A stretch of 64,000 nucleotides of DNA, taken from contig JAKFUF010000101.1 of assembly GCA_021732845.1 (NCBI GenBank), positions 1 through 64,000 of the forward strand, given 5' to 3'. This document shows positions 1 through 64,000 of this stretch, in pieces. The notes beneath the pieces are model-generated. The model saw nothing but the letters and a program-made list of their open reading frames with translations. It ran no database searches and was not told where the DNA came from. This stretch comes from Planctomycetaceae bacterium. GTDB taxonomy: Bacteria > Planctomycetota > Planctomycetia > Planctomycetales > Planctomycetaceae. A program made the position numbers and the translations under genes. Positions within the stretch are counted from its first letter, which is position 1. Every line of letters begins with the position of its first letter.

Positions 1-922
1 CCAACGGCACCATGCCGCCAGCGCCGCCGTGGCTCTGGGTGCCAAGCCAGTGCCGCAGATCTTCCGCCATGTCCGTGGCCGTCGAGTAGCGGTCGGCAGC
101 CCGTTTGGAGAGCGATTTGAGAGCGATACGTTCGAGCTCCCGGGAAATCGTATCGTCGATCTGCCGCGGCGGGCGGACGTCCACGCTGATGATCTGTTCG
201 AGCAGTTCCTGCTGAGTGTCCGACTTGAACGGTCGCCGTCCCACAAGCAGTTCGTAGAACACCACGCCCAAGCTAAAAATGTCGCTGCGGCCATCGACCC
301 GATGCCCCTCGCCCCGCGCCTGTTCGGGGCTCATGTAGGCCGGAGTTCCGGCAAAACGCGGTCCGTGGCCCGCATCCTGTTCCCGCAATGCCAGCCCGAA
401 GTCACCCACGAACGGCTTGCCGCTTTTGTCCAGCAGGATGTTCCCCGGCTTGATGTCCCGATGCACCAGCCCCTGCTTGTGCGCGTGGTGCAGCGCTTCC
501 GCCACCGTGGCGACGAGTTCCACCGTCTCCGCCAGCGGCAGCCGCGCCGCCTTGGCCCTCAGCCGATGCGCGAGGTCGCTGCCGTCGACGTACTTGGAGA
601 CGATAAAGCAGGGGAATTCTGCGGTGCCGCCGACGTCAAAGACAGGAACGATGTTCGCGTGGTCCAGACTGGCGACCGTCCGGGCTTCCGTCAGATACGC
701 CTCTGCCGCCGTGGCTTGAGCCACGAGCCGCGCGTGCGGCACCTTGATCGCCACGAGCCGCTGCAACTGGTCGTCATGGGCCAGGTACACCAGGCCAAAC
801 CCGCCCTTGCCGAGCACCCGCTCGACGCGGTAGCGGCCGATCCGGACCGGCAGCGGGTCGACAGGATCGTCCCCGACGGATTTCGCTTGCGGATAGTCAA
901 CGGTCTTGTCCTGATCGTCCAT
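1..922 (-). CDS. Serine/threonine protein kinase, 5' portion (3' end beyond the left edge)
   Basis: The minus strand encodes about 307 residues with no stop before the edge. The N-terminus is MDDQDKTVDYPQAK. A Hanks-type kinase domain follows: a glycine loop (GKGGFGLVYLA), the lysine of VAIKV, the catalytic loop HRDIKPGN, GDFGLA, the APE-equivalent GTPAYMSPEQARGE and the helix F aspartate of RSDIFSLG. All catalytic residues are present, so it should phosphorylate Ser or Thr. The last visible residues (DRYSTATDMAEDLRHWL) end the kinase domain, so any sensor, TPR or WD40 part lies outside the window. The ATG at 922 is the only good start; upstream is repeat-rich DNA. Confidence 0.93.
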   Translation of the reverse strand, partial: MDDQDKTVDYPQAKSVGDDPVDPLPVRIGRYRVERVLGKGGFGLVYLAHDDQLQRLVAIKVPHARLVAQATAAEAYLTEARTVASLDHANIVPVFDVGGTAEFPCFIVSKYVDGSDLAHRLRAKAARLPLAETVELVATVAEALHHAHKQGLVHRDIKPGNILLDKSGKPFVGDFGLALREQDAGHGPRFAGTPAYMSPEQARGEGHRVDGRSDIFSLGVVFYELLVGRRPFKSDTQQELLEQIISVDVRPPRQIDDTISRELERIALKSLSKRAADRYSTATDMAEDLRHWLGTQSHGGAGGMVPL

Positions 923-1100
923 TGCTGTCGTGACCTGTCGAGGCCGCCGGAAGCCACTGCCTCAGGCTACTCTATTGACGGGGGGAACAGTTCGCCAGCG
1001 GACGGAGGACGAGGCGTTAAACCCGCCTGTGGTCAGCAGGATACGACTCGGCGAGTGTGGCACTGGCGGCCGGGCATAGTTGTCATGGCAAAACTCTCAC

Positions 1101-1155
1101 GTCTCCGGCATTCACACTGGCTCTACCGGCTCTGCCAGTGTGAATGCCAGGAGAC
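1101..1155. repeat. Long near-perfect hairpin, 21- and 22-nt arms
   Basis: The arms 1101-1121 and 1134-1155 are complementary apart from one extra base in the right arm (GTCTCC then GGCATTCACACTGGC pairs with GCCAGTGTGAATGCC then AGGAGAC). The loop is 12 nt. On the minus strand the hairpin is followed after about 8 nt by GTTTTGCC; on the plus strand by only three Ts. It lies upstream of the kinase start at 922. It may be a terminator, a structured small RNA or a mobile-element relic. Confidence 0.7.
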
Positions 1156-1304
1156 TTTCCTCGTATGAGTGTCGCAAGTCGTTCGTAAATTCTGGCAATG
1201 CCCACGGAGTGGGAAATCGATCACCGGGCGGCTTGCGCCGTGCCGCTACAAATTTGCTGCGACACGGCACTGAGGCAAGCTCAGTGGGGTTACGGTGTCG
1301 CATA

Positions 1305-1520
1305 AACGGCGTAAAGTCGTCTTTTGCTCCGCAAAAGAACGCGAACGTCTGGCGACAATGTCGACAGCGTGAATCCAGAGTCTCCGTGTTGGTCCGCGCC
1401 GGACCACGCTCGCGTCCTTTCGCGGAGCGAAAGGCGACACAAAGTAGTCGAGTCACTCCGTGACTCGCATCGTGGCTTCCTCGACGACTTGCAATTCACA
1501 GACAGGCAGGGCACAAGCCC
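1305..1520. repeat. Interspersed repeat module, copy 1
   Basis: About 215 bp starting CGGCGTAAAGTCGTCTTTTG and ending GGGCACAAGCCC. It is highly similar to 1850-2065 (copy 2) and in its first 140 bp to 2428-2566 (copy 3). It contains the short palindromic segment GAGTCACTCCGTGACTC. This copy carries the undisturbed version of the site that is interrupted in copy 2. The open frames across it are not credible proteins. Confidence 0.8.
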
Positions 1521-1763
1521 TCCGGTGAGTCTCAAAGTCGCCCAGTCACTCCGGCCGGGTTCGAGTCACGGAGTGACTCGGCAACTTTGCGATGCTCGAG
1601 AGTGGACGACGTTGAGCTTGCGGGCGACGCGGCGGGAGGGCTCCAACTCCTGCTGAGCCACGGTGAACGGTGGGCGCTGCTTGGGTGTGAACGATTCGCA
1701 AATGACTCGAAAGTCCTTCGAAAACGCCGGATCGTCTGTTGCCCGCGGCTCTGGAGGACCAAA

Positions 1764-2065
1764 GCCCTCCCGCCACGCCGATCGACAAATGGAAACAACC
1801 GGTTTGTCCCAGCGCATCACCGGACGGCTTGCGCCGTGTCGCTACAAGTGGGCGTAAAGTCGTCTTTTGCTCCGCAACAGAACGCGAACGTCTGGCGACA
1901 ATGCCGACAGCGTGATTCCAGAGCCTCCGTGTTTGTCCGCGCCGGACCACGCTCGCGTCCTCTCGCAGAGCGAAAGGCAACACAACGTAGTCGAGTCACT
2001 CCGTGACTCGCATCGTGGCTTCCTCGACGGCTTGCAAGTCACAGACAGCGGCAGGGCACAAGCCC
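1764..2065. repeat. Interspersed repeat module, copy 2
   Basis: It begins with a 50-bp segment (GCCCTCCCGCCACGCC onward) found again at 2341 on the same strand and, inverted with one mismatch, at 30311-30361. It continues through a REP-like palindrome near 1816 into the GTAAAGTCGTCTTTTG module. The spacing to copy 3 is about 577 bp. The outer part (CCGGATCGTC, CTGGAGGACC, from about 1715) is also shared with the 30.4-kb block. Confidence 0.82.
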
Positions 2066-2198
2066 AACCTTTTGAAGGTGCATTGTCGTGAAAAACACCG
2101 AGAATTCGGGACTTTAGCGTCTTTCGACGCTGGATCCAGGTGGCTGGACTCTTCAGAAAGCCCGGAGTTTCCCGTTGTTTTCACACCTTCAAAAGGCT
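2066..2198. mobile_element. MITE-like 133-bp insertion with terminal inverted repeats and flanking 12-bp duplication
   Basis: The ends are AACCTTTTGAAGGTG (2066-2080) and its near-perfect inverse within CACCTTCAAAAGGCT (2184-2198), with one mismatch in 15. The element is flanked by the direct repeat GGGCACAAGCCC at 2054-2065 and 2199-2210. The sister repeat copy at 1509-1520 carries a single GGGCACAAGCCC and then runs straight into the same downstream sequence (CCGGTGAGTCTCAAAGTCGC), so it acts as an empty site. There is no coding capacity, so it would be non-autonomous. The duplicated target is itself a small hairpin (GGGC/GCCC). Confidence 0.75.
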
Positions 2199-2340
2199 GG
2201 GCACAAGCCCGCCGGTGAGTCTCAAAGTCGCCCAGTCACTCCGTGACTGGGATCGAGTCACGGAGTGACTCGGCAACTTTGCGGTGCCCGAGAGAGGACG
2301 ACGTGAGGCTTGCGAGTTGCCCGCAGCTCTGGAGACCAGA

Positions 2341-2566
2341 GCCCTCCCGCCACGCCGATCGACAAATGGAAACAACCGGCTTGTCCCAGCGGCTCACCGG
2401 ACGGCTTGCGCCGTGCCGCTACAAGTGGGCGTAAAGTCGTCTTTTGCTCTCCGCAAAAGAACGCGAACGTCTGGCGACAATGCCGACAGCGCGAATCTTG
2501 AGCCTCCGTGTTTGTCCGCGCCGGACCACGCTCGCGTCCTTTCGCAGGAGCGAAAGGCGACTTTAC
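2341..2566. repeat. Interspersed repeat module, copy 3
   Basis: This is the third copy of the module (GCCCTCCCGCCACGCC, then a REP-like palindrome, then GTAAAGTCGTCTTTTG). It ends at about 2566 in a GCGAAAGGCGACTTT segment, beyond which the base composition becomes distinctly AT-richer. Confidence 0.8.
2393..2425. repeat. REP-like palindrome (representative copy)
   Basis: The core ACGGC-TTGC-GCCGT forms a 5-bp stem, extended by CGG/CCG with one bulge, inside CACCGGACGGCTTGCGCCG. Related copies lie near 1219, 1816, 15947, 30280, 30428, 49009, 56752 and 56801, in both orientations, almost all between genes. Short dispersed intergenic palindromes of this kind are typical of REP elements. No REP-associated tyrosine transposase is visible here. 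Confidence 0.7.
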
Positions 2567-2579
2567 GCTGACAAGCGCG

Positions 2580-2604
2580 AAACGACATAGAAATTCTGTC
2601 GTTT
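2580..2604 (+). terminator. Hairpin followed by a T-rich run
   Basis: AACGACA (2581-2587) pairs with TGTCGTT (2597-2603) and is followed by TTTGTGTTT. It may stop transcription coming out of the repeat block, or serve as an operator immediately upstream of the promoter-like sequence at 2611. Confidence 0.4.
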
Positions 2605-2610
2605 TTGTGT

Positions 2611-2637
2611 TTGACTTCGACCGGACAGGCGGATAAT
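2611..2637 (+). promoter_or_regulatory. Sigma-70-like promoter upstream of the DNA-binding-like gene
   Basis: TTGACT (2611-2616) resembles a -35 box. GATAAT (2632-2637, 15-bp spacing) or TAATGT (2634-2639, 17-bp spacing) resembles a -10 box. This is an unusually AT-rich patch directly upstream of the gene at 2679, and transcription would start near 2645. Confidence 0.45.
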
Positions 2638-2678
2638 GTATTTGATACATGGGTACATTTTGTTTTATTGGGTGTATT

Positions 2679-3932
2679 ATGGAAGTTTTTATTCAGGGTT
2701 CGGTGGCTCCCCAAAGCCCTCCAAGTGTGGCTCCATCCGGCGAGGGGCGGGCGCGGAAGGAGCGGGCGGATTGCAAGGTGACGGACGAGGGTCTGTACCA
2801 CGCCATCGTGGCTCATCTCGGCGTCCTGTCGTACGTGGCGATCGCGGTGGGGATCAACCGCTCGGCGCTCTACAAGCGGATTGATCGTGCTCCGGCACTG
2901 CAGGCGGCGCGCGATGGGGCGCGGCGGGTGTTGGTGGCGGTGGCGACCTTCCACTTGCGGATGGCGCTGTCCGCGGGGGTCGACTGGGCGGTCCACTACT
3001 TCATGTGCCGTGAAGACCAGCTTTGGTCGTCCTTCAAGGAGCCACAGCCGCCGACGGAAGCGCAGACCAACCGCGCTCCGCGCGAGCCGAAACTGGATGA
3101 GGCGGAGGAGGTTGAGGAACAGCCGGAGCGGGCGGGCAAGTCGCTGCGGCGGCTGATTCGCGCGGTGGAGCGCGGGGAGCCGTGGGCGGTCAAATACTGC
3201 CTGAACCATCTGGACCCGCGCGGGCGGTATGCGAAGAAGTACCGTGGCCGGAAGGCGGAAGCCACAGTTGGAACGACTCCGCCCGAGGCACCGCCGGTTG
3301 TCATCGACGAAGCCGCCGCCGAGCTGGCGAGGGCGATCTTTGACGAGGAATTCCGCCTCATGGCGGAAAAACGCCAAAAGAAAGCGGCGCCGCCTGTCTT
3401 TGATTCTGACAACCGACCGGCAAACGAGCCCGCAACATTCGTTGAGGCCAAACAAGAAGTCACTCAGCTCGCGTCGGTGTTGATGCCGGAGGCGGCTGGC
3501 CGGGAAGACGCGATGATTTTTTCGGCACACACAAAGCAGCCCGTGATTTCCGCGCCCACTCTCGCAACAGATTCAGCGCCCAACGTTTCGGAGAGCGGAC
3601 AGAGCCTGAGCCACGAGTTCGCGCCCACCTTGGCTGGCGGGTTCGCCGACTACTCGAATCACCACGCTTCTCAACCGCCGGTTGCCACTTCACAGACCAC
3701 GGCAATTTCGACGGAAACATTCGCGCCCACCCTGTTAATCGATCCAACACCTACTGACCTGGAGCCCGCACCCCCACTGAACGCTGCGCCCACCAAACCC
3801 GCCAAGTGCCCACCGACGCCAAAACGCAAACCACAAAAAGCTCAATCCCGCGACCGCACCCGAAAGCGGCGCGCGCAGCCCCTCTCGAAAAAACGCAGCC
3901 GCGTGCCCAGGTCCCATTCGCCCATCGGCTGA
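2679..3932 (+). CDS. Hypothetical protein with terminase-small-subunit-like DNA-binding features and a basic tail
   Basis: 417 residues. An N-terminal helix-turn-helix-like stretch (LSYVAIAVGINRSALYKRI) is followed by AVERGEPWAVKYCLNHLDPR and GRYAKKY. That pattern (A..GE.WAV..YL....RGY) is seen in phage terminase small subunits and related HTH proteins. The middle is acidic and Pro-rich. The last 150 residues contain repeated APTL segments encoded by recurring GCGCCCAC, then a strongly basic Lys/Arg/Pro tail ending RSHSPIG. I chose ATG 2679 because ATG 2649 would leave almost no leader after the likely promoter; neither has a clear ribosome-binding site. No phage genes adjoin, so a true terminase role is doubtful; a nucleic-acid-binding role is the safer inference. 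Confidence 0.6.
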   Translation: MEVFIQGSVAPQSPPSVAPSGEGRARKERADCKVTDEGLYHAIVAHLGVLSYVAIAVGINRSALYKRIDRAPALQAARDGARRVLVAVATFHLRMALSAGVDWAVHYFMCREDQLWSSFKEPQPPTEAQTNRAPREPKLDEAEEVEEQPERAGKSLRRLIRAVERGEPWAVKYCLNHLDPRGRYAKKYRGRKAEATVGTTPPEAPPVVIDEAAAELARAIFDEEFRLMAEKRQKKAAPPVFDSDNRPANEPATFVEAKQEVTQLASVLMPEAAGREDAMIFSAHTKQPVISAPTLATDSAPNVSESGQSLSHEFAPTLAGGFADYSNHHASQPPVATSQTTAISTETFAPTLLIDPTPTDLEPAPPLNAAPTKPAKCPPTPKRKPQKAQSRDRTRKRRAQPLSKKRSRVPRSHSPIG

Positions 3933-4649
3933 CCGTGGCTAAGGCGCGGAGTTCGTATGGGTGTGAGCTTCGGAGAGGTCGTGGCAGCTTGCGAAGAAAA
4001 GTGCTTGCACCCCGGCCGGTACGGGCGTTGGATTCTGTGCCACGCCCGCCGGTATGTGCCCGAACTCGTCCGCCATTCGCCAAAAGTCCCTGGTCAGTTC
4101 CGCGGGAATTCTGAATGTGGCATGGCCCTCGACAAGCATCGCGGAGGCAGCGGGCCACGTCGGCCCCGGGATTGAGTCGTTCTCGGCGCGGGCGGATGAG
4201 ACACTTTGGGCTATGGAGCGGTTCTTCGTTCCTCCAATGGAAGCGATGTCAAGTTTCACAAGCGACTGGCATGACCATCGGGCCTGCCTGACTCGCGGGG
4301 TTCGGCACTGCTGGGATCGCTCAATGCGAAGTGAAGCCGCCAGTCGAAGGGGCGCGTTCCTCGGCAGGACCTTGATTGACTCTGGATTGCCAGATGATGG
4401 CCTGGCCCGACACAGGTCGTGTCAGAATCAATCCGTGTCGGGCCTTCCGCGCAAATAGGCATCCATCAATCATCGGCACCCCCCAAAGAACAGGCATCGA
4501 CGACAAGCCCGTGCCGCCTGTCACCACCCTGTCGAGCGGCAAACGGCCTGGAGGCTTACAATGTGGGTCCGCAACTGTTGACATGCCGTGGCGGCAACGC
4601 GACCGTCGCCTGGCAGCAAACACCTTCACAACTGAGCGCTGGGAATCGA
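3933..4649. other. Intergenic region without a convincing gene
   Basis: The longest frame is a 106-codon minus-strand ORF (3939-4259) starting at GTG without a ribosome-binding site; I do not trust it. The only clear structure is the hairpin at 4404-4444 upstream of the TPM gene. Confidence 0.6.
4404..4444 (+). promoter_or_regulatory. 10-bp stem with alternative inner pairing, upstream of the TPM gene
   Basis: GGCCCGACAC (4404-4413) pairs perfectly with GTGTCGGGCC (4435-4444). GACAC at 4409-4413 can instead pair with the nearer GTGTC at 4419-4423, so two mutually exclusive hairpins are possible. No T-run follows. It lies about 205 nt before the start at 4650 and could be an untranslated-leader element. 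The function is unknown. Confidence 0.35.
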
Positions 4650-5669
4650 ATGGCACGTTGGCTCGTGGCCGGCCTTGCCGGAATGCTGGTGCTGGCTTTT
4701 TCGGCAGCGCACGCAGCGCAGCCTGAGACCGGCGCGACGCGCCCGGTGACTCCGGCGGACGAAATCGAGATCCCGGCACTGCCAGAGGCGCCGGACAGTG
4801 CAAACATGTCCGGCTACTCGGTCGACCTGCAGCCACCGGGTGGGCGGGAGTTTGTGCTCGACACGGCCGGTTGGATCAGTGAGGCCGATGAACAACGGAT
4901 TCGGCAAATCGCCGACAGGCTGTTGACAGACAAGGCGGTGCCCATCATCACTGTCACCATTGAGTCGATGGCGAAGCACGGCGGAGCCGGAATGCGAATT
5001 GAGACTTTTGCGCAGCAGTTGTTCGACCAGTGGGGCATCGGCCCGGGACGAGTCGGGGGACGCTCCCCGAATCTGGGCATACTGCTGTTGATCTCGCGTG
5101 ACGACCACCGCGGCCGGATTGAACTCGGTGGCGGGTGGCGGCATGTTCGGGACAGCGAAGCCCAGTCCATCATGGACGGACAAATCATCCCCAGGATCAG
5201 GCAGGGGGATTTCTCTGGCGGCATCACCGAGGGGGTGGCCGCACTGGACAGAATGGCCCGCGGCCTGCCGCCGCCGCCATTGTCGGCGGTGCCGTTTTCA
5301 TCGAACGTGGCTCCGTATTTCCAGTCATCGCGGGTGGTGCCACATTCCCAGTCGCCAGGGGTGGCCTGGATTGTGATCCTTGTCGGGGTGGCGGTGTTCA
5401 CCGTCGTTTCACTCGCCAGAAGTGGTTCGAACGGTTGGGCATGGGCCGCCTGGAGCGTCGTCTTTACGATCCTGGGGGTCCTGCTCTACATCTTAACCAT
5501 CGACAGCCGTTCACACCGCAGGGGGTACGGCAGCGGATTCTTCGGTGGCGGATCCCGTGGCGGATCTAGTGGTGGATTCTTCAGTGGTGGTGCCGGTGGA
5601 GGATCCTATGGCGGAGGGTCGTTTGGGGGCGGATCCTCTGGAGGCGGAGGAGCATCCGGATCGTGGTAG
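4650..5669 (+). CDS. TPM-domain protein with Gly/Ser-rich C-terminus (YgcG family)
   Basis: 339 residues. A signal peptide (MARWLVAGLAGMLVLAFSAAHA) leads into a TPM domain at about residues 60-205: VLDTAGWISEADEQRI at its start, then LLLISRDDHRGRIELG, then GDFSGGITEGVAAL. The family is named for the Arabidopsis thylakoid photosystem II repair protein and has reported acid-phosphatase activity. Two hydrophobic segments (about 232-250 and 258-278) precede a Gly/Ser/Phe-rich tail of about 50 residues, typical of the bacterial YgcG type. It is most likely exported and membrane-anchored. ATG 4650 is preferred to the in-frame upstream 4419 because it begins the signal peptide and follows GGGA. A second TPM gene follows 68 bp downstream; the usual LemA partner is absent. 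Confidence 0.85.
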   Translation: MARWLVAGLAGMLVLAFSAAHAAQPETGATRPVTPADEIEIPALPEAPDSANMSGYSVDLQPPGGREFVLDTAGWISEADEQRIRQIADRLLTDKAVPIITVTIESMAKHGGAGMRIETFAQQLFDQWGIGPGRVGGRSPNLGILLLISRDDHRGRIELGGGWRHVRDSEAQSIMDGQIIPRIRQGDFSGGITEGVAALDRMARGLPPPPLSAVPFSSNVAPYFQSSRVVPHSQSPGVAWIVILVGVAVFTVVSLARSGSNGWAWAAWSVVFTILGVLLYILTIDSRSHRRGYGSGFFGGGSRGGSSGGFFSGGAGGGSYGGGSFGGGSSGGGGASGSW

Positions 5670-5737
5670 GCAATTCGGCCGGCCTTTCATCCACCCGCGA
5701 CGGAACACAAACTGCGGCCTTTTGGCGGAGTGACTTC

Positions 5738-6412
5738 ATGCAGCTTCAGCAGCTATTCGCGACTCATGACCGCGAGGCGGTGAACAGGGCGGTCAAGGAT
5801 GCGGAGTCCGGAACGAGCGCGGAAATTGTGCCGGTGGTGGCCCAATCCTCCGGTCGATACGACCGGGCCGAGGATCTCATCGGCCTGTGGGTGGCGCTGC
5901 TGTCACTGGCCGCGGTTTGGACGGTTTATCCCCTGCCCGTCGCCGAACCGGGGCACTGGGGGGCGCCGCATCAGGGCTGGCATTTGGCTGCCCTGCTGGC
6001 AGCGGCCCTGGCCGGATTCTTCGCGGGTGCGATCCTCGGCAGCCGCGTCGATGTGCTGCGCCGGCTGTTTGCACCCTGGCGACAGATGCGGGACGAGGTC
6101 GAGTGCCGCGCCCGCGCCGTGTTCTTCGACAGCCGTGTCCATCATACGGCGGGATCAGCCGGAGTCCTGTTGTATGTCTCCCTTTTTGAGCACCTGGCGG
6201 TGGTCCTCGCCGACGAGGCGGCGCTGCAGGCGCTCGGCCAGGAGAGCATTGACCGCCTGTGTGTCGAATTCACCGGGCGGCTGCGGAACAGCAGCCCGAC
6301 CCAGGCCCTGTGTGAGACGATTCAAGCGGTGGGCCAGGCGCTGTCGCCGAAGCTGCCGCGAACCGCGGAGGACATCAATGAACTCCCGGACGCGCTGCTG
6401 CTCATCGACTAA
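5738..6412 (+). CDS. Second TPM-domain protein with two membrane segments
   Basis: 224 residues. The sequence begins MQLQQLFATHDREAVNRAV, with SGTSAEIVPVVAQSSGRYDRA representing the first TPM strand. Two hydrophobic segments (about 49-65 and 82-100) are followed by the rest of the domain: ARAVFFDSRVHHTAGSAGVL, then LYVSLFEHLAVVLAD, then CETIQAVGQALSPKLP. This matches TPM proteins in which the domain is split by a membrane hairpin. GGAG lies 7 nt before ATG 5738. Pairing with the preceding TPM gene and the 68-bp gap suggest one transcript. Confidence 0.82.
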   Translation: MQLQQLFATHDREAVNRAVKDAESGTSAEIVPVVAQSSGRYDRAEDLIGLWVALLSLAAVWTVYPLPVAEPGHWGAPHQGWHLAALLAAALAGFFAGAILGSRVDVLRRLFAPWRQMRDEVECRARAVFFDSRVHHTAGSAGVLLYVSLFEHLAVVLADEAALQALGQESIDRLCVEFTGRLRNSSPTQALCETIQAVGQALSPKLPRTAEDINELPDALLLID

Positions 6413-6638
6413 CCATCTGCTGACCAAAAGATTGAAGGATTTGTGCAGTGTCGCGTGATCAGGGCGGTCGGAACCAACAAGAGCTTGGTTGAAGTTCCAA
6501 GTTCTGATCTGCTCAGTGTGATGAACTCAGATTTAGTTCCGATTGCGGGCGAGCCCGTGGCCACATGTAATTCATAACAAGACGAATCTCGATGGAACAT
6601 CCGAGCCTTCGCCTCCCGCCGGTTCCGTGGAATAGCTG

Positions 6639-7295
6639 TCACTGCGAAGCCAGCGGCAACCGTTCCCAGCGGGCGCGGTAAATCGGCAGGCCTTCTTTCC
6701 GCTTCTTCCGCTCGTAGCTCGTGTGGTAGTCCATGTCGTGCGACGCCTCGCGTTCTTCCGGCGGCGGCAATTCGCGGAAGGCGGGGCTGATATTGATCTG
6801 CGAGCAGATCACCGTGAAATACTCGGCGACATCGGTCCAGGAGTGCAGCAGTCCGCCGGGAGGGATGAGCCGCGCGCACTCGGCGACGAATGCCGGGTTG
6901 AAGATCCGCCGCTTGCGGTGCCGCTTTTTCCACCATGGATCCGGGAAGTAGACATGCACCGCCTGCATGGAACCGGCGGGCAGGTATCGCGGCAGGAACA
7001 CGTTGGCGTCACCACCCACCAGCCGCACGTTGGGGTACTGCCGCTTCTGAAACCGCGTCGCCGCGCGGCGGGCCTCCTTCAGGTCGCATTCGATTCCCAG
7101 GAAATTGATGTCGGGATGCGCCTCGCCGGCTGTGGTCAGAAACAGCCCCCGGCCGGTGCCAACCTCCAATTCGACTGGCCGGTCATTTCCGAAGAATGCC
7201 GCAAGGGCCAACGGTGGCGGCGGCAACTCCTTGAGATGTGTGAACCAGGGGGACAGGTCCGGAGGTGAGGCAAGCGAAGGCACGGCAGTCGACAT
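6639..7295 (-). CDS. trmB: tRNA (guanine-N7-)-methyltransferase
   Basis: 218 residues. TrmB transfers a methyl group from SAM to N7 of G46 in the tRNA variable loop. The SAM-binding motif VELEVGTGRGLFL lies near residues 40-52, followed by LGIECDLKEARRAA. The family signature HVYFPDPWWKKRHRKRR is present, as is the later LIPPGGLLHSWTDVAEYF. A GTG start at 7331 is possible, but ATG 7295 gives the usual length. It is convergent with the TPM gene and divergent from glnD. Confidence 0.93.
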   Translation of the reverse strand: MSTAVPSLASPPDLSPWFTHLKELPPPPLALAAFFGNDRPVELEVGTGRGLFLTTAGEAHPDINFLGIECDLKEARRAATRFQKRQYPNVRLVGGDANVFLPRYLPAGSMQAVHVYFPDPWWKKRHRKRRIFNPAFVAECARLIPPGGLLHSWTDVAEYFTVICSQINISPAFRELPPPEEREASHDMDYHTSYERKKRKEGLPIYRARWERLPLASQ

Positions 7296-7519
7296 CGGAG
7301 TCCGAAACGAAATCAGGAGACGGGTAGACACCGGCCAATTGTCGCAGATCCGCTGCTCTCAAAACACTGTCTCGGCGAGCCAAGGCGCAGCATCTGAGAT
7401 ACCGTCAAGTCCCGCCGCCGGTTAAGATCCTGCTTTAAGCCAAATCCAGATCCCCATTTGGCGACCGAATTTTGATCCCCACACGATTCCCGAAAGTGTA
7501 CCTTTCGGCGGCTGATTCC

Positions 7520-10219
7520 ATGATTGAAAACCCCCGCGAGCGGCTGTCGCGGCAGAAGGAACGGCTGCAGCGGCTGCGGGACCGCGCCCGAGAACGCTAC
7601 GCCGGCGGTGCCGCCGGGCTGCAGGTGGCCTCCCTGATTTCCGAGATGATCGATCAGTTCCTGATCGAGCTGCTCGATGAAACGCTGACTGCCTGGGCCA
7701 CGCAACACGCTCCCGAAACGCCGGCCGAGGTCTGGGTCCGGCAGTTTGCCCAAAACATCGCCGTCGTGGCCATCGGCGGGTCCGGCCGCGGAGAACTGGC
7801 ACCGTTTTCCGATGCCGACATTCTGTTTCTGCACCGCAACCAGTCCCACGCCGAACTCAACGAATGCGTGGCTCAGGTCGTGCGGGACTGCTGGGACGCC
7901 GGGATCAAGCTCGGCCACAGCGTCCGCACGGTGGCGGACACCCTCTCTTCCGCGCGGCAAGACCCGCACCTGGCCACCTCGCTGGTGGAAGCCCGGTTGC
8001 TCTGGGGTGACGAGCGATTGGTGTCGCAGCTCACCTGGAAGTTCCGCCGCCAGGTACAACGGGGTTACGCCAAGTTCTTCAGCGACTGTCTCGCCGCCCG
8101 CGATGAAGAACGCGGCCAGTTCGGAGAATCTGACCGGCAGCTTGAGCCCGATGTGAAACGCTCGACCGGCGGGCTGCGCGACCTGCATCTGATTCGCTGG
8201 ATCGGCTACGCCTGCTACGGCACGCCCGATCCCGACCTGCTGCGGCTCGAAGGCGCACTGACGCAGGATGACGCCCTCGCGCTCTCGGCCGGGCACGACT
8301 TGCTGATGCGGGTGCGGACGGACCTGCATTTTCAGGCGGGAAAGGCGCAGGAAATTTTGAGCCGCGACGAACAGTTGCGGCTCGCGGATTTGTACGATTT
8401 CGAGGGCACTCCCGGCCAGCGGCCGGTCGAACGGTTTATGCAGGCGTTCTTTAAGAACAGCGAGGCAATCGCGGACATCGCCAACCGGTTCGTCGCCCGC
8501 CATCGTCCCCGCCCGTTTCTCTCCCGCATCGTCCAGTTCCTGCTCACACACCGCAGCAATCACTTTTTCCTGGTCGGTCCGGAAGAGATCAGCGTGGCTT
8601 CGCGGCGGCGGCCGGAGGTCTTCGGCAGCCTCGAGCGGATGCTGAATCTCTATGAACTCTCGGGTCTGTATTCCGTCGAGATCGCCGCACCCGATGTCGA
8701 ATCCGTCCGTCAGGCGGCCCCGAAACTGCCCAAGAAAATCTCCGACAAGTCGGCGAAAACCTTCCTGTCGATCCTCGGCCAGACGGGTCATGTGGGCCGA
8801 TTGCTGCGGGGGATGTTCAGCACGGGTTTGCTCGACATCCTCGTGCCGGCCGTGACGCATGCCCGCTGCCTGCTGCAGTTCAATCAATACCATGCCTACA
8901 CGGTCGACGAGCATTCTCTGCGGGCGGTCGAAGCGGCGGAGAACTTTGCCGCCACTCCCGGCCCGATCGGTGCCGCCTGCCGGTCCATCCGCCCGCGCCA
9001 CATTCTGCACCTGGCGCTCTTGCTGCACGACCTCGGCAAGGGGTTTGAAGAGGACCATTCCGATCTTGGCCGGAAGATTGCCGAGGAGACCGCTGGGCGA
9101 CTGGGGCTCCCCGCAGCGTTGCGCGAACTGCTGATGTTTCTGGTGCAAAAGCATCTCAACCTGTCGCTGGTGGCGTTTCGGCGCGACCTGTCGGATCCAA
9201 AGGTGATTGCGGATTTTGCCCGCGAGATCGGCAGCCCCGAGCGGTTGACGATGCTGTACGTCGTCACCGCCTGTGACATGACCGCGGTCGGACCGGGCGT
9301 CTGGACCGACTGGAAGGCCGACCTGTGCACCGACCTTTATGAGCGGACCATGCTTGTGCTGAGCGGCAGCCGCCCCGAGTTCCGCGAGACGGAACGGTTC
9401 CTGCAGGTTCGGGACGAAGTCGCGGGCCTCCTGCAGGTGCCGGCCGGCGATGAGCCGGCACTCATGGAACTGGAGACGCGGCTGCGTTCGTTCCCGGCCC
9501 ACTATTTGAATGCGACCGCCGCGCCGCAGGTGGCCGCCGACCTGCGCGATCTGGAAGAGCTGGAAACGCGCCCGGTGATTGTCCGCAGCCACTTCGAGCG
9601 TGGGGCGTACACCGGCGAATACCGGGTCATCACCCGCGACCGCGTCGGCTCCGGGCTGTTCAACAAGATCACCGGGGCGCTCACCGCCAAGCGGCTGGGA
9701 ATCCTCTCCGCCAGCATCTGCACGACCGCCAAGGGGGAGGTGGTTGACAGTTTTTCAGTGCATGACAGTGACCACGCCGACGAGATCCCGGAGTTCCGCA
9801 TCCGCGAGGTCGAACAGGCGATCAGCGATGTGCTGCTCGGCAAGCGGACCGTGGAGAGCCTGTTCCCGCGACACTCGCCGTTTCTCAAACGCTCCAGCCC
9901 GCCCGTCACAGCCGCTGAGCCACCGCAGGCGGTGATCGACAACGATTCGTCGGACCGCTGCACGGTGATCGACATCTTCGCCCACGACCAGCAGGGCCTG
10001 CTGTACACCATCGCCTCCACCCTGCTGGACCTGCAACTGTCCGTCACGCTGGCAAAAATCGGCACCCATGTGGACCAGGTGCTGGACGTGTTTTATGTGA
10101 CCGACCACAACGGCGGAAAGATTCACGACGAAGCCCGCCTGCGGCAGATCCGCGAAACCCTGGTCCACCGGATTGAAGATTTTTCTAAGCAGGGATTGCA
10201 GACGGCGGTGCCGGCATAA
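7520..10219 (+). CDS. glnD: [Protein-PII] uridylyltransferase / uridylyl-removing enzyme
   Basis: 899 residues, the usual GlnD length. It reads glutamine and uridylylates or de-uridylylates PII, setting nitrogen assimilation. Order of domains: nucleotidyltransferase (GSGRGELAPFSDADILFL, about 87-104, with the D-x-D metal site); GlnE/GlnD-type helical region (RSTGGLRDLHLIRWIG); HD domain (HLALLLHDLGKGFEEDHSDLG, about 496-516); two ACT domains near the end (about 690-760 starting GAYTGEYRVITRDRVG, and about 813-880 starting RCTVIDIFAHDQQG). All motifs look intact. ATG 7520 is chosen over an in-frame TTG at 7472. No glnB or amtB is adjacent. Confidence 0.95.
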   Translation: MIENPRERLSRQKERLQRLRDRARERYAGGAAGLQVASLISEMIDQFLIELLDETLTAWATQHAPETPAEVWVRQFAQNIAVVAIGGSGRGELAPFSDADILFLHRNQSHAELNECVAQVVRDCWDAGIKLGHSVRTVADTLSSARQDPHLATSLVEARLLWGDERLVSQLTWKFRRQVQRGYAKFFSDCLAARDEERGQFGESDRQLEPDVKRSTGGLRDLHLIRWIGYACYGTPDPDLLRLEGALTQDDALALSAGHDLLMRVRTDLHFQAGKAQEILSRDEQLRLADLYDFEGTPGQRPVERFMQAFFKNSEAIADIANRFVARHRPRPFLSRIVQFLLTHRSNHFFLVGPEEISVASRRRPEVFGSLERMLNLYELSGLYSVEIAAPDVESVRQAAPKLPKKISDKSAKTFLSILGQTGHVGRLLRGMFSTGLLDILVPAVTHARCLLQFNQYHAYTVDEHSLRAVEAAENFAATPGPIGAACRSIRPRHILHLALLLHDLGKGFEEDHSDLGRKIAEETAGRLGLPAALRELLMFLVQKHLNLSLVAFRRDLSDPKVIADFAREIGSPERLTMLYVVTACDMTAVGPGVWTDWKADLCTDLYERTMLVLSGSRPEFRETERFLQVRDEVAGLLQVPAGDEPALMELETRLRSFPAHYLNATAAPQVAADLRDLEELETRPVIVRSHFERGAYTGEYRVITRDRVGSGLFNKITGALTAKRLGILSASICTTAKGEVVDSFSVHDSDHADEIPEFRIREVEQAISDVLLGKRTVESLFPRHSPFLKRSSPPVTAAEPPQAVIDNDSSDRCTVIDIFAHDQQGLLYTIASTLLDLQLSVTLAKIGTHVDQVLDVFYVTDHNGGKIHDEARLRQIRETLVHRIEDFSKQGLQTAVPA

Positions 10220-10351
10220 ATTTGGCCGTCGCACATGCTGCAGAAGTCAGACGGATACAGACCCTGCCAGTCGGTGTTGTGTCGGTGTTTTTCCGTGGCT
10301 CATGTCCATGCGAAAATTGGATGTGCCAAGTGCGCGTTGCTTGGGACATCG

Positions 10352-11149
10352 TCAGGGCTTCTTCGCCTTCGCCGCCAGTACGTCGCAGTGGACGCGGGCG
10401 ACCTGCCACATCCAACCGGGGCCGCCGCTGGCAGTGGCTCCCCAGCGGTTGTCGACCGCGGCGCGGAGATGCTTTTCCGCCGACTCGGGATGATCTTCCA
10501 CGAACTCATTCAGGCCGACATACAGTTCCGCATAGAACAGCCGCATCTCGCGTTCCCGGTCGGTGATCTCCGCCTTGCGGATCCGCTCAAGCACCTGCTC
10601 GCCTGTGAATTCGCCCGCGAACAACTTGTAGACATCGGGAAACGGTTCGCGGTCGTCCTTCTTGTATTTCAGCAGCCCTTCGCGGGCCTTTTTCTGACCC
10701 AGGGCCTTCACTTGTGACAAATACCGCCAGATGCCGTTCTCGCGGTCGACATCGTCAAAACTGTGATACAGCTCGAACTGCTTCGCGGCCTCCTTGTACT
10801 TCTCCGCATAGAAGCAGGCGATCCCCCGCCGCCAGTGGCTCGCCTCCAGGTCTGGTTGTTGCTTGACCATCGCGTCGAAGTCAGCCATGGCTTCGGCGAA
10901 CTGGCCGCGGAAGAACCGGGCGTCACCGCGTTCCGACAGCAGGTCGGTGTCGGCCGGAGCCTTTTCGAGCCGCGCCGACACTGCGGTGATCTGCTTGTCG
11001 AACTTCGCGTTCAGGGCGGCCCGGCCTTCAACGGTGAGCGGTCCCGGTGCGGGCTCCGCGGCGATCGTGAGAGCCACGCCCCAACTTGAGAGCGACACCA
11101 GCAACAGGATGAAACCAGTCGGTCGAAGCAGCATGCGGGCGTGTGACAT
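10352..11149 (-). CDS. Exported TPR-repeat protein
   Basis: 265 residues. A signal peptide (hydrophobic TGFILLLVSLSSWGVALTIA) is followed by tetratricopeptide-like helical repeats: ERGDARFFRGQFAEAMADFD, then ASHWRRGIACFYAEKYKEAA, and a final one (RLFYAELYVGLNEF). The arrangement resembles NlpI-type TPR proteins, which act as adaptors for protein-protein contacts in the periplasm. CAGGA sits 6 nt before ATG 11149, so I prefer it to the upstream starts. The partner is unknown. It is convergent with glnD. Confidence 0.8.
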   Translation of the reverse strand: MSHARMLLRPTGFILLLVSLSSWGVALTIAAEPAPGPLTVEGRAALNAKFDKQITAVSARLEKAPADTDLLSERGDARFFRGQFAEAMADFDAMVKQQPDLEASHWRRGIACFYAEKYKEAAKQFELYHSFDDVDRENGIWRYLSQVKALGQKKAREGLLKYKKDDREPFPDVYKLFAGEFTGEQVLERIRKAEITDREREMRLFYAELYVGLNEFVEDHPESAEKHLRAAVDNRWGATASGGPGWMWQVARVHCDVLAAKAKKP

Positions 11150-11395
11150 GGGCATTCCTGCGGCAAGGGTTTGCTTCAACGGAGGCAGCTCGGCACCGGG
11201 GACGGAATCACAGTGGCAATCTTAGAACTTGGGAGCCTGGCGTGCGACGATGCAAACGGATCGTCCAGGGCTTACGCTCCTGGGCTCATCGGTGTCGACT
11301 TTGGATGCGCCCGTGCTGCTCTTCCGTTGAAACATCGCGGTCCGATCATCCGTCTCCGAGTGTCTCCCTCTTCCTGACCCCTCTCCTGGCGGGCG

Positions 11396-11519
11396 TACCT
11401 GTCAGGCAAAACGTCGACGTTTTCCACTGGCAGGATGTGATCCGCGAAGTTTTCACCCACCAGGAGCTGAAGGAGGCCAAGCTCCCTGGAGCCAAGATCA
11501 AGCAGGGATCCAGGTCATT
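11396..11519 (+). pseudogene. Fragment of a DUF6585-like membrane-protein gene
   Basis: Reading + frame codons gives NVDVFHWQDVIREVF and THQELKEAKLPGAKIKQ, closely matching the intact protein at 59951-60511 (SVDVCHWQDVTEIREVF, THEELKVAKLPGAKIKQ). Two residues are missing in the fragment. The match has no N-terminal membrane part and stops where the protease gene's 3' end begins (11515). It is a decayed copy, now about 40 codons long. Confidence 0.75.
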
Positions 11520-13071
11520 CCGGCAGTCCTGGAGCCTGGTTGCGGACCACGATGAACTGCGTGCCACGCTCGGTTCGGACCAGCATCAGCAGGCCCTTTT
11601 CCAGCGAGCCAGCTTTGACGGCCGCGAGGAACTCCTCGGGCGTCTTGACGCGGGCGCTTCCCACTTTCTCGATCACCATGCCCACCCGCAGGCCAGCGTC
11701 GGCAGCCGGCGTGTTGTCGGTCACCTTGCTGACCATCACACCACTGCCTTCCTGGACACTGAGCTGTTCGGCATGCTCGGCGGTGATCGCTTCGACGTCG
11801 ACACCCAATTCGCTGACAGCGGTCGGAGCTGGCTTGCTCGGCTTGCCGGGCTTTGAGCCACGACCGGGCACCTGCGTCAGCGAGAAGTCGTTGGGCATTT
11901 CGCGGGCTTCGACCTGCAGCTTCACTTCCTTGCCGTCACGAATCACCACGAGTTCATACTTCGATCCCACGGGAACCTGCTCGACGATCGCCTGCAGCAC
12001 GCGGGGGTTCGTCGCATCCTTGCCGTTCGCCTTCACAATCAGGTCACCCGGTTCCACCTGCGCATCGGCGGCCGGACTGCCAGGCCGCACTTGCGAGACC
12101 AGGGCGTGCTTCCCCACGGGAATGCCCAGTTGAGAGGCGATGTCGCTGGTAATGTCCTGCATCGCGATGCCGAGATAGGCCCGCTTGACTTCACCGTGCT
12201 TCACGAGTTGGTCAGCGATCCAGTGGGCCATGTTGATCGGCACGGCAAAGCCGACGCCGTCGTACCCGCCGCTGCGGGTCGAAATGGCCGTGTTGATGCC
12301 GATCACTTCACCATTCAGATTGAGCAGCGGGCCGCCGCTGTTGCCCGGATTGATGGCGGCGTCCGTCTGCAGAAAATCTTCCCGGTCGGTGATCTTCATC
12401 CCGCGCCCCTTGGCACTGATGATGCCGGCAGTGACCGTGGTTTCGAGTCCGAACGGGCTGCCACAGGCGAGGACCCAGTCGCCGATCTCAGCCGAGTCGC
12501 TGTTTCCCAGCGGCAGCGGCGTCAATGGTCCATCCGGATGGATGCGGACGATCGCCACGTCGGCGCGGGGGTCGGTTTTGACTTCGGTCGCGTTGTACTC
12601 ACGTCCATCGGACAGCCGCACTTTCACGAACTGAGCGCCAGCCACAACGTGGTTGTTGGTCAGGATCACGCCGGAAGAATCGATGACGAATCCCGAACCC
12701 ATGCCACCCGATCGCGGCATCTGCCGCGGCCCTCCCCGCTGCTTGAAGTATTCCCGCAGTTCGGGGTTGTTTTTGAACATCTCTCCGAACGGCGTGCCTT
12801 CGAGCGCGTCATCGCCTTCCTCAGCCTGCACGGTGACCGCCCGGCCGCGGGTTTCAATCGAGACCACGCCCGGCATCGATTCGCGGGCCACCTGTCGAAA
12901 GACCGCGGAGAGTTCGCGGGCCACGCCCGCTTCACGCGGCGCACGGGCCGCCGCCTCCTGAGCCACGACGGAACTGGTGACGTGCTGAACCGTCAGCCCC
13001 GCCGCCATACCCAGGCTCAGCAACCCCACCCCCATCACCACCCACGGTCCCTTGGACTCAAAGCGTTTCAT
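11515..13071 (-). CDS. Periplasmic serine protease of the DegP/HtrA family
   Basis: 518 residues. An N-terminal membrane or signal segment (about 9-29) leads to a trypsin-like domain with catalytic His141 (TNNHVV), Asp171 (DPRADVAIV) and Ser245 (NPGNSGGPLL). Two PDZ domains follow (about 310-400, beginning AYLGIAMQDITSD; and about 440-515). The family degrades or refolds misfolded envelope proteins; PDZ domains bind exposed C-termini and help oligomerise. ATG 13071 has GGGAG upstream and directly precedes the hydrophobic segment, so the in-frame extension to 13149 is rejected. Whether it is DegP-, DegQ- or DegS-like cannot be told from the sequence. Confidence 0.95.
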   Translation of the reverse strand: MKRFESKGPWVVMGVGLLSLGMAAGLTVQHVTSSVVAQEAAARAPREAGVARELSAVFRQVARESMPGVVSIETRGRAVTVQAEEGDDALEGTPFGEMFKNNPELREYFKQRGGPRQMPRSGGMGSGFVIDSSGVILTNNHVVAGAQFVKVRLSDGREYNATEVKTDPRADVAIVRIHPDGPLTPLPLGNSDSAEIGDWVLACGSPFGLETTVTAGIISAKGRGMKITDREDFLQTDAAINPGNSGGPLLNLNGEVIGINTAISTRSGGYDGVGFAVPINMAHWIADQLVKHGEVKRAYLGIAMQDITSDIASQLGIPVGKHALVSQVRPGSPAADAQVEPGDLIVKANGKDATNPRVLQAIVEQVPVGSKYELVVIRDGKEVKLQVEAREMPNDFSLTQVPGRGSKPGKPSKPAPTAVSELGVDVEAITAEHAEQLSVQEGSGVMVSKVTDNTPAADAGLRVGMVIEKVGSARVKTPEEFLAAVKAGSLEKGLLMLVRTERGTQFIVVRNQAPGLPE

Positions 13072-13919
13072 CTCTGTGAACTCCCTGGCCTGTTTCAATA
13101 TCGACTGCGGTTCTCCGTAAACCGCGAGCGGTCGAATATCACGTCTCAATGTTTTTTACGTCACATGAAATTTGAGTGTTGGCCCCATTTTCTGACTCTT
13201 ATGCAAGCCCCATGCCGGTGGCACCCGTGGCTAACAGTGGAGACGAACCAGTCTCGCGGTTACAGCCGGAACTGTCTGCACGCCGAAGTCTTGCGCTGAA
13301 AGTGTCCAGTTCGATTTTGGTGTTTCTTTTTCGATAGTTTGTAGAAATGTCTGTCGGCGCGGGAATCGCGATGCATCTGTCACAAATTCGTTCAATCCGG
13401 CCTTGGCACCGGTTTGTCGACTTGATGATCCTCGAATCCCTGTGTGAACCGGGGACTAACGTCCGCCGGCTGATGGGTCGGCTGGAAGGGTGCGCCAGTC
13501 CGTGGCTCCGATTCCACGGCAGGCGGCGCGGCCAATTCGGCGGTTGGATCCGGCCCGTCGGCAACCCATGCTGCGCCATGGCATACTTGGGACCGGACAA
13601 AGAATAAAAGCACGCTTCAAGATGCTGGCCCAAGGCCGGTCTAAGGCAACGCGAAAGGGAAACCAGTGGAGTAGGAGAGGAGGCAGCAACAATGCCCCTC
13701 TCCTACTCCACTGGTTAATTTTTGACCGTACGATTCCCGCACCGTTTTGCCAGGCCGGTCGACTTCACCAACAAATTCATTCATTCGTTGTCCCTGATTG
13801 CGTTCGCTGCTCAAAAGGGAGACAACTGCCGGTTCTCGACAGGTCGTTCAACGAATGAGCCGGAACCGGACGCTAACGCGCGCTCACGCGTGCCGGCAGA
13901 TCGAATTGCCCACATTCAC
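13072..13919. other. Intergenic region with a long perfect hairpin
   Basis: About 850 bp between the divergent protease and amino acid kinase genes. Several 60-120-codon frames exist on both strands, but none has a ribosome-binding site or a recognisable product. The notable content is the 20-bp perfect hairpin at 13661-13716. Confidence 0.6.
13661..13723 (+). terminator. 20-bp perfect stem-loop followed by TTTTT
   Basis: AACCAGTGGAGTAGGAGAGG (13661-13680) is exactly complementary to 13697-13716, with a 16-nt loop that can add a 3-bp inner stem. AATTTTT follows on the plus strand. It looks like a strong intrinsic terminator, yet no gene on the plus strand ends nearby. It may end a small untranslated RNA or be the remains of an inserted element. 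Confidence 0.5.
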
Positions 13920-14573
13920 ATGCCCATTCCGTTGACCGTCTTCAAGCTTGGCGGCAGCCTGCTCGACCATCCCGGTTTGGCACAACTGCTGCGTGGCCTA
14001 GTGCAGCAGCGACCAGGGTCGGCAGTGGTCGTGGGCGGAGGAGGGGCGGCGGACCTTGTCCGTGGCTGGGCCAAGACTCATCAGTTCGGCGATGAACCCG
14101 CCCACTGGCTCGCACTGGAGGCGATGGCGTTCAACGAAGCCCTGCTGCGGGAACTGGTGCCGGAGCTGCGCCTCGTTCGCAATGTCAAGCAGTGGACGGC
14201 GGTTGCGGCTGAAGGGCACCCCGCACTTGTCTGCTGTTCGTGTTTCGTCCGCTGGGCCGAAGCGGCAAACTATCCACCGCTGCCCCGGACATGGGATGTC
14301 ACCAGCGATTCCCTGGCAGCCTGGATCGCCAGCGTGGCTCAGGCCCAGGAACTGGTCCTGCTGAAATCCGTCCCAACGCCCACCGGCCTCACGGCCCAAG
14401 AAGCCTCCCGGGCCGGCCTCGTCGATGTCGCCTTCCCGACCCTCCATGGCTCGGTCCGTTGCATCAGTTGGGTCAACGGGCAACTGCCCCCGTCAACCAT
14501 TGAGCCGTGGCTCACGGTTGCCCGGTGTCCGCAGAATATTGCAGACGACAGCGGCGTTATCAACACGAGGTGA
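13920..14573 (+). CDS. Amino acid kinase family protein, C1 (methanofuran/H4MPT)-pathway type
   Basis: 217 residues. FKLGGSLLD at the N-terminus and AVVVGGGGAADLVRGWA are the phosphate-binding segments of the amino acid kinase fold. TWDVTSDSLAAWIASVAQ followed by ELVLLKSV is characteristic of the short members linked to tetrahydromethanopterin-dependent C1 metabolism, for which MfnE, a kinase of the aminomethylfuran phosphate precursor of methanofuran, is the archaeal model. Several planctomycetes carry H4MPT C1 genes, so this role fits, but no other C1 gene is in the window. The substrate is inferred. The start is ATG 13920; the in-frame extension to 13722 runs through the hairpin region. 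Confidence 0.7.
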   Translation: MPIPLTVFKLGGSLLDHPGLAQLLRGLVQQRPGSAVVVGGGGAADLVRGWAKTHQFGDEPAHWLALEAMAFNEALLRELVPELRLVRNVKQWTAVAAEGHPALVCCSCFVRWAEAANYPPLPRTWDVTSDSLAAWIASVAQAQELVLLKSVPTPTGLTAQEASRAGLVDVAFPTLHGSVRCISWVNGQLPPSTIEPWLTVARCPQNIADDSGVINTR

Positions 14574-14638
14574 AGCGAGTGGCGTCGGCGGACGACCAAA
14601 GCGCCCTGCGGCTGCAAGACGATCGACAAGGCTTCTGC

Positions 14639-15685
14639 TCAATAATCATACCACAGCCCCCAGCCCACCTGTTGCTCGTTTTCCTGATAGAACGAGAACT
14701 GGGGGCTGCCGCCGTTGTAGTAGTGGGGACCCGTGCGGAGGGTTCCGGCGGTGGGGCCGCGGCCTTTCCAGGCCCAGCCGGCCTGTAGGCTGACGTTGCC
14801 GCTAAAATCCAGCTCTTCCCGCAGGCTTCCGTTGATGGCGAAGAACGGGGCACCGCGGAGGCCAGTGGGCTCGACGGGACCCCAGTCGAAGCCGAACTGC
14901 AGATGCCAGGGCTCGGCATAGTCGCGGGAGAAGGCGTACTCAACCTCTCCGTAGACACGCAGGGTCGGTCGGACGTGGAACGAGTATCCCAGGTAGGTGC
15001 AGTCCCGAAAGTAATCGATGCGTGTGACCGCGGGGTTGGCCTGCAGGAATTCGTCTCCCATGTGCGAGCTGACATGGTAGTAGCCGAACTTCCAGGCGTG
15101 AGGACCGCGCCGCCAGGTCAGGGGAACGTCGAACCGGTAGTCCGTTCCGGTCATGTCCCAGCCTTCGGTGTCGATGTTTTGTCGCAGATTGGCCCCGCCC
15201 AGAAGATCGACCTGAAACCCTTCCTCCCGATCCGGATCGCCAAAGCGGACAATGCCGAAGCGGCCGCCGATCTGGGAATCCAGGAAGTTTCGACTACTGT
15301 CGCGAATGGCACGGGTGGAGAGCCGCGGTTCCTGCGTGCTGGCCCAATAGGTGCGATAGAGAAACCCCTGCGGCAGCAGGATCCAGTGCCAATAAGCCGA
15401 GGGGTCTGTGGGGAATGTCGAATTGACCAGAGGATCGGCCTGGCCGCTGCCCACAAATGGCAGTGGCTCAGCGGAGAAGGCATTTTCTTGGGGGATTCCC
15501 GTATTGAATGTGGGAGGAGAATGCTGTGGTTCTACAGACAGGTGGGGCTGGGCCTGCAAGTTCGCCTGACAGAGGGCCGCGATTCCCCAGATGACGCAAA
15601 ACACGAGGGCGCGAAAGGCCCATCGAGCGCTGCCTCGTGCATTCGCCTGCGGGGCGGTTGCCCATCCCTGACAAACTCCGCCCAT
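14639..15685 (-). CDS. DUF1207 family outer-membrane-type protein
   Basis: 348 residues with a long signal peptide (hydrophobic ALVFCVIWGIAALC at about 26-39). The rest is rich in alternating aromatic and polar residues (GYYHVSSHMGDEF, DYFRDCTYLGYSFHVRPTLRVYGEVEYAF, split by short turns) and ends in the aromatic run GWGLWYDY, all suggesting an outer-membrane beta-barrel. The WILLPQGFLYRTYWAS and SSHMGDEF segments are typical of DUF1207 proteins. The start is ATG 15685 because AGGAG lies 8-9 nt upstream; earlier in-frame starts lack one. The function is unknown. Confidence 0.75.
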   Translation of the reverse strand: MGGVCQGWATAPQANARGSARWAFRALVFCVIWGIAALCQANLQAQPHLSVEPQHSPPTFNTGIPQENAFSAEPLPFVGSGQADPLVNSTFPTDPSAYWHWILLPQGFLYRTYWASTQEPRLSTRAIRDSSRNFLDSQIGGRFGIVRFGDPDREEGFQVDLLGGANLRQNIDTEGWDMTGTDYRFDVPLTWRRGPHAWKFGYYHVSSHMGDEFLQANPAVTRIDYFRDCTYLGYSFHVRPTLRVYGEVEYAFSRDYAEPWHLQFGFDWGPVEPTGLRGAPFFAINGSLREELDFSGNVSLQAGWAWKGRGPTAGTLRTGPHYYNGGSPQFSFYQENEQQVGWGLWYDY

Positions 15686-15946
15686 CTCGAACACTCCTAT
15701 GAACATTGCGAGATTCCGGGACACTTGTCGCGGATCCGCTCGCTGGCGCTCCAGATCCGCTGGCGGTATCCCGGCATCACGCAAGGCGATGTAGATCGAT
15801 CGGCTGCCTCCGAGGATCCGGGCGGCGCGCCGCAGCATAGGGATTTTCGGGAATCTCGTCAAATTTTTACGCATCAAACGTTCCGCCCCGTTTCTGCAGA
15901 TTCGCGGTTGCGTTCCGCGCCATTTTGCGGTTGTTCTTCCAGCGGT

Positions 15947-15975
15947 AACCGGACGGCTTCCGCCGTGCCGCTAAA
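15947..15975. repeat. REP-like palindrome
   Basis: CCGGACGGCTTCCGCCG matches the dispersed palindrome family, with C for G in the loop. It sits between the divergent DUF1207 gene and mqnA. Confidence 0.6.
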
Positions 15976-16860
15976 TGCGCCATGGCTGGCCACCACAACT
16001 CCCCCGCAAACAGGCGGGGAACTACAATGGCAGCCACGAAGTCTGGGTTCACGCACGATTTTCACGGGATTTCCCGATGTCCACCGCCGACCCCATCCGC
16101 ATTGGTGCGGTCAATTACCTGAACTCCAAGCCACTGATCGAGGGATTGGAAGGTCTGGCTCCGGCCGCGGAACTGATTCTCGACTACCCCAGCCGGCTGG
16201 CGGCGGCGCTCGACCGGGGCGATTTGGATGTGGCTCTGGTCCCCTCCGTCACCTGTCTGCTGCGTCCGGACTATGAAGTGGTCTCCGATGCCTGCGTCGC
16301 CACGCATGGGCCGGTGTTGAGCGTCAAGTTGTTCAGCCGGGTGCCGCCAGGCGAGATCAAGCGGCTGGCGCTGGACGCGGGGTCGCGGACGAGTGCCACG
16401 CTGGTGCGGATTCTGCTGGCGGAACGGTGCGGGGTGTTCCCGGAGGTTGAGCCACTGTCGCTGGAGGCGACCACGGAAGACAGCGGGGCCGACGGCATCC
16501 TGCTGATTGGCGACCGGGCGATTGAGCCACCGGCGGAGAAGTTTGCCTGCACGTGGGATCTGGGGGAGGAATGGACCCGCTGGACGGGCCTGCCGTTCGT
16601 GTTCGCCATGTGGGCCACCCGGACGGGGACGAACCTGGGACCAGTGGAGGAGGGGCTGGGTGCGGCTCGCGACCGCGGGGTCGCGCGGCTCGTACAGATT
16701 GCCGCGCGGGAGGCTCCGCTGCTGGGGCTCTCGTACCAGACGACTATTGATTACCTCGAAAAAAACCTATATTACCGGCTGGGACCGGCCGAACGGCGGG
16801 GGCTGAAACGCTTCCACGAACTGGCGGTCCGGCATGGTCTGGCGCCTGAAGGAGTTGAAC

Positions 16861-17994
<1,134 letters not shown>

Positions 17995-18108
17995 CAGATA
18001 CACCAGCCCTGGGATTTGTATGTTCGTCAACAGTTGCGGAACGCGGGCTGACAATCGCCGTTCCGCAACCCACGTCCGATCGATCTGCAAATCGGGAGAA
18101 TTCCTCCT

Positions 18109-18543
18109 ATGGCGCGACTGGCAAACCTGGTTGAAGGCAGCTCACTGGCGGAACATGCGGACGTCGCCCGAAACGCGGATGTTTTCGCCTTTCTTACAGA
18201 ATCAAATCCTTCCTGCCACTCGGACAACTGTGCCGTGCTGCTGAAAGCGGCCATTGAAAAGTGTGGCGAATGGATTGCCTTCAGTCCGTCGCTGCAGAAC
18301 TACGGATATGTGGCTCTCGTCACCAATCGCACGGTGTTTGCCCTAGGCTTCGGGCAGTCGATGGTGTCCTTCAGACTCCCCGCGCGCCTCTATCCAACTG
18401 CGCTCGCCACGGGAGCCACTCCGGCACGGGAAATCGGTCAAAAATGGGTGAGTATTGAGCTGTTTCGCCCGGACTGGCCCGATCCCGATGTTCCGTTCTG
18501 GACATTGCAGGCCTATGCCACTGCGCGGCAAAACGAAGGGTGA
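18109..18543 (+). CDS. Hypothetical protein, 144 residues
   Basis: The protein starts MARLANLVEGSSLAEHADVA and has no signal peptide or membrane segment. The central part (GEWIAFSPSLQNYGYVALVT, then NRTVFALGFGQSMVSFRLP) is compact and mixed alpha/beta in character. GGAG lies 10 nt before the ATG, and base composition matches its neighbours. I do not recognise the family. It follows mqnC by 114 bp and could be on the same transcript. Confidence 0.65.
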   Translation: MARLANLVEGSSLAEHADVARNADVFAFLTESNPSCHSDNCAVLLKAAIEKCGEWIAFSPSLQNYGYVALVTNRTVFALGFGQSMVSFRLPARLYPTALATGATPAREIGQKWVSIELFRPDWPDPDVPFWTLQAYATARQNEG

Positions 18544-18847
18544 AGTGCTTCGTCAAGCGTATTTCGCCTCGCCTGCCAACCGTCATCGCCATGAGCGTTT
18601 TTCGTGGGTGCGGGAGGGCTGAAGCACCCCCAGCCGTTACGTCCTGCACAACCGGCAGCGTCAACGGGAAGTGACGGCCTTTGCCATCCTCGCCGGTGGG
18701 AAAATTCAAGCTGACCGGCACACACGTGCTATGTTTCCTCCTGTCAGGGGTGCTCTGCCCCTGCTCAATTCCGCGGCTGGCGATGCCCGAACCTCGGGTC
18801 CGCTGGCGGCACGCCAAAGTGCGACCACTCCTCAGGGGGATTCCAAT

Positions 18848-19195
18848 ATGCTGGGTCAGTATGAAACCACGATGGACGAAGCGACCATCGACCGGCGCGG
18901 GACCGAACGCCGCAACCGCCTGCCACAGCGGTTGGCGGGCGAACGCCGGGCGGATCAGCCCTCCTCGACCACCGGCGAGGCGTACCTGCCAGAAGCCCGC
19001 CCCGCTGTCGAGCGCCGCGCCAAGGTCGAACGCCGCCGCCAGATCGACCCAACCACCTGCGAACGCGATTACTCGGGCGACGAAATCGAGTTCATGAAGG
19101 CGATGGACGACTACAAGCGCCGCAGCGGACGAATGTTCCCCACCTGGAGCGAAGTCCTTGAGGTGGTCCGCAGCCTGGGTTACACACGCGACTGA
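18848..19195 (+). CDS. Small hypothetical protein, 115 residues
   Basis: The N-terminal half is rich in Arg/Glu ([32 protein letters not shown]) and probably disordered. The C-terminal half ([20 protein letters not shown], then [20 protein letters not shown]) looks like a small helical domain and is the sort of segment conserved in planctomycete hypothetical proteins. CAGGGGGATT precedes ATG 18848. The longer in-frame ORF from 18671 is upstream read-through. No function is assigned. Confidence 0.65.
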
Positions 19196-19304
19196 CAGAA
19201 CTTCGCAGGAGGCGATAGTGAACCGCCGGCGTGCCGTTTCTTGGGCGGCAGCCGGCTTTGTGTTTTTGGCCCGGGTTTCATCAAGTGGTAGTTACTGGCG
19301 TGGC

Positions 19305-20111
19305 TCACCCCAGCAGTTCGTCCATCCAGTTCTGCAGTTGCTCCAGCGAAGCCTGAGGGGCGAGACTGACAATGTCCATCCTCCCCGCAGTGGTTGCCAA
19401 CCGCACAACGCGGTTCAACTCCCGTTGTTTGGACTCTGCCAAGGCACGAGCCTGCTCGGTCAATGTTTGGCTCTGCTCAGCGATTCTCTCCGCCTGCTGA
19501 AGTTGCAGCTCCTCGAGTTCCAGCGCGGTGGGAAGCAATTCGTCACGGTGCCAGTACCGCAACCAGCCATTCAACAGGCCGACTCGAAGTTCCAATTCCG
19601 GAATCAGAAACCGTCCCTGACTGTCCGTGGACATTTCCTGGTACCCGGTCCCGTCATGGGCGAACATCGACAGCCGCTTTGTTTCAGGATGAAACAACGT
19701 GCAGTAGGGAACCTGCAGATGCTCCTCGTACTTCACAAAACTTTCGTTGTAGTCCTTGTTCTGCGTTGGCTCCGAAACATATTCCAGCACCCAGAAGGGC
19801 CGGTTGGTTTCGTTCACGCGAAAGCTGTAGATCGATTTCTCAACGGGAGGCAGTCCCAGCGTCACGAAATTGTCGGGGACAACGCGGCGAACCTTGTTGT
19901 CGAAGGGGTACAAAACCAGCAATTCGCCAAAGATCGCGAGATGTGGAACGTATCGCGTGCGCAAGAGCGTGAGGCTGAAGTCTGTTATGCCGCGCTGGAA
20001 CTGGCTCCCGGTGGATTCGGACATGTCTTCCAGCGTCTCCTCCTGGCGATACTCCCGCTCCGCGCGATCAAATTCCTCAGGGCTGACCGACCGTTGGGCA
20101 ACCAATGTCAT
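19305..20111 (-). CDS. Uma2 family (DUF820) putative restriction-like endonuclease
   Basis: 268 residues. The core matches Uma2 proteins, which have a PD-(D/E)xK nuclease fold: VVPDNFVTLGLPP, then RPFWVLEYVSEPTQNKDY, then KYEEHLQVPYCTLFHPE. The Asp of PDN, the Glu of LEYVS and the Lys of QNKDY can supply the metal site. A long Gln/Glu/Ala-rich coiled coil (about 205-245) ends the protein. The family is greatly expanded in cyanobacteria and planctomycetes; its biological role is unsettled. GGAGG with 7-nt spacing fixes ATG 20111 rather than 20222. Confidence 0.85.
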   Translation of the reverse strand: MTLVAQRSVSPEEFDRAEREYRQEETLEDMSESTGSQFQRGITDFSLTLLRTRYVPHLAIFGELLVLYPFDNKVRRVVPDNFVTLGLPPVEKSIYSFRVNETNRPFWVLEYVSEPTQNKDYNESFVKYEEHLQVPYCTLFHPETKRLSMFAHDGTGYQEMSTDSQGRFLIPELELRVGLLNGWLRYWHRDELLPTALELEELQLQQAERIAEQSQTLTEQARALAESKQRELNRVVRLATTAGRMDIVSLAPQASLEQLQNWMDELLG

Positions 20112-20321
20112 ATGAGACCTCCACAAATCACGGCAGTTTTCAAGCCGCATATCGGAATCTGCAGCCACCCTAATTCTATCCTCGGCCATGGCCTCTGAGA
20201 ATTGCACTCTCCGACGAAGCAAGTCCGGAAGCGTGCCATGACAGGCTCATCCCGGTATCCTGTGGAGCATCCCTGCTCGAATGCCGTCACCGAGGGATGA
20301 ACCTCCCGAATGGAGCCGCTC

Positions 20322-21200
20322 ATGAAGACCTGTCTGCCTGCCGTGCTGGTCCTGTTCACCCTGGCCACCGTCTGTTGTGCCGAGGACACGAAGCCACCGC
20401 GGCAGTCGCTGTGGAATGGCAACGCCCCGGTCGGGGAGGGCAAGTTTGAGAAGGGCGATGCCTGGATCACGGTGCATCAGCCTGCCAAACCGAATGGGAC
20501 GGCCATTGTCATCTGCCCCGGCGGTGGCTACGGCGGGTTGGTGACCGGAGCCGAAGGCCACGGCATTGCCAAGTGGCTCAACGGGCACGGGATTACCGGT
20601 GTGGTCCTCGAATACCGGCTGCCAGCCGGCCGGCCCTTCGTGCCGCTGCTGGATGCCCAGCGGGCGATTCGCACGACGCGGGCGAAGGCGAAGGAATGGA
20701 AGCTCGATCCGGCCCACATCGGCATCATGGGTTTCTCCGCTGGCGGGCATCTGGCGTCAACAGCGGGAACGCACTTTGATGGCGGAATGCCGGGAGCCAC
20801 GGATGCGGTCGAGCAGGCAAGCTGCCGGCCGGATTTCATGATTCTGGTGTATCCCGTCATCGTCTTCGGCAGCGGCAAAACGCATCCCGGTTCCATGCAA
20901 AACCTGCTCGGCAAGGATCCCAGCCCGGAACTGGTCAAGCTGTTTTCGAATGAGAAACAGGTGACCGACAAGACGCCACCCGCGTTTCTGGCCCACGCCG
21001 CTGACGATGCACCGGTGCCCCCGGAAAACAGTCAGGCCTTCCATGATGCCCTGCAGGCCCACAAGGTGCCTTCAAAGTACCTGAAGCTGCCCTCCGGCGG
21101 GCACGGATTGAATGGCTACAAGGGGCCGATGTGGGATGCCTGGCAGAAGCAGTCGCTGGAGTGGCTGGCGGCGGAGAAGCTGGTTCCCGCCGACAAGTAA
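20322..21200 (+). CDS. Exported alpha/beta hydrolase (esterase, BD-FAE/acetyl-xylan-esterase-like)
   Basis: 292 residues with a signal peptide (MKTCLPAVLVLFTLATVCCA). The oxyanion segment AIVICPGGGYGGL, the nucleophile elbow GFSAGGH, the acid in HAADDAPVPPENS and the histidine of SGGHGLNGYKG make a complete Ser-Asp-His triad. Planctomycete relatives are usually annotated as endo-1,4-beta-xylanase-like esterases or dipeptidyl-aminopeptidase-like hydrolases. De-acetylation of polysaccharide is a reasonable guess, not shown. GGAG 6 nt before ATG 20322 favours it over ATG 20310. Confidence 0.87.
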   Translation: MKTCLPAVLVLFTLATVCCAEDTKPPRQSLWNGNAPVGEGKFEKGDAWITVHQPAKPNGTAIVICPGGGYGGLVTGAEGHGIAKWLNGHGITGVVLEYRLPAGRPFVPLLDAQRAIRTTRAKAKEWKLDPAHIGIMGFSAGGHLASTAGTHFDGGMPGATDAVEQASCRPDFMILVYPVIVFGSGKTHPGSMQNLLGKDPSPELVKLFSNEKQVTDKTPPAFLAHAADDAPVPPENSQAFHDALQAHKVPSKYLKLPSGGHGLNGYKGPMWDAWQKQSLEWLAAEKLVPADK

Positions 21201-21232
21201 TTCCGTCCGGTTCAACAGGCCAGGACGTTCAC

Positions 21233-21970
21233 TCACCGCGTGGCGGCAATCGCATCGCGAACCGTCAAAGTGCCCTCATATAACGCGCGGCCGATGATGG
21301 CTCCCACCAGATTCGGCTGCTTGCGGGCGCGGCGGGTGAGTTCCGTCACGTCCGCAACGGTCGTCACGCCACCCGACGCGATGATCGGAAAACCCAGTTC
21401 CGCGAGGCGTTCCATGTCTTCCAAAGTGGCGGTGTCGACACCGGACATCATGCCGTCGTTGGCGATGTTCGTGTAGATCAGGGCTCCGAGCGGAAGACCG
21501 ACAAACTTGCGGGCCAGGTCGATGGCCGGTGTCTGCGAGACATCGAGCCACCCCTCGGTGGCGACCATCGAGTTGCGGGCGTCAATCCCCAGAACCAGCC
21601 GGTTCGGGTAGCGGGCAGCCATCTCCGCGAACCACTCCGGATGCTTGAGCGCCTGTGTCCCGATGATCACGCGGGCGATGCCCACATCCTCCAGCATCAG
21701 CCTCAGCGCGGCTTCGTCGCGCAGTCCGCCACCCAGTTGGCAGGGGATTTTCAAGCCCTGCACGATGGACCGGACCACTTCCGTGTTGACCGGCTTCCCG
21801 GCCTTCGCGCCATCCAGGTCCACCAGATGCAGCCGCGTGGCTCCTTCGCTCTCCCACCGGCGCGCCATCGCCAGCGGGTCGTCGCTGAACACCGTTTCGC
21901 GGGCATAGTCGCCCTGCTTGAGCCGCACGCAACGGCCGCCACGCAGGTCGATGGCGGGAAGGATTTCCAT
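21233..21970 (-). CDS. hisA: Phosphoribosylformimino-5-aminoimidazole carboxamide ribotide isomerase
   Basis: 245 residues, the usual length. HisA carries out the Amadori-type isomerisation of ProFAR to PRFAR in histidine synthesis. [20 protein letters not shown] contains the catalytic Asp8. The second acid lies in [14 protein letters not shown], and the phosphate-binding loop in [14 protein letters not shown]. The canonical N-terminus is ATG 21970, so the TTG at 21988 is not used. It lies downstream of hisH on the same strand, with a 152-bp gap. Confidence 0.95.
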
Positions 21971-22122
21971 GAGGGAAGTTCTCGGCAATCAGGGTCTTAA
22001 AAATGCTTGCTCCGCTGGATGTCGCGAGCATAGCCGGGTGTGATCTTAGGATGAATCAACCGCAACTGCGCCACTCTGCGACCTCTGCGGTCATCCAATG
22101 CGTTGTACGGCAAACTGGCGTC

Positions 22123-22746
22123 TCAAACACACTCCGAAAAATTCCGCAGCATCTGCAGGCCCAGCGACTGGCTTTTCTCGGGATGGAACTGGGTGGCAAA
22201 CAGGTTGCCGCGGCGGATGACGGAGGTGAACGGCAGACCGTAGTCCGTCGTGGCGGCGGTGACGGTGGGGTCGGCCGGAGCCACGTAGTAGCTGTGGACG
22301 AAGTATACGTAGGCGTCTTGCGGCACGTCACGGAACAGCGGGTTGCCGGAACGATCGGCTTCAGCGGGAGAATGAATGCGGTTCCAGCCCATGTGGGGAA
22401 CCTTCAGATCCTGCACGTCGGGAAAGCGGCGGACTTCGCCAGCAATGATTCCCAACCCCTCCCATTCGCCGTCCTCGTAACTCACATCCATCAGCATTTG
22501 CATTCCGAGGCAGATCCCCAGGAAGGGTCGCCCGGCGGCGACATGCTCGCGAATCGGCTCGACGAACCCCTGCCGCCGCAGTTCGGCAATGGCATCGCGA
22601 AACGCACCCACGCCGGGGAGGACCAACTTTTCGCTGCCCGCCAGTTCTTCCGGCCGCGTGCAAATGCGGGCTTCCGCCCCCACCCGTTCAAACCCCTTCT
22701 GCACGCTCCGCAGATTCCCCATCCCGTAGTCGATGATGCTGATCAT
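22123..22746 (-). CDS. hisH: Imidazole glycerol phosphate synthase, glutaminase subunit
   Basis: 207 residues. The triad-bearing glutamine amidotransferase supplies ammonia to His[21 protein letters not shown] is the typical start. The nucleophile is in [16 protein letters not shown], and the His-Glu pair in [22 protein letters not shown] gives the oxyanion strand. HisF, its partner, is not in the window; hisA follows downstream. Confidence 0.95.
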
Positions 22747-22879
22747 GGTGGCTCGGTGCTTAGTGCTGCGGCTTCAATGTCGGCGAGGTAGCACGGCCTT
22801 CCTGGGCCGTGCGCTCTCCGAAGGAACGCAGATCGAACAGGACGGGCTAGGAAGCCCATCCTACATCTCTGATCAAGCC

Positions 22880-24193
22880 TCACGCACCGCGAGCCACAAT
22901 GGCACTGGCCTGGCCGAGGCGGGTGACGCTGAGCTTGAGGAACAACTTGTTCTCAATGGGGAGCGGCTTTCCCTGCACAAGGTTCAGGTTGCACTCGGGA
23001 TCGGGCTGGTCCGCGTTGGCGGTGGGCGGGACAACTCCGTGCTGCAACCCGACAATCGATCCGGCCAGTTCCAGCGTCCCGCTGCCGGAGCCCGAGTTTC
23101 CCAGCAGGCTCTTGAGCGCGGTGACCGGCACCTTCGAGCCCAGGTCGCCAAAGACTTCGTGAATCGCGCGGGCTTCGCCCAGGTCGGTCATTTTATCACC
23201 CAGACCAAAGGCGTTGATGTGCCCAATCTGATCGGGAGTGACCTCCGCGTCGCGCAGGGCGCTGTTCATCGCCAGGACCAGGGCCCGGCGATAGTCTGGC
23301 TTCTGGTTTTTGTCCAGAACGCAGGAGGCTCCGGCACCAAGGATATAGCCATAAATCGTGGCTTTCCGGGCTTCGGCATGCTTCGCTTCTTCCAGAATCA
23401 GCGTGCAGGCCCCTTCCGCGGCCACCTGCCCCTGCCGACGGGTGTCGAATGGCCGGCAGGCTCCATCCGGTGAAAGCGGATCCCACAAAACGGCATGCAT
23501 CGACTTGATGGCATGCACCCGGGTCCCCGTGGCTCCAGTAATCATCACGTCGGCATGGTTCCGGGCGATGATCCGCATCGCCTCACCCATTGCCAGGTTG
23601 CCGCTGGCCTCGTCCATCGTCAGCGAGTTGTTCGGACCACGTGCGTCCGCGCCGATGCCGATGTGGCAGGCAGGCATGTTGGGCAGGTACTTCAGGAGCC
23701 ACAGGGGCTCCATCTTGGACATGCCGCCCGTTTCTTTGTTGCCCCACAATTCCGCATTGAAGGCGTTGGTGGCGGGGTCGATCGAATGAAAGCTGCCCGC
23801 GCCCAGATCTTCCGGGGGACTGAGCATCAGGTTGGCACCGAACTCGACACCCAGCCGTTCAGGGTCGACGGCGGCCTTGAGCGCGGCGTCATCGGTGAAG
23901 CCGGCGTCATCAAGGGCGAGTGTGGCGGAAGCCACGCCCATCTCGATTTCGCGGCACATCAGCTTGCGTCCCTTCCGCTGATCCTTGCGGAGCAGTTTGA
24001 CGCCGTTGTAATCGCGGACTTCACCGCCAATGCGACCCGGCAGCGGAGAATATGCCAGCCCCTGAATGGGGTGAAAACCTGGGCGGGCCGCCTCCAAACT
24101 TTCCCAAAATGGGCCAGTTCCGATGCCAATGGGGCTGATAATACCCAAACCGGTAATGGCGACGACTCGTTCCGTGGGATGCAGGCTGCTCAT
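22880..24193 (-). CDS. Ketosynthase (FabF/KAS II-fold) homologue lacking the catalytic Cys-His-His residues
   Basis: 437 residues with the complete thiolase fold of KAS II (VVAITGLGIISPIGIGTGPF at the N-terminus, ADVMITGATG, VPPTANADQPDPE). Aligned by eye to E. coli FabF, the nucleophile Cys163 (ATACTSG) is Glu195 (TMDEASG), His303 (NAHGTST) is Phe329 (NAFGLGD) and His340 (KSMTGH) is Asn366 (KSLLGN). The lysine next to the last site (Lys361) is kept. Condensation through this chain is therefore not expected. It may be a chain-length-factor-like partner, a decarboxylase of the Glu/Gln type, or have a new role. There is no neighbouring acyl carrier protein or second ketosynthase. The start is ATG 24193. 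Confidence 0.85.
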   Translation of the reverse strand: MSSLHPTERVVAITGLGIISPIGIGTGPFWESLEAARPGFHPIQGLAYSPLPGRIGGEVRDYNGVKLLRKDQRKGRKLMCREIEMGVASATLALDDAGFTDDAALKAAVDPERLGVEFGANLMLSPPEDLGAGSFHSIDPATNAFNAELWGNKETGGMSKMEPLWLLKYLPNMPACHIGIGADARGPNNSLTMDEASGNLAMGEAMRIIARNHADVMITGATGTRVHAIKSMHAVLWDPLSPDGACRPFDTRRQGQVAAEGACTLILEEAKHAEARKATIYGYILGAGASCVLDKNQKPDYRRALVLAMNSALRDAEVTPDQIGHINAFGLGDKMTDLGEARAIHEVFGDLGSKVPVTALKSLLGNSGSGSGTLELAGSIVGLQHGVVPPTANADQPDPECNLNLVQGKPLPIENKLFLKLSVTRLGQASAIVARGA

Positions 24194-24803
24194 TTGTGGA
24201 GGGTTCGCGGGGACGTTTGAAGGCCTGGATGGGATCACAGCGCGACCTTTCAGAGAAAGCTCACGCGGCGGGCCGGCTCAACCTTCACGGCCCAGCGGGT
24301 CCTTTATCGGGAACTCGCGGAGGACGACGAAGTAACTCGAAAATGGTAGCAGATTTCAGCGACGGTAGAAGCCTGATCGCCCGACCAGCAACGGCTGGCC
24401 GGTTTTCGACAAGAGGGAAGCCATTATGTAGCCCGAAGGGTCACTCTTGAACCTGCGCTTTTTCAAAATCAACACAGGCCAGTCCCTTACGACAGAATCT
24501 CAAATCTCAGATTCCAAATTTCACAGGCTGTGCGACCACATCGAACTATCGGCCACGCCTCCACAGCGAAGTCCGTAACTCTCGCCCGGAATGCCAGTTG
24601 TCGCGAAAAAGCATTTTACCGTGAAATACTTTGTCGCAGCATCCACACTGTGGGGCAACAGTTACGTTCGCGCCATTGAAGCTCAGTCGACAGTTCGGTG
24701 TGGCTGAACAGACTGTGAAATTTGAAATTTGAGATTTGAAATTGGCTTTTGTCGGACACGTCAGATTTGAGATCGCGGCTCATGACCGGCATTGGCTGTA
24801 GCC
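24194..24803. other. Intergenic region with a MITE-like element
   Basis: No gene is visible. The right two-thirds are occupied by an AT-rich element with inverted ends (24495-24743). The left part is unremarkable. Confidence 0.6.
24495..24743. mobile_element. MITE-like element, AATTTCAAATTTCACAG family, longer copy
   Basis: The left end (GAATCTCAAATCTCAG, ATTCCAAATTTCACAGGCTG) mirrors the right end (GACTGTGAAATTTGAAA, TTTGAGATTTGAAATT). An internal GCGAAAAAGCATTTTACCG is also found, slightly changed, in the shorter copy at 55701-55831. There is no open frame. I infer a non-autonomous element; its mobiliser is not visible. Confidence 0.6.
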
Positions 24804-25667
24804 TTAACCCAAGTCGCCAGAACGGGCTCCGATTTCTGCCGCCAGCATCAGGAACTTCATCCGCACCGGTTTGGGAACCTTTTTGAACTCGCGGGCGAAT
24901 TCCGGCGTGATCACCTTGAGGACACGGTCCAAGGCGCTCGTCATCCGCTTTACCACTTGTTCGATCGACTGTTCCAGCGGCACTTCTGTCGACGCAGGTC
25001 CCTGGCCCGACGACGGTTGGCCACCGTCGAAGGGGGCGTCGTCCGGGCCGAACTGGCGCGCGACGCCGGCATGCACGGGATCATCGGCGTCACTGGACGA
25101 GCGGGGGGAACCAGGTCCCGCGGACCCGCCACTGCGAAACGCGTTCGGATTCTGCACGGCGGTCATTTCACTGGGAACGAACATGAAGTTCGCGTCCTGA
25201 AACGAGCCCGTGGCTTCGGGAACACTCTGCAGATCCTCGCCCCGCTGCAACCGCCGCCACGCCTTCATCTCCGCAACCGTGGCTTGAGCCTCCAGCGCCC
25301 ACTGCAGACAGTGCGCGGCATCATCCCAAGTGAGCGCGGCATAGAAGTGTGACCATTTGAGATTGGGAAACTGGTCGTGAGTGCCGCCAAACGTTTCAAA
25401 GACGCGCCGCCGCTGATAAATCTGGTCGGCCGACAGCCCCAGCAGGTTGGCGAAGTCGGCGTCGGTGCGTCCCCGGGCAAACCGCTGGGTCCACTTGGCG
25501 GCACATTCGCCCACGAGCCACCGGCACTCACTGAGCGCCGTTTGAGCCCGCTGGACCAGTTGTTCTTCGGTCTCGGGCTGATCCCCATCCGTCACGGTCT
25601 CAGTTGGAGCGAGACCTTCATCAGGCATGGCTTCGGGGTCGAAATACTCGGCAGGTTCAAACGACAT
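24804..25667 (-). CDS. Hypothetical protein with a DNA-binding-like central region, 287 residues
   Basis: After an acidic start (MSFEPAEYFDPEAMPDEG) comes a helical region: VQRAQTALSECRWLVGECAA, then FARGRTDADFANLLGLSADQ, then IYQRRRVFETFG. It resembles helix-turn-helix proteins that test for a growth-chamber-type recognition helix (ANLLGLSADQIYQRR). KWSHFYAALTWDDAAHCLQW follows. The C-terminal half has a Ser/Gly/Pro-rich linker and a helical end (EFKKVPKPVRMKFLMLAAEI). I do not know the family. ATG 25667 is chosen because the upstream in-frame extension to 25997 has low-quality sequence, but no clear ribosome-binding site supports either. Confidence 0.6.
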   Translation of the reverse strand: MSFEPAEYFDPEAMPDEGLAPTETVTDGDQPETEEQLVQRAQTALSECRWLVGECAAKWTQRFARGRTDADFANLLGLSADQIYQRRRVFETFGGTHDQFPNLKWSHFYAALTWDDAAHCLQWALEAQATVAEMKAWRRLQRGEDLQSVPEATGSFQDANFMFVPSEMTAVQNPNAFRSGGSAGPGSPRSSSDADDPVHAGVARQFGPDDAPFDGGQPSSGQGPASTEVPLEQSIEQVVKRMTSALDRVLKVITPEFAREFKKVPKPVRMKFLMLAAEIGARSGDLG

Positions 25668-25807
25668 GGAGGCAGTGCTCGTGGAATCAGGGCGGCTGGT
25701 GTGCGGACCATGACCGGGCGGACGCCGGAGTACGACGTCACCGGAAAGGCTAGGGTTGAGATCGCGGGACGTGGCTGCATCGAGCCCGCTCATCCCGCAC
25801 CACGATC

Positions 25808-26839
25808 CTAGGAGCCACCACCCCGTTCTGCCATTGGCATCGCCGCCGCTTTTGAGCGGCAGCCTGTAAATGCCGACTGATCTATGGGTTTGCTGCGAAA
25901 TGCCGATTGCGCAATCTGGGAAAGACTGTCGAGATCTTGTTGATGGCGGGGATCGCAACCGTTGGCCGACTTCAGAACACTCCGATCCCGCCGCCACGCG
26001 GTGGGTTGATTAGCAGGTCGGAGTCTGCGCAGCTTTTCCAACCCCTCGTCCGTCAGTTTCGTCCGAAACACCCCTTTTTGATAATTCGTTTCGTTTTTCG
26101 CGGAGATGTACAGCACCTTCAAAGATGGCATTTTCGTTAAGTGTTCGAGGCTCGCATCCGTCAGGTTCCAATTCCGCTCGATATTCAGATCCTTGATGCC
26201 TCGATGGTGGCTGATCAGTTCGATGTGGCTGTCCACCAAACCATCCGCTTCCCAGCTCGAGATTTCGAGTGTCTCCAGCTTTGGTTTTCGAATTAGGAGA
26301 GACTGCAGATCGTCCCGTGACAACGTCACGTCATTGAACCTCAGAGTGGCCAGCAACGGCAGCTTATCGAGAAGGCGTGGCACATGCTCACTTATCGGTT
26401 TCCCCTCCGCGCTGATGGAAAGCTCTTTGAGTTGCTGGAGCCGGGAGATCTGATTCCAGGCGGCAGAATTTGCCGGATCCGCTGGTAAAATGAAGCCGAG
26501 GGTTTGAACTTGAAGGGGCAGGTGAGGCCAGGCGGAGTCCGACACAGCGTCGAAGTCAACGGACTTCAATCCACGAAGATTCTTCAAATGTCGCATGTCG
26601 CCGACATGCACTGCCTCACCGAAGCCAACGTAATCCACGGTACTGAACAGTTCGTTGACCCAATCGACTTCAACAATCGGTGGATCGCTCAGGTGGGTCA
26701 TAGAGAGGTAGATCGAATCCCGATCCTTGAGAGCAATAACGGCATTGCGGTGCCTGTACAGCACCGCGCCCGGAAATCCAATGGCGGCGCTTAGTACGGC
26801 GACCACCGTCGTCCAGACCAAAGCGCGATAAGAACGCAT
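25808..26839 (-). CDS. Membrane-anchored leucine-rich-repeat-like protein, probably frameshifted near its 3' end
   Basis: 343 residues. A membrane segment (LVWTTVVAVLSAAIGFPGAV) is followed by degenerate leucine-rich repeats (HLKNLRGLKSVDFD, LQQLKELSIS, LETLEISSWEADG, GIKDLNIERNWNLTDASLEHL). It is a tandem paralogue of 26930-27814. The match stops after EGLEKLRRL near 26020. In the +1-shifted frame the sequence reads DLLINPPRGGGIGVF then stop (25972), matching the paralogue's DLEINPVPVFGCFGGF end. The last 70 or so residues of the present frame are therefore probably out-of-frame. Confidence 0.75.
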   Translation of the reverse strand: MRSYRALVWTTVVAVLSAAIGFPGAVLYRHRNAVIALKDRDSIYLSMTHLSDPPIVEVDWVNELFSTVDYVGFGEAVHVGDMRHLKNLRGLKSVDFDAVSDSAWPHLPLQVQTLGFILPADPANSAAWNQISRLQQLKELSISAEGKPISEHVPRLLDKLPLLATLRFNDVTLSRDDLQSLLIRKPKLETLEISSWEADGLVDSHIELISHHRGIKDLNIERNWNLTDASLEHLTKMPSLKVLYISAKNETNYQKGVFRTKLTDEGLEKLRRLRPANQPTAWRRDRSVLKSANGCDPRHQQDLDSLSQIAQSAFRSKPIDQSAFTGCRSKAAAMPMAERGGGS

Positions 26840-26929
26840 GACAATTGCTCTCTCAGGAACTCGTGGCAACGCAGTGCAGGCCTGAAATCGAGTGAATGGC
26901 AGACAGGCAACAACCGTGGGCGAAGACCG

Positions 26930-27814
26930 TCAAAACCCGCCAAAACAGCCGAAGACCGGCACGGGGTTGATTTCCAGATCGGGCCGGAGGATTCGCAGTT
27001 TTTCCAGGCCCTCGGGCTTCAGCTTTCTCTGAGCCAGCGTTGCGGGAGAGTCGTCCGCCAGGGGCGTGATATTCAACAGCTTTAATGAAGTCATCTTCGC
27101 GAGGTAGTCGAAGCTGGCGTCCGTGAGCCGCTTGTTCCCTTCGACATTGAGTTCTTTGATGCCGTGATGGTGGCTGATGAGTTCAATCTCCGCATCCGTC
27201 AAGCCGCCCGCTGTGCCGTCCTCTTCCCAATTCGAGATTTCGAGCGTTTCGAGGTGTGGCTTTTGAGTCAGAATCGCCTGCAGCGTCGCGGGCGACAACG
27301 GCAGATTTTGGAGGCGAACAGCCTTCAGCGAAGGCAGGGAACTCAAAACCTGCGGCAGTTGCTGATCGGCGGAAAGACCGCCACCTTCGATGGAAAGCTC
27401 CTCGAGATGCTTGAGTCGGGCAATCTGCTCCCAAGCGGCGGCATTAGGCTGGTCCGAATGCAGGGTGAACTGCAGGGACTCGAGCTGACGCGGCAGAAAG
27501 GCCCATGCGGAATCAGATACGTTCTGGAACGAGACCGCCGTTAACCCACGCAAATTCTGCAAGTGCCGCATGTCGGCCGGCTGAACAGTTTCCTGAAAGT
27601 CTGCCCGTTCGACCGTGCTGACCAGACTGTCATACTCTCTCACCAGCCGGTATTCCGATTCTGGACGCGCCAAGGCTGAGAGCGTGATCGAATCCCGGTG
27701 CTCCAGCGCCGCGACTGCCGCATGGTGCCTGTGCAGGACCGCTGCCGGAAAGCCGATTGCCGCGCTGGACACAATGACCACCGTCGTCCAGATCAGAACA
27801 CGATACGACCGCAT
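26930..27814 (-). CDS. Membrane-anchored leucine-rich-repeat-like protein (intact paralogue)
   Basis: 294 residues. The N-terminal anchor (VLIWTTVVIVSSAAIGFPAA) and LRR-like units (HLQNLRGLTAVSFQN, LKHLEELSIEGG, LETLEISNWEEDG, GIKELNVEGNKRLTDASFDYL) align throughout with the downstream copy. It ends cleanly at GCFGGF. LRRs of this kind bind proteins; the partner is unknown. The 90-bp gap and common strand indicate tandem duplication and joint transcription. Confidence 0.8.
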   Translation of the reverse strand: MRSYRVLIWTTVVIVSSAAIGFPAAVLHRHHAAVAALEHRDSITLSALARPESEYRLVREYDSLVSTVERADFQETVQPADMRHLQNLRGLTAVSFQNVSDSAWAFLPRQLESLQFTLHSDQPNAAAWEQIARLKHLEELSIEGGGLSADQQLPQVLSSLPSLKAVRLQNLPLSPATLQAILTQKPHLETLEISNWEEDGTAGGLTDAEIELISHHHGIKELNVEGNKRLTDASFDYLAKMTSLKLLNITPLADDSPATLAQRKLKPEGLEKLRILRPDLEINPVPVFGCFGGF

Positions 27815-27942
27815 GGCAGTTCTCCGAAGGTCGCGACGGAACCAACGCCCCTACTATAACAGCGCCACAAACTGGTCGTCCGTGAATCGCTCCCATCCCG
27901 CTGACGAATCCGACAATCGCCTGCATCCAGAATGCTTTTGGA

Positions 27943-28182
27943 ATGCAGCGCATGAGTTACTCCGGGATGCCGACGGATTCAATGGAGCAGCCCGACACCG
28001 AACGCGAAGAGGAGTTGGGTGAGGAAGAGGAAGAACTGCCGGAAGAGATCGATCCGGGAGAGTTCCACGATTTCGAGCTGGCGGCCACGGATCGCAGCAA
28101 CAATCACTGTGACAATTGTCTCCCTATCCAGCAGCGAATGCCATCCGGTCCTAAATCGTTCACGCCCGGCGGCGGGCGATGA
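27943..28182 (+). CDS. Possible small acidic protein, 79 residues (doubtful)
   Basis: The frame has a very acidic stretch (EREEELGEEEEELPEE) and a CDNC pair. It overlaps the 3' end of the methyltransferase gene on the other strand by 23 nt. TTTGGA lies 12 nt before the ATG. Composition is plausible for a gene, but no family is recognised and it could be chance. Confidence 0.3.
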   Translation: MQRMSYSGMPTDSMEQPDTEREEELGEEEEELPEEIDPGEFHDFELAATDRSNNHCDNCLPIQQRMPSGPKSFTPGGGR

Positions 28183-28762
28183 ATTCCAGCTCGAAGCCGG
28201 CACGGTTCTCGAAACTGTCGGCGGCGATGCACAAGCGGGTGAAGTCAAATTTTGGATAAAAGATCGTCTTCGCTTCGTCCATGTCTATTCGATAGGGCGG
28301 TCCATCCGGCCGGTTGTGGGCATAAAACAGCCCCAGCAGCAGACCGTTTGGCTTCAACGCCCCCGCGACCGCCCGCATGTATTCTGTTCGACGCGAGGGG
28401 TCGATGGCGCATAGACAGGTGTGTTCCACAATGGCGTCGAAACCCTGCGGCCAGCGGCTTGCCATGTTAAAAACATCCGCCTCCACCGCCGTCAGCCCAA
28501 GGCGTTGGGACTCAGCACCAGCCTTCACAGCGGCGACCGCTTCGGGGGCAAAATCGATCGCAGTCACCTTGAAGCCGAGGCGTGCCGCCTCGAACGCCTC
28601 ATGCCCCCGGCCGCAACCCACCACCGCCAGTTCCGCCCCCTTGGGCAAGAAGCCCTCTCTGAGCAGTCGGGCAATCGGAGGGGCGCAGCATCCCTTGTCC
28701 CATCCGGCGTCGTTCGCCTGATAGATGGCACTCCAGTAACTCGGCTGTGAGACATCGTCCAT
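28160..28762 (-). CDS. SAM-dependent methyltransferase, TPMT/thiol-methyltransferase family
   Basis: 200 residues. The SAM-binding loop is LAVVGCGRGHEAFEAARLGF. An acidic residue ending strand 2 (VTAIDFAPEAV) and LTAVEADVFN follow. The opening SYWSAIYQANDAGWDKGCCAPP and the FDAIVEHTCLCAIDP segment are the signature of the TPMT-like family, whose members methylate thiols, halides or thiopurines in the cytoplasm. The substrate cannot be told. It lies 12 bp downstream of the DUF1501 gene, so the two form an operon. Confidence 0.9.
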   Translation of the reverse strand: MDDVSQPSYWSAIYQANDAGWDKGCCAPPIARLLREGFLPKGAELAVVGCGRGHEAFEAARLGFKVTAIDFAPEAVAAVKAGAESQRLGLTAVEADVFNMASRWPQGFDAIVEHTCLCAIDPSRRTEYMRAVAGALKPNGLLLGLFYAHNRPDGPPYRIDMDEAKTIFYPKFDFTRLCIAADSFENRAGFELEFIARRRA

Positions 28763-28774
28763 GAAAGCAGTGAA

Positions 28775-30109
28775 TCAAACGAGTTCAGGCAAGGGCCCGA
28801 AGTGGTCCAGCAGGTACTGGGGCCGACCGTTGAGGTCGGCAAGTTTGGCCACGGAAGTGTCGATTCCCAGATGCTGATACAGCGACGCCAGGATCTCGGC
28901 GAAATGCACGGGACGTTCAGTGGCCTGCCCACCCAATCGGTCCGTGGCTCCAATCACGTGACCTGTGCGAAAACCGCCGCCAGCCAGCAGGGCACCGCCC
29001 ACCTGCGGCCAATGGTCGCGACCGGCATCGGAGTTGATCCGTGGAGTCCGGCCGAACTCACCCCAGGCAACAACCGCCACATCCTTGTCCAGGCCGCGGA
29101 GATGCAGATCGTCGATCAGCGCCGAGAGCCCCTGGTCGAACTGCGGCAGGTGCGTATTTTTCAACCCGCCAAAATTGTCACTGTGAAAGTCCCAGCGGCC
29201 GAAGTTCAGCGTCACCACGCGGGCACCGGCCTCCACCAGCCGGCGGGCCATCAGGAAGTGTTCCAGGTTGCGTGGGGCTCCGTCGCCGAAATTGTTGGCA
29301 TCGCCCTTTCCATACCGCTCCCGCACGGCAGGCTCTTCGCGAGAAAGGTCGAGAGCCTCAACGAGTTTGCTGGAAGTCAGGATCTCGAACGCCTGCTGCG
29401 TCAGCGAATCCATCCCCCGCATCGTTCCCGACGCGTCGATTTCGCGACGGAGATTATCAAACCCCGCCAGCAGCGTCTTGCGGTTGTCGAGCCGACCTGG
29501 TTCTCCGTTCAGCACCATGTCCTTGCGGCCGGGACCCGAGGGCCGAAAGGCGGCGTGCGACACACCGAGAAAACCCGGCAGTCCCGGCGAACCGTACGGC
29601 GGATGCCCGGCGTCAGGCGACAGGCCCACGAACGGCGGCACAGCCCGGGTGCTGGGTCCCAACAGCTTCGAGGCGACTGAACCGACTGCGGGCCAGCCAC
29701 CGGCCGGCTGGTTCTGCTTGCTGCGGCCGGTGTAACAGATGAGGGAATCGTGATCGCCCGACGGAGAGCCATAGACGGAGCGCAGCGGCACCAGCTTGTC
29801 CATGATGGACGCCAGCCGCGGCAGGTGCTCGCAAATTTGGATCCCGGGGACGGCGGTCTCGATCGGGCGGAACTCGCCGCGAATTTCGCTCGGGGCGTCC
29901 ATTTTCAAGTCGTACATGTCCTGGTGCGACGGCGCGCCGCACATGTAGATCATGATGACTGACTTTTGCGTTCGCCTGCCCGCAACCTGTTCCGCCCGCA
30001 GCAGATCAGGCAGCGTCAAGCCACCGACCGCCAGCGTCCCAAGCTTCAACAGGTCACGCCGGGTGATCCGGTCGCACAGCGGGCTGCCCGCCCCCAACAA
30101 ACTCAGCAT
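28775..30109 (-). CDS. DUF1501 domain protein with Tat signal
   Basis: 444 residues. The twin-arginine signal ITRRDLLKLGTLAVGGLTLP directs Tat export. Family motifs include SVIMIYMCGAPSHQDMYDLK, GDHDSLICYTG, RWDFHSDN, VVAWGEFGRTPRIN and GRDHWP. They are alkaline-phosphatase-superfamily-like, with His/Asp residues that could bind metal. DUF1501 proteins are greatly expanded in planctomycetes, usually beside DUF1549/DUF1553 cytochrome-like genes; that partner is missing here. Their substrate is unknown, though links to sulfated polysaccharide breakdown have been suggested. GGAGG precedes the start. Confidence 0.92.
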   Translation of the reverse strand: MLSLLGAGSPLCDRITRRDLLKLGTLAVGGLTLPDLLRAEQVAGRRTQKSVIMIYMCGAPSHQDMYDLKMDAPSEIRGEFRPIETAVPGIQICEHLPRLASIMDKLVPLRSVYGSPSGDHDSLICYTGRSKQNQPAGGWPAVGSVASKLLGPSTRAVPPFVGLSPDAGHPPYGSPGLPGFLGVSHAAFRPSGPGRKDMVLNGEPGRLDNRKTLLAGFDNLRREIDASGTMRGMDSLTQQAFEILTSSKLVEALDLSREEPAVRERYGKGDANNFGDGAPRNLEHFLMARRLVEAGARVVTLNFGRWDFHSDNFGGLKNTHLPQFDQGLSALIDDLHLRGLDKDVAVVAWGEFGRTPRINSDAGRDHWPQVGGALLAGGGFRTGHVIGATDRLGGQATERPVHFAEILASLYQHLGIDTSVAKLADLNGRPQYLLDHFGPLPELV

Positions 30110-30754
30110 GAAACCTCCGTATCAATAAATGCTTATTGATAAGCCTATCGGTTCTGCCGATTGGTGTCTATGAATTTTGCGACGGCAGGGCTTGCCGCTT
30201 GCCATTACCTGGGGCAATTCCGCAAAAGAACGCGAACGCCTGCCGGCGCAAGCCGGCTCGCGCCCAGCCGCTTTAATTTGAGCGGAACGGCGCAAGCCGT
30301 GCGGTGTTACGCTGGGACAAACCGGTTGCTTCCATTTGTCGATCGGCGTGGCGGGAGGGCTCTGGTCGGCACTGGTCCTCCAGAGCCGCGAGCAACCGAC
30401 GATCCGGCCTTTTCGAAGGATTTCATTTGAGCGGACGGCTGGCGCCGTGCCGCTTGTTTTGGATCGCTCGCCAACGAACAAGCCAAGATGCGAGTCACGG
30501 AGTGACTCGGCAACATTGTGTCGCCTCTCGCGGAGCGCGGAGCGAGAGGCCGCAGGCGTGGTCCGGCGCGAAAGTGTACAGTCATGGGAGTCGACCAATT
30601 CACGGGCATCGTCCAGGACTGGTGAAATTAGCCCTTCAGGCCAGCGGCATGAGCGAAGCCGGTTAGTGATTCGTGAAAGTCATCTGTCGACTTGACCAAC
30701 ACCTTTACATGCACCCGACGAGTGCCTCCTCATTGGTGGAACAGTGCGATCGAA
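30110..30754. repeat. Second repeat block, sharing modules (inverted) with 1.2-2.6 kb
   Basis: No gene is visible. It contains REP-like palindromes (30280-30310, 30428-30460) and an inverted copy (30311-30361) of the 50-bp module at 1764 and 2341, extended by CCAGAGCCGCGAGCAACCGA to about 30430. It also holds the palindromic GAGTCACGGAGTGACTCGGC (30491) also seen at 1562 and 2252. The shared order over more than 100 bp indicates one dispersed repeat family. Confidence 0.78.
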
Positions 30755-31390
30755 CTACGCCGCCCGGCGGCAATGGGCGAACGTCGCCCGCGCGGCCTGA
30801 GCCGCGCCCTTGCTGACCAGCGGGCTCCAGGCCTCGAAGAGCGGTTCCCAAACGCCACGGTTGCCGGCGGAGACCTCGGGCGGCTGACGGCGGATGATCT
30901 CCAGTTCGTTGGCGAAAGTCAGTTCCAGAAAGGCCGCGTACAGGTGCTGCGGCGGAATGAAGACTTGGCCGGTGAACCGGTCGCGAAAGCTGATGTCACC
31001 CTGGATTTGCCGTGTTTCGAGCGGCAATCCCAAAGTGCGGTGAGCCGGTTCCTGCACACCGACGACGGCACCTGGCACGACTTGTCCGTAGAGCCACCGG
31101 CGGTCGCAGGAGGCATAGAAGTAGACCAGTTGCTCTGCGTCCGAACCGATCACCTCGGCCAGCGCGGCACCGTGCTGGGGGTCTTCCAACTGGGCGGGGA
31201 GACCCTCCGTTCCATAGATGGCGTGACAGAGCCCGGCCAGGCAAACCTCGGGCGCGGCCTTCCAGTGGCTCAGCAGCTCGCAGGTTCCCTGCAGATGGGC
31301 CAGAAGCGTCGTCTGCATGTGCGGGAGTTGCGCGCTGCCATGTCCGTGCAGATACGCGAGCGTCTTGGAAATTCGTGCCGGGGTGGTCAT
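30755..31390 (-). CDS. DUF6817-like (HD-related) protein
   Basis: 211 residues. It begins MTTPARISKTLAYLHGHGSA; LLAHLQGTCELLSHWKAAPE and VCLAGLCHAIYGTEGLP supply histidines and acids arranged like those of HD-type metal hydrolases (LAHLQGT...GLCHAIYGT). Relatives are annotated DUF6817. Hydrolysis of a phosphate ester or a nucleotide is possible. GGAG with 5-nt spacing fixes ATG 31390. It lies 74 bp downstream of the DUF255 gene on the same strand. Confidence 0.72.
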   Translation of the reverse strand: MTTPARISKTLAYLHGHGSAQLPHMQTTLLAHLQGTCELLSHWKAAPEVCLAGLCHAIYGTEGLPAQLEDPQHGAALAEVIGSDAEQLVYFYASCDRRWLYGQVVPGAVVGVQEPAHRTLGLPLETRQIQGDISFRDRFTGQVFIPPQHLYAAFLELTFANELEIIRRQPPEVSAGNRGVWEPLFEAWSPLVSKGAAQAARATFAHCRRAA

Positions 31391-31464
31391 GGAATCTCCG
31401 GGGAAATCACCGGCGGCGTGACTGACAAAAACCATTCTCGCGGTGAGCCGTGTCGACCTGCCGC

Positions 31465-34077
31465 TCACGGTTTCGCCGCAGTGGCTTTTGGCGCGAACAG
31501 TTTCTTGTTGATCGCCTTGACCGGTTCATCCACCTTGGCGATGTCCACTGGCACCTTGAGTGTCAAGACGGCCGGCGGCAGGCATCTTTTAGCCGTGCAG
31601 GGCTGGTACTGAATTTGAATCTGCAGTTCGTCCTTCTTGCCCGCGGCGGCGGCCGGGATCTCCAGGACGGCCAGGACCGTGGCCTGGTTCTCCCAGATCC
31701 GCTGAGGCTCGTCGACGCCGGCCAGCTCGATTTCCTGAGGAGGGGGGTACTGGATCTTTCCCAGCTTGATCCCCAATTTAGACGTGATGGCAACGGTCGT
31801 AGGCTCTATCAACTCATCGCCGGTGGGGTTGGCGTGGATGTGCCAGCCATCCTTGATCTGGATGACAATTGCGACTTTGGCGGAGCCACCAGGCGGCAGG
31901 GGCTTGTGGGAAAAGAAGATGTTGTTGGCGGAGATGATCGCCTCAACCGGCTTATCGCCGCCGATCAGTTGAACCTCGGCGTCCTTTTCAACTGGCGGCT
32001 TGGTTGGCGATTGACGCTCGGGTGGCTGAATTCCCGGCGACTGCAGCGGTTCGGCGTCGAGGTACTCCCGCAGGGCCAGCGCCATGTTGGTCAGCCCGCC
32101 GGGGTTGGCGTCGATCAATGGAGCGAAGAGTTCCAGCGTCTGCCGCGCCTTGGATTGATAGGACTCGTCGCCGGTGAGCGCGGTCAGGCGGATGAGGTTG
32201 CGGACGGTGACGCTGTTTCCCGACGGCAGCACCGAGTCGTAGGCGGTCTTGGTCCGGGCCAGGAGTTGTTCGTGATCGTGTGCGGTAAAGAAGCAGGCCC
32301 CCTGCCGGTCATCCCAGAACCATTCCAATTGCTGGTCGGTGAGCCGGCTGGCGGCGTTGAGCCACTTGTCGTCGTTGGTGGCCTCGTGCAGGGCCAGCAG
32401 GCCTTCGACAAGGTAGGCATAGTCGTCGAGGGTGCCGTTCCCCTTGGACTGTTTGCCGCGGCAGTTCCGCAACAGGCGGCCGCGGTCGTCGCGGAGCGTC
32501 TGCACGATAAAGGTTGCCGCCTTCTCCGCGGCCTGGGTGTAATCCCGCCGCTTGAGGTAGATCCCGGAGCGTGCCAGCGAGCGGATCATCAGGCCGTTCC
32601 AACCGGTCAGAATTTTGTCGTCACGAAAGGGGGGCTGCCGCTTCTGCCGTTCGGAGAGCAGCTTCGCCTTGATCCGCTCGACATGCCCCTTGAGCTGGGC
32701 CGGAGACAGCTTCCATTCGACCGCCACCTGGTCCAGTGGGCGGTCGATGGTCAGCACGAAGCCGTTCTCGCTGTTGGGCTCACCCTGAATGCCAAAGACG
32801 GCAGCGACAAGTTGAGTTTCTTCCGGCCGGAGGGCGGCCGCCAGTTCTCGCTTTTGCCAGACGTAGAACTTGCCCTCGACGCCATCCGTGTCGGCGTCCA
32901 GCGCCGAATAGAACGCGCCATTGGGGTCGGCCAGTTCGCGGAGCACGAAGCTCAGCGTCCCTTCGGCAATTTCCCGATACCGGACGTCGCCCGTGTGATG
33001 GAACGCCGCCGCGTAGACTTCCGCCAACTGGGCGTTGTCGTACAGCATCTTCTCGAAATGCGGCACCTTCCAGTGTCGGTCGATGCTGTAGCGGTGGAAG
33101 CCACCGGCGAGTTGATCGTAGATGCCGCCGTCGGCCATGTGGTCGAGGGTCAGCTTCAGCATCTGTGCCGCCACCTCGTTCTGGTGGTGCGTGGCTTCAT
33201 ACTGCAGCAGTGCCAGCTTGGTGGGCACCGGAAACTTTGGCCGCTCGGGATCGTTCGGCTCGAAGCCGAAGCCACCGTCTTCCGGGTCAAAGGTGTTCTT
33301 GAGGCGGTCGACAATCGGTTCGACCAGCGATGCCGACATTACGAAGTCTCTCGGCGGCGCGGATGGCTGGCTGGCAGCCTGCACGGCCCTGGCGAGAATG
33401 GCCGCGTTCTTCTCCGAGTCCCGGTGTTTGCGGGTCCAGGCGTCGGCCACGCGCCGCAGCCAGTTGGGCAGCCCGAGCCGTCCGTCCTCGTCAACGGGAC
33501 CCATGTACGTCCCGCCGAACAGCGGCTTGCCATCGGGGGTCAGCACGAGCGAGAGCGGCCAGCCACCAGTCTGGGAGCTGCCGCTGGCCTGAAAATACAG
33601 CGTGAGCGCCGTCATGAAGACTTCGTCGAGGTCCGGCCGTTCTTCGCGGTCGACCTTGATGTTGACGAAGTTCTCGTTCATGTAGCGGGCGATCTCGGGG
33701 TTCGAGAACACCAGCCGCTCCATCAGATGGCACCAGTGACAGGTGCTGTAGCCAACGGAAACGAAGATCAGCTTTCCCTCAGCCCGCGCCTTCTCCAGCG
33801 CCTCGGGTCCCCAAGGATACCAATCCACCGGATTGTGGGCATGCATCAGCAGGTACGGGCTCGTCTCCCGCGAAAGCCGGTTGGTGGGCCGACCTGCCTG
33901 CCCCTGCCCACCCTCAGCGGCAGCCGCTGTGGTCGTAGCCGGGGCCGCGGCGCTTTTCTCGGTTTCCTTGGTTTTGGGGCCGCAACCGGCGGCGCAGAAC
34001 CAGATCATCATGCCGAGCAGGCACGCGATGAAGGTTGACGACGAGTGAGAGAAGGGCTGGCGAACCGTGATGGGCAC
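31465..34077 (-). CDS. DUF255 thioredoxin-like/six-hairpin lipoprotein fused to a DsbD N-terminal-like domain
   Basis: 870 residues. A lipobox ([11 protein letters not shown]) marks an exported lipoprotein. The DUF255 thioredoxin-like domain follows: [31 protein letters not shown] (CxxC) and [10 protein letters not shown] in the form [10 protein letters not shown]. The six-hairpin glycosidase-like region runs to about 660 ([33 protein letters not shown]). The last 150 residues form a DsbD-alpha-like domain with WHIHANPTG and a cysteine pair in [13 protein letters not shown]. Family members (YyaL/SPATA20) have unclear activity; the fused cysteine domain suggests periplasmic thiol-disulfide exchange. 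GTG 34077 follows AGGAGG by 7 nt and is the likely start; a TTG at 34128 lacks a site. Confidence 0.88.
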
Positions 34078-34253
34078 GGGAGTTCCTCCTGAACTCCGGG
34101 ACGACTGCGAAGGTGACTGCTGCTTCAACCGTGAACTGCGACTGGCCTAATTTTCCTTCAAACACAGGAAAGCGTGGGATTCTAAACAACTTGGGCTTTC
34201 AGGTCGCTAGGAGTTTTTCGGAATTTTGAATTGCCGTGTCGATGCCCTTGCGT

Positions 34254-35924
34254 TCACTGGTTCTGGCTGGGGTCAGCGACGACCTGGCAACGGGCAACAC
34301 GAAAACCCAGATTCTCGTAGTGGGTATTCTTCGCCATCCAACTTCGATATGCAGACCGGCAGTTTGCCGACCTGCAGCTCCAACTGCCGCCACGAAGCAC
34401 CCGGTATAAGGTTTCAAACTTTGGCGCTGGATCTGTGCCACCCGGCAACAATTCCACGTAACAATCCCTGCACCACTCCCAGACATTTCCATGCATATCG
34501 TACAGCCCCCACCGATTGGGCTTTTTCTGTTTCACTGGCTGTGCGCATTCGTCAACTCGATGGTCGACGTTGTCTTCAAAAAGCGCATGGTCCGCCAGTT
34601 CTGATGCATCGTCACCGAATCCGTACGCTGTCGATGTGCCGGCCCGGCAGGCGTATTCCCACTCTGCCTCGGTGGGCAGCCGATATTCTTCGCCATCCCC
34701 TAATCGTCCAGCCAAGCGTTCGACCTCCGTAAGCTTCTCGCAAAACCTGATTGCCTCGTCCCAACTGGTGTACGACGCCGCACGGTCCACCCCGTCCTTC
34801 ACATATCCTTTCCGCTTCCAGGGTTTTGATTCCATCAGCATATAGAATTGGCCCTGGGTGACCGGGGTCTCACCGAGCCAAAAGCCACGCGACAGCGTCA
34901 CCGAAACCTGTGGGAGTTCATTGTCCCGGGCATCTGGATCTAAGTCTGAGCTTCCCATCAGGAGATTTCCTGGTGGGCACCAGATCATCGGCAAGTTCAG
35001 GTGGTTGTCACTCCTCAGGCTGCCCTCCGGCGGCAACTGGACTATGATCGATTCCGCCGTCCTCTCATCGACATCATCACCTGCGTTTTGGCGTGCCAAC
35101 AACCGGTTGATTTCTTCAGTGAACGTCTGGACGTTGGAAAAGCGGTTTTTTCGCAATGGTGCCATGGCCCGCGAAACCACTTCGGCGACATCGCCGGGAA
35201 TGCCTCGCTGGAACTGATCCAACCGCCGTGCCTCGGTGTAACTCGTCAGCTTCGCCATAACCTCATGGCGGTTTCCAGGAAAAGGGGGGGTGCCGCAAAG
35301 CAGTGTGTAGGCCGTGGCACCCAGCGAATAGAGGTCTGTGAGTTGATCCAGCCGAGGTTCATTGCATTGCTCGGGAGACATGTAAGCCGGGGTGCCAAGA
35401 GGTCCGCAAGTCATGTCAGCGTTCGGATCATCTTCACGGACGAGTCCGAAATCCGTCACCATGACCCGGCCACTCTTTGCCAGCATCAGGTTTTGGGGCT
35501 TGATATCGCGGTGGATCAGACCACGTTTGTGTACTGCTTCAAGCCCCAGTGCCGCGTCGCGGATCCAAGTCAGTACGGTACGCCACTGCAGTGAACCCTG
35601 TGAGGCCTTCAAGACTTCGGACAAATCCTGTCCATCAATCAACGCCATGACGAGGTACAACCGACCGTCGGTTTCGCCAGCATCAAAAATCCGAACCACG
35701 TTTCGATGCTTCACCCCTGCAGCAAGGCGCGCCTCGCGCAAGAAGTATTTCCGGGTCAGTTCGGGATCCCGGTGATCGTGGCGTGCGACCTTGAGCGCAG
35801 CGGCTTTTCTCAAAATCAAGTGTCTCGCCAAGTACACATCGCCCATCCCACCCCCGCCAAGGAACTTGACAATCTGCCAATTGCCGAACATGACGCCAGG
35901 CCGAAACTCCCCCGTTCTCTTCAT
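34254..35924 (-). CDS. Serine/threonine kinase fused to a formylglycine-generating-enzyme (FGE) domain
   Basis: 556 residues. The kinase domain (about 15-280) has the glycine loop FLGGGGMGDVYLA, Lys45, HRDIKPQN (138-145), DFG (158-160) and AYMSPEQ. No membrane segment separates it from the FGE-sulfatase domain (about 310-550), which carries EYRLPTEAEWEYACRAGT, GLYDMHGNVWEWC and RVLRGGSWSCRSANCRSAYR. The C-x4-C pair (Cys517, Cys522) matches the two copper-binding cysteines of true FGE (GGSYMCHRSYC in human SUMF1), a pair often missing in kinase fusions. It could oxidise a cysteine of a target to formylglycine, or only bind. ATG 35924 is chosen over 35969. It is divergent from the beta-propeller gene. 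Confidence 0.9.
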   Translation of the reverse strand: MKRTGEFRPGVMFGNWQIVKFLGGGGMGDVYLARHLILRKAAALKVARHDHRDPELTRKYFLREARLAAGVKHRNVVRIFDAGETDGRLYLVMALIDGQDLSEVLKASQGSLQWRTVLTWIRDAALGLEAVHKRGLIHRDIKPQNLMLAKSGRVMVTDFGLVREDDPNADMTCGPLGTPAYMSPEQCNEPRLDQLTDLYSLGATAYTLLCGTPPFPGNRHEVMAKLTSYTEARRLDQFQRGIPGDVAEVVSRAMAPLRKNRFSNVQTFTEEINRLLARQNAGDDVDERTAESIIVQLPPEGSLRSDNHLNLPMIWCPPGNLLMGSSDLDPDARDNELPQVSVTLSRGFWLGETPVTQGQFYMLMESKPWKRKGYVKDGVDRAASYTSWDEAIRFCEKLTEVERLAGRLGDGEEYRLPTEAEWEYACRAGTSTAYGFGDDASELADHALFEDNVDHRVDECAQPVKQKKPNRWGLYDMHGNVWEWCRDCYVELLPGGTDPAPKFETLYRVLRGGSWSCRSANCRSAYRSWMAKNTHYENLGFRVARCQVVADPSQNQ

Positions 35925-36174
35925 AACGATCTGCCTCACAGTGCGAAGCCCGACGATCCGAATTCCCACGGTAGGCTATCCCCGACAGAATAGCGCGTCA
36001 ATTTCCGGCGAATGACGAATTGAGATTCGTCACATTCTTGTTCAGTCCCTCTGCAATGTAACGGATGTGTCGAAACCCTTTCACGGGCGCACCCGAATCG
36101 GTAGAGTCGCGACGGGACACCCAGTCGACGATGCTTGGAAAATCGATCACGCAATTTTTCGGGAGGCTACACGG

Positions 36175-37779
36175 ATGGCTGCGGAGTGGCTCGACGTTCG
36201 CCGAAATCGGTCTTTGTTTGGTGCGCTGCCCTGGGTGGTGTGCTGCCTGGCGGCATGCTGTCATTCCTGTTCGCACGCCGCCGACGCTCCCGCCGGGGCA
36301 TCGCCCGCCACCCCGCTCCAAACCGCCGTCGCTGCTGCCACCGACGCTCCCACTGAAGTGACTGCAGGTGAGGCCCCCGTCGGCACGGCCGTTGTCGAAA
36401 CCCCGGACGGGTTTTTCGACGCGTCGCTGATTGAAAAGGTGCCGCAAACCCCTGCCGGCAGTACGCCCGAAACGGCCCGTACCGGTGAAGACTGGCCGGT
36501 GTTTCTTGGTCCCCGTGGCACAGGGATCTCGGGCGAGACCGGCATGCTGTCCAAGTGGCCGGAGAACGGCCCGCCAGTCCTGTGGACCATGCGCGTCGGC
36601 ACTGGATATTCGGCCCCGTCGGTGATGGGGAACCGTCTGGTCCTGTTTCATCGTCTTCGCGACGAAGAGATTGTGCAGTGCCTCTCCGCCGACAAGGGTG
36701 AGCCACTGTGGGAACACAAGTACTTCACGGAGTTTGAGGATCCCTACGGCTACAACAACGGCCCGCGGTGTGCGCCGCTGCTGACGGCGGACCGTTGTTA
36801 CACTTTCGGTGCCGAAGGGCGGCTGACCTGCCTGGATTTGACGACCGGCAAGCTCATCTGGAAACGCAACACCGGCACGGATTTCGACATTCCTTCGGCA
36901 TTTTTTGGCGTCGGAGCCACGCCGATTCTGGAAGGCAACCTGCTGATCGTGATGATCGGCGGCACTCCCAAATCCGGGGTCGTCGCCTTTGATGCCACGG
37001 ATGGGAAAATTATCTGGGAAAACGTGGGGCTGAAGGCCTGGGAGGATCCCAAAAAGATCCGGTATGTCCGCGACACCAAACTGGCCAGCTATTCGACACC
37101 CCTGGCGGCGACGATCAACGGTCAGCGGCAGTTGCTGTGCCTGATGCGGCCGGGACTCGTCGCGCTCGACCCCAAGACCGGGAACGTCAATTTCAGCTAC
37201 TGGTTTCGGGCCACCTTCCGCGACTCCGTGAACGCCGCCCGGCCGATCGTGAAGGGCGACGAGATCTTTATCTCTGCCGCCTACGATGTCGGCGCTGCAC
37301 TCCTCAAAGTGAAGCCTGACGGCAAGAGCTATGACGTTGCCTGGCGCGAAGAACTGGCGATGCAGAATCACTGGTCCACCTGCATCGAGCACCAGGGCTC
37401 TCTGTACGGCTTCAGCGGCCGGCACGAACCGGGGTCGACATTCCGCTGCATCGAAATGGCGACCGGCAAGCTCCGCTGGGCGACAGAGGACGTGAACGCG
37501 AATGAAGAGGCCGATCCCAAGGCCGGGTTGGGACAAACTCCCCCCCACTACTACGGCCGTGGCTCAGCCATTCTCGCCGACGGTAAATTCATCGTTCTGG
37601 GCGAACGGGGCCTGCTGGCCCTGGTCGAACTGAACCCCGACAAATTTGTGGAAATCTCCCGCATCAAATTTCCGCAAATGACCTACCCGAGCTGGGCCGC
37701 GCCCATCCTGTCCCGCCAAAGACTGTATCTGCGGTGCGAGAGCCAGATGATGTGCTTGGATCTCAAAGATCCAAAATGA
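36175..37779 (+). CDS. PQQ-like beta-propeller protein, exported
   Basis: 534 residues. A signal sequence (ALPWVVCCLAACCHSCSHAA) leads to a low-complexity Ala/Pro/Thr stretch, then EDWPVFLGPRGTGISGE, the usual opening of planctomycete PQQ-binding-like proteins. WD-like blades follow (RLTCLDLTTGKLIWKRNTGT, VVAFDATDGKIIWENVGL, CIEMATGKLRWATEDV). The fold suggests an alcohol-dehydrogenase-like or BamB-like scaffold; calcium/PQQ catalytic residues are not evident, so it is probably a binding protein. GGGAGG with 8-nt spacing fixes ATG 36175. The stop codon lies inside the hairpin element that starts at 37773. Confidence 0.85.
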   Translation: MAAEWLDVRRNRSLFGALPWVVCCLAACCHSCSHAADAPAGASPATPLQTAVAAATDAPTEVTAGEAPVGTAVVETPDGFFDASLIEKVPQTPAGSTPETARTGEDWPVFLGPRGTGISGETGMLSKWPENGPPVLWTMRVGTGYSAPSVMGNRLVLFHRLRDEEIVQCLSADKGEPLWEHKYFTEFEDPYGYNNGPRCAPLLTADRCYTFGAEGRLTCLDLTTGKLIWKRNTGTDFDIPSAFFGVGATPILEGNLLIVMIGGTPKSGVVAFDATDGKIIWENVGLKAWEDPKKIRYVRDTKLASYSTPLAATINGQRQLLCLMRPGLVALDPKTGNVNFSYWFRATFRDSVNAARPIVKGDEIFISAAYDVGAALLKVKPDGKSYDVAWREELAMQNHWSTCIEHQGSLYGFSGRHEPGSTFRCIEMATGKLRWATEDVNANEEADPKAGLGQTPPHYYGRGSAILADGKFIVLGERGLLALVELNPDKFVEISRIKFPQMTYPSWAAPILSRQRLYLRCESQMMCLDLKDPK

Positions 37780-37877
37780 CTCAATGTCCAATGCCCCAAT
37801 GACCAATGCGGTTGGGCACGGGCGTTTCTGTCGAGAAGCATTGGTCATTGTTTCATTGGTCATTGAGTCATTCTTTT
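37773..37877. mobile_element. Hairpin/MITE-like element, AATGACTCAATG family, copy 1
   Basis: The arms 37773-37809 and 37838-37877 are inverted repeats (AATGACTCAATGTCCAATG versus the inverse of CATTGGTCATTGAGTCATT). The TGA that ends the beta-propeller gene lies inside the left arm, and the transporter's ATG follows the right arm directly. A second copy is at 53942-54050. There is no coding capacity. Confidence 0.65.
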
Positions 37878-38927
37878 ATGATGGGCTTCCTCCAGCGCCA
37901 GTGGTTCCTGACTGTCCTCGTCGCACTGATGACGGTGGGGACCGGGCTGGGAATGTCTGGGCACGCCCCGGTAACGCAGGCGTGGCTCAAGTACGTTGAC
38001 CCCAAGATCACGACGGCGTTCATCCTGTTTCTCATGGCGTTCAGTCTGGAAACGCGGATGCTGTGGGCGGCGCTCAAATCGCCCGGGCCGGTGGCCCTGG
38101 GGTTTGTCATCAATGCCGGGGTGCTGCCACTGATCGCCTGGCCGTTGTGCGCCATCCAGTTGACAGCAGATTTTCGCTACGGGCTGATGATCGCCGCCGC
38201 CGTGCCGAGTACCCAGGCGGCCGCTGCCGTGATGACGCGCCGGGCTGGCGGCAGCGACGCCGTTTCGCTGCTGATCACCATGACCACCAACATGGCGTGC
38301 TGGATGGTCATCCCCTTCTGGCTGGGCCTGGCCACCGGCAAGGCGGTGTCAATTGACCGGACGGCGCTGATGCTGGATCTGCTGTTCGCCGTGCTGCTGC
38401 CGACGCTGCTGGCGCAACTGGTCCGGCAGCCACGGCGGATCCAGGCTTGGGCCACGAAACACAAGCTGAAGATCAGCAACTCGGCGCAATTGTTGATCCT
38501 GCTGATTGTCTTCATCGCGGCACTCAAGGCGGGCGATGCCCTGCACAAGCACGCGCCGGGCGCGGCCACGGCCGCGTCTCAAATCTCAGCTCCAGCCGGC
38601 GCGGCGGTCCCGGATGAGATCTCCATTCCCGCCGTGGGATTGGTCTGGCTGTGCTGCATCGGGCTGCACCTGTTCGGACTGATCGCCGGACTGCGGGCCG
38701 GACGCGCACTCGGGATGTCGACCACCGACAGCGACGCGGTCGGGTTTGCCGGCAGTCAAAAGACACTGCCCATCGGCCTGTACCTGGCGACCACCGTCTT
38801 CGCCCACCACCACTTCGCCCTGCTACCGATGCTCCTGTTCCACGCCTCGCAACTGTTCATTGACACCCTGGTCTCCGCCCGCCTGGCGGACGCACAGGCT
38901 GCCAAGGGGTCAGTCATGGGGCCATGA
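37878..38927 (+). CDS. Bile acid:sodium symporter family (BASS/SLC10-like) membrane protein
   Basis: 349 residues with about nine hydrophobic segments. ITTAFILFLMAFSLETRML and RYGLMIAAAVPSTQAAAAVM correspond to the conserved BASS helices, and VSLLITMTTNMACWMVIPFW to the crossover region. GFAGSQKTLPIGLYLATTVF matches the second repeat's sodium-site motif. It most resembles the SLC10A7/YfeH branch. The substrate is unknown. ATG 37878 (or the next codon 37881) follows the hairpin element; the in-frame extension through that element is not real. Its 3' end overlaps the convergent gene by 14 nt. Confidence 0.87.
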   Translation: MMGFLQRQWFLTVLVALMTVGTGLGMSGHAPVTQAWLKYVDPKITTAFILFLMAFSLETRMLWAALKSPGPVALGFVINAGVLPLIAWPLCAIQLTADFRYGLMIAAAVPSTQAAAAVMTRRAGGSDAVSLLITMTTNMACWMVIPFWLGLATGKAVSIDRTALMLDLLFAVLLPTLLAQLVRQPRRIQAWATKHKLKISNSAQLLILLIVFIAALKAGDALHKHAPGAATAASQISAPAGAAVPDEISIPAVGLVWLCCIGLHLFGLIAGLRAGRALGMSTTDSDAVGFAGSQKTLPIGLYLATTVFAHHHFALLPMLLFHASQLFIDTLVSARLADAQAAKGSVMGP

Positions 38928-39642
38928 ACTTCGCCGCCCGGTCCGCGAAATCGCCGGGCAGCAGCGGAGTCAGGCGGGCCTTGTGTTTGCGGACGAGGGC
39001 GATGTTGGCCTCGGGGACGGCGGCCAGCATTTCGGCAAAGACCTGCAGCGCCGTGGCGTGGCTCAACTGAATCGACGCGGTCGTGCGCTTGCGGATCGAT
39101 GCCCGGTCTGTTTTGCCTTCCTGCGCCTTGATCTGGGCCACGTACTCCTCGATCTCCTTGGAGGCCTGCGCTTCCAACTCATGCGGGTCCTGCAGCAACT
39201 GATCGATCTGCTCCCGCATCACCGCACAACTCACAATGCTGACGAGGGCGGCAAAATCGTTGGCCGTGGTCTGCTGCGAGGCAAAAGCCTTCGTCCAACG
39301 CGAATCCTGACTCCACAGCGCCGCCTGCCGGCGGGAATCGAACTGCTCACGGAAACCGACTTTGAGCTGCTTCGCCATCGCCTCGGCTGGCAGAGAGGCT
39401 TCCGCAGTGGGCGTTTTCCCTCCGCCTTGAAATTCCGGCACGCGGTGCCGGGGGTGGGCGGCAATCACCTTGAAAAACAGTTCCAAATTCGACTCAGTCA
39501 GAACCTCCGCGGGCGACCGCACCGGCCCCGAGATGGCCAATTCTGGTGGCTTAAGACGGGGGTTCGAGCAATAGACGGCGGCAAACAACAGCCCGCCGAC
39601 AAACGCCAGTGCGAGCAGTCCGTTGCGGAAGAGTTTGGTCAT
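38914..39642 (-). CDS. Hypothetical exported or anchored protein, 242 residues
   Basis: A hydrophobic N-terminus (LFRNGLLALAFVGGLLFAAV) is followed directly by YCSNP, perhaps a weak lipobox. The body is helical and charged (ADRAAKFMAP ending; EEYVAQIKAQEGKTDRASIR). There is no recognised domain. It lies 79 bp downstream of the PPIase lipoprotein gene on the same strand, so both may act in the envelope. Confidence 0.72.
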   Translation of the reverse strand: MTKLFRNGLLALAFVGGLLFAAVYCSNPRLKPPELAISGPVRSPAEVLTESNLELFFKVIAAHPRHRVPEFQGGGKTPTAEASLPAEAMAKQLKVGFREQFDSRRQAALWSQDSRWTKAFASQQTTANDFAALVSIVSCAVMREQIDQLLQDPHELEAQASKEIEEYVAQIKAQEGKTDRASIRKRTTASIQLSHATALQVFAEMLAAVPEANIALVRKHKARLTPLLPGDFADRAAKFMAP

Positions 39643-39721
39643 CGTGCCATCCGTGACGCGTGAGAATCGATTTCGGTGTAATCGTCAAAGAGGCCTGCAT
39701 CCAGCAGCCACCGGCATTGGC

Positions 39722-40963
39722 TCACCCCGCATCCGGAACCTGGTATTCGATCTCCGCGCCCTTCATCAGGGTCACAATCATGTTGGTGATCGCCGCCTTC
39801 CGTTCCTCGCCCATGATCGTTTTCAGGATCTGATCCTGAACTTCGGGGAATTCCTTCCGGCCCGCCGGCTTGCGGTTCAGCACGCGGACGATCTCAAGCG
39901 CATCGCCGTTCACCATGGGCTCGCTGATGCCGCCGATCTCCATTGTGAACAACTGCTTTTCGATCTCTTTGTTCTTCATGCCGCCTTCTTTGGTCCAATC
40001 CCAGATGCCGCCGTTGGACTTGTTCGTGCTTTCCGAGTACTTGTCGACCAGCGCATCAAAGTCAGCCCCGTCGCGGAGTTCCTGGCAGATCTTGTCCGCC
40101 AGCTTGCGTGTTCCCTTGGGACCGCGGTCCCGTTCATATTTCAGCACGATCTGCTGCCAGCGGACCTCGCTGATGTACTCGTAGTCCTTGATGTGGTCCT
40201 CGTAGTACTTCAGCAGTTCTGGCCTGTCTGGCTTGCGTGCCTTGGGTGACTTGAGCGCCACGTAGTAGCCGGCCATCTGTTCGTTGCGATAGCTTTCCTT
40301 CAGTGAGTCGAGGCTGTTGCCCTGCTCCTGAAGTTTCACCTGCAGTTCGCCCTTCGTGCTGACCTCCATGTCGGTCATCAACTGCTGACAGTGCTTGTCA
40401 AATTCCTTGTCGAGCGAGGCGTTCAGTGATTTGAGCATATCCGGTTTGACGGACTCCGCCAGAGCCTGAACCAGCACGGTGCGTTCGATGATCGCCCGCA
40501 AGCCGGGGAACTCGCGGACAAGGCGGCATTTTTCGGCTTCGTATTCGGCGGGCGTATTCCGGGAGCGGAATTCCGCCAGGTATTGGTGAGCCCGGGGCGG
40601 CATGCGGTCAAGCACGTCGTCCACGAATATCGGCTCGCCATTCACGACCACGACCACGGCCCCGCCGGGTGCCGGTTCCAAGCCGTCTGCGCTGGCCTGT
40701 CCCGCCTCGGTTTTGGTGGCTGAAGCCAGCTTAAGGTCGCTGGCTGTTCCCGGCTTGTCGGGGAGGGCAGCCGTCTTCTCCGGCGTGGCTTCGCTGTTGC
40801 CCCGCGCGACCGCGGGATTGTCGAACGATTTCCGGGTCGGCGCCGGCCCGGCTACGGGGTTGTCGAACTTCTTGGCCTTGGTGAACTCTTTGCAACCGGG
40901 CAGCACCAGTGCCAAAGTCAGCAGAGCCATGCCCGCGGCGGTGATCGGACGTGCAGAGTTCAT
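39722..40963 (-). CDS. Parvulin-type (SurA/PpiC-like) peptidyl-prolyl isomerase lipoprotein
   Basis: 413 residues. The lipobox LALVLPGC anchors it. A disordered Ala/Pro/Thr segment is followed by VVVVNGEPIFVDDVLDR, the SurA N-terminal chaperone motif. A PPIC-type domain follows at about 255-375: EVRWQQIVLKYERD, ADKICQELRDGADFDALVDK, GGIWDWTKEGGMKNKEIEKQ and ALEIVRVLNRKPAG. It should assist folding of outer-membrane or periplasmic proteins. It follows mfd by 156 bp on the same strand. Confidence 0.88.
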   Translation of the reverse strand: MNSARPITAAGMALLTLALVLPGCKEFTKAKKFDNPVAGPAPTRKSFDNPAVARGNSEATPEKTAALPDKPGTASDLKLASATKTEAGQASADGLEPAPGGAVVVVVNGEPIFVDDVLDRMPPRAHQYLAEFRSRNTPAEYEAEKCRLVREFPGLRAIIERTVLVQALAESVKPDMLKSLNASLDKEFDKHCQQLMTDMEVSTKGELQVKLQEQGNSLDSLKESYRNEQMAGYYVALKSPKARKPDRPELLKYYEDHIKDYEYISEVRWQQIVLKYERDRGPKGTRKLADKICQELRDGADFDALVDKYSESTNKSNGGIWDWTKEGGMKNKEIEKQLFTMEIGGISEPMVNGDALEIVRVLNRKPAGRKEFPEVQDQILKTIMGEERKAAITNMIVTLMKGAEIEYQVPDAG

Positions 40964-41053
40964 GACCTACCCGACAGGACAACCGGAAGAATTCGTACAA
41001 CCGCACTTGTGTTGATCGGCAGCCCGCCGTGAGCGCAGTGAGCCGCAGCCCAA

Positions 41054-41095
41054 GATTGCTGAAAATGTAGGGATTGCTGAAAATGTAGAGATTGT
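41054..41095. repeat. Tandem 18-bp direct repeat, about 2.4 copies
   Basis: GATTGCTGAAAATGTAG occurs at 41054-41070 and 41072-41088, followed by a partial GATTGTTG, between mfd and the PPIase gene. Its role is unknown. Confidence 0.7.
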
Positions 41096-41119
41096 TGGAA
41101 GTGGTGAGAGTCGCCGCGA

Positions 41120-44100
41120 TTACTTCTGTTTTTCAAAAAGGGCGGGATTATAGGAACGCCCCTCCGCTGGCTGCAACATCACTTTCAGGAGCGCCACGAG
41201 TTCTTCGCCGGCCCCTTGGGCAGCGGGGTCAAGTCCCAATGGCAATGGAAGATAGGCGCTCAGGTGATCCACGATCCGCAGGATTCCGGTCCGCCGCGCC
41301 AACTCGCGGATCTTGGGTGCATCATCGTATTTCAGCACGACGAAGTGGTCTTCGAGGTGGATGTCCTCCACCTTCCAGTAGCGCGCAAGTAGCTCCAACT
41401 GCTTCAGGTTGAACAAATTTTCGGCGACCGGAGGAAAGACGCCGAACCGATCGCGAACCTCGGTCTCCAGTTCGCCCAACTGCTCGAAGCTGTCAACCCG
41501 CGACAGCTTGCGGTAGACATCCAGTTTGTGCCGGCCCGGTGGCACGTAGGAACCCGGTAAGAAGGCCGAAATCGGCAGGTCAATCGCCACGTGCTGGACC
41601 TTGCGCGACGGCAGATTCTTCAGGCCGCGGACGGAATCTTCCAGCAACTGGCAATACAACTCGTATCCCACGCTGGCGATATGCCCGCTCTGCTCGTTCC
41701 CCAGAATGTTGCCGGCCCCACGAATTTCCAGATCGCGCATGGCGATCTTGAAACCCGCCCCCAGTTCGCTGAACTCTTCGATCGCCTTCAATCGCTTGGC
41801 AGCCGTGGCGGTTAGCGTGCGGCCTTCTTCCAGCAGCAAGTGACAGTAAGCCCGATGTTTATAGCGACCGACGCGGCCCCGCAACTGGTGCAGATCGGCC
41901 AGCCCATAGATGTCGGCCTGGTGAATGAACATCGTGTTGGCGTTGGGGATGTCGAGGCCGCTCTCGATGATCGTCGTGGCAACCAGGACATCCGCCTCGC
42001 CGTTCACGAACTTGACCATGGCCGCCTCCATCTCGTGTTCGTTCATCTGCCCATGCACGATGGCAATGCGGGCTTCGGGCACGATCTCCTGCAGGGTGTC
42101 GGCCAGATGCTCGATGTTGTAGACGCGGTTGTGGACGAAATAGACCTGCCCGCCACGGTTCAATTCCCGGACGATGCCCGCCCGGATCAGCTCGCGGTCG
42201 AAGCGTGAAATGCGGGTCTCGATCGACAGGCGGTCGTGCGGCGGCGTCTGCAAATTGGAGATGTCGCGGATGCCGATCAGCGACATGTGCAGCGTCCGCG
42301 GGATCGGCGTGGCGGACATCGTCAGCACGTCGACCTCAAGCCGAAGCTGCTTGAGCTTCTCCTTGGCCTCGACGCCAAACCGCTGCTCCTCGTCGATCAC
42401 CAGCAGTCCCAAATCCTTGAACTTCACATCCTTCTGCACCAGGCGGTGCGTGCCGATGATCACATCGACCCCACCCAATGCCAGGGCCTCCAGTGTCCGC
42501 TTTTGTTCTGCCTTGGTGCGAAACCGCGACAAGACTTCGACATTGAACGGGTATTCGGCCAGCCGTTCGCAAAAGGTGCGGTAGTGTTGTTCGGCCAGCA
42601 CCGTGGTGGGGACAAGGATCGCCACCTGCCGTCCGGCGTCGATCGCTTTGAAGACTCCGCGCAGGGCGACTTCGGTCTTGCCGTATCCCACATCGCCGCA
42701 CAGCAGCCGGTCCATCGGCCGGGCCCGCTGCATGTCTTCCTTCACTGCCGCCACCGCCGTCACCTGATCGACCGTCGGCGTGTAGGGAAACGCCGCTTCG
42801 AACTCCTGCTGCCACTTGGTGTCGGCGGGAAACGCGTGTCCCGGTTTGCTGGCCCGTTCGGCCTGCAATTGGATCATCTCGCCCGCCAGGTCCGAAACCG
42901 CCTCGGAAACAAGCTGCTTCTTCCGTTCCCAGCTCTGCGATCCCAGCTTGGAGAGCGTGGGGGCCATCCCGCCGCCGCCAATGTACTTTTGGACCAGGTG
43001 GATCATCACCGTGGGCACAAAGACCTTGACCCCTTCGCGAAACTCCAGCCCCAGGTGTTCTTCCTGCTGTCCCTTCCGCGACAACAGTTCCATTCCGCGA
43101 TAGCGGGCGATCCCCTTGGTGAGATGCACCACATAGTCGCCGGGGTTCAGTTCCAGAAAACTGTCGATCGCCCGGCTTTCGATGCGGGCGGTCTTGGCAG
43201 TGGGGGCCGCCCGGCGGATGTCACGCCGGTTGAACAGTTCGTGGTCGCTGAGCACGATCAGCCGTTCGGCGACGAGGCGGAACCCGCGCAAGAGCTGGCC
43301 TTCACACAGTTGCAGCCGGCCCGATTGTCGCAATTCGATGTCGCTCAAAAACTCTTCGAGCCGTTCGCGTTCACCGGCGTTATGACATGCGACCAACACC
43401 CGCTCTTCGCGCCCCACCACCTTCTGCAGTTCTTCCTTCACCTGCGCCGCTGGAACGGCAAAGCGTTCAATCGATTCGATCTGCAGGTGGCAACTGGTCT
43501 CCAGACTGTCGGCGGCCAGCGAGGCGATGGTCACTGTCGGGAATTGAATGGCCCGCGCCAGCGTCTCGTCGACACCGTAGAACGCTTTCGGATGGTCGAG
43601 CCGTGCCAGGAAATGCCGGGCTTCATCCAGCATCTCGTTGAGTTCCACCAGCGCGATCCGCGTACCCTTGGGCAACGCCGCGAATACGGGCTCGGTCTCC
43701 CACAGTGAGCGAGGAACCCCGACAGCGGATGAAGAAGGGGGCGCAAGCCACCCATCCGCGCCAGGGGGTCCGGAGCGAGCAACACTTACCAGTGGCGGCG
43801 GGGCCTCCTTCTTCTTCCGTGGCTCACTGTCGGCATCGCGCGGTGGCTGCTTCAACACGGTCAGCGACAGTTCGCGCAGGTCTTCGATCTTGCGTTGCGT
43901 CTCGACATCAAACCGGCGGATCGACTCGATTTCATCGCCGAAGAACTCGATCCGCAGCGGCGCGGTTTCGCCCGGCGGAAACAGGTCGACAATGCCGCCA
44001 TGCATGCAGAACTCGCCTGCCAGCTCCAGCCCCTGCACCCGCTCGAAACCGCGTTCCACGAGCCACCGCAGCAGTTCTTCGGGGTCGGTCGATTCACCGA

Positions 44101-44764
44101 CGCGCAGCATCCGCGTGCTGCGGGCGAGTTCGGCGCGGCTGGGCACCGGCTGCAGCAGTGCGGCAATGCTGGTGACCACAATCCGCCCGGTCGTCCGACC
44201 GGCGGATGCTAGGCTCTCGAACGTGACTGCAGGTGGAGCCTCAACCGGCTTGGCGGCTTCTTTGGTGCTTCGTGACTTGCTGGTCTTGGTCGGTTTGGCT
44301 GGCTGAGCTGTGGGAACCTGTTCTTCCACAAGTCGTGGCTCAGTGGTGCCGCCCGCCTCCGGTTGTCCCAGCTTGGCGATCTGCCGCAGAATCCGCAGCC
44401 GTCCGCCGAAGACCGGATCGGTCAGGCTGTCGCCCTTGGGCAGGGCCTCAAAGGCGGGAAAGATCCACGGGAGGTCGGCCGGGGTTGCCGGTGCCTGCGG
44501 CAGAAACCCGGCCAGGTCGAGGGTGAAGTCATCGACTTCACTGATGCGTGGAAGAACGATCAAAAACAGGGGACAGTCGGCATCTGCTCCCGCCTGCAGT
44601 TCCGCCGCCAGGCTGGCGGCGGTCAGCGCGCACGCCGAGCCCCAGGCTCCGTCCACCGCGGCGCTCTCGCCACGTTCCAAAGCCGCCACCACCTCAGGGA
44701 ATCCCGGCGCGCGGCTCAACACCGCCGCCAGCCCCCGCAATCCCAGCTCAACCGTCCGCGACAT
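41120..44764 (-). CDS. mfd: Transcription-repair coupling factor
   Basis: 1214 residues, slightly long because of two Pro/Lys-rich linkers (about 170-195, and about 313-350). Mfd removes stalled RNA polymerase and recruits UvrA. The UvrB-like N-terminal module contains RLRILRQIAKLG. The polymerase-interacting domain has NPGDYVVHLTKGIARYRGME. The helicase core has RLLCGDVGYGKTEVALRGVF (Walker A) and DEEQRFGVEAKEKLKQLR, with motif ATPIPRTLHMSLIGIRDISN. The TRG region holds GRVGRYKHRAYCHLLL. A TRCF domain ends it. All motifs look intact. Confidence 0.97.
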   Translation of the reverse strand: MSRTVELGLRGLAAVLSRAPGFPEVVAALERGESAAVDGAWGSACALTAASLAAELQAGADADCPLFLIVLPRISEVDDFTLDLAGFLPQAPATPADLPWIFPAFEALPKGDSLTDPVFGGRLRILRQIAKLGQPEAGGTTEPRLVEEQVPTAQPAKPTKTSKSRSTKEAAKPVEAPPAVTFESLASAGRTTGRIVVTSIAALLQPVPSRAELARSTRMLRVGESTDPEELLRWLVERGFERVQGLELAGEFCMHGGIVDLFPPGETAPLRIEFFGDEIESIRRFDVETQRKIEDLRELSLTVLKQPPRDADSEPRKKKEAPPPLVSVARSGPPGADGWLAPPSSSAVGVPRSLWETEPVFAALPKGTRIALVELNEMLDEARHFLARLDHPKAFYGVDETLARAIQFPTVTIASLAADSLETSCHLQIESIERFAVPAAQVKEELQKVVGREERVLVACHNAGERERLEEFLSDIELRQSGRLQLCEGQLLRGFRLVAERLIVLSDHELFNRRDIRRAAPTAKTARIESRAIDSFLELNPGDYVVHLTKGIARYRGMELLSRKGQQEEHLGLEFREGVKVFVPTVMIHLVQKYIGGGGMAPTLSKLGSQSWERKKQLVSEAVSDLAGEMIQLQAERASKPGHAFPADTKWQQEFEAAFPYTPTVDQVTAVAAVKEDMQRARPMDRLLCGDVGYGKTEVALRGVFKAIDAGRQVAILVPTTVLAEQHYRTFCERLAEYPFNVEVLSRFRTKAEQKRTLEALALGGVDVIIGTHRLVQKDVKFKDLGLLVIDEEQRFGVEAKEKLKQLRLEVDVLTMSATPIPRTLHMSLIGIRDISNLQTPPHDRLSIETRISRFDRELIRAGIVRELNRGGQVYFVHNRVYNIEHLADTLQEIVPEARIAIVHGQMNEHEMEAAMVKFVNGEADVLVATTIIESGLDIPNANTMFIHQADIYGLADLHQLRGRVGRYKHRAYCHLLLEEGRTLTATAAKRLKAIEEFSELGAGFKIAMRDLEIRGAGNILGNEQSGHIASVGYELYCQLLEDSVRGLKNLPSRKVQHVAIDLPISAFLPGSYVPPGRHKLDVYRKLSRVDSFEQLGELETEVRDRFGVFPPVAENLFNLKQLELLARYWKVEDIHLEDHFVVLKYDDAPKIRELARRTGILRIVDHLSAYLPLPLGLDPAAQGAGEELVALLKVMLQPAEGRSYNPALFEKQK

Positions 44765-45319
44765 GCAGGGATTCTACAATATTGAGGGAGAAGTGGGACA
44801 CTGAAGCGTGGGTGAAGCCGGTCCGGCTGCAGCTTCACCCGCCCCGGCGTTGCTCTCTGAGGGAGAACGCGCTGTTTGCAGTCGCTGGACTTCAAGGCGG
44901 CGGCCGACATTGCCTGGCGGCTGCACACCGAGGAGCTGCCACCTGGTGATTTCCACTGGCTGTGCCAGCACCTGTCCCGCGCCGATCAGTCCGACCGGCT
45001 GATCTCCCTTTTGGAAACCCGCCTGAGGACCACATGGCCCCGGCATGCAATCGAATGCGACTGGCTGGCCACCGCCTACAACAACACCGGCCGCATCGTG
45101 GCGGGACGAGTGTGAGTGACCATCAACTTGCGCATATCCCTTATCAACCTTGCCAGATTTCAGTACACCTGTCGCGATTCCGCGCCGATGCGCTCACGGT
45201 CGGTTCGCTGGCAGCGCTTCTCAAGCGAGCGCGACGAACTGAGAAAGATCGCGGGACGCTTTGAATCAGGAATTCCATTCGTCGTTGCGAAGGCCCGTGG
45301 CTCAGAGATTCGATGCCGG
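44765..45319. other. Intergenic region between divergent mfd and the sigma factor
   Basis: It holds one doubtful small frame (44876-45115) and no clear repeats or structure. The in-frame extension of the sigma-factor ORF back to 45116 has no family similarity. Confidence 0.5.
44876..45115 (+). CDS. Possible small protein, 79 residues (doubtful)
   Basis: From TTG 44876, with GAGGGAGAA upstream, the frame reads LQSLDFKAAADIAWRLHTEE, LPPGDFHWLCQHLSRADQSD and LLETRLRTTWPRHAIECDWL. It has protein-like composition, but no family is recognised. It could be a small gene or a remnant of a larger one. Confidence 0.35.
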   Translation: MQSLDFKAAADIAWRLHTEELPPGDFHWLCQHLSRADQSDRLISLLETRLRTTWPRHAIECDWLATAYNNTGRIVAGRV

Positions 45320-45904
45320 ATGAACGAGAAGCACGACGTCACCCAGATCCTCCAGAGAGCTGAGCAAGGCGATGCCGCGGCTGCCGAGGCGTTGCTGCCG
45401 CTTGTCTACGAAGAACTGCGCAAACTGGCCGCCGAAGAACTGGCGCGAGAGAAACCGGGCCAGACACTGCAGGCGACGGCCCTTGTTCACGAGGCGTGGC
45501 TCAGGCTGGTAGACGTGGACTACATCCAGCAGTGGTCGAGCCGGCGGCATTTCTTTGGAGCCGCAGCGGAGGCGATGCGGCGCATCCTGGTCGACAAGGC
45601 GCGCCGTCGGAAGCGACTCAAGCATGGGGGCGACCGGCAGCAGATTTCCATTCGGCTCGAAGAGGTGGCGGGGGCCACGGACGAGGACGATTTGCTCGAA
45701 AGTCTCGACCAAGCCCTGTGCCGCTTCGAATTGGTGGACGTCACGGCGTGCGAACTGGTCAAGCTGCGATACTTTGCCGGCCTGTCGATTGCCGATGCCG
45801 CCAAGGCTCTCGACCTCACTCCCAGAACTGCCGATCGGATCTGGGCTTACGCCAAGGCGTGGCTGCTGCGCGAAATCCAGCGCGAGGCCGCCGATGCGTC
45901 GTGA
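45320..45904 (+). CDS. ECF-like sigma-70 factor (TIGR02999 type)
   Basis: 194 residues. Region 2 contains LPLVYEELRKLAAEELARE, LQATALVHEAWLRLVDVDY and WSSRRHFFGAAAEAMRRILV; region 4 has LVKLRYFAGLSIADAAKALD and LTPRTADRIWAYAKAWLLRE. These are the signature of the TIGR02999/ECF01-like group that in planctomycetes sits beside a Ser/Thr kinase, as here (140 bp upstream of the kinase at 46045). The kinase probably replaces an anti-sigma factor as the control. ATG 45320 is chosen because the conserved region begins there. Confidence 0.9.
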   Translation: MNEKHDVTQILQRAEQGDAAAAEALLPLVYEELRKLAAEELAREKPGQTLQATALVHEAWLRLVDVDYIQQWSSRRHFFGAAAEAMRRILVDKARRRKRLKHGGDRQQISIRLEEVAGATDEDDLLESLDQALCRFELVDVTACELVKLRYFAGLSIADAAKALDLTPRTADRIWAYAKAWLLREIQREAADAS

Positions 45905-46044
45905 TGTCTTTCGAGAAGATTCTTTTGTAATTTCTTGGCGTAATTGTCCGGGAAAAATCGCCACGTCTTCTGAGGCAGGATATTTGATCCACCACGGACC
46001 TGAAGAATCTCGAGACGGGTGCTCGGCACCAGAGGGGCGACAGC

Positions 46045-48987
46045 ATGCACGAACGCGATATTTTTCTGTCCGCCATCGAGATCGCCGATCCGGCCCGGCG
46101 TGCGGCCTATGTCGCCCAGGCTTGCGGTGGCGACGCCGGGCTGCAGGCGCAGGTGGAGGCACTGCTGACCACGCACTCGCAGACCAGCCAGTTTCTGGAG
46201 ACACCTGCCGCAGCCACGGATTCCTCGTTTTCACAGACCATCGTCACGAAATCCGCGGACACCGACGACGACGAGACCGAGCAAACCTCGGGAGAAGCCG
46301 AGTTCCGCAGTTACCTGCAGCCAGCCACCCGACCTGGCTGGCTCGGCCGGCTGGCACATTACGAAATTGAGGCAATTCTGGGCCGTGGGGCATTCGGCAT
46401 CGTCGCCAAGGCGTTTGACGAAAAGCTGCAACGGGTCGTGGCGATCAAGCTGATGAACCCCGACCTCGCCTCGACCTCCCCTCCCCGCAAACGGTTCCTG
46501 CGGGAAGCCCGAACGGCGGCAGCCGTGACGCATGAGAACATCGTGGCCATTCACGGCGTGGAGGAGGAACCGATCCCCTATCTGGTGATGGAATACATTC
46601 CGGGCCAGACGCTGCAGCAACGGATGGACACCAAGGGGCCGCTGGAGGTTCCGACCATCTTGCGGATCGGCCAGCAGGTCGCGGCCGGTCTGGCCGCCGC
46701 CCACGCGGTGAACCTGATCCATCGCGACATCAAGCCCGCCAATATTCTGCTGGTCGATGGTCCCACGGAGCGGGCCAAGATTTCCGATTTCGGGCTGGCC
46801 CGTGCCGTTGATGACGCCACCATGACTTCCAGCGGCATGATCGCCGGCACGCCGATGTACATGGCCCCCGAGCAGGCCCGTGGCGAAACGCTCGACCATC
46901 GCGCGGACCTGTTCAGCCTGGGGAGCGTGCTGTACCAGATGGCCAGCGGCCGGCCTCCGTTCCGCGCGGCCAACACCGTGGCCGTCCTAAAGCGGGTCTG
47001 TGAAGACACGCCGCGGCCCCTGACGGATGTGCTTCCAGGAGTTCCCGGCTGGCTGGAGACGATCATCTTCAAACTGCTTGAGAAGAAGCCGGAAGACCGG
47101 TACCAGACCGCCCAGGAAGTTGCCCAACTTCTGGAGTGCTGTCAGACGGAATTGCGAGTCAAGGGGTTCGTGGAACCGATCCCCGAGTTGGATCCGAAGC
47201 TACAGTCAACGACGATTGAACTGGCGACTTCCACAGCAGAATCAAGAATCGGCCCGGCGGGCCGAAATGCTCGTGGGCGCGGAATCCGCGATGGCTTGCT
47301 GAGTGGACTGGTGGTGCTGCTGGCGGTGCTGGCCGTCATGCCGTACGTCGGGCAGCGACTGGCCCGCTCGTTCGACACGCCGGTCCCGATGTTGCCGCAG
47401 ACCAAACTCTCCGCCGGCCTGCGTTTTGACGGCCGCGACGACTATGTCGAGGTGACGGGCCTCGATTGGGACTACCCGCAGTTCACGATCGAAGCGCTGG
47501 TCACCTCCTCGAACACCAGCGGGCAGGGAACGATCGTCCAACTGAGCGGAGGGACGGCGAAAGCCATCGAGTTCATGGCGCTCTACGATGATTCACAGGC
47601 GGATCCCGGCAAACGGACCAGCGGCGCGAGAATCCAGGGAAAATCCCCCTATGTGAACGCCTACGGCCCGTTCGCGGGGGAGGTCCGACAGCATCGCGCC
47701 CTCTCTTTCGACGGTCGCTACCTCAACTACTACATCAACGGCGTCTGGCAGGGGCAGCGGTTCGCCGAACCGCACGAGGGGCTGCAATGGCGGATGACAT
47801 CGCTGCACATCGGCTGCGGCGGCGACCTGCGCAGCCGCTTTCAAGGAGTGATCGATCAGATCCGCATCTCGCGCGTGGCCCGCTACTCCAGAAACTTTCC
47901 CCCCGTCACCAGCCTGTCGAACGATGACAAGACGCTGGCGATGTATGACTTCCGGGAAGGCTCGAAAGACACGCTGCGCGACGTCAGCGGAAATGGTCAC
48001 GACGGCAAGATCGTCGGAGCCGAGTGGGTGCGACCCGAGTTAAAGGCGATCCCCTTGGAACCCGACGATCCGTCCCCCTCGACTCCGCCCAAGCCGGCGA
48101 TTGCTCCGTTCGATGCGGCGCGGGCAAAGAGGCATCAGGAAGAATGGGCGACGTATTTGAAGGTGCCCGTTGAATCGGAAAACTCCATCGGCGCGAAGAT
48201 GATCCTCATCCCACCCGGCGAGTTCCTGATGGGGGCCTCTGATGCGGACGCCGACGCGACCCCGCAAGAGAAGCCGCAGCACCGTGTCCGACTGACGAAG
48301 CCGTTCGTCATCGGCGCGACGGAAGTCACCAGGCACCAGTTCCGTCGGTTCGTCGAGGCGACCGGGTACGTCACGCAGGCGGAGTCCGACGGTCAAGGGG
48401 CCTTCGATATCAGTCCGCAAGTCCGCAAACGAACGAATACCTGGGATAATGCCGAATTGAAGTTGCAGGGCGGAGACGATTTTCCCGTCCGCTGCGTCAG
48501 TTGGCTCGACGCGCGGCGGTTCTGCGAATGGCTGACGCAAACGGAAGGGTACGCCTATCGCCTGCCCACCGAGGCCGAATGGGAATACGCCTGCCGAGCC
48601 GGCACCACCACCCGATACTCCTTCGGCAACGCCCTCTCCGATACGTCGTCACCTCCCGGTGCGGGGGGCGCGCCGCTGCGCGCGGTGGCTCGGCTCCCCG
48701 CCAATCCGTTCGGTCTGTTCGACATGCACGGCAGTGTCAACGAAATCTGCGGGGACTCGGGCCGCACCTTCACGACGGACGCGGTAACCGATCCGCTGGG
48801 CAGCCTGGAGATGAACGTGCCCGCGGTCGTTCGCGGTGGAGCCGTCAGCTCGAATGCGATTCGGCTTCGTTCGTCCAACCGCTACCTCAACGACGCGCGC
48901 CAATTCCCCGAGACAAATTTCGCGACGATCGTGTTGGGCTTCCGCGTCGTGCGAGACATCGCCCCCACGCCGGCCGACGCCCCTTGA
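46045..48987 (+). CDS. Membrane Ser/Thr kinase with extracytoplasmic LamG-like and FGE-like domains
   Basis: 980 residues. The N-terminal 55 residues (MHERDIFLSAIEIADPARRA onward) are typical of kinases linked to ECF sigma factors. The kinase domain (about 105-365) has LGRGAFGIVAKA, Lys135, HRDIKPAN (226-233), DFG (248-250) and MYMAPEQARG. A single membrane helix (about 417-436) separates it from a LamG/concanavalin-like domain (about 455-660) and an FGE-sulfatase-like domain (about 705-975; RLPTEAEWEYACRAGT, LFDMHGSVNEICGD, VVRGGAVSSNAIRLRSSNRY). The FGE copper-site cysteines are absent, so that part is probably a ligand-binding sensor. GAGGGG precedes the ATG. Confidence 0.93.
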   Translation: MHERDIFLSAIEIADPARRAAYVAQACGGDAGLQAQVEALLTTHSQTSQFLETPAAATDSSFSQTIVTKSADTDDDETEQTSGEAEFRSYLQPATRPGWLGRLAHYEIEAILGRGAFGIVAKAFDEKLQRVVAIKLMNPDLASTSPPRKRFLREARTAAAVTHENIVAIHGVEEEPIPYLVMEYIPGQTLQQRMDTKGPLEVPTILRIGQQVAAGLAAAHAVNLIHRDIKPANILLVDGPTERAKISDFGLARAVDDATMTSSGMIAGTPMYMAPEQARGETLDHRADLFSLGSVLYQMASGRPPFRAANTVAVLKRVCEDTPRPLTDVLPGVPGWLETIIFKLLEKKPEDRYQTAQEVAQLLECCQTELRVKGFVEPIPELDPKLQSTTIELATSTAESRIGPAGRNARGRGIRDGLLSGLVVLLAVLAVMPYVGQRLARSFDTPVPMLPQTKLSAGLRFDGRDDYVEVTGLDWDYPQFTIEALVTSSNTSGQGTIVQLSGGTAKAIEFMALYDDSQADPGKRTSGARIQGKSPYVNAYGPFAGEVRQHRALSFDGRYLNYYINGVWQGQRFAEPHEGLQWRMTSLHIGCGGDLRSRFQGVIDQIRISRVARYSRNFPPVTSLSNDDKTLAMYDFREGSKDTLRDVSGNGHDGKIVGAEWVRPELKAIPLEPDDPSPSTPPKPAIAPFDAARAKRHQEEWATYLKVPVESENSIGAKMILIPPGEFLMGASDADADATPQEKPQHRVRLTKPFVIGATEVTRHQFRRFVEATGYVTQAESDGQGAFDISPQVRKRTNTWDNAELKLQGGDDFPVRCVSWLDARRFCEWLTQTEGYAYRLPTEAEWEYACRAGTTTRYSFGNALSDTSSPPGAGGAPLRAVARLPANPFGLFDMHGSVNEICGDSGRTFTTDAVTDPLGSLEMNVPAVVRGGAVSSNAIRLRSSNRYLNDARQFPETNFATIVLGFRVVRDIAPTPADAP

Positions 48988-49008
48988 TCGGACCGCTCAA
49001 TCCATTTG

Positions 49009-49037
49009 GCTCACCGGAGGGCTCGCGCCCCGTCGCT
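49009..49037. repeat. REP-like repeat overlapping the 3' end of the TIR-kinase gene
   Basis: GGCTCACCGGAGGGCTCGCG and the following CCCCGTCGCT match the copy at 56801. The last codons of the TIR-kinase gene (DGARALR and stop) are read from it, and it lies in the 23-bp gap between convergent genes. Confidence 0.6.
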
Positions 49038-52000
49038 GTTGCTTGGCTCCTGACTCTCTGCCTGCTTCCAAGGTTCAAGGGTGACAAGTCGCTTCAGCCC
49101 GTTCCAAAGTCCTCCTGGTCGGACGGACACCGGCTTGCCGAAAAGCCAGCGGTTCAGGTCATCGCGGATTTCGCCTGCGGTTCGATACCGATCGGCCGAA
49201 CTTTGGCTGAGAGCTTTAGCGCAAACTGCACGCAGATCAGGGTCAATCGGCGTGGTGATTGTTTCGGGTGGCTCAACGACTCCATTTTTCGCCTGCAGGA
49301 TGTACTCTTCCGCTGTGCGCCCTTGGTAGGGAGGCTTTCCCGTCAGAATTTCATAGAGCGTCGCTCCCAGTTGGAAAACATCCATTGTGTGCGGGTCATT
49401 CAGCAAATGAGCAAAGATGCTCGGAGACGCGGCATGAACCTTGAAATGTTCAGGGCTCATGTAGGGCGGTGACCCACAGACGCGTTGGTTCAATTCATCC
49501 TTGGGACCGAGGCGTTCCATCGCAGGACTTCCGGCAACGATGTAGGCCATGCCCCAGTCAATCAGCAGGGGGATGCCGGAGCGCGTCACCAGGACATTCT
49601 GGGGTTTGACATCCCGATGCACGACTCCCCGCGTGTGGGCATACGCCACGATCGAACACAGTTCCTTCAGGATGTTGATCGCGGTCCGGAGTTTGATCTG
49701 CACTCGTCGTCGTGCCGCCCGCGAATTGGGCACTCCTCCGCGCCATCCGGTGACTGTCTTCGCGATGCGCATTTCGGTGTGCAGATCCTCAATCAAGGCG
49801 CGGAAATCCGAACCACCAAGAATCAGCCGTGTCGTGAAATAAGTCCGTCCATCCGACCACTGCGCCAGGGTGTAGACGGGGTTGATCCCTGGATGTTCCA
49901 GATCGGCAATGATCAGCGCTTCGCGGGCGACAAGATCGCTTTGTTCGGGGCGGTGGGCCTCCTTGAGCGCGACGTTGCGACGGAGCAGCCGTTCGAACGC
50001 CGAATAGATTCGGCCCTCGCCGCCGCCCCCAATGACATTTCCCACTGCAAACGCGGTGTCTTGCGGAGTCGGTGGGGGGAAATAGGCCCCCTTGCTGGAA
50101 ACCTGATTTTCGAGGACGGCTGGTTGCGCTGGCACCTGCGCAGGTGAAGGGCGAGACTCGCGTTTGCCGCTCTCACTCCGCGATTCCACAGGCAAAGCCG
50201 CAGCTTGCCGAGCTGCTGGCGGGCGGTTGACGGGGTTCAGGTCGGCAATGGTCCGGTCGGCGCTGTCGTCGGCGTTGGGTTCCCGCACGGCGGACTGCGA
50301 TTCGTCCCAGTCAATATCATCCACAGACTGGCCCGCTTCGAACATGGCCATTTCGAACATGGACGACATGAGGGAATGAAAGCCGTCCTCCGGCTCCCGA
50401 TGTTTCAGTTTGAAGTAGATCACCTTCGCTTCGCGGTCGCTGGCGTCCGCGTCGTCGGCTCTTCCCATCTGCACGTAAACATGGCGGAGGGACACGTACG
50501 CCATGCCGAGCTCCGCCATATAGCGCGATTCTGGCCGTTTTTCAACCAAATCTTTGTAAACGTCGATTCCCCGAATCAGCACAAATTCCGCGGCGCTCAG
50601 GCGGCCGAGTCCATGCATGACCAGCCCCTGCGTCACGAGATTTCGCGCCAGCCCTTCGCGAAAAATCAGGTGTTCGGGATTGCGCAAAAGTGCCTGTTCG
50701 TAGCGCTCGATGTTGGAGCGGTAAACGACCAGCGGTTCGTCATCGAGCCACCGTTCGATCGCCAGCCCCAGGTCTTCGGCGGAGGCAAACCGGTCGGCGG
50801 GGTTTCGTGCCAGGGCACGCAGGCAGAGGTCATTCAGCGAGTCCGGAATGCTTGGCAGAATGTCTCGCGGTGATGGCGGCCGATAGAACTGGATGGCCTG
50901 CAGCGTGGCTTCAAGGTCATCGGCCCGGTGTGGAGCCTGCCCGGTGAGGATTTCAAACAGAATTGTCCCGAGCCCGTAGACATCGGTGCGCGTTTCGAAC
51001 TGGTGGGGATCACCTGCGGCCTGTTCCGGCGACATGTAGGCCGGAGTGCCGATCAATCGGCGGCTGTTGGGGTCGATCGAGATTGTTTCCCGCAGTGACG
51101 GGGGAATCGGCTGATCGGCGACGCTGCTGTCTGGATCCGGTTTGGGAGGGACCGGTTGCGCCAGGCCCCAGTCGAGCAGGTAGACCTCGCGAAATTCACC
51201 CAACACGACGTTCTGGGGCTTCAAATCCAGGTGCAAAAAACCCTTGGAATGGGCATAAGCCACGGCGTGGCAGACGCTCTGCAGGCATTGCAGCAGGCGG
51301 CGGCGTTCGATGACATCGACACGGTTTTGGAGTCGCGTCTGGTGATGCCGGGCGATGTCGTCCGCCAGGGTTGGGCCGTGGACCAACCGCATCACATAGT
51401 AGGGGTCGCCGTCATCACGCTGGCCCAGCGCGTACACCGGCACGATGTGCGGGTGCTCCAGACGGCCGGCGATCCGCGCCTCCTGCATCAGCCTCCCGCG
51501 CGCCGGTGCCTGACCGGCGCGGTCGGGACGGACCACCTTCAGCGCCACTTCCCGGCCCAGCGCCGGGTCAAAGCCCCGCCAGATCTGTCCGAGCTTGCCT
51601 TCACGAAAGACCGACCGCCAGTCCATGGAGGCCGAAGCCAGTGGCGCATGCAGCGCGGTTTCACTGTGCCCGCACAACTCGTCGAGCGATTCCAGGATTT
51701 CGGGAACCTGACTCTGACGCATGGCCTCGCGCAGCGTGCTGTCAGCCGAGGCATGCAATGTGGCGGCAACGCTGCCCTGATGCTTCCGCAGTTTCCGCAG
51801 GACACACTTCTCAATGTCTTCGCGGTCCTCAGGCGACAACCAGCCACGTTCAACGACAATGTCGGCCAGCGGCCGGGACTTGTTGACGGCCCAGCTCGCA
51901 CAGGCCTCCGTGAACTGGCTGGAATCAATGTATTCCATCTGCACGGCGAGCACTCCGAACAGCAGGTTGGTTTCCGTCTTATGACGCCCTTCAGCATCAC

Positions 52001-52574
52001 GCGGGGCCTGTGGCTCAGCCTCTTTGGGTTTGTGTTCCGGTAACACAGGGCGCGGGTTTTCGGCTGGAAGTGGCTGCCCCGCATTGCCTGCGGGAAACTC
52101 GACGAGAAGGTCCCGAATCTTCTCACAGATCGAGAGCAGTGCTCGTTCGCGTTCCGCCTGGTTCAGCATGTCCAGCGGCCGTGAGGCGTCGTGCAGGGCC
52201 TGGAGGTGCCGCAGGTCGGTGTGGTCATACATGCTGGAACTGACGGGCACCCACAGGATTTTCAAGCCCGCGGCGCGCATCGCCAGCATGGCCGGAAGTT
52301 CATCCTCCTGGATGAAATTTGATGCCAAAAAGTGCTTGCTGACCAGCAGGATCGCCACTCGGGCGAGAGAGAGGGCTTCGTGAATTTCGGCACGCCACTC
52401 GTCGCCGGCTTGAATCCTTTTATCGCTCCAAAGCGCCAATGTCCGCCGCTTCACAAGCGGCTTCAGCATGGTTTGCAACTCTTCCAGCCAATACTCATCC
52501 TTGTGGCTGTAGCTGAGGAAAACCTGGTCACGAATGGGGGGCTCAGTCCCCGAGATTCCGCTCGGTGTGCTCAT
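49011..52574 (-). CDS. TIR domain fused to two Ser/Thr protein kinase domains
   Basis: 1187 residues. TIR domain, about 17-155: VFLSYSHKDEYWLEEL, LWSDKRIQAGDEWRAEI and LLVSKHFLASNFIQEDELPA, with Glu90 or Glu92 placed like the catalytic Glu of TIR NADases. Helical module, about 203-270 (LLFGVLAVQMEYIDSSQFTE, RGWLSPEDREDIEK), also found in other planctomycete kinases. Kinase 1, about 318-612: Lys346, catalytic loop HLDLKPQN (Arg replaced by Leu) and DWG (468-470). A helical linker follows (about 612-840). Kinase 2, about 842-1170: GGGGEGRIYSA, Lys871, HRDVKPQN (986-993) and DWG (1006-1008). It has no membrane segment, so it is cytoplasmic. It may link NAD-type or self-association signalling to phosphorylation. 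It is convergent with the kinase at 46045. Confidence 0.92.
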   Translation of the reverse strand: MSTPSGISGTEPPIRDQVFLSYSHKDEYWLEELQTMLKPLVKRRTLALWSDKRIQAGDEWRAEIHEALSLARVAILLVSKHFLASNFIQEDELPAMLAMRAAGLKILWVPVSSSMYDHTDLRHLQALHDASRPLDMLNQAERERALLSICEKIRDLLVEFPAGNAGQPLPAENPRPVLPEHKPKEAEPQAPRDAEGRHKTETNLLFGVLAVQMEYIDSSQFTEACASWAVNKSRPLADIVVERGWLSPEDREDIEKCVLRKLRKHQGSVAATLHASADSTLREAMRQSQVPEILESLDELCGHSETALHAPLASASMDWRSVFREGKLGQIWRGFDPALGREVALKVVRPDRAGQAPARGRLMQEARIAGRLEHPHIVPVYALGQRDDGDPYYVMRLVHGPTLADDIARHHQTRLQNRVDVIERRRLLQCLQSVCHAVAYAHSKGFLHLDLKPQNVVLGEFREVYLLDWGLAQPVPPKPDPDSSVADQPIPPSLRETISIDPNSRRLIGTPAYMSPEQAAGDPHQFETRTDVYGLGTILFEILTGQAPHRADDLEATLQAIQFYRPPSPRDILPSIPDSLNDLCLRALARNPADRFASAEDLGLAIERWLDDEPLVVYRSNIERYEQALLRNPEHLIFREGLARNLVTQGLVMHGLGRLSAAEFVLIRGIDVYKDLVEKRPESRYMAELGMAYVSLRHVYVQMGRADDADASDREAKVIYFKLKHREPEDGFHSLMSSMFEMAMFEAGQSVDDIDWDESQSAVREPNADDSADRTIADLNPVNRPPAARQAAALPVESRSESGKRESRPSPAQVPAQPAVLENQVSSKGAYFPPPTPQDTAFAVGNVIGGGGEGRIYSAFERLLRRNVALKEAHRPEQSDLVAREALIIADLEHPGINPVYTLAQWSDGRTYFTTRLILGGSDFRALIEDLHTEMRIAKTVTGWRGGVPNSRAARRRVQIKLRTAINILKELCSIVAYAHTRGVVHRDVKPQNVLVTRSGIPLLIDWGMAYIVAGSPAMERLGPKDELNQRVCGSPPYMSPEHFKVHAASPSIFAHLLNDPHTMDVFQLGATLYEILTGKPPYQGRTAEEYILQAKNGVVEPPETITTPIDPDLRAVCAKALSQSSADRYRTAGEIRDDLNRWLFGKPVSVRPGGLWNGLKRLVTLEPWKQAESQEPSNSDGARALR

Positions 52575-52840
52575 AACCGCAATCGGTCAATCAGATGGGG
52601 AGGCGAATGGAACCAGCATACCGCGCACGCTGGCAGATCACAGCCAACACGAGTCGCACTGAAGGTTGACGCAGAAGGTGGATGACTGGCTTGAGGCTCA
52701 GGCCGTTCACAGGCCTGCATACATCAGCGCCTTCAACGGACGCCTTTGCGCTGCCTGCGCCTTGATCTTCCGCCGCTCCACCCCGATAATCGACAGTCTT
52801 TCCAACCCGGCAGAACACCCCCTTGGGGACTGAACGGCGC

Positions 52841-53236
52841 ATGAAAAAGTCTGATTTGGCCGACTTCAAAAAACTGCTCCTGATGTGGCAGGCGCGGCTG
52901 CGCGGCGATGTGGAACAACTGGCCAGCGGAGCCCTCGGAACCGACCGGCAGGACGATGGCGACTCGAAAAGTCCCACCCACATGGCCGAACTGGGCAGCG
53001 AGTCCTTCGAGCAGGATTTTGCCCTGCTGCGGGTCGTCAACGAACAGGAAACACTCGCTGAGATTGCCGCCGCTCTGGATAAGATCGAGAAGGGCACTTA
53101 CGGCGAGTGCGAAGGCTGCCTCAAGGATGGAAAAACCGGTGCGGCGGCGATGATTCTGAAGGAACGGCTGCAGGTCATCCCCTACGCCAAATATTGTGTG
53201 GCGTGCGCCCGCGTGCTGGAAAACTCGACGTCATGA
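52841..53236 (+). CDS. DksA/TraR family zinc-finger protein
   Basis: 131 residues. A coiled-coil N-terminal part (DLADFKKLLLMWQARLRGDV) and the four-cysteine finger CEGC...CVAC place it in the DksA/TraR family, which binds the RNA polymerase secondary channel with or without ppGpp. ESFEQDFALLRVVNEQETLA and KIEKGTYGECEGC are typical. Its stop overlaps the start of lspA (ATGA), so translation is coupled. ATG 52841 is chosen over a TTG at 52823. Confidence 0.87.
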   Translation: MKKSDLADFKKLLLMWQARLRGDVEQLASGALGTDRQDDGDSKSPTHMAELGSESFEQDFALLRVVNEQETLAEIAAALDKIEKGTYGECEGCLKDGKTGAAAMILKERLQVIPYAKYCVACARVLENSTS

Positions 53237-53931
53237 CGACCGACCCCGCCCGTACCGAACCTCCGGCAGGCACTCCGTCCAGTACGCCGCCGGCCGGTCC
53301 CGGAGGTGCGGCCGACGTGCTGCCTGGTCCTGTTCCCCTCAGCCGTTGTGTGGCGTTTGCGGTTCTCCTCGCGTCGACGCTGGCGTGGGATCTGTATTCC
53401 AAGTGGTGGGCCTTCAGCACGTTGGGCTACCCCTACCACCCCAGCGAGTGGTCGTGGACCACCCCGTTTCTCTGGGGCCGCGTGCGGGTGCAGCTCTTCA
53501 CCAGTTTCAACCAGGGAGCGCTGTGGGGGCTGGGGCAGGGCTATGGCTGGCTGTTCTGCCTGCTCAGTTTGGGAGCGGTGGGCCTCGTTGTCTACTGGCT
53601 GTTCATTCGCCGCGCCGCGCACAACTGGTGGCTCACCATTTGCTTGGCTCTGATCGCTTCGGGCGCACTGGGCAACCTCTACGACCGCCTGTATCTGCAC
53701 GGTTCCATGGCGGTCAACCCCCGCACCGGGCAGCTTGAGCCGATGCTGGGAGTGCGGGACTTTCTCGACTTTAAGATCCCGGCCATCGAGTACCGCTGGC
53801 CGTTTCAGTTCACCCTGCTGGAACACTGGCAGTGGCCGATCTTCAACTTTGCCGACGCCTTCCTGGTGACCGGCGCGATCATGTTGATGCTGCATGCCCT
53901 CCTGACGCGTGAGCCCGCAGCGGCGAAATGA
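53233..53931 (+). CDS. lspA: Lipoprotein signal peptidase II
   Basis: 232 residues, longer than the usual 160-170 because of a Pro/Gly-rich N-terminal extension and a central insertion. LspA cleaves prolipoprotein signal peptides in the inner membrane. The family boxes are FNQGALWGLG, the first catalytic Asp in GALGNLYDRL, and the second Asp in FNFADAFLVTGAIML. Four hydrophobic segments are visible. The substrates include the lipoproteins at 31465 and 39722. The start overlaps the previous stop. Confidence 0.92.
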   Translation: MTTDPARTEPPAGTPSSTPPAGPGGAADVLPGPVPLSRCVAFAVLLASTLAWDLYSKWWAFSTLGYPYHPSEWSWTTPFLWGRVRVQLFTSFNQGALWGLGQGYGWLFCLLSLGAVGLVVYWLFIRRAAHNWWLTICLALIASGALGNLYDRLYLHGSMAVNPRTGQLEPMLGVRDFLDFKIPAIEYRWPFQFTLLEHWQWPIFNFADAFLVTGAIMLMLHALLTREPAAAK

Positions 53932-53941
53932 GTTAGAGAGG

Positions 53942-54050
53942 GCAATGACCCAATGTCCAATGAAAAAATGCCCAATGCTTTGGCGCAACCTCGTCCAGTG
54001 ATCTTGGCGTGAAGCATTGGTCATTGGGGCCTTGGTCATTGCGTCATTTG
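53942..54050. mobile_element. Hairpin/MITE-like element, AATGACTCAATG family, copy 2
   Basis: The arms 53942-53979 (GCAATGACCCAATGTCCAATG region) and 54012-54050 (GCATTGGTCATTGGGGCC region) are inverted and match the copy at 37773-37877. As in that copy, it lies just after one plus-strand gene and before the next. Confidence 0.65.
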
Positions 54051-54141
54051 AGCCTTCGCGTCTTGTCTCTCCGCCCGCGCCCGACTATTGTCATCAAGTC
54101 CGATCTTTCTGCATGCATTCTGACTGCAAGCCTCCAATCTT

Positions 54142-55698
54142 ATGAGCACCGCATCCATCCCGCGGATTTCCTGGCCGGACCGGGCCAGCGATTGGTTGAA
54201 CCCGATTCTCGTCAAGGAAACGCGGCAAGCCCTCAAAAGCCGGCAGTTCATTGCCACGTTCTTCCTGCTGTTAATTGCCGCGTGGCTCACTTCAACCTTC
54301 GCCCTGCTGTTCGCGAGCGATGGGGCCGAGTTCCGACGCAGCGGTCCCATTCTGTTTTCCGCGTTTTACATGATCCTGGCGGTGGCGATTTTCATCATCG
54401 TCCCGTTTGCCGCCTTTCGCAGCCTGCTGTCGGAACGCGACCAGTTCACCTATGAAGTGCTGAGCATCACCACGCTTTCCCCACGGCAGATCGTGTGGGG
54501 CAAACTGTGCAGTTCGATCGTCCAGATTTTCATCTATTACTCGGCAATCACGCCGTTTCTGGCCTTCAGCCTGCAGTTCAAGGGCGTGAACGTCAGGCTG
54601 CTGGGACTGGTGCTGGTCAGCGCCGCGTTCGGGTCGCTGGGACTGTCGATGGCGGCGCTCGCCGTCAGCACGGCCGCCCGTCACCGTGCGCTTCAAGTGC
54701 TGTTGACGCTGGGTGTCCTGGCGGGGTTGCTGTTCGCCTTCTCGATGAACACCGGGATGTGCGTCAGCCTGATCCAGGAGCGGGGCGGAATGCCCCCAAT
54801 GGACGACTCTGGATTTTGGTGGGGCTGCGCCTCCTTGGTGAGCTACTTCATCGCGTATTTCCTGCTGTTGATGGAACTGGCCATTGCCCAGTTGACGTTT
54901 GACGCCGACAACCGCAGTTCGTGGGTCCGCCTCGGCATTGCCGGACTGTTCTGGATGTCCGTGGCCTGGGTGGCTGGCGCATTCATCTGGTGGCCGACAA
55001 TCATCGTGCCCGAGATGGCGCTGACCTTCATGGGGCTGGCGATCGCCCACTGGGGTATTCTGGGTCTGTTCGCGGTCACCGAGCACGATGCCCTCTCGCG
55101 GCGCGTGCGGCGGAACCTGCTGCGGTTTGGAGTCTTCCGGGTTGTCCTGACTCCACTGATGCCAGGTGGAGCGCGGGGCCTCTTGTTCCTCCTGATTCAC
55201 ATTCCGCTCACGGTCATTTTCTGCCTGTGGATGCTGTCGAAAGCCACGACATCCGTGGGAACGTCTGTGGACGTGCTGTTTGGCCTCACCGGCTACCTGA
55301 TCATTTACCTCTGCCTGGGTGCGTTTCTGGCGCGGCTGTCGCGCCGCCTCTCCGGGGAGATGCGCCCATCGCATGCCCGCGTCTTCATGGTGTTGATCGT
55401 GGCTCTCGGAGCCATTTTTCCCCAGTTGCTGAACCTGCTGAACCTGCGGCAGGCCACCATTCGACCGATCTTTTTTATCACCGACCCCTTTACGACATTG
55501 ATGCATTTGTCCAATGGTGAAGAGTCGGGCCTGTTGGTGGCCTTGCTGATGGCCGCCGCCGGGATTGGCGTGCTGGTGAACCTGCCCGCGATGTTCCGTG
55601 GCGTGGTGGAAGTCGCCATGGCCCGCCTGCCCCCGCCCATGGTGCCCGCGATGCCGCCTGTCGAACCCATGGCTTCGGCGGGAGCCAACCCACGTTAA
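54142..55698 (+). CDS. ABC-2-type transporter permease-like membrane protein
   Basis: 518 residues with about twelve hydrophobic segments. NPILVKETRQALKSRQFIA and FRSLLSERDQFTYEVLSITT, with SPRQIVWGKL, are typical of the planctomycete ABC-2 permeases that work with an ATPase like the one at 60600-61649. No partner is adjacent; DUF58 follows by 184 bp. The exported substrate is unknown. The last residues (PPPMVPAMPPVEPMASAGAN) are a Pro-rich tail. Confidence 0.82.
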   Translation: MSTASIPRISWPDRASDWLNPILVKETRQALKSRQFIATFFLLLIAAWLTSTFALLFASDGAEFRRSGPILFSAFYMILAVAIFIIVPFAAFRSLLSERDQFTYEVLSITTLSPRQIVWGKLCSSIVQIFIYYSAITPFLAFSLQFKGVNVRLLGLVLVSAAFGSLGLSMAALAVSTAARHRALQVLLTLGVLAGLLFAFSMNTGMCVSLIQERGGMPPMDDSGFWWGCASLVSYFIAYFLLLMELAIAQLTFDADNRSSWVRLGIAGLFWMSVAWVAGAFIWWPTIIVPEMALTFMGLAIAHWGILGLFAVTEHDALSRRVRRNLLRFGVFRVVLTPLMPGGARGLLFLLIHIPLTVIFCLWMLSKATTSVGTSVDVLFGLTGYLIIYLCLGAFLARLSRRLSGEMRPSHARVFMVLIVALGAIFPQLLNLLNLRQATIRPIFFITDPFTTLMHLSNGEESGLLVALLMAAAGIGVLVNLPAMFRGVVEVAMARLPPPMVPAMPPVEPMASAGANPR

Positions 55699-55700
55699 GA

Positions 55701-55831
55701 CAATTTCAAATTTCACAGTCTGTACAGGCGCTTCGAACTGTCTGGACAAATTGGTGGCGGATGCAACCATCGTTCTGTGTTTTGAAGCTCGCGAAAAGGC
55801 ATATTACTGTGAAATCTGAAATTTGAAATTC
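55701..55831. mobile_element. MITE-like element, AATTTCAAATTTCACAG family, shorter copy
   Basis: Ends CAATTTCAAATTTCACAGTC and ACTGTGAAATCTGAAATTTG (then AAATTC) are inverted repeats. The interior GCGAAAAGGCATATTACTG matches the longer copy near 24600. It fills most of the gap between the permease and DUF58 genes. Confidence 0.65.
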
Positions 55832-55882
55832 ATATGTCGGCGCGACGCTGTCGCAGCCCCAACCTCACCAAAGCTCACGCGC

Positions 55883-56734
55883 ATGCAGCACGACCCGGAC
55901 GTTCAATCTGTCGTCGAGACCTTTCAGCTCGGCCTGCCGCGGGTGCCTGCGATGGGGCGCTCGGGTGAGCTGCTGGGGCGGGGCACGGGCAGTTCGCTGG
56001 AGTTTCAGGAGTACCGGCAATACGTCCCGGGCGACGACATCCGGCATCTCGACTGGGCCACCTATGCCCGCACCGACACGTTGATGGTTCGGTTGTATCG
56101 GGAGGAAGTCAGCCCGCGGACGGAAATTCTCCTGGATGCCAGCCGCTCGATGACCTCCAGCCCGGCGAAGATGCTCGCCGCGCGGCAACTGGCCACGGTC
56201 TTTGCCATGCTTTGCGGCCGGCTGGGCGGGCGTCCGGCCGTGGTGCCCCTGCAGGATGGTCCGCCGCGAACGCTGGGGATGGAGAACCTGGACCAGCTCT
56301 CGTCGCTGGTGTTTGATGGGCGGGCCACGCTGATCGAGCTACTCAACGACAACCGCATTCCGCTCAAGCCACGGGCGGTGAGGATTGTCATCAGCGATTT
56401 TCTCTTTCCCCACGACCCGCAGGCCTTGATTCGCCGGCTGGCGGGAGACGCCAGTGCCCTGTGGATCATCCAGGTTCTGGGAAGCTGGGAACGTGATCCG
56501 CAGGCCATCGGCGGTCGGCGGCTGATGGATGTGGAGACCGGCGGCGAACTCGACCTAGTTCTCGATCGTGTGGCCGTGGCCGAGTACAAGCAGCGCCTGG
56601 GCAACCTGCAGGAGGAGTTGCTGCGGAACTGCCGCCGGGTGCATTCGCTGTTTGCCACGGTCACCGGGGAACTGGGCCTGCGCACAATCTGCCGCCAGGA
56701 CCTGTGCGCCGCGGGAATGCTCCGCGTCGGCTGA
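55883..56734 (+). CDS. DUF58 domain protein
   Basis: 283 residues. FQEYRQYVPGDDIRHLDWAT and the following YARTDTLMVRLYREEV are the DUF58 signature; the rest is a von-Willebrand-factor-like fold (EILLDASRSM with the DxSxS-type metal site; RIVISDFLFPHD). DUF58 proteins usually work with MoxR AAA+ ATPases; none is adjacent here. ATG 55883 lies at the start of the conserved part. It probably belongs to the permease transcript. Confidence 0.88.
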   Translation: MQHDPDVQSVVETFQLGLPRVPAMGRSGELLGRGTGSSLEFQEYRQYVPGDDIRHLDWATYARTDTLMVRLYREEVSPRTEILLDASRSMTSSPAKMLAARQLATVFAMLCGRLGGRPAVVPLQDGPPRTLGMENLDQLSSLVFDGRATLIELLNDNRIPLKPRAVRIVISDFLFPHDPQALIRRLAGDASALWIIQVLGSWERDPQAIGGRRLMDVETGGELDLVLDRVAVAEYKQRLGNLQEELLRNCRRVHSLFATVTGELGLRTICRQDLCAAGMLRVG

Positions 56735-56751
56735 TGGAACGAGTACCAATT

Positions 56752-56870
56752 TTAGCGGCACGGCGTGAGCCGTCCGGTGAATGAGAACCGACCCGCGTGG
56801 CTCACCGGAGGGCTCGCGCCCTTCCGCTTTTATTTTGGCGGTACGGTGCAAGCCGGCTTGCACCCTGCCG
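56752..56870. repeat. REP-like repeat cluster
   Basis: At least three palindromic units: 56752-56783 (GCGGCACGGCGTGAGCCGTC), 56801-56835 (GGCTCACCGGAGGGCTCGCG) and 56840-56870 (TACGGTGCAAGCCGGCTTGC). They fill the gap between DUF58 and the next gene. Confidence 0.65.
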
Positions 56871-57027
56871 CTTGCGTGACCGATCGGCAAGGATGCGTCG
56901 CGACTCGTCTTGACGCCTTTGTCATCTTCTGCGATAGCCCGCTCCCGGCACTCGCGACTGCGACAGCGGTCATGGTGGCTGGCTCATTTCTGAAGCCCTG
57001 ATTTCTGAAGCCCTGGGGGATCGTCCG

Positions 57028-57420
57028 ATGTGGCAGCGTTTGCAGCGGTGGAGCTTGTTGACGCTTCTGATCGTCGTGGTGGGCGGCCTGTCCTGGTCGC
57101 TGGAACTCCCGTGGCACCGCTGGACCTCGACGACCGAGCCAACGGCCCTGCCCATGGTTGGCGGTGAGGACGACCGCCCTGCGCTGCCCGAATCGCTGAC
57201 CGGTATTTCCCAAACTGTGCCGCCGGTCGTCAACCGGCTAGCACGACTGAGCGAGAAGCTGGAAGACCACAAGCAGCTCGACACGAAGTTCCGCCTGTCA
57301 CTGGGTGAAACTCCCGACGATGTCTTCACGCGAATCGAGGATCCGTTCAGCCAGGCCGGCGACGGTATGTCGATCCTTGAATCCAGTGTTCCCCGTCAGG
57401 TGGGCACGGCGATTCCCTAA
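57028..57420 (+). CDS. Small membrane-anchored hypothetical protein, 130 residues
   Basis: A single N-terminal membrane helix (SLLTLLIVVVGGLSWSLEL) is followed by a hydrophilic, probably extracytoplasmic part (VVNRLARLSEKLEDHKQLDT). GGGGGAT precedes ATG 57028. I do not recognise the family. The location after the permease and DUF58 genes suggests an envelope role. Confidence 0.62.
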   Translation: MWQRLQRWSLLTLLIVVVGGLSWSLELPWHRWTSTTEPTALPMVGGEDDRPALPESLTGISQTVPPVVNRLARLSEKLEDHKQLDTKFRLSLGETPDDVFTRIEDPFSQAGDGMSILESSVPRQVGTAIP

Positions 57421-57444
57421 ACCAAAATGGCCTGACTTGGACAG

Positions 57445-58650
57445 CTACGTCTTCATGCGGCCCGCGTACAACAGCTCCCAAGGATCTGTGGATCGCACGT
57501 CGGGCAGCATCACCACCGCCACATTCGCTGACTTGCCGAGCACCAACGACCCAAATTCTGCGGCGAGGCCGAGAGCCTCAGCTCCATTTTGCGTGGCCAG
57601 CTTCAAAAGCAGTGCCGGATCGACTGTGGGGAACCGCTTTCTCAGCCACACGACCTCATTCCACAGGGACAGGTCTGGGTTGGATGCCCGGCTGTCGGTG
57701 CCCAATGCCACGCGGCAGCCTTGGGCCAGCAGTTCCTGCCACGGATGCGGAGCGTGTCCGAAGAACGCATGCGTTCGCGGGCAGTAAACCACCGTGAACT
57801 GCGGCCGCGCGGCGACAAACGCCTGCTCTTCGGCATTCAGATAATTGCCATGCACGGCCAGCACGTGCGACAGTGGCTCAAGGCTCCGCAGGCAGTCCAA
57901 CGGGCGTGAGCCACGGGGGATGGCTTGAGGATCCCACGCACCCATGTGGTCCAGGAATTCGACAAACTCACCCGTGCCGTGCTGCAATAACTCCAACTCG
58001 GCTGTTGTCTCGGCGAGGTGCATGGCGACAGGGGCGTTCCGCGCCTTCGCCAGGTCGACCAAGTCCGAGAGCAGCGCGGGATGCACCGTATAGGGGGCGT
58101 GCGGGCTCAAGCCGCGGATGATTCCCTCAGCAAGCGGTGTAGACAGCCAGTTTCGAGCCGCTTGGAGTTGAGCTTCACGCCGCTCGGGCCGCAGACCGAT
58201 CGATTCGTGAAAGGCCACGGTCCGACCACTCGTGACGGGTGCCCGCCAATCTGTCGTCCCCAGGACGGGGTTGCCGGCCGTGGCGATTTCTCCAACGACC
58301 GCGCAGCCGGCAGCCATACTCTCCGTGGCTCCCAGTTGAATGCGAGTCGCCTTGTCGGTCGTCGCGTTGCGGCGTGACTGCATGAGGGACTTGAGCCACC
58401 CGGTGAAGGGCGTCGCAGGTTGCAGTGGCTGGCGCAGGTCGCTGAATTCCCAATGCGTATGGGCGTTAATCAGCCCCGGGACCAGGGCCACATTGCCCAT
58501 GTCGATGGCATTCTTGATGCCTGCCACGCTGGGAGATGGCCGTTGATAGACGGCAGTGACCCGCCCGTTCTCCATCTCCAGGCAGCCATTCCACAGCGGT
58601 GGCTGGTCAACGGGAAAGACGAGCCGAGCAGCAAATGTAAACCGCATCAT
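57445..58650 (-). CDS. Amidohydrolase; candidate aminodeoxyfutalosine deaminase
   Basis: 401 residues. The metal site is built from HTHWEFS (His-x-His), MHLAETTAE, the histidine of VLAVHGNYL and GTDSRASNPDLSLWNE, as in SAH/aminofutalosine-type deaminases. LVPGLINAHTHWEFSDL and GLSPHAPYTVHPALL are conserved. Because mqnA and mqnC are in the window, an MqnX-like role (deaminating aminodeoxyfutalosine) is reasonable, but guanine, SAH or other amine substrates cannot be excluded. Its ATG overlaps the preceding stop (ATGA), so it is coupled to the tagaturonate-reductase-like gene. Confidence 0.75.
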   Translation of the reverse strand: MMRFTFAARLVFPVDQPPLWNGCLEMENGRVTAVYQRPSPSVAGIKNAIDMGNVALVPGLINAHTHWEFSDLRQPLQPATPFTGWLKSLMQSRRNATTDKATRIQLGATESMAAGCAVVGEIATAGNPVLGTTDWRAPVTSGRTVAFHESIGLRPERREAQLQAARNWLSTPLAEGIIRGLSPHAPYTVHPALLSDLVDLAKARNAPVAMHLAETTAELELLQHGTGEFVEFLDHMGAWDPQAIPRGSRPLDCLRSLEPLSHVLAVHGNYLNAEEQAFVAARPQFTVVYCPRTHAFFGHAPHPWQELLAQGCRVALGTDSRASNPDLSLWNEVVWLRKRFPTVDPALLLKLATQNGAEALGLAAEFGSLVLGKSANVAVVMLPDVRSTDPWELLYAGRMKT

Positions 58651-59765
58651 GACTTCTTGCTCAACAGTTCAGACAAGCGCCGCGGCGGACGACCGAAGAG
58701 CTGCTCGTACTTTTCCCGGGTCGGCTCCAGCCGGACACGAACCTTGTCCGCGTGGTTCATCAGAATGTCGGACAGACGGTGGTGCAGATACGGGTTTCGC
58801 AGCCGGTCGAAGGTGGTGTCGGCGAACTCGGCCACGTCTTCGACCTTGTAGGCGATCGTGGGAACAATCTCTTCGAACAGCACGCCGCGCAGCCACCGGC
58901 AGGCGTCACGGTTCTCCAAGACCTCCTGCACGGTCTGAAAGCCCAGTGGCTCATACCTTGCGGCCATGGCCGTGTGCAGCCCGTTGAGGATCCGCACCTT
59001 CCTTAGATAAAACGGCTTCAGGTCGTCCACGAGTTGAATGGCCGGATTGGAAAACAGCGGCACTTCGCGCCCCTGTGGACGTTCGACAGCCCACAGGGCG
59101 AACGGTTCGGCAGAGATCATCAGGGGATCGGTCGCCGCCAGCGGATGATCGGTGGGGGCACGGGTGACGATGCAGTCGACGAGGTTGTTGAGCCACAGGC
59201 AGTCTTGGCGGACCCAGTCGGCAAACGGGCCATCCAGCCCCCACGTGCGCGCCTGGCTCAACACCAAGTCACGCAATTTGTGGGCGTTGCCCTCGATCAG
59301 TTCACAGGGCAAGAGCGTGAGCGGGCTGCCTTTTTGCTGATACCGCGCCCACAGAAGCTGCGTCAGCTTGGCCGGAAGGGTCTTGGGGGGAGCATCGTCT
59401 CGGCCGTCCTCGGGACGCAGAACGTATCCCGATTCGGTGGCATTGGTCACGATCCACTTCAGCTCGGGCGAAACGGCGACCTTCACCACCTCCGACCAAT
59501 CGGCCTCGGCGGTCAGCGCCCGGCTGATCGTGCGGACCTGTTCCAGTCGCTCAACAAGCTGCCCGTCCTGATAGCCACGCACCAGAACGTGATAACCCTG
59601 TGGCTGCCCATTCAGCAGTTCCGCCCGCTGCCCGGGCGTCGACTGGACCACCACCGCCTGGCCCACCGCCTGCCCGCCATCGGTCGCCTGCTGGACGAAG
59701 CGGTCGACAAACCCCCGCAGAAACCGGCCGGCACCAAACTGCAAGATTGTCTCTGGAACTGCCAC
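58647..59765 (-). CDS. Tagaturonate reductase / mannitol-dehydrogenase family oxidoreductase
   Basis: 372 residues. VPETILQFGAGRFLRGFVDR holds the nucleotide-binding glycines. SGYVLRPEDG, the ELIEGNAHKLRDLVLSQART segment and DCLWLNNLVDCIVTRAP are typical of UxaB-type altronate oxidoreductases; RKVRILNGLHTAMAARYEPL is the substrate-binding lysine-asparagine-histidine region of the long-chain polyol dehydrogenases. It probably reduces tagaturonate or a similar ketoacid with NADH. GTG 59765 with GGGAG 6-10 nt upstream is the probable start; a TTG lies at 59816. Confidence 0.85.
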   Translation of the reverse strand: MAVPETILQFGAGRFLRGFVDRFVQQATDGGQAVGQAVVVQSTPGQRAELLNGQPQGYHVLVRGYQDGQLVERLEQVRTISRALTAEADWSEVVKVAVSPELKWIVTNATESGYVLRPEDGRDDAPPKTLPAKLTQLLWARYQQKGSPLTLLPCELIEGNAHKLRDLVLSQARTWGLDGPFADWVRQDCLWLNNLVDCIVTRAPTDHPLAATDPLMISAEPFALWAVERPQGREVPLFSNPAIQLVDDLKPFYLRKVRILNGLHTAMAARYEPLGFQTVQEVLENRDACRWLRGVLFEEIVPTIAYKVEDVAEFADTTFDRLRNPYLHHRLSDILMNHADKVRVRLEPTREKYEQLFGRPPRRLSELLSKKS

Positions 59766-59950
59766 GCCAAACTCCCGTTCGCTCGCCCTGAACACTGGCG
59801 ATACTTTAGGCCTCAATGGCTGCTCCGTCCACAGGGTCGCGGCACAGGGGCAAACGGTTCAGTTTTGATCGTGAGCAGGCTGATCCACAGAAGACCAGCG
59901 CGAAAACGTGCCTCGCGGGGCACTCAAGGTCCGGGCAGCCACGGCCCCGG

Positions 59951-60511
59951 CTACTTTGTTTCGACCTCCCGCCATGGAATCTCAAACTGTCCGCTGGCGT
60001 ACTTGAGCCACTCCCCGAAATGGGTCAGCCGGTTGATGGAGTTGCCATCGAAGCCGAACTCCTTGCCGTCGCTCCGCAGGACCACAAAACTGCGGGATAC
60101 CTGCTTGATCTTGGCTCCAGGGAGCTTGGCCACCTTCAGTTCCTCGTGGGTGAAAACTTCGCGGATCTCGGTCACATCCTGCCAGTGGCAAACGTCGACG
60201 CTTTTGCCTGACAGATACTGAAAGCCATGTTCGTGGAGCAGCACGCGATGCGCCGCCAGTTCCCGCATGCCGAACACCAAAGCTCCTCCCATCAAGGGAA
60301 GCAGCAGCCCACCAACGGCCATAATGGCGTACTTGGCAAAGTGATCTCCCGAAGTCTCGTTCGGCCCCGCCGGCTTCAAGGCGATGTAAACCGCCAGGGC
60401 GATGCCGCCGATCACCAATCCCAGCCCCAAAATCACTCCCGCGGCGACATTCGCCAAACTGGGCTTAAAGGTCTCTTCCAGCTTCCCCAACGATTCAGCA
60501 TCGGTGTGCAT
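59951..60511 (-). CDS. DUF6585-like membrane protein
   Basis: 186 residues with two membrane helices (VILGLGLVIGGIALAVYIAL; AIMAVGGLLLPLMGGALVFG) and a C-terminal domain with CHWQDVTEIREVFTHEELKV, SRSFVVLRSDGKEFGFDGNS and INRLTHFGEWLKY. The domain resembles DUF6585/PH-like membrane-associated domains. A decayed copy of its central part lies at 11396-11519. The function is unknown. Confidence 0.7.
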   Translation of the reverse strand: MHTDAESLGKLEETFKPSLANVAAGVILGLGLVIGGIALAVYIALKPAGPNETSGDHFAKYAIMAVGGLLLPLMGGALVFGMRELAAHRVLLHEHGFQYLSGKSVDVCHWQDVTEIREVFTHEELKVAKLPGAKIKQVSRSFVVLRSDGKEFGFDGNSINRLTHFGEWLKYASGQFEIPWREVETK

Positions 60512-60599
60512 GTCAACGCTGGCCAGGAGAGGGTTCAGGAAGAGGGAGCCCGCATGCTGCTACAACACGCGCCTGAGGATTCGTGACAACGCCACGGCG

Positions 60600-61649
60600 C
60601 TACTGCATCACGCCGCGGGTGATCGCCATGAAGGCATCCTCAAGGCTTTCGGTCTTCGCCTGGAAGTCGACGATCTCGACACCTTGTGAGACCAGCCGGG
60701 TCAGCAGTTTCGACCGGGCCTCGTCGTCGCCTTCGTACTGCAGCGACAGCGTCTGGCCGCCGGCGGGGGTGACGCTGACCACGAACGGCTCCTGGACCAG
60801 CAGCGTTTCCAGCTTTTCGATGTTCCGCAGCACGCGGATCGTGAGCATGATGCCGCGGGCTCCGCGGCCGTCATGCAGCTTCTGCATGATCTCGTCGACG
60901 GTGCCCGACGCGAGGATCTTGCCCGCCTCAATGATCACCGCCGAGTCGCAGATTTCCGACAACTCGGTCAGAATGTGCGACGAAATCAAGATCGTCTTTT
61001 TGAGATTCTTTGCCAGCAGATGAATCAATTCCCGCAGCTCGACACGGGCCCGCGGATCGAGCCCGGCCGCGGGTTCATCGAGAATCAGCAACTGGGGGTC
61101 GTGGATCAGGGTCCTTCCCAACCCCAGCCGCTGCGACAGGCCCTTGGAGAGCGTGTCGATCGGCTTTTCCGCGAGGCGGTCCAGCTCGGTGAACTCCATC
61201 ACGCGGGAGACGGCATCGCGGCGTTTCTGCCCCTTGAAGCCATAGGCGCGGGCGTAAAAATCCAGGTATTCGCCCACGTTCACGTTGGCGTATTTGCCGA
61301 ACGCATCCGGCATGAACCCCATCATCCCCCGCACCTTGTCGGGGTCGTCGACGACGGAATGCCCGCAGACCAGCGCGTCGCCGGCGGTGGGGATGTCCAA
61401 TGTCGCCAAGATCCGCATGCTGGTGGTCTTCCCCGCGCCGTTGGGGCCGATGAACCCCACCACGTCGCCGGGATAGGCCTTGAAGGACACGTTGTTCACC
61501 GCCTTCAGCCGTCCAAAAAACCGGTGAAGGTTGCGAAACTCAAAGATCGGCGCGGGACCGGCGGGCGCGGCGGCAGTTGCCGCCGGGGTGGCTGCGGTGG
61601 CTGGCTCCAACTCGAAGACGGGTTCTTCCGGGGCTGAAGAGGTCGACAT
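60600..61649 (-). CDS. ABC transporter ATP-binding protein
   Basis: 349 residues. A Pro/Ala-rich N-terminus of about 35 residues precedes the ATPase: Walker A GPNGAGKTTSM, signature LSKGLSQRLGLGR, Walker B LLILDEPAAGLDP, and the switch His of SSHILTEL. The C-terminal extension (TIRVLRNIEKLETLLVQEP) is the usual DrrA/CcmA-type regulatory part. It would energise an ABC-2 permease such as that at 54142, though none is directly adjacent. Confidence 0.95.
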   Translation of the reverse strand: MSTSSAPEEPVFELEPATAATPAATAAAPAGPAPIFEFRNLHRFFGRLKAVNNVSFKAYPGDVVGFIGPNGAGKTTSMRILATLDIPTAGDALVCGHSVVDDPDKVRGMMGFMPDAFGKYANVNVGEYLDFYARAYGFKGQKRRDAVSRVMEFTELDRLAEKPIDTLSKGLSQRLGLGRTLIHDPQLLILDEPAAGLDPRARVELRELIHLLAKNLKKTILISSHILTELSEICDSAVIIEAGKILASGTVDEIMQKLHDGRGARGIMLTIRVLRNIEKLETLLVQEPFVVSVTPAGGQTLSLQYEGDDEARSKLLTRLVSQGVEIVDFQAKTESLEDAFMAITRGVMQ

Positions 61650-61980
61650 CGCGCGTCACCCTGCCAGAGCACACAAGTCAAGAAAATCGCCATCCGGCAG
61701 TATCCGGGGCGGTGACGTGAGAGTCCAGTGGTCTGCGGAATTTGACTGTGGCTGACGAGTTTTTCAATCTGAGCACGCGGTACAACCACTTGTGACCCGA
61801 CGCGCCAGAGAAGTCTGGAAATCAAGCGATGAAAGCCGTGGCTCGCAGTTCGGCGATGTTTGCCGGCGTCGTTCAACAAACAAGTCTCCATGGTGTCGCC
61901 GCTTTCAAAAACTGCCCCGCCCAGCATACATTCCAGCAGTCTGGAAACCGGCCCCTTCTTATCTGAGTGTTTCGCCCGCG
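61650..61980. other. Divergent intergenic region, no gene seen
   Basis: 331 bp between the ABC ATPase and the dehydrogenase. I see no repeat, structured RNA or good promoter; the in-frame upstream extension of the dehydrogenase ORF to 61792 has no family similarity. Confidence 0.5.
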
Positions 61981-62880
61981 ATGTCTTCACCGACCACCAT
62001 TGGCCTGATTGGCCTGGGGCTGATGGGAAAAGCCCTGGCCGGGCGCATGCTGGAAGCGGGCCATGAGCTGCTCGGTTTCGATATCACTCCGCGTTGTCGG
62101 GAAGAATTTGCCGCGCTGGGTGGCACTCTGGCGGCTGACGCGGGAGCGATTCTTGATACCTGCGACGTTGTGCTGATGAGCCTCCCCACCTACGACGAAG
62201 TGCAGGCGGTGCTGGAGACCCACGCGGCGGACTGCCGGGCCGGGCAATTGCTGGTGGACACCACCACCGGGGCACCGGAGGTGGCGGCGAAAATCGCCGG
62301 GCGTCTGGCGGAGCGGGGCGTGACCTACCTGGATGCCACGGTCTCCGGGAGCAGTGCCCAGTTGCGCGCGGGAGAGGTGCTGTGGATGGTCGGCGGCGAC
62401 CGTGCGGGGTTTGAACGTTGTGCGGACCTGCTGCGCTGCCTCGGCCGGGAGGTGGTGCATACCGGCGCGGCTGGCAGTGGTGCCAAAATGAAGCTCGTCA
62501 CCAACCTGGTGCTGGGGTTGAACCGCGCCGCACTGGCCGAAGGGCTGGCGCTGGCCCATGGCCTGCAGCTCGATTTGAGGGAAGCGCTGTCGGTTCTGCA
62601 GGCGAGCGCCGCTTACTCCAAGATCATGGATTCCAAGGGGGAAAAAATGATCACCGGGGACTTCTCGCCCGTCGCGCGGCTCTCGCAGCACCTGAAAGAT
62701 GTGCGGCTGATCCTCGCAGCAGGAGAGGAGGCCAAAGTGAGCCTGCCACTCAGCGACGCCCATGTCGCGCTGCTGGAAGACGCCGAAACCCGTGGCTTCG
62801 GCCCCCTCGACAACAGCGCCATCGCCGCGGTCTATTTCCAGCGGCCCCCGCAACAGGGGGCGCAGCAACACGGACTGTGA
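61981..62880 (+). CDS. NAD(P)-dependent beta-hydroxyacid dehydrogenase (HIBADH family)
   Basis: 299 residues. The Rossmann loop is TIGLIGLGLMGKALAGRML. The substrate motif is DATVSGSSAQLRAGEVLWMV, and the catalytic lysine lies in GSGAKMKLVTNLVLGLNRAA. Together with YSKIMDSKGEKMITGDFSP they identify the 3-hydroxyisobutyrate/tartronate-semialdehyde/GLYR-type group. The exact substrate is open. ATG 61981 is the conserved N-terminus. It is divergent from the ABC ATPase. Confidence 0.92.
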   Translation: MSSPTTIGLIGLGLMGKALAGRMLEAGHELLGFDITPRCREEFAALGGTLAADAGAILDTCDVVLMSLPTYDEVQAVLETHAADCRAGQLLVDTTTGAPEVAAKIAGRLAERGVTYLDATVSGSSAQLRAGEVLWMVGGDRAGFERCADLLRCLGREVVHTGAAGSGAKMKLVTNLVLGLNRAALAEGLALAHGLQLDLREALSVLQASAAYSKIMDSKGEKMITGDFSPVARLSQHLKDVRLILAAGEEAKVSLPLSDAHVALLEDAETRGFGPLDNSAIAAVYFQRPPQQGAQQHGL

Positions 62881-63296
62881 CAATGCTGCCGAGATCGAAC
62901 AGTGGTTGCTACCAGTCAAGTCGATTGGGCTGGCAAAACGGTGAGTGAATCGCACGGTTATAAGTTTAACCACGAATCTGCGAAAATTTGACAAATCTCA
63001 CGAATCATCAACCGGCTTGGCATCGTGGGTGACGGAATCCATCTCGTTGTCATTCGTGACATTCGTCGTATTCGTGAAAATTCGCGGTTCCACTTTTCAT
63101 TGTCCTGGATCGGCCTTCGCTCAGCATCCAAAAGCGTACGTTAACGCCGATTCGTGCCAGAGACCTCACGGTTTTGACTTCAAAAGCGTGACATCCGCTC
63201 TCGGGCCGCGTCTGGTCTTTTAAGGATGCCGGAAACGATGTCAAATTGCGGCCAACATCGCGGGCAGGCGTGGCCGCCAGAAAGTGAGGGTCTCCG
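62881..63296. other. Intergenic region with a hairpin element
   Basis: No gene is visible. The inverted-repeat element at 62968-63089 occupies its middle; the rest is unremarkable. Confidence 0.55.
62968..63089. mobile_element. Hairpin/MITE-like element, CACGAAT family
   Basis: The left arm 62968-63006 (AACCACGAATCTGCGAAAAT onward) is the imperfect inverse of 63051-63089 (ending GTGAAAATTCGCGGTT). About three-quarters of positions pair. ATTCGTGA-type submotifs recur inside. No coding capacity; no second copy in the window. Confidence 0.55.
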
Positions 63297-63668
63297 ATGA
63301 AGACAAAATCCATCTGGGTCGTGACGGCCGTTTGGGGAGCGATGCTCCTGTGCTTTTTCGTGGGCGTCTTTTGCACCTTCTCGCCGTTGTGGTTTGATGG
63401 GGGAATCGTGGGGTTGCTGTCAAGCACGCACAGCAGCGATCCGTTGGGCCGCTTCTTTGAGAATCTGTTCTCGGCAGTCTTCTCCATCATTCTTGGAATC
63501 GTCCTGATCGGCACGGCGGCAGTCGAGGCATTCATCACAGGAATTGTGGCAACAGTCATCTTGGCGGCCCGGCGGGACCCGCCTTCGCCTGCACCGCAAC
63601 TCCCCGGTGCCCCAAGTCCCGGAGAAAAGGTCCTGAGCCCGTTCATGTCCGAAGACGAGATCCCTTAA
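63297..63668 (+). CDS. Small membrane protein, 123 residues
   Basis: Two long hydrophobic segments (about 7-27: WVVTAVWGAMLLCFFVGVFC; about 57-88: LFSAVFSIILGIVLIGTAAV onward) are joined by a short outside loop, with a Pro-rich cytoplasmic tail. GAGGGT precedes the ATG. The family is not recognised. Confidence 0.65.
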   Translation: MKTKSIWVVTAVWGAMLLCFFVGVFCTFSPLWFDGGIVGLLSSTHSSDPLGRFFENLFSAVFSIILGIVLIGTAAVEAFITGIVATVILAARRDPPSPAPQLPGAPSPGEKVLSPFMSEDEIP

Positions 63669-63779
63669 CGTCCGCAGATTTCGGCGGAGTCATGACGGTC
63701 GGGCAGCGACGCGCGATCGAATGTCAGCGCGATCTGTCTGGCAGGAGCGGTACTGGATTTTCCGGTGCGGACAAGGAAC

Positions 63780-63867
63780 AAAAAAAGCCAGCCGAAGCGA
63801 AGACGAATGAATCGCACCGTGATCTGGTGGAAGATTCACTCGCCTGCGCTTCGGACTGGCGGCTCTT
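63780..63867 (-). terminator. Imperfect stem-loop with seven Ts on the minus strand
   Basis: Arms 63785-63813 and 63833-63867 (GATTCACTCGCCTGCGCTTC onward) pair with a few bulges. On the minus strand the hairpin is followed by seven Ts (A-run 63780-63786), so it should terminate the gene ending at 63923. It lies between two convergent genes. Confidence 0.65.
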
Positions 63868-63922
63868 ACAAACCCAGCGACCAATTCGTCGCCGGAATTT
63901 GGTCTCGGATCTGTCTCAGATC

Positions 63923-64000
63923 TTAGCGGTGATGGCCGTAATGTCCGCTGTAGCCACCGTGGAAATGACCCGTCTGATGCCAGTCGTAGTGACCGGGCTG
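63923..64000 (-). CDS. His-rich small protein, C-terminal end only
   Basis: The last 25 codons read QPGHYDWHQTGHFHGGYSGH then YGHHR and stop (TAA complement, 63923-63925). The HYDWH.TGH pattern is typical of short planctomycete His/Tyr/Gly-rich exported proteins; metal binding is possible. The start lies outside the window. Confidence 0.6.
   Translation of the reverse strand, partial: QPGHYDWHQTGHFHGGYSGHYGHHR

Follow-up and report, generated by a model that had tools for sequence, protein, structure and literature searches.

The window, a stretch of 64,000 nucleotides, carries on its minus strand at positions 22880–24193 an intact open reading frame, with an ATG at 24193 and a stop codon ending at 22880, that encodes a ketosynthase-fold protein of 437 amino acids, here called KS-A and assigned to the KSbeta type described below. 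Translation from an alternative GTG at 24238 would lengthen the protein by 15 amino acids. The N and C domains of the Pfam ketoacyl-synt family span the entire length of the protein, a PDB search also returned a full ketosynthase, and orthologues in the family share about 46–63% identity. Against the NCBIfam fabF equivalog TIGR03150, KS-A scored 245.9 bits, below the cut-off of 493.75, and so fails as a FabF, whereas the FabF (627 bits) and KSalpha (503 bits) of the same genome clear it. Two genes outside the system lie downstream on the same strand, hisH at 22123–22746 (TIGR01855, 230.9 bits) and hisA at 21233–21988 (TIGR00007, 241.6 bits). His genes were not seen next to KS-A in the other relatives' loci that were read, and a functional tie between KS-A and histidine biosynthesis is unsupported because the neighbours vary among these relatives.

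Active-site residues were mapped by alignment to E. coli FabF, whose sequence came from the annotation of an E. coli plasmid. The Cys-His-His triad is absent from KS-A: Cys163 corresponds to Glu195 (codon 23609–23611, minus strand), His303 to Phe329 (TTT, 23207–23209, minus) and His340 to Asn366 (23096–23098, minus). Lys335 is retained as Lys361 (23111–23113, minus) and Glu349 as Glu375, while Phe400 is replaced by Arg425 and Phe133 by Trp165. An AF2 model of KS-A built from 54 orthologues (pLDDT 94.6, pTM 0.93) placed positions 195, 329 and 361–366 as in FabF, with residue 195 opening helix 194–210, residue 329 in the loop past strand 325–327, and residues 361–366 at helix 361–364. Over its full length the model matched FabF (1j3n) with a Z of 58.9, and the actinorhodin chain-length factor (CLF, 1tqy_B) with a Z of 57.1 and an rmsd of 1.8 over 393 residues. 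KS-A thus shares with FabF the fold and the Lys335/Glu349 pair, but lacks the nucleophile and both His. The structure comparison restored no Cys or His to the active site, and the alignment and the model together confirm the three replacements and the retained Lys that the first-pass annotation had read by eye.

Type-A orthologues occur in 100 of 101 family genomes, and the lone genome without one is 79% complete. Position 195 is Glu in 109 and Asp in 6 of 115 type-A proteins, a set that had been filtered for an acid at this site and is acidic there by construction; in the unfiltered listing, every type-A protein likewise has an acid at the Cys site. Asn366 is found in 111/115 and Lys361 in 113/115, and His325, a second lineage-specific residue, also in 113/115. 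The view of the first-pass annotation that the loss is ordered and not random decay therefore stands, given the intact frame, the universal acid and the conserved Asn. The Glu-Phe-Asn set, which it proposed to look for in planctomycete homologues, does not characterise the family. Position 329 is His in 86, Cys in 19, Gln in 5, Asn in 4 and Ala in 1 of the 115 orthologues, so that the family signature is Glu/Asp-His-Asn and Phe329 is private to KS-A among type A, with Phe at this position also in some deeper homologues. As TTT is two changes away from any His codon, a single-base error does not explain Phe329. Near-invariant positions in the type-A alignment are concentrated in residues 150–192 (21/43, compared with 48/378 elsewhere, p = 1.2e-7), and this block overlaps the lining of the dimer interface in FabF (PMC5206705).

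A second paralogue, type B, is present in most family genomes. The copy in this genome (L149, 10952–12211, contig C61) has an acid at the Cys site and keeps His303, and the His340 site of type B is His or Asn, varying among relatives. No fatty-acid genes or ketosynthase were linked to type B in the loci read. Loci L001–L080 were considered as type B, but the tree places them as type-A orthologues (A2) of other Pirellulales.

The genomic context was read from genes called outside the window by a simple script, with the key ones confirmed by HMM. Among 90 relatives with both genes, 39 have FabF directly upstream of KS-A on the same strand within 2 kb, in the order plsX-fabD-acpP-fabF-KSA, followed in some by nusA-infB-rbfA. 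In genome G057 (L171), KS-A lies downstream of fabZ-fabG-ACP-fabZ2-KSalpha-rlmN. The KS-A genome has the same fabZ-fabG-ACP-fabZ2-KSalpha operon on contig C13 and its FabF on C85, and KS-A adjoins neither of these candidate partners. Hence the description of the gene as standing alone next to his genes is right for this genome but not for the family. KSalpha was found in 60/61 genomes and FabH in 61/61. The KS-A genome also contains tandem canonical ketosynthases (L148, 8639–11263, G000 contig C49), the second of which is 58% identical to KSalpha.

Relatives of KS-A in other planctomycete families (33–38% identity) lie in direct tandem with a canonical ketosynthase. In trees made with FastTree, whose support values are given here, types A and B and these tandem homologues form one clade (n = 52, support 1.00), which we call KSbeta. 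All 52 members carry the signature PLW[LM]L[KR]xLPNM, with one exception at position 168; P163, L164, W165, L167, L170, P171, N172 and M173 are each present in 52/52. KS-A belongs to the clade by this signature (PLWLLKYLPNM, residues 163–173, positions 23675–23707, minus strand, with Trp165 at the FabF Phe133 position) and by its acid at the Cys site. Most KSalphas, including that of this genome, have an acidic ELEQE-like segment where KSbeta has LLKYL; to judge from the sequences, this contrast fits an asymmetric pair in which the two segments may be in contact. The Cys site is Cys in family f15, Asn or Ser in f31 and Glu or Asp in the remainder. The basal f15 members (L132, L133, L136 and L193), which are also in tandem, retain Cys-His-His and the GFGG loop, which indicates that the tandem came first and the loss of the catalytic residues later; f15 KSbeta is the apparent ancestral stage, and the series of residues follows the course expected of a ketosynthase pair in which one partner abandons catalysis. 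The clade is not phylum-wide: at a strict cut-off, a profile built from its deeper members found matches in 32 of the 196 planctomycete genomes sampled. On a plasmid of Streptomyces sp. HUAS 15-9 (L210, 2233–5212), two ketosynthases are found with a reductase and dehydratases; the first groups with planctomycete KSalpha (support 0.85), and the second has Ala at the Cys site.

KS-A resembles the CLFs of type II polyketide synthases, represented by the actinorhodin CLF, in having a complete ketosynthase fold from which the Cys and both His are lost and in which Lys335 is kept. The first-pass annotation had set the gene apart from CLFs because these occur beside a partner ketosynthase. That contrast applies to this genome only: the gene follows FabF in 39 of 90 relatives and the KSalpha operon in G057, and the deeper KSbeta genes each adjoin one for a canonical ketosynthase, although type A is not in tandem with KSalpha. 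KS-A genes lie in fatty-acid synthesis loci, unlike type II CLF genes, and the residues differ: three Streptomyces CLFs carry Q, D and R together with the Lys, whereas the KS-A family carries Glu/Asp, mostly His, and Asn. In the FastTree tree, the Streptomyces CLFs group with their own ketosynthases and FabF, apart from KSbeta, with low inner supports on the CLF side. The different residues and separate placement make the likeness between KSbeta and CLFs one of probable function and not of membership, and KSbeta apparently arose separately from the actinobacterial CLFs.

The altered active site was partly published in 2009 for Rhodopirellula baltica. Rattray et al. (2009, PMC2649909) described RB3714 and RB4527 as altered-site FabF paralogues and grouped them with non-canonical FabFs of Kuenenia that have Val, Phe or Ser at the Cys site. 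RB4527 was given as Glu163, His298, Lys328, Asn333 and Pro392, residues that match type A2 (those of L046), and RB3714, with Asp163, is probably type B. That paper suggests recruitment of non-FASII products and assigns the R. baltica paralogues no function; in the parts read, it describes neither a tandem partner nor a KSbeta clade and does not interpret the proteins as CLFs. In ladderane clusters, the gene for a non-canonical FabF adjoins that for a canonical one (kuste3605/3606; PMC4790861), and a 2023 catalogue of KS-CLF pairs includes Planctomycetes among 14 phyla (PMC10132072). The "cyclization factor" AmcG, which is without functional motifs, forms a heterodimer with the functional ketosynthase AmcF in a complex predicted to be KS-CLF-like; AmcG is without some CLF secondary structures, whereas KS-A has the full-length ketosynthase fold (PMC10698177). 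No paper found in the open-licence literature proposes the KSbeta role.

We consider that KS-A is probably a KSbeta, that is, a non-condensing subunit of ketosynthase fold that pairs with a canonical ketosynthase in the manner of a CLF. This interpretation draws on the loss of the triad with retention of Lys335, a pattern common to the Streptomyces type II CLFs, and on the near-universal presence of type A in the family alongside KSalpha. It draws also on the linkage to fatty-acid synthesis genes, both FabF and the KSalpha operon of G057; on the tandem of deeper clade members with canonical KSalpha, the basal f15 set being intact; on the invariant PLW signature and the acidic segment that most KSalphas have in the corresponding position; and on the overlap of the near-invariant 150–192 block with the FabF dimer interface. 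KS-A would heterodimerise with KSalpha, the product of the C13 operon, or with FabF from C85. As partner, KSalpha is favoured by its acidic ELEQE segment and by the tandem arrangement of the deeper homologues, and FabF by the gene order in Pirellulaceae. FabF Phe133 presumably reaches the partner's pocket, a residue on which no statement was found in the literature searched. The invariant Trp165 and the PLW segment may be pictured as shaping the acyl tunnel of the partner and thereby determining, in the way of a CLF, how long the chain grows or which substrate is chosen. Several points argue against this role: operon linkage can reflect a shared pathway and not physical pairing, the 150–192 block lies around the active site as well and could be conserved for reasons other than dimerisation, and KS-A is beside neither candidate partner in its own genome. 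The earlier interpretation of the locus is partly supported.

A conserved acid and a mostly kept His303 would suit catalysis too, and KS-A could be a new kind of enzyme that uses Glu/Asp195, together with His303 in those proteins that have it, as a base or nucleophile towards acyl-ACP in transfer, hydrolysis or isomerisation. All type-A proteins have the acid, as do the type B and most of the deeper homologues read, and His325 would be in line with such a site. We regard this enzyme as unlikely, as position 329 is variable, being H, C, Q, N or A in relatives and F here, Phe400 is lost, and a fixed polar residue at the Cys site (Gln) is conserved in actinobacterial CLFs too. Decarboxylating ketosynthases are recognised by a replaced Cys while the rest of the enzyme stays intact. 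The replaced Cys of KS-A, and the position of its gene next to fabD-acpP-fabF in relatives, would suit a malonyl-ACP decarboxylase of the KSQ type supplying acetyl-ACP for priming. However, KSQ has Gln at the Cys site and keeps both His used in decarboxylation, whereas KS-A, with Glu, Phe and Asn, has both replaced, and His340 is Asn family-wide. The presence of FabH in 61/61 genomes also means that priming does not need KS-A, and priming by decarboxylation for want of FabH is ruled out. A decarboxylase is therefore less likely than a KSbeta subunit, and we hold it to be very unlikely.

In several genomes KS-A is part of the fab-nusA-infB locus, and its fold and Lys/Glu network are retained, which could instead reflect a homodimeric acyl-ACP-binding regulator or scaffold that senses fatty-acid synthesis; this leaves unexplained why KS-A falls in one clade with tandem KSbeta genes, and we rate it quite unlikely. 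Only the privacy of Phe329 to this species would suggest a functionless, decaying paralogue, which is hardly credible because the intact frame, the presence in 100/101 genomes, the identity within the family and the invariant motifs contradict it.

Extending the KSbeta reading to the family is more tentative. It is possible, although we would not presume it, that in Pirellulaceae obligate asymmetric ketosynthases, composed of KSalpha or FabF with a dead acidic KSbeta of type A or B, run primary or membrane fatty-acid synthesis as a CLF system of independent origin in primary lipid metabolism, maybe related to the unusual ketosynthase pairs in the ladderane clusters of anammox bacteria. If this is right, the principle of a ketosynthase with a chain-length factor, known from secondary metabolism, was separately invented in the lipid synthesis of this phylum, and its intermediates survive, from a tandem pair with both members active through Asn/Ser to Glu/Asp. 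The non-canonical FabFs reported from R. baltica in 2009, and perhaps the anammox ones, would then have a testable role.

Two further gene pairs were observed in the window. At 25808–27814 on the minus strand, two adjacent similar genes of 353 and 294 amino acids, with MRSYR and WTTVV in common near the start, are apparently a tandem duplication. At 15975–17994 on the plus strand, two overlapping genes resemble, by eye, MqnA and MqnC of the futalosine pathway to menaquinone.
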